Part shown: positions 1 to 64,000 of the stretch, one piece after another
Layout of the letters: every line of letters begins with the position of its first letter
Position numbering within the stretch: the stretch's first letter is position 1
NCBI GenBank assembly: GCA_943704415.1
Contig: CALSCO010000787.1
Coordinates: 28,574 to 92,573, forward strand
Length of the DNA: 64,000 bases
DNA from: Parvularia atlantis
Lineage: Eukaryota > Opisthokonta > Rotosphaerida
Direction: 5' to 3'
Made by a program: the position numbers and the translations under genes
The notes under the pieces: generated by a model
What the model saw: only the letters and a program-made list of their open reading frames with translations
Told to the model about the DNA's origin: nothing
Databases searched by the model: none

Positions 1-3000
1 TGCCGCTCGTCCAGCACGGCCTTGATCTCCTTCACGTCGACCTCGTGCAGCGCCTGAGAGGTGGACGAGGCGATGCGCCGCCACTGCTCGTGGATGGCGA
101 CTTCGAGGCTCGGGATCTCCTCGAGGTACAGGTCCGGGTCGCCGCCCATGGTGATCAGCAGCAGCTTGAGCATCTGCAGGTACTGGCGGCTGGGCGGATC
201 CTGTCCTGCCGCGTCAGCGCAAGCCGTGCAGCCCGCTGAGGCCGCGCACCTGGATGGCCGACATGCCGCGCGAGACGATGGTCGAGCCGATCGCGGTGAT
301 GAGCCCGCCCGGCAGCATCAGCAGCACAGTCGGGACGAGCAACGCGATGGCGGCGGGGCTCGCGAACGGGTCGCCGAGCGGGTTGCGCTGCGAGTTGGAG
401 TACACCTGCGCAGGCGGCCTGAGCAGTTGTGCAAGAGACACTCGCACTGCGCACCACTGCGCCCACAGCCGCAGCGGGGATCAGTGCCGGCAGCAGCGCG
501 ACCGTGCCGGCGATGGTGAGCACGCCGCCGAGGAACACGCCGATGGCGCCGATGACGCGCTGCAGGCCCTTGGTGAAGCGGTTGTAGAACTCGATCGAGA
601 CCTGCGGCAGCGACATGGTCACACACGAGCAGAGCACGGCGGCGGCACGCGGCGCACCGGGTGGCTCATGAACGCCAGCATGCGTGACACGACCGGGTCA
701 AAGTCCGCACGGGCCACGTAGATCTGGTCGGCGCTGCGATCGCGCGTGAGCCCGGCGAGACCGCGAATGCGAGCGCACCGATTGTACTGCGCGCAGATCG
801 CCCAGGTCTCCTTCGTGCCGAGCAAGATGTCCTCGAGGTCGGCCATCATGCGGAGCATCGGCGGCAGCTCGACTGCGCCCGCACAATATGAGGCCGGAAA
901 CGGTGAAGGGCAGCAAAAACGCACTGTTGCACAGGTTCACCCAGCCGTCGTCGGTGTCGGCAGCCTTGCCGCGGTCGCGGCGCGTGTGAATGGCGTGCGT
1001 GTGCGCGAGCATGCCTGCGCCGCCAAAGTGAGCGTGAGCACCACGGCGAGCGGCATGCACACGTACCGCGCAGGAAGGCGCCCTCGAGCAGCTCGCGGTT
1101 GACGCTGGCGTAGAGCATCGCAGACGGCGGCTGGCCTGCGTGGGGACGCTATCAGCACACGAGCCATCACGCTGCGCAGCAGACGCACCCTGCGTGTGAT
1201 GCACCGTCTGCACGATGAACGCGGCCGTGTCGCCAAAGTCGGTGCGCAGCACAACCGGGCCCGGCGCGGTGAAGTAGCAGCCGACGGCGACGATGCGCGC
1301 CTCCTCGGTCGCCGCATTCTGCACAAACATGCCCTCGACGTCGTCCTTGTGGTCTGTGGCGGCGCAGAGTCAGCGACCTCCGCCCCGCGCGTGCCTTGTG
1401 CGGTGCGCACCACCGACGATCTGCAGTAGCAGCGGCTGGTTGCCCTTCGAGCCCGGGATCATGGCGCCGTTGACCGACGCGCTTGTGCGCGAGCGTCAAA
1501 GACGCCGTGTTGACCTGCGTGCAGCCGCGCACCGGCCGATGATCGGCTCGAGGTTGCGACCGGCGAGTACAAAGTCGTGGCGCGACGTGTTGGTCACGTT
1601 GGTGACGGTGCCTGCGCTGCGCGGTCAGTCTCGTCGCGGGTGCGCGCGCGAGGGCAGGGCAGCACGCACACTTGGTGAGCGACGGCACAAGGTACGACAG
1701 CAGCACCGTGTGGCCTACCTCGGCCTCGAGCTCGTCGCTCAGGAACGCCGTCGCGAGCGGCTCCATGTGGTTGCGCAGCTGCCGCACCACGCGTGAGTGC
1801 ACGTGCGTTAAAGGGCAAGCGCACCGCGACGCTAGACGACTTGCCCGAGCTGTAGGCGTGGACCATGCGCCCGCGCACGGCGTCGTTGCCGCCCTTCTCG
1901 AGCCGGAGGCGGAAGGACGCGCCGAGCATCGCCATCATGCCGCGTTGCTCGCGGAAGACGTGCCTGTGCGCCTTGTACGTGAGCCTGTGCACGCACGAGC
2001 CCAGCGCCACGCACGCGCCAAAAGGCGACAGGCGCACGTCGGCAGCGTCAAGCTCGTTTGCGCGGACCATCGCGGCCGCGTTGCGTACGTCGCTCTCGAG
2101 CGCGAGCATCTCTACGCGCACAGCGCATGAGACAACGAGAGCACGAGACCAGCGGACGCACCGGACTGCGTCGCGGCGATGCCCGACGTGCTCATCTTGA
2201 TGAGGCGCTCGGTCACGCCGACGATGCGGTACGCGTCGGCGCTCGTGTCTTGCTGCAGCGCGCGCGCGCCGCTGACCTCGGCCGCAAGCGTGGCCATCTC
2301 GACGAGCGGATCACTGTCGCTCATGAACGTGACGTGGTCGACCGCGAAGCCGTCGTGCGCTGCGCTGGGTCGTTGGCTGCGGGAGGCGTGCGTGCGGGAG
2401 GCGCGGCACGCACCGAGGTTGTCGGCGAGGCGCGACGACATGCAGCAGGGCGAGGAGAACGTAACGGCGCGGACGTGGATCGCGCTCGCGGCCCGGGCGC
2501 GGCGGGAGTTGGCAAAGGCTTTCGAAGACGCAACGCTTGCTGCCCGTGCGCCCGTTGTTAGCTCGCAAGCACGCCAGCACGCCGCACGCACCGTAGCGCG
2601 CAAAGACGGCGGCCATGTGCGCGACCGCGCCACTGACCGAGTGGCCGCAGAAGATGAGCCGGCGCGGCTGCTGCTGGCGGTCGTCGCTCTTGGCCGGCTC
2701 TGCGCGCGCCGTGTGAGCGACTGTTACCGCCAGAACGCGCACGCACTGCTGGGTGTAACGGCCGGCGGCGTGTGTGCGCGCAGCTTGCGCGTGCCGAGGC
2801 TGCGCACGGCGCTGATGCCGACCATGTTGTTGATCGCCGTGCCGAGGTTGGACCGCTTGCTGGCGGCCGACTCGCCGCCAACGCCCGCCGCCGACGCCGT
2901 CGCGGCCATCGTCGCCGTCACGAACGCGGTTGTGGTCGAATGGCGCACGCTGCCGGACGGGTGCTGCGGCATAATAAACGCGATGGGGTTCGCGCGTGCG

Positions 3001-4013
3001 CTGCTCGCGGCGCCTGCGGCCGCGGCGGGCACGGCCGTGTTGACCGGCGTGCCAATGAGCTCCGTCTGCGGCTTGCGGCACAGCTCCAGCAGCAGGTTAA
3101 TCGGCAGGTGCCTGCGCGCACGTGTGAGGCTCAGCACGCAAAGCGAGAAGGTGACGCACTGCGCGAGCGTCACGGCAGCCGTGTTGGCCGAGCCAAACTC
3201 GCCGACGCGCGAGGGCACTGCGACGCAGCGTCAGCCACCCGTCGGCAACGAGGCAAGAACAGCGGCACGCACCGCCCGGGTCGAGCAGCGCGCGGAGCTG
3301 CGCGCCGTTGGAGACGCAGTCGATCGCGACGACGACGGCCTCGTCCGACACGGCGACGAGGTAGCGCAGCGTCGCCTCGGCGCGCGACACGGCGGCGGCG
3401 AAAAAGTCGTGCTGCTTGAGTCGCGCCGGGTCGTTGAAGAACGCGAGGGCGGCACGCGAGCTGCTCTCACACGGCTCGACGTTGGGCGCGACACGCTCGT
3501 AGATAGGCGGCGCGACGCCCGGCGGCGGCGGCGCGTCGCTCAGCAGCGCCTCGATCGCGGTCTGCGCGCGGCCGACGTCGTCCCACGGGATCACGAGGCG
3601 CGGCAGCGCGTCGTCGGCGGCCGTGGCCGTCGCGTCGTGCACGGCGTGCGAGCCGTCGCTCAGCCGCGCCTCGTACGTGCCCGGGCGCAGCTCGGCCTCG
3701 CTGTCAATGAAGAAGACGCCCGACGGCTGCGCCGGGAAGAGGAAGCCGTCGTCACTGCGCAGCGCCGTCACGCGCCAGCCGCGCGCGCGCAGCCGATCGA
3801 GCTCGCCCTGTGCGCGCCGCATCAGGCGTGGCCTCGCATGCGCCCGCGACGCACCTGCACCGCCGCCACCGTCACCATCTGCGCGCGCGGGAAGCGCAGC
3901 GAGACCGGCGCCGCGTCCGCGCCGTGCACGTCGGCCATCGGCAGCACCACGACGAAGCCGGCGCCGCTGCCGCCGCCCGCCGCGTCCTTGCGGCCGAAGA
4001 GATGCGCCAACAT
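1..4013 (-). CDS. Class-3 (fungal-type) lipase-like protein, partial
   Basis: Probable alpha/beta-hydrolase of the class-3 lipase family, acting on acylglycerols or phospholipids. The chain starts MLAHLFGRKD at 4013. A 47-nt intron (3808-3854) joins ...VTVAAVQ to GELDRLRARG. The catalytic part is near 2260-2660: RLIFCGHSVSGAVAHM carries the likely nucleophile Ser, then VTFSSPCCMSS, then DHVTFMSDSDPLVEMA, where family members have the catalytic Asp. The serine motif reads GHSVS rather than the usual GHSLG. After it come exons with no recognised domain, then two hydrophobic stretches (about 560-480 and 345-265) that look like membrane segments. The frame is still open at base 1, so the C-terminus is missing. 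At least ten short introns are implied; treating it all as one gene is inferred from continuous exon phase and the lack of another start. Substrate unknown. Confidence 0.7.
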
Positions 4014-4548
4014 CCGGACTGATGACGTTAACTGTCACACAACTGTGGCCGTCGACGCGTCACACACAGCACGCCTTGTCACAACGGAGCGAGGCGTTCC
4101 TTGGCGGATCGTCAGCTTGGCGTGCTCGCCCTGGCCCGCGCGCTCGGCTTTGATGAGCGTGGCGTGCTCGCCCTCAGCCCACGCGCTCCGCCTCGATGAT
4201 CCCGCGCAGCGCGCGCAGGCATCACGGTCTCTTCCTGTGCGCCCTACTGCACACCGACTCGGAGCGCACACACAAACACGGAAACGCGGGAGGGAAACAA
4301 ACTTGGACTGGTGTCTGGACGAGAGGGCAAAAGACGAGCGGGGCCTGCTGTTGTGCGCTCGCTCGCTCGGAGGCAGGCGCGCTCAGGCTGGTGTCGGCTA
4401 CGATCAGGTCGAAAACGCGCCCGCAGGCGGCTTCCAGGTCGCTTCTGCATGGTGTGGTCACCGCCCTTGGCGCGCTCCGCCAGGAACCTCTTGCGCATGG
4501 CGACGAGCGTGCGCGTCAGGTCATCCTCCTCACCCTCCGCGGCGTGCT
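4014..4548. other. Unresolved gap between two minus-strand genes
   Basis: About 535 bp between the lipase start and the stop of the next gene. On the minus strand there are short protein-like stretches (MRKRFLAERAKGG from 4498, DLEAACGRVFDLIVADT near 4450-4400, RGIIEAERVG ending near 4187), but I could not join them with consistent splice sites. It may hold a small unrecognised gene or only the lipase 5' region. No repeat or RNA gene seen. Confidence 0.3.
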
Positions 4549-5243
4549 TCAGTTGGAGGTGTTCACGCCATCGTCGGCCCGCGTGGACGTAGGGATGTTG
4601 TACGTGTTGAGCTTGATGTTGCGCAGCTCGATCAGCGAAGCAAATGTGCCCGAGTAGCTGAACGTGCGGCTGAAGGCGGCCGTCGAGTTGTTCGCGGTGC
4701 CCGTCTCGAAGGAAAACTGGTAGTAGCTGTTGCTAGAGACGGCCTGAAAGCCAAAGTCGCTCCCGGCTGGCCGCCCGTAGTAGCCGAGCAGCGCCGCGAC
4801 GTCGGCAGCAGCGAACTCGGCCGAAGCAGAGCCGAAGTAGTAGTCGTTGTACGTCGCCGAGATTTAGTATAGGCGCGTGCCACGACGGGCGTGCAGACGC
4901 TGCGCGAGTAGGACGTGGGCGACGCGCACGAGTAAACCTGAGCCGCGCACACGCAGGTGTCAACCACTGAGGCCCTGCTGCATGGGCTGCCCGGGCCGTG
5001 CTCGCTGGTCACCTGGTAGTACGAGTCGTACGAGCACGAGAAGCCACCCTGCAGCAGTCCCACGGGCAAGTCGACCGAGTAGATGTAGAAGCGCGGGTAG
5101 TTGTACGAGGACGCGTAGTTGGACGGGCCGCGGGTGCCGTTAAGGCACATGTTCGCGTCGATCAGACGGGCGGGCGCAAAGCCGGCCGAAGCCGTGCCGG
5201 CGGCCGCGACGGCGAGAAGGACGACCGTGACGAACACGAGCAC
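4549..5243 (-). CDS. Small secreted Tyr/Ser-rich protein, frame-broken
   Basis: Unrecognised secreted protein of about 230 residues. It begins with a clear signal peptide (MLVFVTVVLLAVAAAGTASA) followed by a Tyr/Ser-rich chain with several cysteines (NMCLNGT, GGFSCSYDSYY, DTCVCAAQVYSC). The frame is lost at 4863-4865: upstream it reads ...VVARAYTK, downstream the obvious continuation ISATYNDYYFGSASAEF lies one base off, and no GT-AG intron fits. The break is in a three-base A run on the coding strand, so a one-base sequencing error is likely, though a real frameshift is possible. The downstream frame ends ...DDGVNTSN with a stop at 4549-4551. No family assigned. Confidence 0.6.
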
Positions 5244-5339
5244 GCGGGCGCCGAGGGCCGTTGCAGAGATCCTGCCGCTAGCGAGGCGTCAGCGCGCTGA
5301 ACCGAGTTACTGGAACATTCCGATCTGTGATCGGCTACC

Positions 5340-7039
5340 ATGGCGACGCGTGTCACGCAGCTGCTGCAGCGCGCGCGGACGCTGCGGGGCGCCGGCGACC
5401 GCTTCATCTCGCAGGTGCGCCGCGTGCTTTGCTCGTGCGCCCCGCTGATCGCGCCGGATCGCGCCGGATCGCGCCGGATCGCAGGACTTTGCGCGCGAGT
5501 TTGCGGCGCTCTACGCGCAGCTTGCTACGGCCGATCAGCGCCGCGACGTGCTGCGGACGCTCGGCCGCGAGTTTGGCGTGCGCCCAGCCGCGCTGCGCGA
5601 CGCGGCGCAGCTGCTGCAACGCGCCGATGCGACGCAGCCGCTGACCGTCGTGCGTTTCGGGCGCTGCGCATCGACGCGCCCGAGACGACTGATCCACGAC
5701 GGCGCGCGCGCATCAGGGCGATGCGCGGATGCCGGCGCTCGTCGATCAGTGGGCGCGCGCGGCCCGCCCGGCCCACGCCGCGCTGCTCGCGACGCTGGCG
5801 CAGCTGCCCGAGGGAATGGGGCTGGTGCTGCGGCTGCGCAGCGACGCCGTGGTGCGCTGCGCGGCCCGGTCTCGTCACCGATGACGCCGCACTGATCGCA
5901 ACGTGAGCAGCGGCTGCGCGGCCAGGGCGACGCCGACGCCGACGGGGCGCTGCGTGCGCTCGACCACGCGCTGAGGCGGCAGCTGCAGGACTGGTTCGCG
6001 CTCGGCTTCTTGCAGCTGCGGCGCGTGCGCTGGGACGAGACGCCGGCCGAGGTGCTCGAGAAGGTGCTGCTGTTGATCGCCTGCGGCCCGAACGTGGCTC
6101 AGCTGCGGCGCGGCGCACAGATCATCGAGTACGAGGCCGTGCACAGCATACACGACTGGGCGGCGCTCAAGCAACGGCTCGTTGGCCCGCGGCGCTGTTT
6201 TGCGTTCTTCCACCCGAGCCTGCCGCGTGAGCCGCTTGTCTTTGTCGAGGTCGCGCTGCTGGACGCGATCGCGAGCAGCGTGCAGGCGAGCTGTGCGCGT
6301 TGTGCCTGTGCGCTGTCTGACGCGGTCGGCATGCAGGCGATCCTCGACGAGCCCGTGCCGAGCAGCACCGCCGAGGTCGCGCCGCCTCCCACGACCGCAG
6401 TCTTCTACGGCATCACGGCGACGCAGCCGGGGCTCGCAGGCGTCGAGCTCGGCAACTACCTGATCAAAGAGGTCGTGCGCACGCTGCAGGGTGCGTTACT
6501 GGTTGCTCTGACGTGCAGTGCTCATCGCCGACAAGCAGTCGAGCAGCCGTCGCTGAGCACGTTTGTGACGCTGTCGCCGATGCCGGGCTTTGCGGCGTGG
6601 CTGCGCGCGTTGCTCGTGCGCATCGACGCAAACGTCTCGGCCGCCGAGCGCGACTTGCTGCGCGCGATGAACGACACGCCGCGCTGGCACGATGACGCGT
6701 CGCTCGCCGCCTCGCTGCGGCCGTTGCTGCTGGTGCGCGCGTCGTGCTCGCTCACAACCCCGCTCACACCGTCGGCAGCGGCTCGGCGCGCAGTACCTTG
6801 TGAACGAGAAGCAGCGCGCGATGGCGCTCGATCCCGTCGCCAACTTCCACCTGCGCAACGGCGCGTGGCTGTGGCGGCTCAATTGGCTCGCCGACATAAG
6901 CGCCAAGGGCCTGGCGCAGTCGCACGGGCTGATGGTCAACTACCGCTACGTGCTCGACGACCTCGCGACGAACCACCAGCGCTACCTCGAGCGCGGCACG
7001 ATCGCGGTCGCGGACGACGTGCACGGGCTGTTGGGGTGA
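5340..7039 (+). CDS. MLYCD: Malonyl-CoA decarboxylase
   Basis: Converts malonyl-CoA to acetyl-CoA and CO2, relieving malonyl-CoA inhibition of fatty-acid oxidation. Family motifs are plain: the N-terminal helical domain (DFAREFAALYAQLATADQRR), then the GNAT-like catalytic domain with RRCFAFFHPSLPREPLVFVE, VFYGITATQPGLAGVELGNY and FVTLSPMPGF, and the terminal block QYLVNEKQRAMALDPVANF. The HPSLPREPLVF and STQ-like/ELGN blocks are characteristic of the active site. The start at 5340 (MATRVTQLLQRA) is the first ATG; the first intron runs from about 5415 to 5485. The C-terminus is HGLLG, so there is no SKL peroxisomal signal; an Arg-rich N-terminus allows mitochondrial import. It ends 50 bp from the stop of the convergent ProRS gene. 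Confidence 0.93.
5448..5485 (+). repeat. 3.5 copies of a 10-bp repeat at an intron 3' end
   Basis: GATCGCGCCG is repeated at 5448, 5458 and 5468 and ends as GATCGCAG at 5478-5485, the 3' splice site of the first MLYCD intron. The acceptor region seems to have grown by local duplication. Confidence 0.85.
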
Positions 7040-7089
7040 GAGAATTGTTAGGCCTGCATGCTGCACACACGCACGGCCTCGCGCGCCAC

Positions 7090-9902
<2,813 letters not shown>

Positions 9903-10242
9903 GCGAGAGAAGAAGAAGAAGGGCGATCTGCGCGGCGAGGCGTCAGCCATGCCTGTCGCCGCACACGCCATCGGGCGCTTGTCATGGCTTATGAAGAAAA
10001 CACGAGCTGCGGCGCTCCTGTAAGGCACGCGAACTGAACGCGTGCGCTCGCTGTCTGGGCTCGCGAGCCCTCCGCAATGCTGTGCGCGTGCCCTGTGCTG
10101 CCTGCGAGCTTTCCGCACTGCAGCGCTGCAGCGATCGCAGCCCATGATCAAAACATGAGCTACGGACGCCTTGATGACGCCGCGCGTAAAACATGAGCTC
10201 AGGCGTGCCGTGAGAAAACGCCGTTTCATCCGGTCGGTCGGG
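9903..10242. promoter_or_regulatory. Divergent intergenic region, ProRS / coiled-coil gene
   Basis: A 340-bp gap between divergent start codons, locally more AT-rich than its neighbours. It holds three copies of AAAACAYGAGCT, at 9997-10008, 10150-10161 and 10188-10199, each followed by a partly similar GC-rich tail. No coding exon or RNA gene seen. Confidence 0.5.
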
Positions 10243-12610
10243 ATGGAGGAGCAGCTGCGCGCGGCACTCGCCGGCAAGGCGCAGGCCGAGGCGCTGCTGG
10301 TGAAGCTCAAGGTCGTGTCGAAGAACGGTGCGCGCGCCCGCTGCCTCGCATCGCGGTCCGCTCGCTCGCGCGCACCGACGGCCGCGCGCAATCGCAGCGA
10401 TGATGGAGTTCAGCCAGCTCAAGCAGCAGTACGCCGACCTCGCCGAGCAGGCCGAGGCGCTGCGGGAGCAGGTGGGTGGGTGGATGGGCGCGGTGGGGGA
10501 GGGCCACGGCGCCGTCACGATGCGATTGATCGCGCTCACGCGACGGCGCAGGCCGCGAGGAGCGAGCAGCTCGAGGCCGAGAGCGCGCTGCTCAAGCAGC
10601 AGCTCCACGCGGCCACGAGCCGCGCGGCCCCCGCAGCGGCCGCGGGTGGTGCCGATGTCGCGCAGCTGCGGCAGGAGCGGGACGCGCTCCAGGGGCAGGC
10701 GCGTTTCGTCAACGTCGCGTGATTGGCGCTGATATGCAACACGTGCAGCTCAAGACGCTCACGGCCACGCACGAGGCCGCCGCGGCCAAGCTCAAGCAGA
10801 CCGAGACGATGCTGCAGAAGATCTCGGCGGGTGCGGCCCGGGCACGGTTGTTGGCCACGCTGCCGCTCGCTTAGCGACTCGGATTGCACAGTGTCGCGGA
10901 GTGCGCTGCAAGAGTTCAACGACCTAAAGCTCAAGTACCAAGAGGAGGTCGACCGGCGCAAGGACATCGAGGACTACGCCACGAGCCTCACGCTTGAGAT
11001 CCAAAACCTGCGCGCGACCCAGGCGGCCGCAACCAAGACGCCCGATGGTGCGCGCCGGCCGTGCGTCGGCTGGGATGCTGATCGCGGCGCGAGCGCGGCA
11101 GGCATCATGCAGGAGCTCGCGCAGGTGCGCAGCGAGCTGCTCGCGATGCAGGAGAGCCGGCTCGAGCTGCAGAGCAACATCGACGACCTGACCGAGGACA
11201 ACACCAAGCTGCAGCGCGACCTTGACGCCCTCAGCGAAACCCTGCGCCAGGAGGGCAGCAAGCGCACCCACGCCGAGCATCAGCTGCAGCAGGCGCGCGT
11301 CACGATCGAGACGCAGAAGCAGGCCCTGGCCACGGCGGCAGCGTCGGCAAGCGGGCCCAAGCCGACCGTGGCCACGATCGACTCGCTGCTGGAGCAGCTC
11401 GCGCCACCGCAGGTCGCCGCGCTCCAGCGCGAGATCGAGCAGCTCACCTTCCGGCTCGAGCGGGCCGAAAAGCGCGCAGAGGACGCCGAGGCGCGCGCGC
11501 TCCGGGCCGAGGCAGCGCAGATCGATGGCAGCAACGCCGCGGCTGCGGACGGCGCGAGCGGTGGACCGGCCCCGCCACCACCGCCGCCACCACCGCCGCC
11601 ACCACCGGTCTACGTCGCGCCCGCCCCGCTGGTCATCACGCGCCGTGCGGGCGACCCTGCAGGCGGCAGCGCTGCGGGCGGCGACGGTGCTCTGCGCTCG
11701 CGCGCATGCGCGTAGCGTGCTGACGGCCCGCGCCCAGGAGACGCGCGCGCACGAGCGTACCAGGAGATGGTGGAGGCGATCAAGAACGGCGTCAAGCTGC
11801 GCAAGCGCCCGCCCAAGCAGGGCGACGAACCCGGCGTGTCGCGCACGGCCCGCCGCGCGGTCAACATGTTCAACACGGGCGCGATGGCTGACCTCAACTC
11901 GATCCTGGTGCGGCGCCGCGGCTGCAAGTGCCGCTTGCTGAAGCGCGCCGCGTGCAGGCCGGCCCATCAGCCGATGGCAGCGCGCCCGTCGCGCTCAAGA
12001 AGTCGGCCGACCCGCGCCCGCCCGCCGCGCGGCCCACGCAGCCCGACATGCCCAAGCTGCGCCCCACCGGGTGCGCCGCTCGCACTGCAGTACCGTGCGT
12101 GTGCTCAACTGTCACGGCGCCCGCAGCTCTGCCGCCGCAATGGCCGTCAGCAGCAGCGCCGTGGCCCCGGCCAGCCCTGCCAGTGCGCCCGGCCCCGCGC
12201 CTGCGCCGGCTGTGACCAAGGCGCCCTCGACCGCATCGGTGCTCGCCGCGGTCCTCGCGCGCACCGGCTCGAGCGGCGGCAGCAGCCCGGCATCACCCAC
12301 ACCCGCACCCGTACCCGCACCCGCAACGATCGCCGCATCTGCACCCGCACCCGCCGCCGTGCCTGCTCCTGCACCGGTCGCCGTGCGACCGCCGCCGCCC
12401 ATCACGGCCGCAGCCGCCAGCCCCGCCCGCCTCCCGCCACCCATCGTGCAGGCCCAGCCAGCAGCGCCGCAGCCCAAGCCGCCTGCACCGCAGACGACCG
12501 CACCGGCCGCGCCCGCGCAGTCCGAAGAGACGCTCATGGCCAGCCGCTTCGCGTCTGAAATCGACCAGCTCTTCTCGGACCTCGAGTCGGAGCTCGGCTT
12601 CCACATCTGA
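10243..12610 (+). CDS. Coiled-coil, polyproline, WH2-like actin-regulatory candidate
   Basis: A long coiled-coil protein starting MEEQLRAALAGKAQAEALL at 10243. Coiled coil fills about 10243-11520, with heptad-rich stretches such as EFNDLKLKYQEEVDRRKD and LEQLAPPQVAALQREIEQL. Next comes a run of 13 prolines (about 11570-11607), the profilin- or SH3-binding type. It is followed by EMVEAIKNGVKLRKRP, which resembles a WH2 actin-binding helix plus LKKV-type motif. After a Pro/Ala-rich linker (about 12100-12510) an acidic tail reads SEIDQLFSDLESELGFHI, stop at 12608-12610. The order coiled coil, polyproline, basic actin-binding-like motif recalls shootin- or WASP-type regulators; the actin role is inferred. 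Roughly six short introns. Confidence 0.75.
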
Positions 12611-12764
12611 GCGAGCCTGAGGGGAGAGCGCAGTAATCGTTGTTGTGTCCAAGGTCTTTGTCGAGCTCCGCGAGAAGCTCGCCGACCTGGGCATTGCGTC
12701 CATGGTCCCCCGGCGGCTGTGCGCATCTGTCTCTTTTCTGTTTATGCGCACATACAATTTCACC

Positions 12765-14450
12765 TTAAGCGTCCGCTGCGCGGTGCCGCATGCGGAGCAG
12801 CGCCTGCTTGAGCAGCTCGTAGGTTGTCCAGCAGATGGCCGACGACGGTGCGTGCACGAGCAGGCGCGGTACGAGGCCGCGCGTGAAGCCGACCCATCCT
12901 GTCGCGCGTGGTGAGCACCGACTACCACGCATGCACGCGTGCGTGATGCGCACCTTCTTTGAGGTAGATCTGCCGCGCAGTGTCGACGAAGCCGTTGAGC
13001 CGCGCGCTGTCGGCGGCGGTGTGGGCGGTGTGGGCGGTGTGGGTCGTGGTGAGCGGCGCAAAGGCCGCGGTGGGCATCTGCAACGTGTCAGCATGAGCAG
13101 GGAAGCACCGCTGCACCGGGCCGGGCGCGCACCATGCGGTAGCTAAGCGGGGTGGCGAGGACGCGTCCGTAGGTGGGCGACGTGCTGTTGTGCAGGTGCC
13201 GGACGGAGCTGGCGGCGGGGGCGTGGTGCACGGCGACAGGCGCGGGCGGGTCGAGCGCCGTGACGCCCTGCGTTTGCAGCCTGCTCCGCGTCAGCCCCAC
13301 ATCCCCCCAGCCACCCTGCATGCGCGCACCGCGTCTTAATGACGTCGAGCGGCGTCGTGGCGACGGCGGCGAGGGCGCCCGCGGCCGCGCCGGAAAAGAG
13401 GAGCGCGCCGAGGGCTGCCTCGGTCTCGCCGTCACGCGCAAGCAGGCGCTTGAACGACTCGTTCGCAGCGACCTGCATCTCGGAGGTGAGCATCGCCGAC
13501 CAGACATGCACACAAACGCACCATGACCGCGTGGTGCGGCACGTTCATCGCGAGCGTCGTCGGGTAGGCGAGAATAAACGCGCGGACGCCCTCGGCCCGG
13601 GCGACCGTGCGCACGCAGTCCCACATGCCGCCTGCAACCACAGATGAGTGCCTGCGTCGCACGCACGGAGCACGACACGCACGGTAGTAGCCAAGCTGCA
13701 GGCGCTGCTTGATGAGGTCGACGGGCGTCATGACCGCGTCGTGCACGCAGACCGAGAGCATGCCGGCGAGGCCCGCGGCGAACGGGTGGTGCCCGGGCCG
13801 GTTCGCGCCGAGTGCCTCTTTGCCTGCACGATGCGCGGTCAGCCCCGCTGCACCCAATCGCCGGCCGATACGCACTAATCTCGTAGATGGTAAAATAGGC
13901 CGCATGGGCGGGCACGCAGCCGATCGCGAGCGAGTGCACGCCACGCCACAGCCGCCATATCCCACGGTCGTGCGTGAGCTGGCGCGCGCCCGCGATCAGC
14001 AACACGGCAGCCAGCTGCGTGAGCGAGCGCACATTCTGGTAAAGGCGTCTTGCCGAGACCTGCTGCGCGCTGCCGGGCGCCGATGCGGCCACGCCGGTGC
14101 CGCTGCTGCCTCCGGGCGCGGCGCTGGCGGCGGCGGCGGCGGCGGGCGAGCTCGCGGCCTGAAGGTGCGTCTGCGATCGGTTTCATTACACCGGCCGCAC
14201 GTAGTGGTCGATAGACATCGGTGCTGTGAACGTAGAGAAAAAAAGAAGGCGCGCCGTTTGCGCCCAGCACCGCGCCGCGTCCAATACCGCGCCGCGCCCG
14301 TCCCCGCAGCGAGCACTGCGTGCGCACCTTGAGCGTGTCGACGGGGAACATGGCCACATGCTCCACCACGCCCGCCGCCGAGCCCGCGACCATGTGGTCG
14401 GTAAAGGTGAGGCCGCTGCTCGGGTCGTACTCCTCCCACTCCTCGTCCAT
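12765..14450 (-). CDS. Mitochondrial carrier, mitoferrin-like (SLC25A28/37)
   Basis: Inner-membrane carrier; mitoferrins move iron into the matrix for heme and Fe-S cluster synthesis. Starts MDEEWEEYDPSSGLTFTDHM at 14450. Three carrier signatures mark the three repeats: PVDTLKVRTQ, PVDLIKQRLQLG and PLDVIKTR. Mitoferrin-like context surrounds them: HMVAGSAAGVVEHVAMFPVD in repeat 1, HDAVMTPVDLIKQR in repeat 2 and LAYPTTLAMNVPHHAVMVA. The last repeat reads FTRGLVPRLLVHAPSSAICW before the C-terminus RHRAADA. About six introns; one exon is hidden in the frame shifted by the intron near 13500. Its start is 219 bp from the divergent hydrolase gene. The carrier family is certain; the iron assignment rests on motif context. 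Confidence 0.85.
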
Positions 14451-14669
14451 GGGTGGCCCGGTGCGGTGTGCGTCACGCGGGGGGGTTGCTGCGGGGGCGG
14501 TGCGCGGCGCGCGCGCGGCGGCGGCGTGAGGCAGCCGGCAGAGGGCGCGGCAAGGCGCTGTCCGCACATGACGCGAGTGTGAGGCGCCTTCTCGAAACTT
14601 CTCGAAAGCCGCTGTTCCATCGTTGCGACGCACATGTGCTTGTATCCTGTCCACCATCACCTGCAAAGC

Positions 14670-15851
14670 ATGGCGGCGTACGTCGCGGTGCGCGCGATCA
14701 CGGCCGTGCCTGCGCCGCGCGTGACGCTGTCGGGGCACAGCACACGCTCGAGGCGTTCGACAAGACGCCGCTCAACGTGCGCCACTACGCGCCCGCGGCA
14801 GATCGGACCGTCAAGGGCACGGTGCTGGTCGTGCACGGTTTGTTGGGGCGCGCGCTGCGCTCGTCTGCGCTGATCGCGCCGCGCGAAGGATACGCCGAGC
14901 ATCTCGGGCGCTACGAGGACTTTGCGGGCCGGCTGCACGCGGCCGGTGCGGCGTTCGTCGGTCGATCGGTGCATGTCACGTGTGCTGAAGCGTGGACGCC
15001 GCAGGCTACGGTGTCGTCACGTTCGACCTGCGCGGCCACGGCACGAGCGGCGGCGTGCGCGGGCACGTGATGGCGTGGTGCGCGCGTGCGGGACGAGTGC
15101 GCGTCGATCAGCACTAACAGCAGCAGGGAGCACTACACGCGCGACGTCGACCAGCTGCTCGCGTTCACGGCCGAGGCCGCCGCGCCGCACAAGGACCGCC
15201 CGCTGTTCATCGTCGGGCACAGCAACGGCGGCCTGATCACGCTGCACCGGCTGCTGCAGGACGCGCCGCTGCCCGTGCCCATCCGCGGTGTCGTGGTGAC
15301 GTCGCCCTTCCTCGGTCTGCAGCAGGCCGTCAACCCGTTCATGGCTGCCCTGGGCTCGTTCATGTCGATGGTCGCGCCGACGGTCAACGTGCCGATCTCC
15401 ATCGAGCCCGTCTCGCGCGACAACGAAGTCGTGCGCCGCCCTCGCCGCACTCGCGCGCCCTTCTCACCCGCGCGCAGTGGGAGGCGTACCGCATGGACCC
15501 GCTCGTGTTTAAGACGGCCAACGCGCGCTGGGCGAGCCTCTTCCCCGCGGCGCAGGCGTTTGTGCTCAACAACATCGCCAAGATCAGCGTCCCGGCGCTG
15601 TTCATCCAGGGCGGCGCCGACCGCATCGTCAAGGTGAGCACGTCGCGCAAGGTCGCACAGAAGGCCGGCGCGGACAAGATCAAGTACATCGAGCTCGAGG
15701 GCTTTTACCACGAGGTGCGGCCACCCTACCCTGTGTTCGCCGCGGCAGCTGTGCTCACACACACGCGCAGGTGTTCAACGAGCCCCTTGAGGAGCGCAAC
15801 AAGGCCTATGCCGCGCTGCTGGAGCAGCTGGACGCGTGGTCCTCAGCCTGA
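14670..15851 (+). CDS. Monoacylglycerol lipase-like alpha/beta hydrolase
   Basis: Serine hydrolase of the S33/hydrolase_4 type, probably splitting monoacylglycerols or lysolipids. Starts MAAYVAVRAITAVPAPRVTL at 14670. Landmarks in order: GTVLVVHGLLG (oxyanion-hole strand), YGVVTFDLRGHGTSGG, the nucleophile elbow LFIVGHSNGGLITLHRL, GVVVTSPFLGLQ, the acid residue in LFIQGGADRIV, and the His in ELEGFYHEV, completing a Ser-Asp-His triad. The tail reads NEPLEERNKAYAALLEQLDAW, stop at 15849-15851. Five or so introns, for instance after VHGLLG and before VFNEPLEE. It converges on the GH13 gene with 116 bp between stops. Confidence 0.88.
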
Positions 15852-15967
15852 GGTGCCGGCAACTTTGTCTCGTGTCCCGCAGCAACCTCACCAAAAGCCC
15901 CGTGCTGCTGTGTCTGTGTCTGCGCCTCAGCACTGCACGTCTCCGTCGCTCGCCACCTCATTCCGGC

Positions 15968-18051
<2,084 letters not shown>

Positions 18052-18061
18052 CTACGACTAG

Positions 18062-18076
18062 ATCAGCGGGACCCGC
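18062..18076. promoter_or_regulatory. 15-bp motif ATCAGCGGGACCCGC
   Basis: Near-palindromic core GCGGGACCCGC, 11 bp upstream of the GH13 start codon. The identical 15 bases recur at 29582-29596, next to the JMJD6 start codon in another divergent promoter. Confidence 0.55.
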
Positions 18077-18089
18077 AAGGCACAACAAG

Positions 18090-18240
18090 CATGGCCGTAG
18101 CATGGCCGCGGAGTGGGCGGCGCATGGCCGCGGAGGGTCAACATGGCCGCGGAGGGTCAACATGGCCGCGGAGGGTAAACATGGCCGTGGGTGCAGTGGC
18201 GCATGGCCGCGGAGTGGGCGCAGCATGGCCGCGGGTAGAG
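18090..18240. repeat. Array of eight CATGGCCG blocks in a divergent promoter
   Basis: CATGGCCG starts at 18090, 18101, 18123, 18142, 18161, 18180, 18202 and 18224, mostly spaced 19-22 bp, with the middle copies extending to CATGGCCGCGGAGGGT. The array fills most of the 195 bp between the GH13 and UBE2K starts. Each block holds an ATG on the plus strand just before the UBE2K start. The core loosely resembles the ATGGC-type element bound by YY1-like factors in animals. Confidence 0.85.
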
Positions 18241-18246
18241 ATTGCG

Positions 18247-19232
<986 letters not shown>

Positions 19233-19368
19233 GGGCGGCGCGCGTGCGTGCGTCCGCGAGCTCGCGAGCGCGGGGTCTGTGCGACAGACACGGCGATTTT
19301 GTGCGTGCACGGCGGCGAGCCAAGTGACGACAAAAACACGGCGATATCATGTGGGGCACGTGCGGAGA

Positions 19369-19980
19369 TCAGTGGGCGGGCTGCAGCTGCTTCATGCTCT
19401 TGCGCGCCTTTTGAATCGCCTCGTTGAACACGGTGAAGATTGCGTCGGCCTGAGACGCACAGGGCATTCCGTCAGCGCACAGACGATGCGCAGCGCGCGC
19501 AGTGGGACCACCTGCAGCGTGTGGAACTTGAAGATGTCAAAGTCCGAGCCGTTGTGGAACTGGAACTGGAAGGCGGGCGCGTTGGACGACTGCCCGACCG
19601 ACTCGAAGATGTTGATCTTGGTGATGGGGAAGGTCATGAGCGCCTTCTGCTCGCCGCGTTGCCGTTTCAGCGGCGGCGGAGGCGCGGACGCAGGCGACAA
19701 GGCGCACCTCGTCGCGGTCAAGCACCTTGATGCCCTCCTCCGACACGTCGAACCAGCAGTCGCCCGCCGGCTTGGCCAGCGCGACTGCCTCGCCGTTCTT
19801 GGCCGCGCCCGTGAACACGAAGCGCTTGCCGAAGCCGGGGCTGAGGTCGTCGGTCGACGCTGTGTTCTCGTGCACTGTGCTCACGCGCGCCCGCGGTGTC
19901 ACGCACAGCCGCGGCACAGCAGCAAAAGCCGCACCGTCGTACACCTCCTTCTTGCCGAAGAGCGCGCTGATCCGCTTCAT
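19369..19980 (-). CDS. Small protein with PH-like fold, function unknown
   Basis: Starts MKRISALFGKKEVYDGAAFA at 19980. The visible chain alternates short beta strands (GKRFVFTGAAKNGEAVALA, CWFDVSEEGIKVLDRDE, ALMTFPITKINIFESVG, PAFQFQFHNGSDFDIFKFH) and closes with one long amphipathic helix (ADAIFTVFNEAIQKARKSMK) before the stop at 19369. Seven strands plus a C-terminal helix is the plan of a PH-like domain, which suggests lipid, peptide or adaptor binding. I do not recognise a specific family. Three introns are supported. A GA repeat lies 25 bp upstream of the start. Confidence 0.75.
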
Positions 19981-20307
19981 CGTGCGAGCCGCGCAGCGCG
20001 ACACGAGAGAGAGAGAAAGAGAGAGAGAGAGAGAACGCGAACAGATCGCGCGGCGCGATCAGCACAAACACAGCATGCCGGAGATCGGCGTGATGCGCGA
20101 TCAGAGATTAAGCAGCATGGGCGTGGCGTGATAGGCGATGAGCGGCGATGCAGCATGCCCGCGTACTCTCACGGCACGGCACGGCACGGCCTTCTCTCTC
20201 TTCTCTCGAACGGCGCGGCGCGGCACACGGCTTGCGCGCGCCCACCCGAGCATGGCGCGATGAGGATGCGCTCGTGATGCTGATCCTGCGCGCGCGCGAC
20301 GCGCAGG
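19981..20307. promoter_or_regulatory. Divergent intergenic region with GA and ACGGC repeats
   Basis: A 327-bp gap between the PH-like and PHD gene starts. It holds a GA tract at 20005-20034 (one AAA interruption), four copies of ACGGC at 20171-20190, then a pyrimidine-rich TCTCTC stretch to about 20207. No coding exon seen. Confidence 0.55.
20005..20034. repeat. GA microsatellite upstream of PH-like gene
   Basis: An almost pure GA run of 30 bp followed by AACGC. The same GA-then-AACGC arrangement occurs at 57813-57837 upstream of the second 7TM gene. Confidence 0.9.
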
Positions 20308-23300
20308 ATGGACGACTATCGCCTGCCCAACGACGATCAGCCGCCGCCTCCGCCGCCTCCTGCACAGCCCGTACAACCGAGGCAGCGGCCGCAGCGGCAG
20401 GAACGGGAGCCCGATGCGCGCCACACGCTCTCGAGCGAGTTCTTGCACCTGCCGAACGGCGACGACGGGCCGACGCACTACACGTTCCTCTTCAACGTGA
20501 TCGGTCCGCGATGCCGCGCCTTTTTTTCGCCCTCGAGCGGGAAGGCTGACGTGACGCGCCGTAGACACACCGCCCAGCGAGCCCACCGTCACGATGCACG
20601 AGGCGACGTACGTCGAGCCCGCGCCCGCGCCGCCTTCGCCCGTGGACGATCGGGGCGAGGACGAGGAGGACGAAGGCGAGCACGTCTATGGCGAGCACGG
20701 GCACGATCAGCGCGCGCTGGAGGAGCAGGAGCAGGAGCACGATCAGCGCGCGCACGAGGAGCAGGAGCAGGAGCACAACCACGACGACGACGACGATCGC
20801 ACCGAGGACGACGAGCGCAACCATCACGATGCCGAGCACGAGCACGAGGCGCACGAGCGTCACGAGCAGGACGACAGCGAGACGGAGGACGACAACGAGG
20901 GCAGCGACGGCCACGACAGCGACGTGCGCTCGACCACGCCGCAGCCGGTGTGCCGCTGCACCAGTCATACGCACCCGCGGTTGACACAGCGCACAGCGCA
21001 AGACGTCGCGCACGATCAAGCCAAAGATGTTCGAGGATATGCACCTGTTCACCGTGCGCCGTCGCGGCCGCGGCACCGGTCGTGGCCGGGGCTCGCGGGG
21101 CGGCGTGCGCGGTGGGCGCGGGGCAGGCAAGGTCGAGCGCAAGCCGGTTGCGGCACCCGTAGACACACTGTCCACGACTGAGCCGTCGCCGGTGACGATC
21201 AAGGCGCGACGAGTGCACGCGCGCAAAAACGCCATGCTGACGCCGTGCGACTCGCAGATCCGTGCGCCGAGCACCGTCGACAAACAGACGCCCACATCGC
21301 CGCGCCGCCGCCGCGCGCCCGCCGCTCTAGCAAACCTCCCGCTCGCCACAGCCGCAGCGCCCAAGCCGCGCCGGCGTCTGCTGCTGCCGGATGGGACGGC
21401 GCCACCACGCCGCCGGCGCAAGGCCGTGCAGGTCATCGTGTCCGCGACTACTTCATCGCCGCCGGCTGCCGCGCCCAAGGACGAGACGTCCCCCACGGGT
21501 GTCGACCGTTTCGCGATGGAGTGCTTGCCCGTCAGCGCCGGCAGCAGCAGCGAGCCCTCGTCCGCGCGGGCCGTGCTCGACGTGCCGCTCAAGCTCGACG
21601 CCGCCGCAGCAGAACCGAGCAGCCTCCCTCGCTCCGACGTCGAGAACGATGCGGCTGCGGCAGCACCGGCGATGCGCGGGCGCCGGCGACGGAGGGCAGC
21701 GCCCGCAAGCCCGCCTGCGATGTTTTCCCCGACGGCTGTGGCCACGCCGCCGTCCGCTGGCAACACGATGACGGTGCGTGCGTTTGCTTTGCCTGTCAAC
21801 ACGGTTTGCTCACCATCACGAGCAGGCCAGCAGCGTCAACCGCGACAAGATGGACCGGACGGACCTCGCGCTGATGTCGTACCTGGAGCTGCCACAGTTC
21901 AGCGCCAAGGAGATGGTGCAGATGGCGCCGTACTTGGAGAAGACCGACCCGAGCCAGCCGACATCGACGGCCAACATGGTCCGGCGCATCAAATTTAGGT
22001 GCGGCCGCGCGACCGTCGCACGCGCGAGCTGACGCGCCGTCGCGACGCAGCGCGCTGCAGGCCAAGGCCGACGAGCGGCGCAGGGTCGAGGCCGCGATGG
22101 CGCTCGGCACGGGCAACGGCGACGTGGGCACGGCGGATGAGAGCATCGCGCCCGACCTGCGCGCGCTGCGGCTCATCATCTCGGGCTCGTCGGCCAGCAA
22201 CGCCGCATCGCCCGCGTCCGCGCTCGCCGAGGGCGGCCTGGAGGACGACAACGACAGCGCCAAGGGCAGCGGCGGCTCGCGCAAGCGCCGCGCGCGCGCG
22301 TCGCTGGCCGGCAGCAACGCCAAGTGCGCATCAGCGGATGCGAGTGAGGTGCCGGCTGATGCGCGTGCGCCGCACAGGCTGCGCTTCTCGACGGGCTCAC
22401 TCACGGGCGGTGACCCGGCCTCGCCCTCGGTCAGCTCGGACGACTTTGCGGGCCTGTCGTCGAGCGCGGGGCTGGCGGGCACGCTGGCGGTTGCCGCCGC
22501 GTCGGCCTCCGCGATCACGTCGTCTGCGCCGGAGGATAAGCCCAAGGTGCACACTGTAGGCGCAGCGCACCTTGCAGAAGACGCTGACGCCCGGCAGACG
22601 CACGTCAACCACGACCACTGCGAGAGCTGCTGCGGTACGGGCGTGCTCATCTGCTGCGACACGGTGCGCCGGCGACGCCCGTTGCGGCGTGCGACTGACG
22701 TGTGTGCGCGCGCGCCCAGTGTCCGCTGTCGTACCACTACTTCTGCACCGACCCGCCGCTTGACCCGGAGCGCCTGCCCGAGGGCGACTGGCACTGCGTC
22801 AAGTGCCAGACCCAGCGGGTGCGTGTGGCACTGCAGTGCTGGCATCGTCTGATCTCGCGGCAGAACAAGGTCGTGATGCCGAACCGTGCGCGCTCCGAGG
22901 CCGGCACAATCCTGCGCCTGATCGACGTCGCCAACACGTCCAACCCGACCACGTACGCCCTGCCCAAGGCGCTGCAGAACTACTTTGAGGGCGGTGCGTC
23001 ACTGCTGGTACATCGCATGGGCGGCCGCTGACTCGCGCGTGTAGTCGGCGCGGACGCCATCACGGGCGCGTATGTGGACAAGGTCATGCGGCGCACGGTG
23101 ATGGACCCGTCGCTCGTCAACCAGCTGGTGCGTGCTGGCTCGCGCGACGCGCTGAGCGACGGCCGACCCACTCGCACACAGAGCGACGGCGCGCGCTGCC
23201 ACGGCTGCGGCAAGGCCGCGAGCGACTCGGTCTCGGCCATCGTGCGGTGCGCGGACGTGAAGTGCTCACCTGCTGACGCCGTTGTGCAGGAGTGCTCGTT

Positions 23301-24513
23301 CTGCCCGCTCGTGTGGCACCACGACTGCATGGACCCGCCCATGGTGCAGGCGCCGCCGCTGCACCACAAGTGGATCTGCCCCGTGCACGCCGAGGCGCTG
23401 CTCCCGCGCAAGCGCATCCGCCGGCGCGGCAGGGCGGCGCTGTACATCCTGCGGCCGCAGGTGCGCGCTGCGGTGGCTTGTGTGTTGGTGGTGCGTCGCC
23501 GACTGAGCGTGTGCAGCTGCCGCCATCGTACTACGCGGCCGCGGCGGCCGCGGCGGCCAACGTCGAGGACGGCAGCGAGGATGAGTGCAACGGGTACGAC
23601 ACCGCTCTATCGCGCCGACGGTCGCCGACGCTGAGGCGCGCCCTCCGCAGCGAGGTCGTCGACCTCGCGTCGTCGCTTATCCCGACCGAGGCCGCCCACA
23701 TTGCGATCGAGCTCGAGTCGTCGCGCCCGCCCGGGCGGCACGTGGTCGCGGAGCAGGCGATCAAGCTCGACTTTGTGCGCGGGTCGACACGGTGCGGCGC
23801 GCTGCAGCGCTGACGCGGGCGAGCCTGACGCACGTGCACGCGCGCGAACAGGCGGGCCGACGAGGAGCAGGTCGTGCACGACGTGGTCCTGGTGCGCGTG
23901 CCAGACGAGGTCGTCGAGTGCTACGCCTCGGCGCGCAAGCCCGTGCACACCGGTGCGTGCGGCTAGTGCAGACCCCGGCGAGCGCTCACGGCGTTGTCGC
24001 AGACGAGCGCGACGTGGCGGCGTTCCTCGAGAGCATCGTCAAGCTGCAGGAAGACGCGGCCGCGCAGGTGGTCCGGAGCCAGCGCCAGGCCCGCGAGACG
24101 CTGCTGGACGAGCTGCTGAGCGAGGGTGTGGCGCGTCGGTGCCGCGTCGCACGGCCCCGTTAACACCGCGAACGCAGACACGAGGATCGGCCGGCTCTTT
24201 GGCCAGCTGCCGCTGCCCGACCTCAAGCGCCTGGCCAAGGCACGCGGGTCGCATGTCAGCCAGCGCACGTGCTGAGCCGCGCGCGCCGCAGGGCGAGCCC
24301 GTGAGCGAGATCGCGCAGGACATGATGCGCCAGGCGCCGCCGACCGCCGAGCTGTACCGGGACGAGCCACTGCTGCTGCGCTTCGCCGCCTGGAACTGGT
24401 ACCAGAGTGCCAAGGAGCAGGTGCGCGCTGCTGCTGCTGCTGTGATGCGCACGGGGGGGCTCACAAAGCGACAGGTCCGGCTCACGCGCACGGCGGCAGC
24501 GGCACTGACGTAG
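20308..24513 (+). CDS. Double PHD-finger chromatin protein (PHF12-like)
   Basis: Large nuclear protein. The N-terminus (MDDYRLPNDDQ from 20308) has a Pro run, then after an intron a His/Asp/Glu/Gln-rich stretch (20594-20930) and, after another intron, an RGG-type region (VRRRGRGTGRGRGSRGG). Past Ala/Pro/Arg-rich linker comes LALMSYLELPQFSAKEMVQM. PHD finger 1 is HCESCCGTGVLICCDT joined across an intron to CPLSYHYFC, ending GDWHCVKC. PHD finger 2 is CHGCGKAAS...CSFCPLVWHHDCMDPP...WICPVHAEALL. Two PHDs with an intervening conserved block are the layout of PHF12/Rco1, which bind histone H3 tails in Sin3-HDAC complexes. The C-terminal part (ERDVAAFLESIVKLQEDAAA onward) is unassigned. More than ten introns keep phase, but the first 1.5 kb could be a separate gene. 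Confidence 0.8.
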
Positions 24514-24555
24514 ATCAAACACAACTGTGTGCAAGAACGGTATGTGGCATATTCT

Positions 24556-26279
24556 TCACCAGTCGGGCACGTCGAGGCAGGTCGAGGCGTCCTCGGCAAA
24601 AGTCGTGCGGGCCGGCACGAGCACGCGGCCGGCCTGGGCCTCGCGCGCGCGGTGCTCCTCGACCATGTGGCGCACGACGCGCTGGTAGTAGATCACGCCG
24701 GCCTCGCGCTGTCGGGCGACGCGTCAGGACACGCTTGACTGGGCGCGTGGACGCACCACGGGGTGCAGCGCGCCGCGCGTATAGATGCCCTTGTTGAGGT
24801 TGCCTTGCGCCGCGAGGCACATCTCGTAGTCCTGCGCGTCGCGTCGTGAGCGGCCGCCGCAGCGTGCGGGCCGCATGCACCTCGGCGTCAGTGCGGTTCA
24901 TGTACTCGAGGAACTCGTCCATGACCTCGCTCGACGTGTCGGCGCGCACAAACACCTCGACGACCATGCGCGTGCGCGTGGCCGACAGCGGCACGGCGCG
25001 CTGCGTCGAGAAGCACTTCGGCGCAAGCGTGTGAGTGCGCGGCGAGGCGCGCAGAGGGGGGCGCCGCACCGGCGAGTAGCAGTTGAGGCCCAGGTTCGGC
25101 AGCACAAACAGCCACATGCCGTCCGAGTCGCCCGACGCCGCACCGTCCTTGCGGTCGTCCTTGCGGTCGCAGTGGTGCCGACAGTAGTTGGTAAAGCAGT
25201 CGACTGCGGGCGTCAATCGGTGCGGCGGTCGGCTCAGCAGGAAGGCAACGCCATACTCGCACGCACCCTTGTACGACGCCAGTTTAAAGTCACGCGACAG
25301 GCCCGGGTGCACGATCTCGCAGTGATAGCACTCCTGGAAGCCGTCCACGAACGCCTTCCAGTTGATGTCGAGCTCCTTGACAATGGTCGAGTGGAACTTG
25401 TACTGGCCAAAGTCAAAGCCGCCGCTCGCGAGCAGCGTGTCGAGGCCTACGCGGGCACGCTCAGCACGAGCAGCACGAGCAGCACGAGCAGCACGAGGAC
25501 ACGGCAGGCGGTGCGCACCGGGAAAGTGCTCGTCAAACGACGTCACGCGCGGCGCGCTCGCCACGTTGGCGAAGAGGAAGCCCTGGCTGGTCTCGTGCAG
25601 GTGCACCTCGATCAGGCCCATCTTGCTCGCGTCGAAGCCCTCGACGCCCTCGAACGACGGCGCCTTGACGAGCTGCGCGTGCGCACGTTGGCGTGATCAG
25701 CACAAGGACACGGAGGGGGGGAAGCAGAGAGAAGACGACGCGCCTCGCCCTTCGTGTTGTAGCTCCAGCCGTGGTAGCGGCAGCCGATCACCCGCGCCGA
25801 GCCGGCGTCGTTGCGCACGACGGGCGCGGCGCGATGGCGACACACGTTGTGGAACGCGCGCACGCGTCCGTCCTCGCCCAGCACCAGCACGAGCGGGTAC
25901 CCGCCCAGCTCGATGCCGAGGTAGTCGCCGGGGCGCTCGAAGCGGCACCGATGCGTCGCGTACAGCCTGCACGCGCACCACGCACCACGCATGACGCGTC
26001 ATGTGCGATGGCGCTCGCAATACGGCCTCGCCCGCAGCACGCACCACGTCTGCGCAAACACCGCGCGCTGCTCCAGCTCAAAGTGCGCCTGGTCCGTGTA
26101 CCACGAGGCTGGCAGCGTCGCTGGCGCGGCCGAGGCGGCGGGCGCGGCCGGCCTGGGGCGATCGGGCGCGGCCTGCACGACACGGGCACGGTCAGCGGCA
26201 CGCGCGGGGGCCCGCAGTGGCGGCGGCGCACCAGGCGCCCGATCAGCAGCGCCGGCGACGATCGGGAGGCGGCGAGCAT
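24556..26279 (-). CDS. Rieske non-heme iron oxygenase, choline monooxygenase-like
   Basis: Ring-hydroxylating-type oxygenase alpha subunit; the closest well-known eukaryotic relative is choline monooxygenase of the glycine-betaine pathway. Starts MLAASRSSPALLIGRL at 26279, a plausible organelle-targeting leader; an intron then joins to AAPDRPRPAAPAAS. The Rieske domain shows VCRHRAAPV and GCRYHGWSY, the CxH and CxxH ligands of the 2Fe-2S cluster. The catalytic domain has FQECYHCEIVHPGL, giving the two His ligands of mononuclear iron. It ends STCLDVPDW, stop at 24556-24558, 42 bp from the stop of the convergent PHD gene. About six introns. The substrate is inferred only from family resemblance. 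Confidence 0.88.
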
Positions 26280-26415
26280 CGCGCCACGTGCCGCGCGGGA
26301 AAGTGTGACGGTTGTGTCAGCGTCTCCTTCCGGTCCTTCTCCGTCTCTTTGTTCAGCGACACTGCTACAGCACTGCGCACACACGCTGCGCGCTCTCTGC
26401 CTCAGCGGCCGCATG

Positions 26416-26863
26416 TCACACGCGGGGCACCGGGTCCTGCACCTCGAGGCAGACGGTCGCGACGACGGTGCACGGCGGGTCCTCGTTGCGGTTGGCGCAG
26501 AACAGGTCCGTGCGCGGCTCAAAGAGCTTGAGGCCCGGGTCGTCGCGCCACGTGAGCACAAACGCGTCGGTGCCGTTGCCGAGCCGGAACGACTTTTGCA
26601 CGTATTCGAAGCTTATCGACGAGGACACCATCGGGCGCCGTGGAAGTGACGTCGAGCGTGCCGAGGATGGTCTGGCCCGCGGTCGACTCGAAGCAGTCGT
26701 CGACGGATGGTGCGTCGAGCACCCAGGACTTGCCGGCAGCCGACTCGAGCGTCAGCACCTGGTTGTCCCAGCACTTGCGCTGCGGCGGGGCGGCCACGGC
26801 CACCAGGGCGAGGGCGAGGCCGAGGCCGAGGGCGAGAGCGACGAGCGCGTGACGAGCAGCCAT
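26416..26863 (-). CDS. Small secreted protein, frame-broken; divergent paralogue A
   Basis: Signal peptide (MAARHALVALALGLGLALAL) then KCWDNQVLTLESAAGKSWVL, a segment shared in pattern with the neighbouring plus-strand gene (CWNNQRVLLNWQASKSYTI). The beta-strand-rich body continues TILGTLDVTST, but the frame is lost at the three-base G run 26633-26635. The continuation MVSSSISFEYVQKSFRLGNG lies one base off, and removing one base would join them. It ends CLEVQDPVPRV at 26416. Extracellular, function unknown. No intron is needed. The break may be a sequencing error or a true lesion. Confidence 0.6.
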
Positions 26864-26969
26864 CCCGTCGGGAAAAAGTGCAGACTGCGGCGGGCTCTAA
26901 CCGGTCTCTGCGGGTTGGCACGCGCGTCTGCCAACCAGTTTGCCACTTCTCGCTGCTTCTCCGCTCGAG
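26864..26969. promoter_or_regulatory. 106-bp bidirectional promoter of secreted paralogue pair
   Basis: Separates the divergent start codons of two related secreted-protein genes. It includes CTAACCGGTCTCTGCGGGTTGG and a pyrimidine-rich stretch near the plus-strand start. The function is inferred from position. Confidence 0.5.
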
Positions 26970-27734
26970 ATGGCCCGCCTCGCCGCCTCGCTCGTCCTCG
27001 TCGCCTTCCTCGCCGTCGCGGCTGCCGTCACTGTCGACGCTTATTGCTGGAACAACCAGCGCGTCTTGCTCAACTGGCAGGCTAGCAAGTCCTACACCAT
27101 TTGTGCGGAAGCCCGCCGCGTCCGACTTGTTGGCGCCCCCTAACGGCAACGCGGCAGCCAGCTGCTACTCGTCGTCGTCCTACAGCTACTACGGCAACTA
27201 CACCATCCGCAGCACTGACAACGACGCGTGCGACTCGCTGGCACTGGCATCGGACCGCGCTAACTCGGCGAAACAGCTACAAGATGCGCTACGGCGACCA
27301 GGGGCACGGACGACAACTACTTCAGCTTCGCTTCGACCTCGTACCATGACGGCTTCACCAACTAGTGCGTCTTGCCTGCTAGCCTTTCGCCACGTCGGCC
27401 GCTAAAGTGTGGCACAGCAAATCATGGTCATACCTCGCCTCCTGGTCGTCGTTCTTCCCGCGCCTGAGCATCACCTGCGAGGACAGCTTCTCTGGCTGCA
27501 GCTTCGAGGGCTCGTGGTGCATGAACGTCCGCACGCGCACGGCCACGGGCGAGTGGGTCGACGTCGACGACGCGGACATCAAGCTGATCGAGAGTGCGCG
27601 CATGGCACTATCCTGCTGCTTTGCTTGCGCGCGCATGTCTGACTCTGCACCCAGTCGACTTTGACCCGAACAAGCCCGAGGTGGTTGTGCTGCCGCCGCG
27701 CAAGACGGAGGCCGACGTTGTCAAGATGGCCTAA
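26970..27734 (+). CDS. Small secreted protein, frame-broken; divergent paralogue B
   Basis: Signal peptide (MARLAASLVLVAFLAVAAAV) then CWNNQRVLLNWQASKSYTI, resembling the divergent neighbour. Two introns with GTGCG donors and CTAAC branch motifs join SYTI to SSCYSSSSYSYYGNYTIR and then to YKMRYGDQG. At the four-base G run 27301-27304 the frame slips by one before TDDNYFSFASTSYHDGFTN, and phase is off again near 27365-27415 before WHSKSWSYLASWSSFFPRL. The rest (CEDSFSGCSFEGSWCMNVRT, then DFDPNKPEVVVLPPRKTEAD) is clean, stop at 27732-27734. Cys-, Tyr- and Ser-rich, presumably extracellular. Either a recent pseudogene or base-call errors. Confidence 0.5.
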
Positions 27735-27825
27735 GCCACTGGCACGCCCCGCGGGCTCCGTGCGACTGTGTTGTGCCGGATGCCGACCACCCCGTCTGTT
27801 GTCTTGTGTTCCAGTGCCCGCTCCA

Positions 27826-29583
27826 TCAGTACCGCCGCTTCTTCTTGTGCGGCCGTTCGGCGCCGCTGTCCTGATCAGCCGGCTGCTCCTCGTCGTGCTC
27901 GGCGCCCGCACTGCGCTGGCCGTCTGCACCGCGCTCGTGCTCGCCAAAGCCCTCGTCCTCGCTGCCGGATGCGTCGGATGAGGACGACGAAGAGCTGGAC
28001 GAGGACGAGCTCGAGCGCGCGAGATCGGGCACTGCGCCGCCACGGCACAACGTTCAGCACCAGCGAGCCGTCAGCCGCGCGCGCGCACCCGTGCTGAGCT
28101 CGGTCAGCGCGCGCTCGACCAGCTGCGGGTATGGCTCGCGCAAGCACTCGAGCAGCTTCTGCGCAAACTTGGGGCGCGAGCGGCGTGTCTTGAGCCAGAC
28201 CTGCGCACGTGTGTTCAGCAATGACGCGGCACGGCGTGCGCGCACAAAGTCAAAGTTGGTCGAGCTGCAAAAGTTCTGCGTGACGGCGACGGTCATGTCG
28301 AGGTTCACTGCACGCGCGAATCAGTAGTCGTGTGAACCGGGCAACGGCGCCGCACCGACGACGTGCCACCAGCCCTGCGCGCAAAGGGCGTCAGTCGCGC
28401 ACGAATGAGCGAAGAACAAGAACGCACCCCGGGCACAAAGACCGTCTCGCCGGGGCGCTGCAGCAGGTCGATCGGGCGCGCCGTGGGCCAGTCGGGCGCC
28501 TGCGTGGCGAGTGTGTGAGCCAACTTGAAGCACGGCCGAGCGGCGTGCACGGCCGCACCTGCGTGCGCGGGTACACGTTGTGGAACCACGCGATGGCCTG
28601 CGCGGCTGGTGAGCGTCGAGCGCGCGGTCACGAGAGCGCACGCGGACTTCGTCCTCGCTGTTGAGTGGGCTGACGAGCTCCTTGGGTGTGCCGGGCGGGA
28701 ACAGCGCCCATCTGCGCAGTCGGTCAGCTCACGTCACGCGGCAAAAAAAAAAAAAATTGAGGGGGGCGACGCGCGCACCGCTTGTGGCCGTGCAGCAGCG
28801 CGTTCCAAGCGCTCGTGCCCAGTGGGTCCACGTGGATGTTGGTGCCCGAGCGCGCCGGGCCGATCACGACCCAGCGGTACGGAGGGCGCCGGCTCTCGCC
28901 CACGTACTGGAACAGGTCCTCGCGGAAGTACTTTGGCACGGCGTAGTCTGCGAGCAGCGTCTGTGCGTGCAATGATCGTGAGCAGCGCGACGGGCGACGG
29001 GCGGCACGGGCAGAGGCGCACGCTCGACTTGGCGCGGTCGCCAAAGGAGCCGTCAAAGATGTAGAGCGGGCTGTCGTCGCACGTCTCGGCCGCGTAGCGC
29101 GCAAAGTACTTGAGCTTGAGGTTGACCGAGCGCCCGTCGTCGTCCTCGCCGCACCGGAAGCGGCGCTCGCCGAGCCGCTCGACCAGCGCGTCAATTGACC
29201 ACGTGCGGCTCGCGGGCCAGGCGCTCGTCGCGCCCACAATCACGACGGGCACGTTGGGCGCCTCGCACTGCGCCACGAACACGGCCTCGTCAACCTGCGC
29301 CACACGATCAACACGACAGTCAGCACGACGAGCAGCACCCAGCGACGGCCGCACCGCGTCGTAGTCGATGCGCGGCACGGCGTCGGCGCACGCCCACAGC
29401 CACGCAGACCGATCGCAGTAGCCGTTGCGCCGCCACGCGCCCTCGTTGTCGCCGAGGTCTGCGCCGCACCGATCAATCGCACGGCAGCGAGCCGCGCGCA
29501 CGCGAGCCGCCCGCACCGCTCCGCGCGTGCCGCCGCGCCTTGGCGATTTTGGCCGCGCAGACCGCCTCGTCGATCACAACCAT
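27826..29583 (-). CDS. JMJD6: JMJD6-like JmjC dioxygenase
   Basis: Fe(II)/2-oxoglutarate dioxygenase that hydroxylates lysines of splicing factors in animals. Starts [18 protein letters not shown] at 29583. The match to JMJD6 runs throughout: [68 protein letters not shown] with the HxD metal ligands, [43 protein letters not shown], then GWWHVV with the distal His, and [10 protein letters not shown]. The C-terminus keeps the polyserine run (12 Ser), an acidic stretch and the basic end PHKKKRRY, the phase-separation and nuclear-localisation features of animal JMJD6. An intron in this gene carries a 14-base T run. Only 38 bp separate its start from citrate synthase. Confidence 0.94.
28743..28756. 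repeat. A14/T14 homopolymer inside a JMJD6 intron
   Basis: Fourteen consecutive A on the plus strand, hence T14 on the coding strand, upstream of a CTGAC branch motif and CGCAG acceptor that opens the [12 protein letters not shown] exon. This is one of few AT homopolymers in the window. Confidence 0.95.
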
Positions 29584-29621
29584 CAGCGGGACCCGCGGCG
29601 AGATTCGAACTGTGACAGCGC
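29584..29621. promoter_or_regulatory. 38-bp divergent start-to-start region with shared motif
   Basis: Lies between the JMJD6 (-) and citrate synthase (+) start codons. The motif ATCAGCGGGACCCGC (29582-29596) spans the JMJD6 start and is identical to 18062-18076. Next to it, AGATTCGAACT (29601-29611) reads AGTTCGAATCT on the minus strand, close to a pol III B-box, but no tRNA folds here. Both promoters must reach into coding sequence or share this core. Confidence 0.5.
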
Positions 29622-31548
29622 ATGGCGGCGACGGTCGCGGCGCGGCTGCTGATCGCGGACAAAGCGGACGGCGCGGACGAAGCGGACGGCGCGGCGGCGC
29701 AGCAGCGCGCGGCCGAGGCGCGTGTTGTGGACGGCGCGGTGCCGGCGCAGCTGTTCCGCGAGCTGGTGATGCTGCCGCCCGATGCGCGCGCGCGCGTGTG
29801 TGAGAGAGGCGATGCTGATCGTGCGACGTTGCAGGGCGCGGCAGTGTACGACGCCGGGTACTCGCAGACGGCCGTGTGTCGCTCGCGCGTGTGCGCGATC
29901 GACGGCGAGCGCGGCGTGCTGTTGTACCGCGGATACGCGATCGAGGAGCTCGCTGCGCGCTCGACGTTCCTAGAGGTCGCGTTCCTGCTCATCCACGGCG
30001 AGCTGCCCGACGTGCGCCAGCTCGATCAGTGGACGCAGCGCGTGCTGCGGCACACATACGTGCACGAGGTGCGTGCTGCCTGTGCGCGGTGCTGTGGCGG
30101 GCTCAGCACCGCGGCCGCGCCGCAGAACCTTGTGACGTACATGAAGGGCTTCCGCTACGACGCGCACCCGATGGGCATGGTCGTCTCGTGCGCGCTGCTG
30201 CCTGCCTCCCTCCTCCGCCTCCTCCGTGCACGCCGCTGAGCCGCCGCGCCGCGCAGCACCCTCGCGGCCATGTCCACGCTGCACCCCGAGGCCAACCCGG
30301 CGCTGCAGGGCCGCTACGACCTGTTCCAGTCGGACCGACTGCGCAACAAGCAGGTCTTCCGCCTGCTCGGCAAGGTGCCCACGATCGCTGCGTTCGCGTA
30401 CCGCCACCGTATCGGCCGGTACGTGCACCATCCGTGCACGTTGGGCGACCGCTGAAACTAAGAGGCGCGCAGGCCGTACAACATGCCCTCGAACCAGCTC
30501 GGCTACGTCGAAAACTTCCTGTTTATGCTCGACCGCCTGAGCGAGCCCGACTACCGCCCCGTGCGTGCGCGGGCTTAGGCTGGCCGTGTGCTGATCGACG
30601 GCGACACACAGGACGCGCGCTTGTGTAAGGCGCTCGACATCCTCTTCATCCTCCACGCCGAGCACGAGCTCAACTGCTCCACGGCTGCCGCGCGCCACTG
30701 GGCCGCGACCGACGTTGACCCGTACACGGTCATGTCGGGCGCGGCCGCGGCGCTGTACGGTGCGCGCGCCGCCGACCCGCTGCCACGCGCGAGCTGACCG
30801 CACCGTCGCGCAGGCCCCGCGCACGGCGGCGCGAACGAGGCCGCGCTGCGCATGCTGCAGGAGATCGGCACGAAGGACCGCATCCCGCAGTTTATCGCCG
30901 AGGTCAAGGTGCGCGCGTGATCACAGCGCTTGCGCTCACCCTGACCGCGCCCTCGTGCGCAGGCGAAGAAGCGCCGGCTGATGGGCTTCGGGCACCGCGT
31001 GTACAAGAGCTACGACCCGCGCGCGCGCATCCTCAAGGGCGTAAAGGACATGGTCTACGAGGTCATGGGCAAGGACGACCTGTACGATGTGGCCGAGCAG
31101 CTTGAGCGGTGCGACGCGCGCCTGCTTGTTCGCCCGCCTTGTGCGCCACTCACACTACATGGCGCAGCATCGCGCTGTCGGACGAGTACTTTATCAAGCG
31201 CAACCTGTTCCCCAACATCGACTTTTACTCGGGCCTGATCTACAAGGCGATCGGCTTCCCGATGGTGCGCGCGTTGCACGGGCTCTTAGACGTGCGTGAC
31301 GCTCGCCGCAGGACTTCTTTCCCGTCCTGTTCCTCATCCCGCGCCTCGCCGGGTGGCTCGCGCACTGGGTCGAGCAGCTGAGCGACCCGGACAACCGCGT
31401 CTTCCGCCCGCCCCAGGTGTCCGACGGCTCCGGCGCGCCGCGCGCGTACGTGCCGATGGATCAGCGCGCCACCGGGCCGTCGCGCCCCCTCTCCGCCGCC
31501 GAGAGCGGCATGTTCAAGCGCCGCGGGCTCGCCCAGACGACCCTCTAA
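29622..31548 (+). CDS. Citrate synthase
   Basis: Condenses oxaloacetate and acetyl-CoA. Starts [20 protein letters not shown] at 29622. The small and large domains are complete: [92 protein letters not shown] with the first catalytic His, [30 protein letters not shown] with the second catalytic His, and [16 protein letters not shown] with the Asp region. It resembles the glyoxysomal/bacterial type rather than the animal mitochondrial enzyme. The C-terminus [11 protein letters not shown] has no SKL signal, and the N-terminus is not a clear presequence, so its compartment is unsettled. About eight introns. BCKDHB follows after 126 bp on the same strand. Confidence 0.94.
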
Positions 31549-31674
31549 GCACCTCTGTACATAGCCTCGCGACCTTCATGACAACCGAACAGTAAAGTCA
31601 CGCGCGCATGTCTGTCACGCTTCACGTGATGGAAACCCGAGGCACGGCGCGGCGGTAGATTTGGACCGTGGACC

Positions 31675-33300
31675 ATGCTCTCACGCCGCGTCCGGGTGCG
31701 CGCGCCTCTCGACGTCGTCCCTCTGTGCGGCCGCCTGCTCACACGTGACGCGCACCACCCCGCAGCACTTCCACGCGAGCGTCGTGCGCCGCGCGGGCGC
31801 GCCGTCCCCCGCCGCCTCGGCGCTGCTCGCGCGCGACGACGCGGCCGTCTACGCCAACGCCGAGCTGCAGGCCGTCGCGAACAGTGCGCGCGCTGCTGTC
31901 TGCACGGGACAGCGCTGACGGACGATGACCGCGCGCGCGACACGCAGCGCCCACGAAGCAGCTCAACATGTTCCAGGCCGTCAACAACGCGATGACGATC
32001 GCGCTCGAGACGGACGAGACGGCTGGTGCGTTTTGTGCTGTGCGAACGGCGCCGTCTCATCCGCGTCGCAGCCGTGTTTGGCGAGGACGTGGCGTTTGGC
32101 GGCGTGTTCCGGTGCACGATCGACCTGCGCGACAAGTTTGGTGCGCGCACTGCGGCCCCGCTCGCTCGTCGCTGCTCATGCCTGCGCGATGCCAGGCAAG
32201 GACCGCGTGTTCAACACGCCGCTGTGCGAGCAGGGCATCGCCGGCTTCGCGATCGGGATGGCCGCGATGGGTGCGACCGCCATCGCCGAGATCCAGTTTG
32301 CCGACTACATCTTCCCGGCCTTTGACCAAGTGCGCAGCCGTTTGCAGCATGGAACCGCGCACTCACCGGCCGGCCCGCAGATCGTCAACGAGGCCGCCAA
32401 GTACCGCTACCGCTCGGGCGGCATGTTTGATGCCGGCGGCCTCACGTTTCGCGCGCCCTGCGGCGCCGTCGGCCACGGCGGCCACTACCACTCGCAGTCG
32501 CCTGAGGCGTACTTTGCGCACACGCCGGGGCTCAAGGTCGCGTGCGGCGACGGTGTTGTTTCGCGGCGTGGCTGAGCCGCGCACCGCAGGTCGTCGTGCC
32601 GCGCAGCCCCGTGCAGGCCAAGGGCCTCCTGCTCGCGTCCATCCGCGACAAGAACCCGGTCGTCTTCCTTGAGCCGAAGATCCTGTACCGCGCCGCAGGT
32701 GCTGCTCACGGCAGCGCTTGTGCTGCTGACTGACTGCGTGTCTGCGCGCAGTCGAGCAGGTGCCGCTGGCCGACTACACTCTGCCGCTCGGCAAGGCCGA
32801 GATCCTGCGCGAGGGCAGCGACGTGACGATCGTCGGCTGGGGCTCGCAGATCTACGTGCTCGAGCAGGCCGTCAAGCTGGCCAAGGAGAAGCTCGGGGTG
32901 TCGTGCGAGCTGATCGACCTGCGCACGATCGCGCCGTGGGACGTCGACACGATTGAGAAGGTGCGATCGCCCTCGTTGAACGCGTCTGTCGCCCTCACGC
33001 GCGCGCACGCCCAGTCGGTCAACAAGACCGGGCGCCTGATCGTCAGCCACGAGGCGCCGCTCACGGGCGGCTTCGCGTCCGAGATTGCGTCGACGATCCA
33101 GGAGCGCTGGTGCGGCGCGGACGCAACGGCGACTGTACCGCGCTGACACACGGCCATGCACGCGCAGCTTCCTGCGGCTCGAGGCGCCGATCCAGCGCGT
33201 GTGCGGCTGGGACACGCCGTTCCCGCTCATCTTCGAGCCGTTCTACGTGCCCGACAAGCTGCGCAACCTCGAGGCGATCAAGAAAGTGACCCACTTCTAA
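31675..33300 (+). CDS. BCKDHB: 2-oxoisovalerate dehydrogenase E1 beta subunit
   Basis: Beta subunit of the mitochondrial branched-chain keto acid dehydrogenase E1, which decarboxylates the Leu, Ile and Val keto acids with thiamine diphosphate. Starts at 31675; the first intron (31696-31765, 70 nt) joins MLSRRVR to [16 protein letters not shown], together a typical Arg/Ser-rich presequence. The body shows [111 protein letters not shown] and the C-terminal [18 protein letters not shown], all typical of BCKDHB. Stop at 33298-33300. About nine introns. Confidence 0.95.
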
Positions 33301-33346
33301 TCACTTTGCATCTTTTGGTCTCGCGTCAAACGCATCGCAGAGCACG

Positions 33347-33803
33347 ATGGTCCGCCTGGTGCAGACGACGGCGGACGGCGTCGATGTCGCGCTGGCGCAG
33401 ATCGCCGCGCACACGCCCCCCGACGCCGTCTTCTACGTGCTCGTCGTGGGCCGCTGGTGCCCGGACTGCCACCGCGGTGCGCCTCTGCTGCTGACCAAGC
33501 CAATCGCGGCTGATGCGGGCGGACGCGGCAGCCGACCCGAACGTGCACGCGGCGGCCGCCAAGCACCTCGGCGCCGACACGGCGCTGCTCGAGGTGGACG
33601 TGGGCGCGCGCGAGCACTACAAGGACGCGGCGTTCCCGCTGCGGCACCACGCGCAGTTCCGGCTGCAGCGCATCCCGACGCTGTACCGCTGGACGCGCAG
33701 CGGGCCGACGCATCGGCTGGTCGAGGGCGAGCTGTTTGACGCGGCCAACGTCGCGCGCTTCCTCAGCGGCGACGCGTTCGGCACGCCCGCGGCGCAGCTC
33801 TGA
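33347..33803 (+). CDS. Thioredoxin-like protein, TXNDC17/TRP14 type
   Basis: Small cytosolic-type thioredoxin-fold oxidoreductase of about 132 residues. Starts MVRLVQTTADGVDVALAQIA at 33347. The active site is RWCPDCHR, matching the WCPDC motif that defines TXNDC17. A 58-nt intron right after it joins to ADPNVHAAAAKHLGAD. The remaining fold is intact (ALLEVDVGAREHYKDAAFP, RLQRIPTLYRW with the cis-Pro, RLVEGELFDAANVARFL), ending GTPAAQL at 33803. It starts 46 bp after the BCKDHB stop and ends 61 bp before the COQ8 start, unusually close for same-strand eukaryotic genes. Confidence 0.9.
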
Positions 33804-33864
33804 TCCGCCGCCGTGACTCGAGAGAGGACAGCAGAGAGCGGCGACTTTGCCTGATGACCCTCGC

Positions 33865-36141
33865 ATGGCACACCCGGCGTGGACGCGGTTGGGTGACGCG
33901 ATCGTCGTGTCACGTGCCGTGCTCGGCGTCGTCGCGCGCGCCGTCCGCGGGCCGCCGGGCCGTGCGCCGCTTGGTGCTGGCGACACGGCTGCTGGTGCTG
34001 GACGGGAGGTGGCGATCGGACGAGAGGCGTTGATCAGCGATGCGGCGGCGATCAGCGATGCGGCGGCGATCGCGGCGGTACCAGCTCCTGCACCTCCTGC
34101 ACCATCTGCACCTCCTACAGCAGCTCCAGCACCTGCGCCCGCATCGCCTGCACCTTCTCCTGCACCAGGATCTGCACCATCAGCCACAACGTCTCCATCT
34201 GCACCTGCACCACCCCGCCACTCTCCGGCATTAGCACCTTCTCCTGCATCAGCTGCACCATCACCTCCATCTGCACCACCAACGCAACCAGCACCACAAC
34301 CACCATCTGCACCTCAGTCAGCGTACCACAGCGAGATCGAGCAGCTGCGCAGCGTCGGCCGCGAGACGCCCGTGCCGACGACGCGCATCGGCCGCCTGTG
34401 GCGCTACGGCGGGCTCGCGGTCGGCATGACGGTCGGCGCGGCGGCCGAGGCCGTGCGGCGTGCGGCGGGTGGCGGGGGCGGCACGAACGGTGCGTCCTCA
34501 TCAGCACAATGCACGCACTGATCGAGGCGCCGCAGAGCCGATCATGCTCAACGCGGCCAACGCCGAGCGCCTCGTCAGCACGCTCAGCCGCATGCGCGGC
34601 GCCGCGCTCAAGCTCGGCCAGATGCTGAGCATCCAGGGTGCGTGCGCCTCATGCAGCACGTTTGCCGTCGTCTGACGTGCACAGACAACGACGCCATCCC
34701 CGCCGAGATCCGCACCGTGCTGCAGCGCGTGCGCCAGACGGCTGACTACATGCCGCGGGCGCAGCGCGAGGTGTGCGCGGCATCGAACGAGCACGGTGCT
34801 GGTGCTCACCCGGCGCGCAGTACGTCCTCCGCAGCGACCTCGGCGACGACTGGCGCGCGTGCTTCGCGCACTTTGACGACGTGCCCGTCGCCGCGGCGTC
34901 GATCGGGCAGGTGCACAAGGTCAAGACGCACGACGGGCGCTGGGCCGCGCTCAAGCTGCAGTTCCCGGGCGTGGCGACGTCGATCCAGTCGGACCTCGAC
35001 AACCTCAAAACGCTCCTCCTGTTCTCACGCGCCCTGCCCAAGGGCCTCTTCCTCGACCGCACAATCGAGGCCGCCAAGCGCGAACTCGCGTGGGAGACCG
35101 ACTACGAACGCGAGGGTGTGCCGGCCACCCTCGCACTGCACGCGCATGGCCTGATCGAGCGCGCTCAGCGGCGTTCACGGAGCGGTTCCGCGCGCTGCTC
35201 GCCGACCAGAGCGACATCTTTGGCGTGCCCGAGGTCTTCCGCTCGCTGTCGACGGTGCGGGCGCGTCGCTGGACAGCCTCGCCGCTCACACAACCGCGCA
35301 GAAACGCGTCATCACGACCGAGTGGATGGCGGGCGTCCCGGCCGAGCGCGTCGCCGAGATGAGCCAGGAGACGCGCAATCACGTGCGCTGCGTCGCATTT
35401 GAGCAAGGCGCTGACCCCGCACGCAGGTCGCACTGCAAATCCTGCGCCTGTGCCTGCGCGAGACGTTCGAGTTCCGCGCGATGCAGACCGACCCGAACTG
35501 GTCCAACTTTCTGTATGATCCGCGCACGCGCAAGGTGCGGCTCGCTGTGACATGCGACGTGACCGCTCACTCTCCTGCACACGCGCTCACAGCTTAACCT
35601 GATCGACTTTGGCGCGAGCCGAGAGTTTGACAAGCCGTTCACGGACCGCTACCTGCACGTGATTCACGCCGCAACGTGCCGCGACGGCGACGGCGTGCGC
35701 CACTGGTCGCGCGAGCTCGGGTACCTCACGGGCGACGAGCCCGAGGTGATGGTGCAGGCGCACGTGCAGGTGCGGCCGCGCATGCGCCGCCCGCCACTAT
35801 CACTGACGCTGGGCGAGTGCGCGCAGTCGGTGCTGACGCTGGCCGAGCCGTTCGCGGCCGACCGCAGCGCGCCGACCGACTTCCGCGCGCAGGACATCAC
35901 CCGGCGCGTCTCGGCGACCATCCCGACGATGCTGCGCTACCGGCTCGTGGTGCGCCTCCCGTCACGGCCTCGGCTGCATTGACACGGCGTCGCCGCACTG
36001 CAGCCGCCACCCGAGCAGACATACTCGCTGCACCGGAAGCTGTCGGGCGCGTTCTTGCTGTGCGCCAAGCTCGGCGCGGTGATCGACTGCCGGACGATGT
36101 TTGCGGAGATCTACGGCGCGTACCACTTTGACATCGTGTGA
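33865..36141 (+). CDS. COQ8: COQ8/ADCK atypical kinase (ABC1/UbiB family)
   Basis: Mitochondrial atypical kinase/ATPase supporting coenzyme Q synthesis. Starts [20 protein letters not shown] at 33865. A long Ala/Pro/Ser-rich segment (about 34020-34320) precedes [20 protein letters not shown]. The diagnostic KxGQ motif is [15 protein letters not shown]. Next come the Ala-rich nucleotide loop ([16 protein letters not shown]), [11 protein letters not shown] with the Lys, [10 protein letters not shown]-type QTD-like [12 protein letters not shown], the hinge [13 protein letters not shown], the catalytic-loop equivalent [13 protein letters not shown] and metal-binding [11 protein letters not shown]. 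The stop is at 36139-36141. About ten introns. The low-complexity segment uses T- and A-ending codons unlike the rest. Confidence 0.93.
34079..34322 (+). repeat. Ala/Pro/Ser low-complexity coding repeat with divergent codon use
   Basis: In-frame tract of about 80 codons encoding [11 protein letters not shown]-like repeats in COQ8, written mostly with GCA, CCT, CCA and TCT codons. Elsewhere third positions are nearly all G or C. There is no GTGCG donor at its left end, so it is read as coding. Confidence 0.8.
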
Positions 36142-36272
36142 GTGCGCGATGGTCATCTTGCGGAAGGGCAGCATGTACAAAGCTGAAGTGCACGGGGAGG
36201 GGAATGCATGCGAGTGACGGCCGCGTCGCGCGCGGGCGGGCAGGTAGGCAGGCGGGAGCAGCGGAGGGCAGG

Positions 36273-37898
36273 TCAACGCGGGTACCACATGGGCATCGAG
36301 AGGATCGGGTCGGCCGACGGCGCGAGCTTGCACACCTCGGCCGTCCGGTACGCCTCAAGGAAGCACGGCACATCGACAAACTTGCGGCCGAAGAGGTACG
36401 GCAGGTAGCGCTCGTTGAACTTCTCGTGGTAGAGCGGGTGCATGGCGATGCGCAGCGAGCGGTAGTCGAGGTCGCACGCGTGCCCGTAGTCGTAGCCCGA
36501 GATGGTGAGACAGCGGAACCATGGCAGGAACAGGTTGATCAGGAGCTGGAACGGCACGTAGGGTGCGCTGGCGGGACGCCCGGGCATGCTCGCGAGGGTC
36601 TGAAAGAACGACTCGTCGGGCGTGCGGAACTTGCGCGGGTCGGCGAAGAACTTGCGCCAGTACGTGAGCTCGGACGCGGGCTCGTCGAAGATGAAGTCGA
36701 CAAAGTTGCGGTGCAGCGTGGCCCAGTGCCAGCCCAGGCCGACATACTCCATGTTGGGCTCGTAGTTGGGGCTCTCCTTGTGCTTGCACGTGCCCTCGAC
36801 GATGCACTTGGCCAGCTTGTAGTCGAGCAGGCCCTGGAAGCGCGTCATGTGGTTCTCGTTGCACAGGTGCCGCGCGGTGCCGATGCGCCGGGGCGAGAGC
36901 AGGTTGCACTTGTGCGAGATGAACGAGTACGGCGCCTGCGCAGCCAGGTATAGCTCCATCGTGCGCAGCGGCACGAGCGGCATGGCGTCGCCGCTGAGGA
37001 AGAAGACGTAGTCGATCCGCGGCTGGCGCTGCCGCATCGCGTTGAGGCAGAGCAAGTCGATCTCGACCAGGGACCAGTTGAAGCGCTGCGCGTTGACCTG
37101 CTGCACGATCTCGATCGGGCTCGGGCGCGAGAGGTCGTCGGGCAGGCGCGCCGTAAACTCGTTGCCCTCGTGGTCGCGCAGGATCTTGCGCGCGAGCAGG
37201 CGCAGCTCGTCCACGTCGCGCTTGGCCATCTTGGCGTCGGCATGGATCCAGACGTAGTTGCGCTGCGCACGGTACACGGCCTGCAGCGTCGTGTACAGCT
37301 TGACGTAGTCCTCGGCCGTGTGCAGCACGAAGCAGAAGCCAAAGCGGATCGTCTCGGCCGTCACGCCCCACGCCGCGCTCGACCGCGTCCCGTTGCCGGC
37401 CGGCACGGGGCTTGGCGACGTGACGGGTTTCGTCGGGCCTGGCGATGTCACACGCCGCGTGCTTGGCGATGTCACAGAAAGCGCCGTGCTTGGCGCCGGC
37501 GCGCGCCGTGTCGGCGTTGACCGCGTCGTTGGCGCGGGGGCGGATGCCGTCGGCGGCGCGGGCGTCGTTGGCACGGTCGGCGCGGGATCCGACGGAGGCT
37601 CCGACGGGGGCTCCGACGGGGGCTCAGACGGGGGCTCGACGTGCGGCGGCGGCGGCGGCGTCGTGTGGCGCGGCCCTGGCGCGGTCTCGTCTCGGCGCGC
37701 GGCGTCGGGAGTCCGTTGACCGTCGCCACGTGGGTCGGTGACGGCCGCCGCGCGCTCGGCCGGCAGCACCGTGAGCACGACGAGGACGAGCAGCACGGCG
37801 ACGAGCACGAGCACGGCCGCGCCGCGGCGCCGCGTCGTCAGGCCGCGCACGAGCGGCGCCGTGCCGAACATCGCCGGAACTAGGCACCGAACAATCAC
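36273..37898 (-). CDS. GT14 glycosyltransferase (core-2/I-branching or xylosyltransferase-like)
   Basis: Intronless gene for a type II Golgi membrane protein of 541 residues (start 37898; MFGTAPLVRG at 37871 is an alternative). A short cytosolic tail and a hydrophobic anchor (AAVLVLVAVLLVLVVLTVL) precede a Pro/Ser/Thr-rich stem with PPSEPPSEPPSEPPS repeats. The catalytic domain shows the GT14 plan: FGFCFVLHTAEDYVKLYTTL, NYVWIHADAKM, FNWSLVEIDLLCLNAM, RIDYVFFLSGDAMPLVPLR, SHKCNLLSPRRIG, LGWHWATLHRNFVDFIFD and FRTPDESFFQTLA. Members transfer GlcNAc or xylose to glycans; the acceptor cannot be told. Lack of introns is unusual here. Confidence 0.88.
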   Translation of the reverse strand: MIVRCLVPAMFGTAPLVRGLTTRRRGAAVLVLVAVLLVLVVLTVLPAERAAAVTDPRGDGQRTPDAARRDETAPGPRHTTPPPPPHVEPPSEPPSEPPSEPPSDPAPTVPTTPAPPTASAPAPTTRSTPTRRAPAPSTALSVTSPSTRRVTSPGPTKPVTSPSPVPAGNGTRSSAAWGVTAETIRFGFCFVLHTAEDYVKLYTTLQAVYRAQRNYVWIHADAKMAKRDVDELRLLARKILRDHEGNEFTARLPDDLSRPSPIEIVQQVNAQRFNWSLVEIDLLCLNAMRQRQPRIDYVFFLSGDAMPLVPLRTMELYLAAQAPYSFISHKCNLLSPRRIGTARHLCNENHMTRFQGLLDYKLAKCIVEGTCKHKESPNYEPNMEYVGLGWHWATLHRNFVDFIFDEPASELTYWRKFFADPRKFRTPDESFFQTLASMPGRPASAPYVPFQLLINLFLPWFRCLTISGYDYGHACDLDYRSLRIAMHPLYHEKFNERYLPYLFGRKFVDVPCFLEAYRTAEVCKLAPSADPILSMPMWYPR

Positions 37899-37964
37899 GC
37901 GGTCCCAGCCACGCGATGGAAATGCCCGCGAACAAGAAGCGTGACAGCAACCCTGTCTCTGGTC

Positions 37965-39436
37965 TCAGATGTGCGCGCCTCGGGCGAGGCCGTCCAGCGT
38001 CAGGTCCGGGTGGTGCGCCGCGAGCACGTCCGGGTGGCTGCGTGCGAGGCCTTTGAACGCGTTGGCGCCGTAGATCGGCAGGATCTGCGCGCCCCGCGTG
38101 AGAGCCGAATGCGTGCGCACGACCGACGCGACGCACCGCGTTGACCGGGTTGTTTTCGTTCTTGCCCGCGTGCGCCGACGCCTGCGCCTCGGCCAGCAGC
38201 TCGCCCGCGAGCGGCAGCGTCTCGAGGTGCGTCTCCAGCCGCGGGTTGAAGAAGTACTGCTGCGTGCGTAAGGCACAAGCGACCGATGGATGAACGCGCG
38301 CACGCGCACCGGCACGCTGAAGCGGTCACGCTCGGCCGAGCGGTTGATCACGCGGTGCACGGTCGCGACGTAGTAGCCCCGCGTCGCCAGCTCAAACATC
38401 TCGCCCAGGTTGACCTGCGCCGCCCTGGTGAGCATGCGCCCCACCGCCTCATCGCGTGCGCACCACAAAGGTGCCCGGGATGGGCACGGCGTCGATCCAC
38501 TCGCCCGCGCCGTTGAGCACTGGCGCGCGTGCACAGACACCACGATCAGCTGCGATGTGCACGACAGCGTGCACGCACCCTGCAGCCCGCCAACGTTGTC
38601 CTGCAGCAGGAACGACAGGAAGCCGTAGTCCTTGTGCGGCCCCACGCCGAGCTGGCCCGACGCGACGGCCTCGGCGCTCGGCGGCGGGTACCGCGTGATC
38701 TTCATGCGCACGTGCGGCATCTCGGCAAACGTGCTGGGCGCGCCCGCCGTCAGCGAAGCAGGTGGGAGCGGCGCGGCACGCCACCGGTCAAAGTACGTCG
38801 CCGGCAGCCCGAGCGAGAGCGCCATCGCCTGCATCACGCGGATGGACAGCGTGTGGCACGCCACCATGAACGCCTCGATCGCCGCGCGGAACCCGGGGCA
38901 CGCGTCCTCGACCGGCCACAGGTTGGGCCCGTGCAGGCGCAGGTACGGCGCGTCGCCCGGCTGCAGCTTGAGCGCGGGCGTCTCGAGGCCAAAGTCGACC
39001 TGTGCCGCCCCACGATCAGGCTCGCGGCGCACACGCGGCACACAGCGGCACGCCGCACCGCCTCGCGCAGGTCCTTGCGCCCGGCCGTTGTCTCGGTCTC
39101 GAGCGCGGTGTAGCCGCGGAAGTGCGGCGAGCGGACGTTGGACACGACCTGCTTGTGCTCGAGCGGCAGCGCGAAGAAGCGCCGCGCCGCGTCCACCGTC
39201 GCGTCGAGCAGCTCGAGCGGGATGCCTGTTGTGCACTCGTCAGGCGGCGATCCGACGGCGGCTCCTGTGCGCGAACCGTGGTTCTTGACGTAGAAGAAGC
39301 CCTCGTTGTGGCACGCGCTGCGCAGCGCCGCCACGAACGCGCGCAGGTCCGCCGGGTGCTCGTCCGGCGCGCCCGCATCGGCCCAGCGCAACAGCGGCGC
39401 CGCATCGAGCACCGGCAGCGACGAGAACTGCGCCAT
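37965..39436 (-). CDS. 2-oxoglutarate/Fe(II) dioxygenase, isopenicillin-N-synthase-like
   Basis: Soluble dioxygenase of the DIOX_N plus 2OG-FeII_Oxy type. Starts MAQFSSLPVLDAAPLLRWAD at 39436. The N-terminal domain reads ALRSACHNEGFFYVKNHG, ARRFFALPLEHKQVV and RGYTALETETTAGRKDLREA. The jelly-roll core has GPHKDYGFLSFLLQDNVGGL with the HxD ligands, PGTFVVNLGEMFELATRGYY, and TVHRVINRSAERDRFSVPVF with the distal His and the Arg-x-Ser that binds 2-oxoglutarate. The C-terminal extension (PIYGANAFKGLARSHPDVLA) is also seen in fungal and plant relatives. Stop at 37965. Six introns or so. The substrate cannot be inferred. Confidence 0.88.
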
Positions 39437-39818
39437 CGACCGCCGCGTTGAATTCCAGTGTGTTCGCCACGTGGGACGCGTGCTGCAGATGCACATCGCG
39501 CTGCTCCTCGACGGGCAGCACGACAACGAGGAGCAGGTGCGGGAGGCGCACGCGTGCACCGCTCACACGGGCCACCCTCGACGCCGTGCTCCTCACTCGG
39601 GTGCAAGAACGGTCCTGACGCTGCTTGACACCGTGTGCCGCAGTGAGTGACCTATCTTTCGCTTGCTTGTTGAGGGATGAGTACGCGCCTGACACACGCA
39701 CACAGCGCGCGTGGCACACGCCCGCGGCCGCGTCGGACAGACCAACGCGCGCGGGCAGGCTGCAGGGCTAACTCAAGTCTGAAGCACAGTGTGACGTACA
39801 TTCATCACATCTGGGTCG
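39437..39818. other. Divergent gap with a short coding-like stretch
   Basis: 382 bp between the oxygenase and TMEM94 starts. On the plus strand near 39492-39530, MHIALLLDGQHDNEEQ follows a CTGCAG acceptor-like site and precedes a GTGCG donor-like site. I could not link it to a gene. The rest looks like promoter sequence, with no repeat or RNA gene. Confidence 0.35.
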
Positions 39819-42800
39819 ATGGCGTCGCGTGGCGGGTCGCCCGCGCGGCGCCGCACGTCGGACGCGGCCACGGCGTCGCCCACGTCGGGCGGCTCGGCAT
39901 CGGGGACGGCGGCGTCGGGATCGGGGCAGTTCAAGAGCGTCAAGTCGCCGCTGGGCGCGTCGGCGGCGTCGCGGCGCACGTCGAGCGCGTCGGGCGCGGC
40001 GGCGGTGCGGCGCGCGTTGTCTCTGACGGTGCGTCGCGGCGGCGTCGCGGGCGCGTTTCACCGGCGTCGCGATGCTGCGTTAGGCCGAGCGTTCGCGCAA
40101 GGCAGCGGCGGAGATGAGCAGGCACCACCGGCGCCTGACCGTCGCACTGTCGACGGCGCCGGCGGGCCTGCCGCAGGGCCTGGGCGTGGCCGCGGCTCAC
40201 CAGTGCGGCGCTGCTGCTGCTATACGTGCGATCGGGGAGGCTGACGGGCGCGTGCGCGACGCAGGACGCTCGTGGACGACGTGGACGAGATGCTGCGCAG
40301 CCACCGCGAGGGCGCGCCGTCGGTGCCGTGTGCGTTCTTCGTCCGCGATCGCTCGCATGCGCCCTGATCGTGCGTACACAGTGCTGCTGCTGCGGTACAT
40401 CCGGCGGCCGCACGCGCTCGTGACGCTGTTCCTGGCCGCGATCATGACCATCTACTTTGCCCTGGCGCTGCACGAGCACCTGGGCAACGGCAACGTGTAC
40501 CAGTTCCGCGCGACGGGCGCGTTTGTCGAGGGTGCGCTCCTGCCGCGTGTGCCGTGCCGCACATGTGCTGACGGGCGGCCGCGGCAGTGTTTCTCGTGCT
40601 GCTGGCGTACGCGTACAACGCGCGGCTGTACGTGACCGAGCAGCGGCTGCAGTACCTCGAGATGAACGACTGCGCGACTGAGGCGTGGAAACTGCTGCAG
40701 CAGTGCGACGTCTCACGCTCGTCCGAGGCCAACGTGCCGTCGCTGCTGTCGCTGTCGGTGGTCGAGGCCGTGCGCGACGGGCGCGTGATCAAGGTGCGGC
40801 CGACGCGAGCTGCTGCTGCACAGCGACGTGACGCGCATGACGCGCAGATGCCCGTCTCGCTGCTGGTCGAGGGCGACGTGATCCGCCTGCCGTACGGCGC
40901 GGCCGCACCCGCGCGCATCGAGCTGTGCCAGCAGCAGGGTGCGCGCGCGGTGTGTATGCGTCGGTAAGCGCGACTGAGCGGGCGAGGCGCAGGGTCGATC
41001 GAGGTCGAGCCGGGGATACACTTTGGGCCGGGCGAGTGCCTGCACCCGTCGCTGCTGCCGGTGCGCGTGTGGTCGGTCAACGAGCCGCCGCTGTGGTACT
41101 GCCGCATGACCGAGACGCCGCTGGTGCACCAAGTGCGCGCGCTGCTGACGGTGCATGCCCGCCGCTGTCTCCCGCCGCCGTGCACTGCTGACGCGCACTC
41201 GGGCAGAACAAGCGGCCGGTGTCGGTGATGGAGAACCAGCGGCGGCGCGTTGAGCGAATCGTGTCGGGCTACCTGCTGTGGATCGCGTACGGCGTGTCGT
41301 TCGTCGTGTGCATCATCCGCATGGCCGTTGTGCCGCAGTGCGTCACTCGCACGCTCGCCGCAATGTGCACTGACGGCGCGCCAGGGGCACGACGTACTGG
41401 TTCGACCTCGTGCTGCTGCTGCCGTCGCAGCTCATGTTCACGCTCATCCCGCTCGTCTTCCCGACCATTTGGCTCGCGCTCTCTTGCTACTCAAACGCCT
41501 GGGTGCGTTTGCTTGCGTGCGCGTCCATGGCGCACGGCGCTGACGCTCTCCCAGCTCTACTGCCTATTTGACGCGCTGCAGTCGTCCAAGACGTCGTACA
41601 CGGACGACAACGACGACGAGTTTGACTTTGACGCCGAGCCGCCGGTCAAGGAGGTCTTTGTACCGCGCGGTCCGTTGCGCGCACCACTACCTTGCGGGGG
41701 AGGCTGACGCACTCTCGCAGTCGAGATCTTCCGGCGCTTTGTGGAGATGATGCGCGGGTCGGACCCGCGCACGCTTTCGCGCTCAGCCAACCTGCTGCAC
41801 TCACTCGGCAACACGACCGTGATCTGCGCCGTCGACAAAGAGGGCACGCTCGCCAAGCCGTTCCCGCTGCCCGAGACGATCTTCATGCTGCGCGACGAGC
41901 CCGTGGCCCTCGAGGTTGGCGCCGACTACCGCCCGCCGCACAACCTCGCGTTCCTCGAGAACGGCTGGGAGGAGCTGCTGACGTGCGCGCAGCTCTGGAT
42001 GCGGCGCGTGCGCAGGGCTGACACGACGTCGCAGCTCCCTCAAGCCGATCGGGCTACACTCGATGCTGCACACGGACGCGACGCAGATCGACGCGACGGC
42101 GGCAATGAGCGGGCCGTACCACCTCAAGATGCCGCCGCTGTCGGCGTTTGGCCCGATGGCGCTGCCCTTCCAGAGTGCGCACACGGTGCATGCGCGTCTA
42201 CTGTGCGCGCTCACGCCTGTGGCGCAGTGTACCTTGGCGGTCTCGGCCGCGCGATCGGCTTTGCGGACGCGGCCGTGGCGTCGTTCAGCCGCGTGCGCCA
42301 CCTGATCGCGTTCAGCGCCGAGCACCCAAGCGTCCTTCGCCCGCCCGCGTTCGGGCCGGCCGAGGAGGTCGGCACGGGCAGCGCGCCAGGCCCGTCCGAG
42401 CGACCGTCCGCGGACGGCGAGTTGACCGACGCCGTCGAGCAGGAGCAGCCGGCCGACCCCGACGAGACGAAGCCGGCGACGCCCGGGCTGCCGCAGTCGC
42501 CGGCTGACTACCGCCTGTTTGGCTGCGGCTTCCTGCTCCCGTTCATGTCGTCCGTGATCCTCGAGGAGACTAACTCGAGTGCGCGCTGCCTTTTGTCGCG
42601 CGCTTTACTGACCCAGCGCAGAGTCGTACCAGCTGATGACCGAGGGCCACCCGGAGCTGGTGCTGGACTACTGCACAAGCTTCTGGGACGGCGCGGGCGT
42701 GCGCAAGCTGACGGACGAGCAGCGGCGGCGCGTGCTGTCGACCTACAACAACTTTCGCGCACGCGACCTGCAGTGCGTCGCCCTCGCCTACAGCCCGCTG

Positions 42801-45530
42801 GACCTGCGCGGCGACTCGCCGTTGCTGCAGGACACGGCCGGCAGCGGCGGGCGAGGGCGCGCGCAGGCGCCGACGTGGATCGCGCTGCCGCCGCACCGGC
42901 ACGACGACACGCCCGCGACGCTCGCGTCCTTTGTCAAGGCACGTGCGCTCTGTGCGCTGCATGGGCTGACGGCACAGACGCGCAGGACCCGCGCTACGCC
43001 GCGTACGCGTCGCTCGTGGTCGACTCGGGCCACCTGCTGCACGGGCAGGTCTTCATCGGCATGGTCGTGCTGCAGAACGAGACCAAGGAGGTGTGAGCGC
43101 TGACCAGCTGCGCCAGAGCGCTTAGTGCCGCGCAGGACATGCCCGAGTTTGTCGAGGACCTGTCAGTGGCCGGGATCCACTTTGCGTGGTTCTACCGCAA
43201 GCACGAGCGCGCGGCCAAGGGTGCGTGCTGTGCGGCGTGTCGATGACTTACGCGGGTGGCGCGCGCGCGGGCAGGCTTCTCGCAGCGCCTGGGCATCGCG
43301 ACCGACTGGAACTGCTGCATCTCGCTGCTGCCGCAGGAGGAGGCGCTGGACGTGGTCGACGAGCGCGACAAGGCGCAGATGCCGTGGGGCGTGCACAACA
43401 TCCGCCCGCACCTGGACGAGGTCGACGACATCCCGCTGCACGTGCCGATTTTTGCCAACGCGCCGCCCAACGCGATCGAGGAGATGATCCGGATCTACCA
43501 GGGTGCGGTGTGGGCGCGGCGCTCTATGTACGGCCTGACGCACCGGGCAGAGAACGGCGAGGTCGTGTGCTGCATCGGCACGTCGGCCGACGGCGGCAAC
43601 TCGCGCGTGTTTGCGGCGGTGCGTGGTTGGGTCGTGTCGCCGCGAGTGCTGACGGTGTGCAGGCCGACATCGCCATGTCGTTCGAGATGCTGCACCCGCG
43701 GCTGTTTGTGCGTGGCGCCGGGGCCACTGCGCCCGCACCAGCGCCCGTGCTCGCGCCCGTGCCGACCGCGTCGCCGCCGCCCGGGTCCGAGGACGTGCTC
43801 GCGGTGCAGCACGCGCGGTCCGTGACACCCACGCCGCCGCCCGCGACGCCCTCGCCGCACCTGCTGCCGCTCTCGCGCAAGCACTACACGACCAACCCGT
43901 CGCGGCTGCTGCAGGGTGCGGGCGTGTGCTCGCGAGGTGGTCGGTGCTCAAGCGCGCAAGTGGCAGGCGTGAGCGACTCGCCGTACAAGGCGCCCGTGCC
44001 CGAGGATCTGCGGCACCACATGCAGCGCCGGCTGAGCCAGAACGCGGCGTCGCAACTGGCGTCCAAGTGCGTGTGCGGCGCAACCGCACGCTGCCACTCA
44101 CGCGTGCCGCACGCAGTGACTCGATGGCCATGCGCACGCTGCACGCGCCGACACCGATCCCGGCCGACGTCCGGCCGCTCGCCCTGTCGCGCCAGCCGAC
44201 CGAGCGCGAGCAGCCGTCGCGGCCGCGTGCGTCACCGCGCTCGTCGCCTGCCCACCGACCGTCTCACTCGCACGCCCGCGCAGAGGGGCCTACGATGGCT
44301 TACGTCGCGGCGCGGTTCAACGCGCTCGGCTGCGCGTTCAACATCTCGCGCGACACGTCGCCGTACGCGATCATGGAGGTCATCCGCGAGGCGCGGCGGC
44401 TGCACAAGAACGTGCAGCAGGTGCGTGCGCGACTCCTGACTGGCGGCATCGCTCGCTGACAGCACGCGCAGGCCATGACGTTCATGCTGGCCGCGCACCT
44501 GTCGCTCGCGCTGCTCGTGCTGCTCAACCAGGTGCTGCTGCTGCCGCCCGTGCTGAGCGGGTACCAGATCTTGTGGGCGCTGTGGGTGCAGGTGCCCGTG
44601 CTCGCCGTCAGCTTCCTGTCGACGCCGTACGAGCCCGACCTGATGAAGCAGATGCCGCGTGCGTGCGCGCCCGGCCGCCCCGCGTTGCGGCCGACCTGCG
44701 CACGCCGCGCACAGTCAAGAACCACCACCACCTGAGCGACTTTGGCCTGTTTTTCTGGTACCTCGGTGTGCGCGCGCTGCCGGTCGTCGTCGTGTGCCTC
44801 GTCGTCTACGTCGGGTGCGCCCTCCTGCCGGCACGGCTGGACTTGCTCGCTCACACGCGTGCACACAGGACGATCCAGGCGCTCGTGTGCGAGCCCGGCG
44901 CGCCCAACGCGTGCCCGCCGCCGCTGCGCCAGCTGCTCGTGGACCTGACAGGCTCGTCGTGGACGACGTGGAGCATCCAGACGCAGTGGGCCGTCGCGTA
45001 CGCGCAAAACGCGACGCTCTTCATCTTTGTCTTCTACACCGGTGCGTGCCGCGACGGCGTGGCTGCAGCTGGTCGCTCACGCGTGTTCGCAGTCGTGCTG
45101 TCGGCCACGCTCATCCACCGCAACCTGCCCGTGCGCGCCTTCTCGCCGCTGCGCAACGACAGCTGGATCGCCTGCTGCCTCGTTGTGTGCGTCTGTGTGT
45201 GTGTGGGTGTGCTACTGCTGCTGCTCATTGTTCGCGGACAGGCTCGTGCTGCAGCTCATCTTTTCGGCCATCTCGTTCTTCACGCGGCCGCTCGACCAGG
45301 CGCCCGGTGTCTCGCTCGATCGCGTGCCCGTCTGGGTCTACGTCGTCGGCTTCCTCTCGGTCCTGCCGATCTTTGCGCTGCAGGTGCGTGCGGCCGTGCG
45401 CCTCGCACTGGCTCACATGGGGCGCGAGCAGGAGGTGATGAAGCGGCCCGACCGCGTGCGCTACATGAAGTCGCAAAAGCGCTCCAAGCTCATGTTCAAC
45501 ACCAAGCTCGGCATGCACAGCCCCGTCTGA
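39819..45530 (+). CDS. TMEM94: TMEM94-like P-type-ATPase-related membrane protein
   Basis: Large polytopic ER-type membrane protein; the animal homologue TMEM94 (ERMA) has been linked to ER magnesium uptake. Starts MASRGGSPARRRTSDAATAS at 39819. After a Ser/Arg-rich leader the chain has VDEMLRSHREGAPS, TM segments LVTLFLAAIMTIYFALAL and FLVLLAYAYNARLYV, ERIVSGYLLWIAYGVSFVV, and YWFDLVLLLPSQLMFTLIPL. The P-type phosphorylation-loop equivalent reads CAVDKEGTLAKPFPLPETI, so DKEG replaces DKTG. Later blocks match TMEM94: GIHFAWFYRKHERAAKGFS, GIATDWNCCISL, WGVHNIRPHLDEVDDIPLHV, GEVVCCIGTSAD, and the terminus KRSKLMFNTKLGMHSPV. At least five C-terminal TM segments. About twenty short introns over 5.7 kb. 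Confidence 0.92.
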
Positions 45531-45618
45531 TGTACAGCTGTCGTGTGCTGCTGGCCCTGCTGTCTCCACTGCAGCGACTGCGACGGGGCGAAAGACCCGG
45601 ATACCCTCGGTCAGTGCC

Positions 45619-45630
45619 GTGTTCGAACAC
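45619..45630. other. 12-bp perfect palindrome GTGTTCGAACAC
   Basis: Lies in the gap between the TMEM94 stop and the F-box start, about 54 bp upstream of ATG 45684. It could be a dyad binding site. It resembles a tRNA T-loop core, but no tRNA arms flank it. Confidence 0.4.
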
Positions 45631-45683
45631 ACGCTCATTGCCAATTTAAACCTATCGCTGCGTACCCAGCCGGCTGTGAGAGG

Positions 45684-47471
45684 ATGACGTCGGTGCGGCG
45701 CTCGTCGCGCGTCCGCCGCCCCACGGCCGCCGCCACCGCTGCCGCCGCTGCTGCTGCGGATGAGGACGCCAGCTCGGCCAGCGACGTCGATGCGGAGGAT
45801 GCGGCCGCATCGCCGCCCTTGTCGTCGTCGTCGGCGGCGGCGGTGGTGCGGCGCCCGGCCAAGCGCGCGCGGACGAGCAAGGAGCCGGCGGCGGGACCGA
45901 CAGTGTCGACGCGATCGGAGGGCGACGTGCTGCCGGACGAGCTGTGGGCGCTGATCCTGGTGCTGAGCGGCGAGCCGCTGTCGCAGCTGCGGCTTGTGGG
46001 CCGACAGTTCTACCGCGTCGTGATGGGCGTGCTGCGCCCGCTCGGCGCCACGTCGGCGCGCGCGAGCCCGGCGCTGTGCTTCAACTGTCTCGTCCACGGC
46101 GCGACGCCGATGGCCAAGGACGAGACGATCCGCCTGTGCGCTGTGTGCCGCCTCCTGCCGCGGTACAGCGCCGGTACGCGCCTGACGTGCGCCGAGGGCG
46201 CGAGCGCGTTTGGCCTGACGAGCGAGTTCTTCAACACGCTCACGCCCGTCGCCAATCGCGTGCGCCGCTTGTTCCGCCGCGGCGCGTGCAGCCTCCAGCC
46301 GGTCTACAGCGCCGTCGACATCTACCGCCGCGCCGTCGTTGTGCTGGGGTCGATCGTGGTCGAGCGCCGGCTGATGGGCCGCGCGGGCACGTCGGCCGAG
46401 GCCGTACGCACGCAGGCCGCGGCGTTCAAGCGCGTCGCGGTGGTGTCGCGGACCAAGGCGAGCGTGGCGCAGCAGCGGGCAGCGCGCATGCGTGAGGCCA
46501 AGACGGCTCTGGCCGCGCACGGCATGCTCGTCAAGCATACGAACGATCACGCGAGCGACCGCGCGTTCTACCTGGCCTTTGTCGATGCCAAGGCCCCCGC
46601 GGGCACGACGGCGGCTGACGTGGTCGCGCGGCTGGTGCGCCGGCGCGACATGGCCACGCGGCTGACGCAGAAGGGCTTGGCCGACTACATACCCAAGCCG
46701 CACGAGGCGCCGTCGGCGACGGACTCGTACGCGCCCATGCACCGCCTGTGCGAGCGCTTCGTGGGTGGCGAGATCAGCACGGACGAGCTCGTGGCCGACC
46801 TGCGCGCGCACCAGGCGCGCCTGACCGAGGCCGACCGCTGGCGCATCGAGGCCGAGCGGCAGAGTGAGGAGCGTCGCCGGCAGCTCGTGCGCGCTCTCGC
46901 GCAGCACCACCTGCAGCTGCGCGCCGACTCGGCCCTGTGTCAGCAGTACATCGACGGTACGACGCCGCGCTCGCTCACGGACGTGGTCAACGTGATGCGC
47001 GAGATGCACTGGTACTTTGGCAACACCAACTACTCGTCGATCCGCAGCGGCATGTTCTCGAGCGCCAAGTTGGCCCGGCTATCGCGCACCTACTACCACC
47101 GCTGCAACCGCTACGACCGCTACGACCACCACGGCGACGACTCGTTCGGCGACGAGTTGAACGGGTACGACGAGGATGACTACGACGACTACAACGACTA
47201 CGACGACCCGGTCGCGATCAGCGAGCAGGCCAAGACGAGCGCGCTGCACTCGTGGGCGAGCGAGCATGTGAACGCGGACCTGAGCGGCGTGCCCGAGACG
47301 CTGCACGCGGCCATCCGCGGCGTGTGGGCGCTGCACACCACGAAGGCCGACAAGGGCAAGCACAAGGGCAAGGCTGCGGCGGTCGAGGGCGGCGCGAGTG
47401 CCGCGTCTGCTGTGGCCACAGAGCCGGCGGCTGCTGTGGGAGGTGAGGCGATGGACGTGACCGTTGGTTGA
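45684..47471 (+). CDS. F-box protein with paired CxxC motif, intronless
   Basis: Probable substrate receptor of an SCF ubiquitin ligase. ATG 45684 (MTSVRRSSRVRRPTAAATAA) is chosen; the frame is open upstream to 45543 but that part is Cys-rich and unlikely. An Ala-rich and acidic leader and a basic patch (RRPAKRARTSKEP) precede the F-box DVLPDELWALILVLSGEPLS followed by QLRLVGRQFYRVV. Then CFNCLVHGATPMAKDETIRL and CAVCRLLPRY give a CxxC pair plus CxxC that could bind zinc. A helical, Arg/Glu-rich middle includes LTEADRWRIEAERQSEERRR, and an Asp/Tyr-rich run (YDEDDYDDYNDYDD) follows. No known substrate-binding domain is seen. A gene of 1.8 kb with no intron stands out here. Confidence 0.8.
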   Translation: MTSVRRSSRVRRPTAAATAAAAAAADEDASSASDVDAEDAAASPPLSSSSAAAVVRRPAKRARTSKEPAAGPTVSTRSEGDVLPDELWALILVLSGEPLSQLRLVGRQFYRVVMGVLRPLGATSARASPALCFNCLVHGATPMAKDETIRLCAVCRLLPRYSAGTRLTCAEGASAFGLTSEFFNTLTPVANRVRRLFRRGACSLQPVYSAVDIYRRAVVVLGSIVVERRLMGRAGTSAEAVRTQAAAFKRVAVVSRTKASVAQQRAARMREAKTALAAHGMLVKHTNDHASDRAFYLAFVDAKAPAGTTAADVVARLVRRRDMATRLTQKGLADYIPKPHEAPSATDSYAPMHRLCERFVGGEISTDELVADLRAHQARLTEADRWRIEAERQSEERRRQLVRALAQHHLQLRADSALCQQYIDGTTPRSLTDVVNVMREMHWYFGNTNYSSIRSGMFSSAKLARLSRTYYHRCNRYDRYDHHGDDSFGDELNGYDEDDYDDYNDYDDPVAISEQAKTSALHSWASEHVNADLSGVPETLHAAIRGVWALHTTKADKGKHKGKAAAVEGGASAASAVATEPAAAVGGEAMDVTVG

Positions 47472-47484
47472 GGGGCCGGGCTAA

Positions 47485-47501
47485 GGGGGGGGGGGGGGGG
47501 G
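47485..47501. repeat. G17 homopolymer
   Basis: Seventeen consecutive G on the plus strand, 14 bp after the F-box gene stop. It could act in G-quadruplex formation or transcription termination, or be a weak point of the assembly. Confidence 0.95.
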
Positions 47502-47623
47502 TGCTTTTCTTGCTCGTCGCTGCCGCTGCTGTTTGTTATCTCCGATCGCTTTGTCTGTCCCGGGAAATGCCATTTCAACTGCGCAGACCACACAAACAGG
47601 CACGGCTCATGCACACGCGCGCT

Positions 47624-48320
47624 TCAGCAGACGTACTGACCGTCGGGCGTGCCCTCGAGCACGACCGTGTTGCCACAGTAGACCTGCAAGGGCCGCACGT
47701 CAGACACGCACACATAGTGCAGGCGAGCGGGGGAGCGCACGTTGACCGGCGTGCCCGTGCGGCAGATGGGGCGGTTCGTGTTGGCCTGCGCGGCGCGATG
47801 AGCGATCGTGACGCCACCCAGCGGCGCAGGCGACGCACCTCAAAAAACTCGACCTCGTACCTGCGCCGCAGCACGCCGTCAACCACACGCACACCGACAC
47901 GGACACGCGGCCCGGACGCACCAGACATACTCGCAGTCGAGGTAGCCCGTAACGCCGCGCTCGAGCGCGAGGGTCGAGTACAGCACGCCGGCGATGTTGG
48001 TGCGGATCGAGACGGTCTTGTCGCTCAGGTTGTACACCTTGATCTGGCCGCCCTTGGTCGGCGGGTGCGGCAGGATGCCTGCACGCCGCGCAATCAGCAG
48101 CAGCACGACCATCCAAGAACGTCGCGATCACCGCACCGGGACGCTCGGCGGTGCCGGCACCGCTCACGCCTGCGCCCGTGCATCGATATCGTCAGCAGCG
48201 CACGATCGCAACGGGCCGCAGCGCACCCGCACGCTCCGGCAGCGCGGCGGCGCGCGCGAGGGCCGCGAAGAGCACGGCCGCGATGAGGACGACGAGCACC
48301 ACGTGACGCATGGCAGCCAT
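47624..48320 (-). CDS. Small secreted protein, unknown family
   Basis: Starts MAAMRHVVLVVLIAAVLFAALARA at 48320, a clear signal peptide. Spliced exons then read AVIATFLDG, PHPPTKGGQIKVYNLSDKTV, SIRTNIAGVLYSTLALERGV, TGYLDCEYVW, a segment near RRRYEVEFFEV, then ANTNRPICRTGTPVNVRSPA, and end VVLEGTPDGQYVC at 47624. The pattern is a beta-rich extracellular domain of roughly 150 residues with several cysteines. Not recognised. Its start is only 52 bp from the divergent PRPP synthetase start. About four introns, with the boundary near 47690 uncertain. Confidence 0.65.
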
Positions 48321-48372
48321 GACTGTCGCGTGGCTGGAAGGCGTCGGATGTCGGCTTTCGACGACGATAGCG

Positions 48373-49886
48373 ATGCGCGGGATGAAGGTCCTTGCGGGCA
48401 CGAGCCACGTCGACCTCGCCGGTGCCTGCTGCTCGCCGCGCGCCTGGTGCTTGCTGATGCGCACGTGCGCCGCACCAGCCAAGATGGCGCGCTGGCTCAA
48501 CGTGGGGCTGACGCCGTGCACCGTCAACAAGTTTTCAAACAACGAGACGAACGTGGTCGTGGACGAGTCGATCCGCGAGAACGACGTCTTCGTGGTGCAG
48601 ACGGGCGGCGCGCAGACCAACGACCGCGTCATGGAGCTCGTCGTCATGCTCAGCGCGTGCAAGCTGTGCGTCGCCCTCTCGATCGGCTCCCCTCGCGCTC
48701 ACGCTCACGCCCCCTTGTCGAAGCGCCTCGGCCAAGCGCGTCACGGCCATCATCCCGCTCTACTTCTACTCGAAGCAGAGCAAGCGCAAGAGCCGCAGCG
48801 CGATCACGGGCAAGCTCGTGGCCAACATGCTCAAGGTCGCCGGTGCGTGAGTCGCCTTGTGCCTTGCTCGCCGTGCCTGCGCTCAACGTACACATCTACA
48901 AGGCGTCGACCACATCATCACGATGGATCTGCACGCGTCGCAGATGCAGGGCTTCTTCTCCGTTCCCGTCGACAACCTCTTCGCCGAGCCCTCGCTCGCG
49001 GCCTACATCAAGCACAACATCACCGACTACGAAGACGGCGTCGTCGTGGCCAAGAACCCCGGCGGGATGAAGCGGTGCGCGTCGCCGTCGTCCCGCGCCC
49101 AGCAGCGCAGACGCTGAGACACGCGCCCGCAGCGTGACGTCGCTGGCCGACCGGCTGTGCATCAACTTTGCCATGATCTTCTCCGAGAAGCCGCCCAAGA
49201 GCGCCGAGCACAACGACGACGCGCTCGTGTGCGCCGCCAGCCTCGACCTGCTCAGCAACCACACCTACCAGGACGACACGATCACGATGCTCGACGGGCC
49301 CTCGTCGTCCTCGCCGCACATGAACGGCGTGTCGCTGATCGGTGCGCGGCCGCACACAGCCGTGCCCCGCCGCCTTGCTGACACTCGCGCAGAGACGCAG
49401 CCGCGCAAGAAAGAGAAGCACCAGCGCGTGGTGGGCGAGGTCAGCGGTCGCGTGTGCTTCCTCGCGGTGCGCTGCCGCCGCCCTTGCCGCTCGCGCTTCG
49501 GCCTGACGTGCGCACGCGGCAGGACGACATGATCGACGGCGTCAAGTCGTACTGCGCCGCGGCCAAGACACTCATGGACAGCGGCGCCAAGCGCGTCTAC
49601 ATTGTCGCGACGCACGGCGTGTTTGCGGACGACGGCCTGCAGAGGATCAACGACGACCCCAACGTCCACGAGGCGCGCCGCATCATACCACACCCGCCGC
49701 AACGCCCGCCGGCTGACGCGGACGGCCGCACGCCAGGTCATCGTCACCAACACGGTCTCGCTCAAGGGCCGCACGCCGCTCGACAAGATCCGCGTGATCG
49801 ACATCAGCTCGGTCTTCGCCGAGGCCATCCGGCGCACGCACAACGGCGAGACGCTCTCGTTCCTGATCAGCCACAACAACGCGTGA
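48373..49886 (+). CDS. PRPS: Ribose-phosphate pyrophosphokinase
   Basis: Makes PRPP from ribose 5-phosphate and ATP for purine, pyrimidine, NAD and His/Trp synthesis. Starts [16 protein letters not shown] at 48373, spliced to [16 protein letters not shown]. Class I features follow: [20 protein letters not shown], the ATP-binding [20 protein letters not shown], and [20 protein letters not shown]. An intron (48843-48902, 60 nt) splits the PRPP-synthetase signature before [17 protein letters not shown] with the metal-binding DLHxxQ. Later come [12 protein letters not shown], the flexible segment [50 protein letters not shown], and the end FLISHNNA at 49886. About seven introns. Converges on the DUF5522 gene with 34 bp between stops. 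Confidence 0.94.
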
Positions 49887-49920
49887 CGCTCTATGTCTTT
49901 GTCTGTACACATCGCGTCGC

Positions 49921-50189
<269 letters not shown>

Positions 50190-50355
50190 CGCTCTCCCCG
50201 CGGACGTGTGTGCGAGCCGGCCGAGGCTGCTGCAGCGCCGCGAGTGTGGCGTGAGCCGGGCGCGCCGGACGACAGCGCGATCCACGGTGACAGGCGGCGC
50301 GCACGTGACCCTCGCCGCCATCGAATGCGCGCAAGCACCGTGCCGTGCACAGCAT

Positions 50356-51186
50356 TTACTGCTTCACTTCGAGCGCCGGGATGCGGTCCATGATCGTCTG
50401 CAGCTCGGCCTCGGGGTAGACGTTGCCCACGCCGCCGCAGACCTGCTCGAGCAGCGCGCGGTCGAACTTGCCGATGCCCACGCCGATGATCGCGGCCTTC
50501 TGCTCGGCGACGCGTGTGAGACAGTCGATCGCGTGCAGGAAGCAGCGCACTGTGCCGTCGCGCAACGCCTGCGCCGCCGCCACAGCCGCCGCCGGCTGGT
50601 CCGCCGCGCCACCCGCGAGCAGGAAGACGAGCTTGTTGGCCTCGGCGCGGCCGCCCTCGGCAAACATGCCCTTGGCGTGCTCGAGCGCCGACGCCAGCCG
50701 CGACGCGCCCTTCATCTGCTTGAGCTCTGCGCGTCACCGTGAGGCCGCCAGCGATCGCGCAGGCGGTGCAGGCGCACGCTTGTGCTTGGTCTGGTGCTCG
50801 AAGCGGTCGGACGTGAGCGGGCACGCCACGGCGACCTCGTCCGCGTACTGCGCGAAGGCGATCTGCGCGTCGTCCTCGAACATCATCATCAGCACGTTGC
50901 CCGCCTCCTTGGCCGCGCGGTACTCGGCCTCGTTCAGCGCCGACGACGCGTCGTACAGCTGCGATGCGCGACGTGAACGACGCCCGTGCACGCGAGGAGG
51001 GGCGCGCGCGCAGGCGCGCACCAGCAGCACGTCCATCGGCACGACCACGCGCTTGGCCAGCGCGGGCGCCGCGCCCTTTGCGCCGATCTTGCCGCCGCCG
51101 CCAAACGCCGCGCTCGCCGCCTTGAACGCCTGCCGCGCGCGGGTGAGCGTCACGCGGGTGCCACACGCGGCGCGCGAACGGACCAT
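50356..51186 (-). CDS. Single von Willebrand factor A-like domain protein
   Basis: Starts MVRSRAACGTRVTLTRARQA at 51186; a basic, Gly-rich leader leads into the domain. An intron splits the first strand (RVVVPMDVLLV joined to LYDASSALNEAEYRAAKEAG). The rest follows the vWA order: MMMFEDDAQIAFAQYADEVA, LKQMKGASRLASALEHAKG, EANKLVFLLAGGAADQ, FLHAIDCLTRVAEQKAAIIG, VGIGKFDRALLEQVCGG, and LQTIMDRIPALEVKQ to the stop at 50356. The metal site that is DxSxS in canonical vWA reads DASSA, so metal binding is doubtful. No signal peptide or TM segment, so probably intracellular. Two introns. Partners unknown. Confidence 0.75.
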
Positions 51187-51525
51187 CGGAGCACGCGCGC
51201 GACTGGGGGGGGGGCAGGGGGTCCTGGGGAGCGCCGCGCTGCGAGGTGCGCGGGCAGGCCGTCAGTCGCACAGGTCGCGCAGAGCGATCGCAATCTCCCG
51301 TAGGTGGTCCGGGCCCCCCTCGTGCTCCCTCCTCATCCGATTCGCCGCTCCGTGCACCCCGATGCGCGCGTCCCATGCCACGACGAGCACCGCACATCAG
51401 CCACGGCGCAGGCACGCAGGCACGCAGGCACGCAGGCACGCAGGCACGCAGGCAGGCAGCACGCAGCACACTCCACAGCACGCATAGCAACGCGGCTGTT
51501 TCCGATCAAGGTTTCACTTCGAACA
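51187..51525. promoter_or_regulatory. Divergent gap with G10 tract and 8-bp repeat array
   Basis: 339 bp between the vWA and MAGE starts, with a G10 run at 51205-51214 and the GGCACGCA array at 51411-51458. No coding exon convincingly seen. Confidence 0.5.
51411..51458. repeat. 8-bp tandem repeat GGCACGCA, six units
   Basis: Five perfect units (51411-51450) and one variant (GGCAGGCA), about 70 bp upstream of the MAGE start. It has the same 8-bp period as the array at 55333-55380. Confidence 0.92.
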
Positions 51526-52746
51526 ATGGTGACGGCGGCGCTGCATTGTGGCGCCGCCTCTGCTCAACGCGCCGCGCGCGCGCCACAGTCGCAGCACCGC
51601 GGACGCCGTGGTGCGGCGGCGGCGAGCCAGGTGGTCGATGAGCCCGTGGCGGACGATTACGATGTGCCGGTGGCGGCGGCGGACGATGACGACGAGGCGG
51701 CACCGGCGAGCGCGATGTCGCCCGAGGTGCGGCGCGGAGGATGCGCGCGATGCGGTGGCCGATGCGGCGCGCGGCGGCACGGCGCGCAGGAGATGCAGCA
51801 GAAAGTCAAGGGGCTCGTGCGCCTCGCGCTGTTCAGCGAGCGGCAGGCGGCGACGATCAAGCGCGACGACATCGCCAAGAAGGGTGCGATGGCGCGCGCG
51901 CGTCGCTGCGGCGCTCACGGCGGACGCAGTGCTCAAGGAGCACTCGCGCTCGTTCGCCGCCGTCTTTGCGCGCGCCAACCAGGAGCTGCGCGAGGTCTTC
52001 GGCTTTGAGATGGTCCCTGTCGACGCTCGCGAGCGCGCGCAGGCTGCGCCCGGCCGCCGCCGCGCCGCCAGCACGGCATCCGCGCGCCAGTTCATCCTGC
52101 GCAACACGATCAAGCCGCCCACGGCAGAGTTCATCAACTGGGGCCCGCGGCTGAAGGAGATTGGCCTGCTGCAGAGCGTGCTGGCGATGATCCTGCTGAG
52201 CGAGCGGCGCACGATGTCGGCCGGTGCGCCTGGCGCGCCGCGTGGGACAGCCCTGTTGCTGAGCGTGCGCAGAGCGGCTGTGGGCGCTGCTCGACTCGCT
52301 CAACGTGCCGCGCGTGACCAACCACGCCGTCTTTGGCGACAGCGAGAAGCTGTTGGCCAAGTTTGTGAAGGAGGGGTGCGTGCGCCGTGTGCGTGCTCGC
52401 GCAGCAGGACCGTGCTCACGCGCGGCCGCAGCTACCTAAACCGCCTGCGCACTGAGACGCAGGGCGACGACCCGTTCGAGTACCGCTGGGGCCCGCGCGC
52501 GACGGCGCTGTTCCCGATCGACGACATGCTCGCATTCGTGGCCCAGGTGTGCTCGTCTCACAGCCAGTCTACGCGCGCGCTCACGGCGGCTGCGCGCAGA
52601 CGCACGGCAAGGAGGACGATAACGAGTTCAAGGACAGCCTGTTCCAGGTGCTCAAGGCGTCCGAGGAGCAGGCCGCGTCCGAGGAGCAGGCCGAGGGCGG
52701 GGCGATGGACGCGACGCAGGCAACGCAGGCAACGCAGGCGCGATGA
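51526..52746 (+). CDS. MAGE-domain protein, NSE3-like subunit of Smc5/6
   Basis: Most eukaryotes have one MAGE protein, NSE3, which pairs with NSE1/NSE4 in the Smc5/6 complex for DNA repair. Starts MVTAALHCGAASAQRAARAP at 51526; the N-terminus is Arg-rich and then acidic (ADDYDVPVAAADDDDEAAPA). The MAGE homology domain shows VKGLVRLALFSERQAATIKR, LKEHSRSFAAVFARANQELR, EVFGFEMVPVD, RQFILRNTIKPPTAEFINWG, KEIGLLQSVLAMILLSER, LWALLDSLNVPRVTNHAVFG, EKLLAKFVKEG, and YLNRLRTETQGDDPFEYRWG, with tandem winged-helix spacing. The tail ends MDATQATQATQAR at 52746. About five introns. Confidence 0.88.
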
Positions 52747-52753
52747 TTGGCTT

Positions 52754-52771
52754 CTCTCTCTCTCTCTCTCT
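52754..52771. repeat. CT microsatellite after MAGE stop
   Basis: Nine CT units directly after the MAGE stop, inside the 61-bp gap to the convergent SYF2 stop. It may act as a 3'-end signal for either gene. Confidence 0.9.
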
Positions 52772-52807
52772 GTCTGTTTGTGTGTACACGGACGCGGCTG
52801 CGGCGGT

Positions 52808-53762
52808 TCACAGTGCTGTCCTGCAGCGGGCCGTGAGCACGCGGCGCGCATCGACAGCGGCGGCGGGACGCACCCGCGCTCGAGGTTGTCCTTGATGTCC
52901 TGCGTGTACGGGTCGAACGCCTTCGACACCTTCTCGTTGAACCGGCGGTTGCGGTCGTTGATAAAGTCGACGTCGGCGTTCGGGTCGACCTTGCGGATCT
53001 TGCGCGCCTTGAGCCGCGCCTGCTCCCTGCGCGCGCCCCGGGTGAGCAGAGCAAGGGCGTGATTGCGGCGGCGCACTGCTTCTTGAGGTCCTCCACGAGC
53101 GCGTCGACGCGCTGCGGGTCGACCTTGTCGTACATGCCGTGCGTGAGCGAGTTGACGTCGCGGTAAAAGTCGTCGCCCTGCGCGTTCGTCGCATCGGCGC
53201 GTGAGCAATCGGCATCGCAGAACGGCGACGTCAGGCGTCGGACCAGCTCCATCTTCTGCTCGGCGTAGTGCGCGAGGTCCGGCTTGAGCGCGTCCGTGAG
53301 GCGTTTGAACTTGCGCAGCGCCACGTCCTCAAAGTCTGCGCCCGGCACACGCGCGTCACGCAACCCGCGTCTCGCAACGGGCACGTCTGGCGCGGCGCAC
53401 TGGCGAAGCCGACGACCTCGCGGCGCTTGGCCTTCTCCTTCTGCTTGGCCTCCCACTGCGCCTGCTCGATGTTCTTGTCCATGGCCTTGACGCGACGGTA
53501 GTCGAGCCCGGCCTCCTCCGCCTGCTCCTGCTCCTCCAGCTCGCGCGCCTCGGCCATCTTGCGCGCGTCGCGCCGCACGTCGCGCGGGTTCTCGCTCTTG
53601 CGCCGGTCCTCCTCCTTCGTGTCCTCGTAGTTGCTCGCCGCGGCCTCGGCCTGGTGCGCAGCCGCCCGCGCGTCACGTGCGCATAGGGAGGCGACAGCGC
53701 CGCACCCGCCGCGTCTTGAGCGCCTCGAGCCGCGCGCGCGCCGCCTCAGCCTTGCTGGCCAT
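52808..53762 (-). CDS. SYF2: Pre-mRNA-splicing factor SYF2
   Basis: Component of the NineTeen/Prp19-associated spliceosome. Starts MASKAEAARARLEALKTRR at 53762. The diagnostic blocks are AARARLEALKTRR, SNYEDTKEEDRRKSENPRDV, AEEAGLDYRRVKAMDKNIEQ, LDYRRVK-type core, DFEDVALRKFKRLTDALKPD, GDDFYRDVNSLTHGMYD, RQARLKARKIRK-like QARLKARKIRKVDPNADVDF, INDRNRRFNEKVSKAFDPYT and QDIKDNLERG. The last intron joins ERG to TAL and stop, matching the NLERGTA ending of other SYF2 proteins and fixing the 3' end at 52808. Length is near the usual 230-240 residues. About five introns. Confidence 0.94.
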
Positions 53763-53919
53763 TCGCGCTCGCAATGTGGTCAGCCGGTCACGCCGGGTGG
53801 TCAGCGTCTGTGTAAGCAAATATAAACAATTGATTGGCGCGCGTGGCCCGTACACAGGCAAACCGCGCGCCTCCAAAGCGCGCGAGCCGCACGGGCCGCC
53901 GCCGCTGCCGCCGCTGCTC

Positions 53920-55267
53920 TCAGGCGCCGACGCAGCACTGGATGTTGGACGCGCCTGTGCGGGAAACGCAGCGGGTCAGATGCGATCGCGCACGTGCACA
54001 ATGCAAGTCGCACCGGGGCAGAGACCCGCGTGCGCCGTGCCACCAAAGATGCCGCACGACGTCGTGTCCATGCAGTTGCCGGACGTGCCGCTGTAGGTGC
54101 ACTTGGGGCGGACGCAGCACTGTGCACACGCGATCGCTGTTGTGAGCGTGGGCGCACCGGCGGGCGTCGTCCCACACGCGCGTGGCACCTGGATGTTGCT
54201 CGCCCCCGGGCAGAAGCCAGGGTAGCTCGTGCCCTGGTCAGCCGTGCACGCGGTCGTCGTGATACAGATGCCCGTCTTGGTGCCGGTGCTGCAGGGCACC
54301 TCGGTGCAGCACTGCACGTTGCTCGGGCCTGCGCCCCGCGAACGATCAGCCACAACCCACATACCAACTGAAGCGCGCAGCGAGCGCACCCGGGCAGAGG
54401 CCGGCCGTGCTCTTGCCGTTGACGCCCGCGCACGTCGTCGTGTCCTGGCACGTGCCCGTCTGGCCGCTGGCCGTGCACGCCGTGCCGATGCCGTTGTTGG
54501 TCGACCAGATGCTCGACGCGTCCGCGAACCAGTTGAGGTCGACCGAGAGGCCGCACGGCGAGCTCGAGCCCGAGTACTGCTTCATGTTGGGCGTGCTCCA
54601 GCCGCCAAAGGCCTGCGTCCGCCGCGATTGATGAGCGGGGAGTTTTCCCGCGCGCTCACGCCGCGCTCCCAGCCAAGGCGGTGCGCACCGAGTAGCTCGC
54701 GAAGCTCTTGGCGCCGTCGTACTGCGCATACCACACGGGCAGGCCCGCGCCGCCAGTGGCCTGGTACGTGGCCGAGCCGAAGATGCGGACCCAGTTGTTG
54801 TAGTTGGAGTAGACGCCGCAGCGGACGTGGTTGGCCGTGCAGGCCGCGAGCAGGTTGGCGTAGAAGTTCTTGTTGGTCGTAAACGACGTGCTCCAGTACT
54901 GCCCGACCGAGTCCTCCTCCACGTCGAGCCAGACGATGCCAAAGCTGAGGCCGTTGAGGTTGCTGACCATCGCGCTAAACTGCGCCGAGGCCGAGGCCGT
55001 GCACAGCGGGCACGGGAACATGTACACGTCGACGTGGGCGAGGCCGGCCGTCTGCGCGTTCGTGATGGCCTGGCGCACGTTGGGGTCGACCGTGCCCGTG
55101 CTGCGGAATGCGCGAAAGACGAAGGACGTGTAGCCTGCGTTGACCATGCACTGCAGCGCGCTCACGCTCGGCAGCGCCGACATGTCGAAGCCGTCGCCGG
55201 CCTGCGCCGCGGCGTGGCCGGCGAGGAGGGCAAGGAGGGTGAGGGCGACGGGCGCGGCGGCGTGCAT
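53920..55267 (-). CDS. Secreted GH25 muramidase with three C-terminal cysteine modules
   Basis: Lysozyme-type enzyme cutting peptidoglycan; in a phagotroph it would digest bacteria. Signal peptide MHAAAPVALTLLALLAGHAA at 55267. The GH25 barrel shows GDGFDMSALPS, YTSFVFRAFRSTG, LAHVDVYMFPC, FGIVWLDVEED with the catalytic DxE pair, NKNFYANLLAACTANHVRCG, VYSNYNNWVRIFGSATY, GLPVWYAQYDGAKSF and GGWSTPNMKQYSG. Three modules of about 45-50 residues then repeat the pattern C-x(4-6)-TG-x-C-x2-TT-x-C-x(7-9)-G-(L/F)-CPGA; similar modules accompany secreted peptidoglycan hydrolases in fungi and amoebae. The last intron (53954-54013, 60 nt) joins GLCPG to ASNIQCCVGA and stop. About five introns. Confidence 0.9.
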
Positions 55268-55836
55268 CCTGCCAGAGTGTGAGCACAGCCGAACGGCAAA
55301 CGGGGCGCGCATGCGAACGAGCATAGCGAGGCGGGCAAGCGGGCAAGCGGGCAAGCGGGCAAGCGGGCACGTGGGCAAGCGGGCTGGGGGGCACGGCACG
55401 ACGCGCGCGGCACCCGATAAGCGCGGCGCACGAGGCGCGCGCGGCGCACGAGGCGCAGTGAAAAAAACAACGGCTGAGACAGCGCGTTTCACCGGGGCCG
55501 CTCATTACGCGCTCCGTCTCTCGCACACCCAGCGCGGCCCCACCCCCGCGCAGCGGTGCGCCGGGGGGTGCGGCGAGCGCGGTGGGGCGCGGGTTACGAG
55601 CGGGGAAGCGGCTGACACGGAAATAGCCCACCGGGGTGGCGCGATATCGGCCGTGCGACGCGCCGTGCGAGTGCCCACTCCGCGGCCATCACCGTCGCGT
55701 GGCTAGGTTTGCGTGCATTCCAGCGTCTCGCCCTTCTCCGCGTCCGCCCCTCGCCTTTCCCCCGTCGCCGAGCACGCCGCCGCCGTTCACCCGAGCAGCA
55801 GCGACTCGCGCGCCGCGAGTCTCACCGCACCAGGCC
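55268..55836. promoter_or_regulatory. 569-bp divergent gap, GH25 / first 7TM gene
   Basis: Holds an 8-bp array (55333-55380) and a small duplication of GGCGCACGAGGCGCG near 55425-55455. No convincing exon on either strand; compact GC-rich ORFs here look like noise. Confidence 0.45.
55333..55380. repeat. 8-bp tandem repeat GGGCAAGC, six units
   Basis: Units 1-4 and 6 are perfect and unit 5 reads GGGCACGT. Located 66 bp upstream of the GH25 start codon. Confidence 0.92.
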
Positions 55837-57447
55837 ATGACGGAGCTGTGCGTGGCGTGGTCTGACCATCGTTGCCCACACCACACGACGCGCACCGGCT
55901 TATCACGCGACCTCCCCGCCCGCCTCCCGCGACGCCGCCACGACGCCGCCGACGCGCGGCTGAAACGGCGCGTCGCAGACCGTACTGCAACTGGTTCGTG
56001 CGCGTGAGCGGCTGCGCCGACGCCGAGACGCACCGGGCCGTGCGCATCGCGTGCCTCGCCGTCGCGGCCGCGGCGAGCGTGCTCGCGCTGCTGTACTTTG
56101 TCGTGCGGCGCGCCAAGGGCCACCGGCTGCTGTTCTCGTTCGGGCCGGGTGCGATTGACGGCACGTTCCTGCTCGTCACGCTGGCGTGCATCAGTGCGTG
56201 GCGCACCCGCATCCGCAGTAGCATCCGCATTGAGCGCTCGCACCGCCGCAGTGCGCTTCGTCGACTCGGCCATCGTCGTCGCCGACGCGTTCCCGAGCTA
56301 CGTCGCGGCCTGGCTCGTCACCGAGACCGGCTCGCTCCTCATCTTATCGGCCATCGTGTTCTTCGTCTTTGCGATGTGCGCCGTCGCTGCGCCGTCGCGT
56401 GTTGCTGCGCGTGCTGAGCCGCACGCGCGCGCAGCTTCTTCTCGTTCCCGACGGCGCATCTCGGCGGCAAGAGCAACACGCAGCTCATCCCGAAGCCCGT
56501 CTTGTGCGCTCGTTCGCTGCCCTCGCGTGCGGCCTGTGGCTGATCGTGTGCGCGGCAGCATCGCGTTCTGCGTGGTCGAGGTGCTCGGCGGGACGGTCGT
56601 CGTCATCACCATCGCGACGCTGCTCGGGCAGGAGCAGGACCGCGGTGTGCCCGACGTCGACAGCCGCATGTTGCTGGTGCTCCGCCCGCGCTGCCCGCGA
56701 CTGACGGCGGCGGAAGCTCAGCCGGGTCGTGCGGCGCAGGCACGCAACGCCGTCTGGGCGATCCTCGTCGGCCTCCTCGCGATTGCGTTCATCGTGTGCA
56801 GCAGCAAGCTCCTCGCGATGCTGCGCAGCTACAGCGCCGCGGGCGCGAGCCGCGTGCAGTCGGCGGCGACGGCGCGTGCCGTGGCGCGGGTGCGGCGGCG
56901 GCGCCGCTCTGTGCGCGGCCGTGCGCGACACTCACACGGGACGCGCAGATCAAGCTGTTTGTGTTTGTCGTTGGGCCCGTACTCACGCTCTACGCGCTCG
57001 TGCTGGTCGTGTACACGGCCGCGCGCGAGCCGATCATGTCGCACCGGCCGACCTCGATCATCTTCTACCTCTGGTTCTTCATGGCGACCGACGTCGTCGT
57101 CGTCGTGTGCACGCCCGTGCTCATCCTCATGTGCGCGCCGCTCGTCTGGCGTGCGGAGCGTGCGCGTGCTGAGCCGTGCGCGCACCGGCAGGGAGGTCTG
57201 GGGTTTTATGGACCACTCGGAGAAGGGCTCGACGTCGGGCAACGAGTCGGCGCGCGGGCGCGGCATCTTGTTCCTCGGGCGCATGCGCTTTGGCGGCGGC
57301 AGTGGCGGGGGATCGGGCGCGCCGGTCGAGTCGACGGCGCCCGCGCCAGCCTTGGAGCCGAGCAAGGTGCTCCAGGACGCGCTGGCGTCACTGACGGACG
57401 TGGACGAGCACCACCGGCCGCTGTCGCTCGCCGTGATCGATCTTTGA
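55837..57447 (+). CDS. 7TM membrane protein, tandem paralogue 1
   Basis: First of three same-strand paralogues of an unrecognised 7TM family. Exon 1 is MTEL (55837); a GTGCG intron of about 130 nt leads to PYCNWFVRVSGCADAETHRA. TM1 is VRIACLAVAAAASVLALLYF, followed by the family motif RRAKGHR and then GPGAIDGTFLLVTLACI (TM2). DAFPSYVAAWLVTETGSLLI starts TM3; later come VVEVLGGTVVVITIATLLG, AVWAILVGLLAIAFIVCSSK, LFVFVVGPVLTLYALVLVVY and FYLWFFMATDVVVVV. The cytosolic tail ends LQDALASLTDVDEHHRPLSL then AVIDL, shared with the paralogues. N-terminal cysteines (C-N-W...S-G-C) look extracellular. A receptor role is inferred from topology only. About six introns. Confidence 0.75.
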
Positions 57448-57474
57448 CCTGTCGTGCCGGCCCGGGCTGGCGAG

Positions 57475-57562
57475 CACACGCTCGCATTGAGCTGCGCAGC
57501 TCAGCCGCACACGCTCGCATTGAGTTGTGCAGCTCAGCCGCACACGCTCGCATTGAGTTGCA
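57475..57562. repeat. 33-bp tandem repeat, about 2.7 copies, with palindrome
   Basis: Copies start at 57475, 57508 and 57541 (partial). Each runs CACACGCTCGCATTGAG, then a variable YTGYGCAGCTCAGCCG. The first copy holds the perfect 14-bp palindrome GAGCTGCGCAGCTC (57489-57502). It begins 27 bp after the stop of the first 7TM gene and could be its 3' end or a terminator-like structure. Confidence 0.9.
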
Positions 57563-57576
57563 TCACAGCACAGCAC

Positions 57577-57757
57577 TCAAGGGCAGTCAAGGCCAGTGCG
57601 AGGCACGCACCGCGCACGACAGGCAACTGAACGGCACCAGTACGGCAGGGGTCAGCGATGACGGCAGGGCCCGTCGGTCGTCTTGCGCACGCACGCGCCG
57701 CAGATCGGGTGCAGACACGGCGTGCGGCCCGCATTCGCGCCGACCACCTTCAAGCAG
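57577..57757 (-). pseudogene. RING finger (C3HC4) gene 3' part or remnant
   Basis: Minus-strand exon reads CPLCLKVVGANAGRTP, CLHPICGACVRKTTDGPC. A 36-nt intron with GT donor, GCTGAC branch and CAG acceptor (about 57622-57657) joins to LACRARCVPRTGLDCP and a stop at 57577. Joined, the cysteine/histidine spacing is C-x2-C-x11-C-x1-H-x2-C-x2-C-x8-C-x2-C, a proper RING of the E3 ubiquitin-ligase type. Upstream I find no in-phase start: the nearest ATG (about 57776, MVQP) is one base out of frame. Either a 5' exon is missed, the base call is wrong, or this is a decayed gene. It lies between two plus-strand 7TM genes. Confidence 0.5.
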
Positions 57758-57812
57758 AGTGGGCAGGCTGCACCATGCACGCAGTGAGCGACAGCTGGCA
57801 AGCATCGGCCGC

Positions 57813-57832
57813 GAGAGAGAGAGAGAGAGAGA
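57813..57832. repeat. (GA)10 microsatellite before 7TM gene 2
   Basis: Pure GA run ending 27 bp before the start codon at 57860. On the minus strand it is a CT run that could serve as a pyrimidine tract upstream of the RING exon. Confidence 0.92.
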
Positions 57833-57859
57833 ACGCATGTCACCAGGCGGGCGATCGCG

Positions 57860-58643
57860 ATGCCGCCGCCCCCGACCGCGCCGTACGCGTTCTGCGACTG
57901 GTTCGTGAACGTGCGCGACTGCGCCGACGCGGCCGTGCACCAGCCGTTCCGTGTGGCGTGCCTGGCGCTGTCGTGCGCGGCGGCGCTCGTGATCAGCACG
58001 CTGCTCGTCCTCCGCCGCGCAAAGGGCCACCGCGTCTGGTTCGCGTACGGCCCGGGCGCGCTCGACGGCACGCTGCTCCTCGTCCTCGTCAGCTTCGTCC
58101 GTGCGTCGTGCGCCGTGTGCCGTGTGCCGTGTGCGACGCGGCTGACGGGCGGGATCCCGCAGTCCGCGCCGTCGACTCGGCGCTGCTCAGCTTCGACCTG
58201 ACCACCTCGTACGTCGCCCGAATCGTCCTGTGCGAGGTCTCGTGGCTCGTGCTGTACGACGCCTTCATCTTCTTCATGTTCGCAGCGTGCGTCTTCGACG
58301 TCCGGCTGCGGCTGCTGCTGCTGCTGCTGAGGACGACGACGACGACGGCGCACCGCAGCGTCCAGTCGATCCCCGCCCAGTTCATCGACAGCAAGGGGCG
58401 CATGCAGAACAACCTGCTGCCCTCCCGCTCGCTCCTGTGCGCGTCCGGCGCGTCTCGTCTTGTTCGCCGTGCTGATCGCCGCCGTCGCCGTCGTCGTCGC
58501 GCAGCATCGGCTTCTGCCTGTTTGAGGCCGTGGGCTCGTTTGTCGCGCTCATCGTCGTCGCCGTCCTGCTCGGCCTGCGCTTCGAGGCCGACGGGTTCGA
58601 CGCCGTCGCGGGGCTGTACAGGGTGCGTGCGCCCGTGCGCCCC

Positions 58644-58678
<35 letters not shown>

Positions 58679-59364
58679 GGCGGGCTGAGCGCGCGGCGGC
58701 CGCAGGCGCGGTTCATCATCTGGACTGTGTGCATGGTCACGCTCGCGACCTCGTTCAGCTTCTACAGCGCGCGGCTGCTCGCCGTCATCCGCACAAGCTT
58801 CGGCAACGCGTTCCACCAGGGCCCGCAGGCCGCGCGCGTGGCCCGCGCCGTGCGCAAGGTGGGCTTTCTGCCTCGTGCACGGGGGGACGTGCGCCTGACG
58901 TGCCACACGCGCGCCCCTTGCAGCTCCAGCTGCTCATCTTCGCCGCCATCCCGGCCATGATCGTCTACACGATCGTGCTGGCGCTGCTGGCCGCGCTACG
59001 CGAGCCGATCCTGACCAACCTGGGCAGCTCGATGGTCTTCGCGTTCCTGTTCTACATGATGGCCGAGGTCGTGATGCTCATCATCGGCCCGGGCATGATC
59101 TTCCTGTGCGTGCCCTGCGCGCCGCGTGTCCTGGCCACCCCCGTGCCGCTCACGCCCGTCTCGCGCGCGCCCAACAGCGAGCTGCACGGCTTCCTGGACG
59201 ACACGAGCAACCACAGCAGCTCGGCCAAGCGCGCCGCGCCGGTCGCGCTCGGGCAGCGCGGTGGGTCGGTGGGCGAGGGACCGAGCAGGGTGCTGCGCGA
59301 CGCGATCGTCTCGCTGACCGAGCCGGACGAGGGGCCGCTGAGCCTGAGCGTGCTGGACCTATGA
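57860..59364 (+). CDS. 7TM membrane protein, tandem paralogue 2
   Basis: Starts MPPPPTAPYAFCDWFVNVRD at 57860. It follows the family plan: extracellular C-D-W...D-C pair, TM1 VACLALSCAAALVISTLLVL, motif RRAKGHR, GPGALDGTLLLVLVSFV (TM2), TSYVARIVLCEVSWLVLYDA with TM3, the loop SIPAQFIDSKGRMQNNLLP, then FEAVGSFVALIVVAVLLGL, FIIWTVCMVTLATSFSFYSA, LLIFAAIPAMIVYTIVLALL and LGSSMVFAFLFYMMAEVVML. The tail ends LRDAIVSLTEPDEGPLSLSV then LDL. The intron near 58622-58710 contains eight GTGC units. About six introns. No family from outside is recognised. Confidence 0.75.
58646..58677 (+). repeat. (GTGC)8 repeat within an intron
   Basis: Eight GTGC units just after the GTGCG donor of an intron in 7TM gene 2. 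The unit equals the donor consensus, so the repeat offers many possible 5' splice sites. Confidence 0.9.
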
Positions 59365-59730
59365 TCATGATCGTCTTCAGTCACGGCCCGTGATGATCTC
59401 TTTTTGCTGTCAGGGGGTTCAGTTGCTGCGCCAATCCTTGTCACTGCTCCGTGCCCCCGTGTCGTGACGAGCAGCACAGTCCTTCCCGCGCTGAGCACGA
59501 GCAGGCGAGCCATATGCGGGCGCGTCACGTGCAGGTGAGACACGGCTGGAACGAGAGTGAAACGCATCTTTGTTGCCACGTGGCCGGCCTGCTCGCCGTC
59601 GGCGCATCGTTCGCTCGCTCCTCCGCGGCGGCCTGCTGATCGCCGCCGCCACCGCAGCCGTGCCGCCGTCGGCGCATCGTCCTCCCGCAGCCGCACCGAT
59701 GGCGAGCGAGAGGTGCGCCGCGGGCGGGGG
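59365..59730. other. Gap between 7TM genes 2 and 3
   Basis: Mostly non-coding. It contains a 17-bp direct repeat CGCCGTCGGCGCATCGT at 59594-59610 and 59664-59680 (70 bp apart). The last 32 bp include the preferred start of gene 3. No other gene seen. Confidence 0.5.
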
Positions 59731-61203
59731 ATGCGCGCGATCAGCGATGGGCCAACCGTCAACAACAACAACAGCGACGTCGAGCCGCTCGCGTACTGCG
59801 ACTGGATCGTCAACGTGAACGGGTGCCCCGACAGCGGCGTGCACCGCGCGTTCAAGATCGCGTCGCTGGCGCTGTCGGCCGTGGCCGTGCTGCTGTCGGC
59901 CGCGTACCTGCTGCTGCGGCGCGCCACGGGCCAGCGCTTCTGGTACCGCTACGGGCCGGGCGCCATCGACGGCTCGTTCGCGCTCATCTGCGTCTCGTTC
60001 GTCTGTGCGTCGCCGTACTGCCGCTGCTGATCGCTGCTGCGGCTGATCGGGCGGCGGCTGCAGTCCGTACCGTCGACGCCGCGCTCATCAGCTTCGACGC
60101 GTACCCCAACTACGTCGCGCGCTACGTCGTGAGCGAGCTCGGCTGGATCATCGTCTTCCACGCGCTCGTCTACTTCCTCTTCGCGATGTGCGGCGCGCTG
60201 TGTGCGTGCGGACGGCGCGGCTCACGTGCGCGGCATCGACAGCGTCCACTCGATCCCGAACGCGTACCTTGACGTGCGCGGCCGCATGCGCAACACGCTG
60301 CTCCCGCCGCGGTGGCTCTTGTGCGGCTGCGCGTGGACGGTGCGCGGCTCACGTGCGCGTGCTGATCGCGCTCGCGACGCGCGCAGCCTCGCCGTGTGCC
60401 TGTTCGAGGTCGTCGGGTCGCTCGTGGCCAACGAGGTGCTGTGCGTGCTCTCGGGCATCTACTTTGAGCGCGGCGGGCTGGGCGCGGTCGTCGACATCAA
60501 CGTGGTGCGCGTCGTGGGCTGCACGGCCGAGGGGCGCCCGTTCACGGGGGCCGTGCAACAGGCGCACTTCACGTGCTGGGCCGTGTTTGTCGGGGTCATG
60601 GCCGTCGCGTTCTGGTTCTACTGCTCGCGCCTCATCATCATCATCCGCGACAACTACGTCAACGCCGGGCGGGCGCAGAGCGAGACGATGAAGCGGTCAA
60701 TCCAGCGTGTGCGTGGCGCATGCTTGGCAGGTGGGCACGCACTTGAACCTCATACGCGCGCAGCTCAAGATGATCATCTTTACCGTCGCGCCGGGCCTCG
60801 TCATCTTCGCGCTCGGCCTGATCATGCTCGCGGCGTTCCGCGTCAAGATCTTCCTCAACCTCGGCGCGTCGCTCTTCTTCTCGTTCAACTGGAACATGCT
60901 CACGCAGCTGCTCGCCATCGTCGCCACGCCGGTCCTCATCTACATGTACGCAGCGCACGGCCACGCGCACGCGCTGTGCTCGCGCTCGTGCTTATGCTCA
61001 CACGCGCCGCCAGTGAGCTGTACGGCGAGACAGAGGAGACGGAGAAGACCGGCAGCTCGCACGACAAGCGCCGTGGCACCAGCTCGCGCGTCAAGAGCGA
61101 TGAGAGCAACGAGCCGAGCGCCATGCTGCGCGACGCGCTCGTGTCGCTCTCCGAGATGGACGCGCACCACCAGCCCTTGTCTTTGCGAGTGCTGGACCTG
61201 TAA
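59699..61203 (+). CDS. 7TM membrane protein, tandem paralogue 3
   Basis: Preferred start 59699: MASE, then a 61-nt GTGCG...CAACAG intron to SDVEPLAYCDWIVNVNGC, matching paralogue 1, where an intron also precedes the C-x-W exon. An unspliced alternative is ATG 59731. TM1 is IASLALSAVAVLLSAAYLLL, then RRATGQR and GPGAIDGSFALICVSFV (TM2), YVVSELGWIIVFHALVYFLF (TM3), loop SIPNAYLDVRGRMRNTLLPP, FEVVGSLVANEVLCVLSGIY, AHFTCWAVFVGVMAVAFWFY, MIIFTVAPGLVIFALGLIML and LTQLLAIVATPVLIYMY. The tail ends LRDALVSLSEMDAHHQPLSL then RVLDL at 61203. Converges on AIF with 91 bp between stops. Confidence 0.75.
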
Positions 61204-61294
61204 CTTTTCCTCGCAACGCATCGACAAATATCAGCACCGCACACACCGAAAAGGAGGGAGCGAGAGCATGGGGCAGGGCAGGGCGCGCGGCCGT

Positions 61295-63967
61295 TCAGCG
61301 GTTCGGGCTGCCCTTGAGCCGCAGGAAGTCCTCGGGCATCGTCTTGGCGTCGACCATGAGCGTGCGGCGCACCTTGAACGGGTTGCGCGAGCCGTTTTTG
61401 CTGCTCACGTTGGGTCAGCGCGGTGCGAGCGGGTGCAGCGCCAAACGGACGCACCGCGGCTCCTTGCCGTGCACGACATCGCGCACGACGCTGCGCGCGT
61501 TGACGTGCTTGATCGTCGTCGCCTCGAAACGCGCGTGCGGGATCAGGTCGCGCAGCTCGGCCTCGACGTTCTCGACGCCCGTGTAGTCGACCTGCCGGCC
61601 GCGCCCGCTCTCAGCCGCCGCACAAGCGCACTCGCTCGCATGCGCCGCGCACCTGGTCGTAGAGCACCTCGCGCGCCATGTCGATCGGGTTGTCGTGGCC
61701 CTCGACCGCGTCGATGTTGACGAGCATGACGCCGACGATGAAGCCATTGTTGAGGTAGTAGATCACGCCCTGCGCACCCCGGCGCCGCCGGCCCGTCATC
61801 AAGCAGTGCTAGCCGCGCACAGCAGACACTGCACACACGCACCCGGTCGTACTTGCTGATCGAGTCGTCCAAGGCCGGGCGCCGGCGCGACGCGTCCCAG
61901 ATGCCGATCGTCTCGCAGCGCGCGTCAACCACGCCGACCGTCTCGATGCGCAGGCCGAGCGCGCGCATGTCGACGCGGTTGGCCGGCAGGTGGTAGTACG
62001 GCCAGTGCTCTGCGGTGCACGGGCGATCAGCAGCAGAGCACCACCACAGGCGCTACGTCCGCACCGCCGAGCATGTTGTGCGCCGCGATCACGCCCGAGG
62101 CCACGGCGTGGTCGTAGTTTTGGTCGCGGCGGCGGCCGAGCACGACGTTCGGGTAACTGCGGCCCCGCGCGTCAGCACCATCGGCTCACAGCTGTGCGCG
62201 CACCTGATCACGTCGCCGCCCGCGTAGATGTCCGTGCACGCCGACAGCTCCTGGTTGACGACGATGCCGCCGTTGTTCTCGTCGATCTCTGCCCGGCGGC
62301 GTCAGCACCACGCGTCCAAGTCACGCTCGGCAAGCGCACCGAGACCGGCGTCCGCGGCCAGCTCGACGTTGGCGTTGACCGTCGTGGGCGCGTACACGAC
62401 GAGGTCGCTCTTGAGGTACGACTGTGCACGCACGCGCGTCGGCGGCTCATCGTCGTCTTCAGCTGTCGCACCTTCTCCCACGAGTCAATTTCGACGTAGA
62501 CCTGCTCGGGCGCCTCGGGCACCGTGTCGACCTTGCTCACGAGGCTGAAGTTTTTTTGCGCGATGCCGAGCGAGCGCAGGCGCGCGGTGATGTAGGCGCG
62601 GAAGTACTCTGCGGCACGCGCGGCCGATCAGCAGAGCGCGCCTTCGCACGGCGCACGCACCCGGCAGCAGCTTGTACATCACGCCCGGCTCGGCATAGAT
62701 CTGCGTGATGGCCACGTCGTGCTTGTCGCGGTTGCGCTGGAAGATCTCGAGCGCGGCCTCGACACCAAACGTGCCACCGCCGACGACCTGTGCTGCGCTC
62801 AGCACCGCCGCCTGCGCGCGGCGCGCAGGACGGGCCGCACAGCAATGTTCTTGACCTTGCCCGACGAGATGATCTTGTCGAGGCGCTCGAGGTCGTTGAG
62901 CGTGCGCAGGTCTGCCGCGCTTTCAGCGATCACGCGTGCAGCACACGTGAGCAGTGCGACGCACTGAACAGCCGCTCGCACGCCTTCTCGTTCGTGCACG
63001 GGAGGTTCTCGGTGGGCATGCCTCCTGGTGCGGGCGCGGTGAGCATGCGCGCCGCACACAGACCCATGCAGGCAACGCACCAGTGCCGATGAAGAGCTTG
63101 CCGTACGAGAAGATGCGCCCGTCGCTCAGCTGAATCAGCTTGCTGTGCACGTCCAGCTTGGACACGGCCGGACCGAGGATGACGGTCGTGTTGGGCGCGG
63201 TGTCGAGGCGGCGCAGCTGCTCCTTGTTCTCTTGCGACGTGACGACGGCGTTGATCCGCGTCGCCCGCTCCTCGGCCACGAGCAGCACCTTGCTGCGCGC
63301 GAAGGCCTTGCTCAGCGTCGACAGCTGCCCGTTGATCGTGTCGAGGCACGCGCGCGCGGCCTGGCCGGCGCCAACGATGACGTGCTGCGTCGGTGCGGAT
63401 GACGTGAGATGTGCGAACGCCAGCGGCAGCACGCACGTCGTAGTGCTCGGGCGTGTGCGGCGGCTTGATGCGCGAGCGGCTGTTGTCGACGCCGACGTGG
63501 TACCACTTGGGGCTGCGATGAGCGTCAACAAAAACGACGCCGAGAGACCACGGGGGTGCCGCACTAGTCGCCCGTGGCCTTGTTGATCTTGAAGCGCGTG
63601 AGCGGCGTCACGCCGGCCGCGTCCTTGGCGGCCGCATCGGCGTGCAGCTGGTGGTCGACCCACTTGGCGACGAGCGTCTGCGGACGGGCGACGTCAGCAT
63701 CGGCAAACGGCAGACACTCGACGGCGCGCACCGCAGCGACGACGCCCCCGACGGCTGCGGCGGCCAGAGCGGCGCTGGGACGCCTGCGACGCGCGCGCAC
63801 GTCAGACACCTCACACAGCACGTCCACAGCCGACGCGCGCACCACGGCTGCTGCTGCTGCTGCTGCTGTTGCTGTTGCTGTGCGGCCGCGGAAGTTGCTG
63901 CGAAGCGGCGCGGGAGATGCTGCACGGCGAGGGCCGTGCGCGGCGCGGCGGCGCGTCCGAGCAGCAT
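61295..63967 (-). CDS. AIFM1: Apoptosis-inducing-factor-like mitochondrial flavoprotein
   Basis: FAD/NAD-dependent oxidoreductase of the mitochondrial intermembrane space. Starts MLLGRAAAPRTALAVQHLPR at 63967; RRFAATSAAAQ then 11 Gln form a presequence-like leader. After an Ala-rich stretch, exons read WVDHQLHADAAAKDAAGVTP and PKWYHVGVDNSRSRIKPPHT. The FAD fold is HVIVGAGQAARACLDTINGQ; VLLVAEERATRINA, LIQLSDGRIFSYGKLFIGTG and LNDLERLDKIISSGKVKNIA follow, then the NAD fold VVGGGTFGVEAALEIFQRNR and the second FAD-binding strand DENNGGIVVNQELSACTDIY. The AIF-specific C-terminal domain shows YHYLPANRVDMRALGL, IGIWDASRRRPALDDSISKY and YLNNGFIVGVMLVNIDAVEG. It ends DFLRLKGSPNR at 61295. About ten introns. 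Only 33 bp of upstream sequence are in the window. Confidence 0.9.
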
Positions 63968-64000
63968 GGGGCGGGGGCGGGTCTGGCGGGGGGGCTTGGC

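Follow-up and report, generated by a model that had tools for sequence, protein, structure and literature searches.

Three neighboring genes in the window, the whole 64,000-nucleotide stretch of DNA analyzed here, encode predicted seven-transmembrane (7TM) proteins that belong to a five-gene family. We put at about even the chance that this tandem trio represents a receptor-like family, likely a remote offshoot of TOM1, with an N-out/C-in topology and a tail that recruits a cytosolic partner.

A tandem trio of predicted 7TM genes

The three genes, g1, g2, and g3, were spliced by hand with GT..AG introns, giving the predicted models in Table 1; the g3 start was placed by choice at the ATG at position 59731, and alternative starts are possible. 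The splicing produced 19 introns of 55 to 131 nt across the trio. Each model is a complete reading frame with its own start and stop, the coding lengths are divisible by three, and the GC content is 93 to 96% at third codon positions versus 41 to 47% at second positions. The genes are separated by 412 bases (g1 to g2) and 366 bases (g2 to g3) and all lie on the plus strand, so that the neighboring same-strand trio described in the initial annotation is borne out. The possibility that the trio are exons of a single gene was rejected on these models, each of which starts and stops independently and contains all seven segments. The host genome, of 16.25 Mb, is that of a GC-rich microbial eukaryote.

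Table 1. Predicted genes, exons, introns, and conserved elements of the trio (positions in the window)
Feature	Position	Strand	Remarks
g1, predicted 7TM gene	55837..57447	+	8 exons, 374 aa (splice model; GC3 0.933)
g1 exons 1-4	55837-55847, 55979-56193, 56252-56375, 56435-56503	+	
g1 exons 5-8	56559-56676, 56740-56889, 56949-57130, 57192-57447	+	stop included
g1 C-x-W...C leader, CNWFVRVSGC	55986..56015	+	predicted extracellular or lumenal; coordinates counted from exon model
g1 TM2 intron	56194..56251	+	phase 1; codon just before R of [MLF]-R-x-V-D
g1 intron at TM3 end	56376..56434	+	phase 2
g1 conserved tail PSKVLQDALASLTDVDEHHRPLSLAVIDL + stop codon	57358..57447	+	from alignment
g2, predicted 7TM gene	57860..59364	+	7 exons, 360 aa (splice model; GC3 0.964)
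g2 exons 1-4	57860-58100, 58163-58286, 58359-58436, 58505-58622	+	
g2 exons 5-7	58706-58858, 58924-59105, 59178-59364	+	
g3, predicted 7TM gene	59731..61203	+	7 exons, 370 aa (splice model; GC3 0.957)
g3 exons 1-4	59731-60004, 60064-60187, 60243-60320, 60387-60504	+	
g3 exons 5-7	60562-60708, 60764-60945, 61014-61203	+	
Counterparts of g1 TM2 intron	58101-58162 (g2), 60005-60063 (g3)	+	
Counterparts of g1 TM3-end intron	58287-58358 (g2), 60188-60242 (g3)	+	

Extent of the family

A fourth gene (g4; C5) and a divergent fifth (g5; C286) were found elsewhere in the same genome. The three-gene cluster first described is real as a tandem trio, but the family has two further paralogues. In the family tree, the only supported grouping was that of g1 with g2, and its support was moderate (83/88). 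One metagenome protein, P0001, was found to be related to the family in a search that scored the 7,998 candidates sharing most words. When the protein database was searched with the family alignment, there was no match among 7,997 scored candidates, P0001 itself being missed too, and no relative was seen on prokaryote or viral contigs at a sensitivity reaching close relatives only. The P0001 sequence stops before the TM6, TM7, and tail regions. Its structure model, for which exon translations were used as companion rows and were partly misplaced by the aligner, was poor (pLDDT 64, pTM 0.35) and was set aside.

The initial annotation had recognized no known 7TM family in the trio. Consistent with that view, none of the six family proteins had a Pfam match above the cut-off, and a sequence search of the PDB with g3 gave no convincing match. 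The best Pfam match of g3, Monooxygenase_B (E 0.029, 14.1 bits versus a cut-off of 22.7), covered one 68-residue stretch and was rejected as a hydrophobic-helix match; the lone chain in the PDB search with the family profile, 6cfw_D (E 0.094), was likewise rejected. However, weak signs from several sides (the family HMM, the TM5 profile, and the introns) point to THH1/TOM1/TOM3, and "no relation" to known 7TM proteins is probably too strong.

Shared segments and motifs

BLASTP among the three proteins gave pairwise identities of 36 to 43%, with a worst E value of 1.7e-61. Kyte-Doolittle hydropathy, averaged over 19 residues at a time, showed seven hydrophobic segments in each of them, in agreement with the roughly seven membrane segments claimed at the outset. 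The C-x-W...C leader before TM1 is present in all six family sequences, the equivalents of the g1 leader being located in exon 1 of g2 and of g3, and the proposed motifs RR(A/T)(K/T)G(H/Q)R and GPGA(I/L)DG(T/S) were found in all of g1 to g3. Two other proposed motifs hold for g2 and g3 but are altered in g1: the NxLLP loop is present as NNLLP (g2) and NTLLP (g3), whereas g1 has NTQLIP, and the SL-x-VLDL tail end reads SLSVLDL in g2 and SLRVLDL in g3 but SLAVIDL in g1. The tail, ending at 59364 in g2 and 61203 in g3, is conserved in four of the five paralogues (g1 to g4), with g4 ending in SLLSM in place of VLDL, and is absent from g5.

Possible remote kinship with THH1/TOM1/TOM3

The genome carries true THH1/TOM1-type genes, on contig C411 and at C418, which match PF06454, and none of the six family proteins matches this profile at E values up to 10. 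The latter result would fit an independent 7TM family that has no common descent with THH1/TOM1 and resembles it through hydrophobic helices and chance in intron phase, a reading that we find rather doubtful. Such an independent family would also fit the failure of the TOM1 HMM to separate the six proteins from their shuffled decoys: for every protein, between 5 and 82 of its 100 decoys scored at least as high. The hhalign comparison counts on both sides: its pairing of the family TM5 with the TOM1 TM5 (P 0.0066) is a sign of kinship, but 3 of 60 hydropathy-preserving column shuffles attained the same score.

The family HMM yielded evidence on both sides. While 34 of 36 TOM1 proteins fell below the best decoy (10.9 bits), two scored above all 1,077 reported decoys, the TOM1-type protein P0016 with 16.6 bits and P0004 with 11.4 bits; the C411 protein of the same genome was below the best decoy (best domain, 3.6 bits). 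An independent origin is further opposed by the TOM1 protein P0005, which aligns collinearly with the family from TM1 through TM7. P0005 gave a good structure model (pLDDT 89.5).

Six intron positions and phases (1, 2, 2, 0, 0, 2) are common to g1 to g4 and fall in the same columns in all eight MAFFT settings. A comparison with C411 also argues against independence. Two of the three C411 introns nearly coincide with family introns in the same phase, exactly in the HMMER alignment or within 0 to 4 codons in the eight MAFFT alignments, and the third matches no family intron. For the TM2 intron and the first C411 intron, MAFFT gave an offset of 0 (one setting) or 3 codons (seven settings), and for the TM3-end intron and the second C411 intron, the offset was 2 to 4 codons in all eight. 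The simulated chance of the two-intron coincidence was 0.0002 for an exact match, which holds for both introns in one alignment, and 0.011 to 0.015 within 4 codons, the span of the offsets in the others. The family is likely a distant cousin of the plant TOM1 proteins, with remote kinship at most and not membership.

Predicted topology and proposed cytosolic partner

The predicted inner loops 1 to 3 contain 12, 13, and 14 K+R residues in g1, g2, and g3, respectively; the corresponding sums over the outer loops plus the N-terminus are 8, 7, and 7. Since basic residues are commoner after TM1, TM3, and TM5, the N-terminus is predicted to face outward, and g1 to g3 are predicted to have seven TM segments in an N-out, C-in topology. 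This loop pattern speaks against seven-segment transporters or channels rather than receptors, such as the protist gustatory-receptor-like (GRL) channels, which have an N-in topology. Despite the absence of the class A GPCR motifs of animal receptors (DRY-like and NPxxY, in all six sequences, P0001 ending before TM7) and the survey of GRL proteins in single-celled eukaryotes described in the part of PMC7746228 used here, we consider a transporter or channel improbable, there being no Pfam transporter match above the cut-off.

As a receptor-like TOM1 offshoot, the family would supply receptors or membrane docking sites, and a common cytosolic partner of the tail is what we reasonably infer. The two leader cysteines may form a disulfide and so give shape to a binding face on the outer or lumenal side; a ligand bound to that face would change the helix bundle, and the basic inner loops together with the amphipathic tail (PSxVLRDALVSL...PLSLxVLDL) would hold a signaling or trafficking partner. 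One candidate partner is a heterotrimeric G protein, the type of partner suggested for the plant proteins Cand3 and Cand5, which resemble TOM1. According to the portion of PMC2530877 drawn on here, Cand3 and Cand5 are annotated as TOM1-similar, with limited similarity, and interacted with GPA1 in a split-ubiquitin assay in yeast; TOM1 itself did not bind GPA1. Two loci of the genome, C144 and C201, score above the G-alpha cut-off, and there are 12 RGS matches; with these, G-protein coupling of the family is at most possible. The other candidate is a small GTPase of the ARL8 type, by analogy with TOM1, with which ARL8 co-purifies (PMC3234234, in the excerpt consulted). With the tandem array, a single cell could respond to more than one cue, or feed more than one output, through the same partner.

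A fuller evolutionary picture can be offered tentatively. The genes may form an unnamed eukaryotic 7TM receptor family, sister to THH1/TOM1/TOM3 and perhaps also to the Remi-sans-famille (RSF) family, that kept two ancestral introns, gained a disulfide-clamped leader and a PDZ-like or helical docking tail, and was tandem-amplified as sensors of a protist rich in G-alpha and RGS proteins.

Protist receptor searches built on known GPCR class profiles would miss such a family. To our knowledge, the cellular role of THH1/TOM1/TOM3 is poorly understood beyond tobamovirus replication. If the kinship with TOM1 is true, this group gains a relative shaped like a receptor, distinct in its outer leader and carrying a docking tail, and the descent of TOM1-type proteins from sensors becomes testable. 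The TOM1-type, G-alpha, and RGS genes of the same genome permit direct interaction tests.

Comparison with known 7TM systems

The RSF family, known from choanoflagellates as well as other eukaryotes, is much like the trio: as far as the part of PMC12716839 used here describes it, its proteins consist of a 7TM domain alone, occur broadly among protists, and are weakly linked to THH1/TOM1(/TOM3) by structure. However, none of the six family sequences has the RSF helix motif NxLQxxMNxL, which lies between TM6 and TM7; five of them span the region, while P0001 ends before TM6. The family differs from RSF in this motif, and membership of the trio in RSF appears quite unlikely.

The Dictyostelium cAMP-receptor-like family (Dicty_CAR, PF05462) also comprises 7TM receptors from single-celled eukaryotes. 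With E values up to 10 allowed, PF05462 matched no member among the six, and the genome has separate PF05462 loci, C117 (34.6 bits) and C331 (17.9 bits, or 21.6 bits with its neighbors).

On comparison by eye with the TOM1 alignments A2 and A4, the TOM1 hallmarks WTTQK, FWAEI(Y)HQA(R), GGRL, REVG (K-L-x-E-V-G), and LPPKR are absent from g1 to g5, just the R/K-L of GGRL being retained in g1 to g4. The family differs from TOM1 further in its C-x-W...C leader, in GPGA[IL]DG at the start of TM2 (g1 to g4), in the long loop that joins TM3 to TM4 and follows the pattern SIPxAYxDxKGxMxNxLLPPR, and in a long tail ending in VLDL or similar. What it has in common with THH1/TOM1/TOM3 (PF06454, formerly DUF1084) is the seven segments in the same order, an R within TM2, and, in g1 to g4, a TM5 that ends in F-x-x-[YC]-x-x-[RK]-L.

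Three tandem gene models encode related proteins with seven hydrophobic segments

The Parvularia atlantis genome comprises 16.25 Mb on 616 contigs, and the window (about 69% GC) occupies positions 28574 to 92573 of contig C189. Three tandem genes, g1, g2 and g3, were spliced by hand within the interval of the initial annotation. Their 19 introns (55 to 131 nt) all end in CAG, and 17 of them start with GTGC. The codons carry 93-96% GC at third positions versus 41-47% at second positions. Each product has seven hydrophobic segments, and the products are pairwise 36-43% identical (worst E 1.7e-61, BLASTP). The motifs that the initial annotation had read in the cluster were all found in g1-g3, with the variants NTQLIP in the loop and VIDL at the tail end of g1.

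Positions of the gene models and neighbouring features in the window
Feature	Position	Strand	Basis	Size
g1	55837-57447	+	hand-spliced model	374 aa
g2	57860-59364	+	hand-spliced model	360 aa
g3	59731-61203	+	hand-spliced model	370 aa
Glycosyl hydrolase 25 (lysozyme-like) match	54656-55501	-	26.2 bits (under cut-off 27)	
Pyridine nucleotide-disulphide oxidoreductase-like frame	62923-63693	-	17.2 bits (under cut-off 26.1)	
Tandem repeat	57474-57561		2.7 copies	33-bp unit
(GCGT)n microsatellite	58644-58682			

The tandem repeat lies just 3' of the g1 stop codon, and the microsatellite is within g2 intron 4. Downstream of the glycosyl hydrolase match, repeated Cys-rich frames of the type CPGASNIQ were seen by eye on the same strand, reaching about 53976. 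The oxidoreductase-like frame is perhaps, as a guess, an intron-split NDH-2 or FSP1-like gene.

The family extends beyond the cluster

When g3 was used as a query against the P. atlantis genome, exons of g1-g3 and two further loci were recovered. The fourth gene, g4 (contig C5), encodes 449 aa with 49-50% identity to g3 and keeps the tail, but ends in SLLSM. The fifth, g5 (contig C286), is divergent, with 368 aa and no tail. Searches of the same genome with g1 and g5 gave no additional loci, and the counts from these searches are lower bounds. Searching the protein database gave one relative, the metagenome protein P0001 (281 aa, 38% identity over 65% of g3), and at a sensitivity for close relatives only, none was found among prokaryote and viral contigs. 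By eye, P0001 has an additional stretch between its TM2 and TM3 equivalents, which, judged from the protein sequence alone, looks like an intron retained at family intron 1; its likeness to the family ends at family intron 5. The C-x-W...C leader is present in all six sequences. The three-gene family initially described is thus real but not limited to three: g1-g5 and P0001 form a small family, slightly larger than first reported.

Six intron positions with their phases (1, 2, 2, 0, 0, 2) are common to g1-g4 and fall in the same alignment columns in all eight MAFFT settings. The first intron of g5 coincides with family intron 2 in every setting, and its second coincides with family intron 5 in two settings, lying three columns off in the other six.

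Mixed profile and intron evidence for a probable remote link to TOM1-type proteins

None of the six proteins matched any Pfam family above cut-off, and none matched PF06454 (THH1/TOM1/TOM3) or PF05462 (Dictyostelium cAMP-receptor-like, cAR) at E up to 10. PDB sequences gave no convincing match to g3 or the family profile, and no description of the g1-g3 family was recognised in searches of open-licence papers. The Pfam search agrees with the initial view that no known family is matched, while kinship with TOM1 is now considered likely. The genome itself carries THH1/TOM1-type genes over cut-off (25 bits) on contigs C411 (best exon 100.8 bits) and C418 (27.8 bits), which served as the internal comparison. 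The C411 product is 72% identical to P0002, an ENA contig protein, over 43% of the 324-aa query.

An hhalign comparison of the six family sequences with 23 TOM1 proteins (C411 and 22 of 36 database matches) paired only TM5 with TM5 (P 0.0066, probability 5.8%), and 3 of 60 hydropathy-keeping shuffles of the TOM1 columns reached that score. A TOM1 HMM built from 35 of the 36 database matches failed to separate family members from decoys, each member being reached by 5 to 82 of 100 decoys. Conversely, the family HMM gave 16.6 bits to P0016 and 11.4 bits to P0004, both TOM1-type database proteins, versus 10.9 for the best of 1,077 reported decoys; the other 34 of the 36 TOM1 proteins scored (35 database matches and C411), C411 included, fell under the top decoy. 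The family HMM alignment to the TOM1-type protein P0005 (9.5 bits) was collinear across TM1-TM7.

The C411 gene has three introns, in phases 1, 2 and 2. In the HMMER alignment to P0005, which was produced without knowledge of introns, the first two C411 introns, read by eye, coincide exactly with their family counterparts: intron 1 with family intron 1, at phase 1 in the codon preceding the TM2 arginine, and intron 2 with family intron 2, at phase 2 where TM3 ends. The greedy hhalign alignment, which covered five family members and was also read by eye, placed intron 1 exactly and intron 2 three codons off. Across the eight MAFFT alignments, always in phase, intron 1 was offset by zero (one alignment) or three codons (seven) and intron 2 by two to four codons; C411 intron 3 matched no family intron. 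The chance of at least two of the three introns agreeing is 0.0002 if agreement is exact and 0.011-0.015 if it is within four codons. Taken together, the profile tests and the intron comparison make kinship likely: judged from sequence, the family is most likely a far relative of the TOM1-type proteins, but it does not qualify as a member of THH1/TOM1/TOM3 itself.

Predicted topology and possible mode of action

The loops that follow TM1, TM3 and TM5 are enriched in basic residues, and the N-terminus is therefore predicted to be outside and the tail cytosolic. Such a topology would turn the leader, which carries a tryptophan and two invariant cysteines, towards the outside or the lumen of an organelle. 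In g1-g4 the tail contains a short amphipathic segment, with a hydrophobic moment of 0.33-0.63, and then PLSLxVLDL or a variant of it; the last residues of the tail fit a class II PDZ ligand pattern.

Two G-alpha loci (contigs C144 and C201) score over cut-off in the genome, which also has cAR-like loci and 12 RGS-domain matches at 12 places on 11 contigs, seemingly many for 16 Mb; G-protein signalling therefore probably exists in the organism. In one study, plant Cand3 and Cand5, annotated as TOM1-similar although the authors call the similarity only limited, bound GPA1 in a split-ubiquitin test and TOM1 did not (PMC2530877). In another, the small GTPase ARL8 is described as co-purifying with TOM1, which is located at vacuolar and other membranes (PMC3234234). 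From the predicted topology, the tail, the G-protein genes and these Cand3/Cand5 and TOM1 data, the favoured reading is of receptor-like 7TM proteins whose loops and tail would recruit a cytosolic GTPase or its scaffold; all that goes beyond the predicted topology is inference. The worth of the family depends on its structure and its occurrence in named protists.

A 2025 survey describes Remi-sans-famille (RSF), an orphan 7TM family in several protist groups whose structural link to THH1/TOM1/TOM3 has weak support (PMC12716839). The comparison with RSF covered its published motif NxLQxxMNxL, which is absent from the g1-g3 family.
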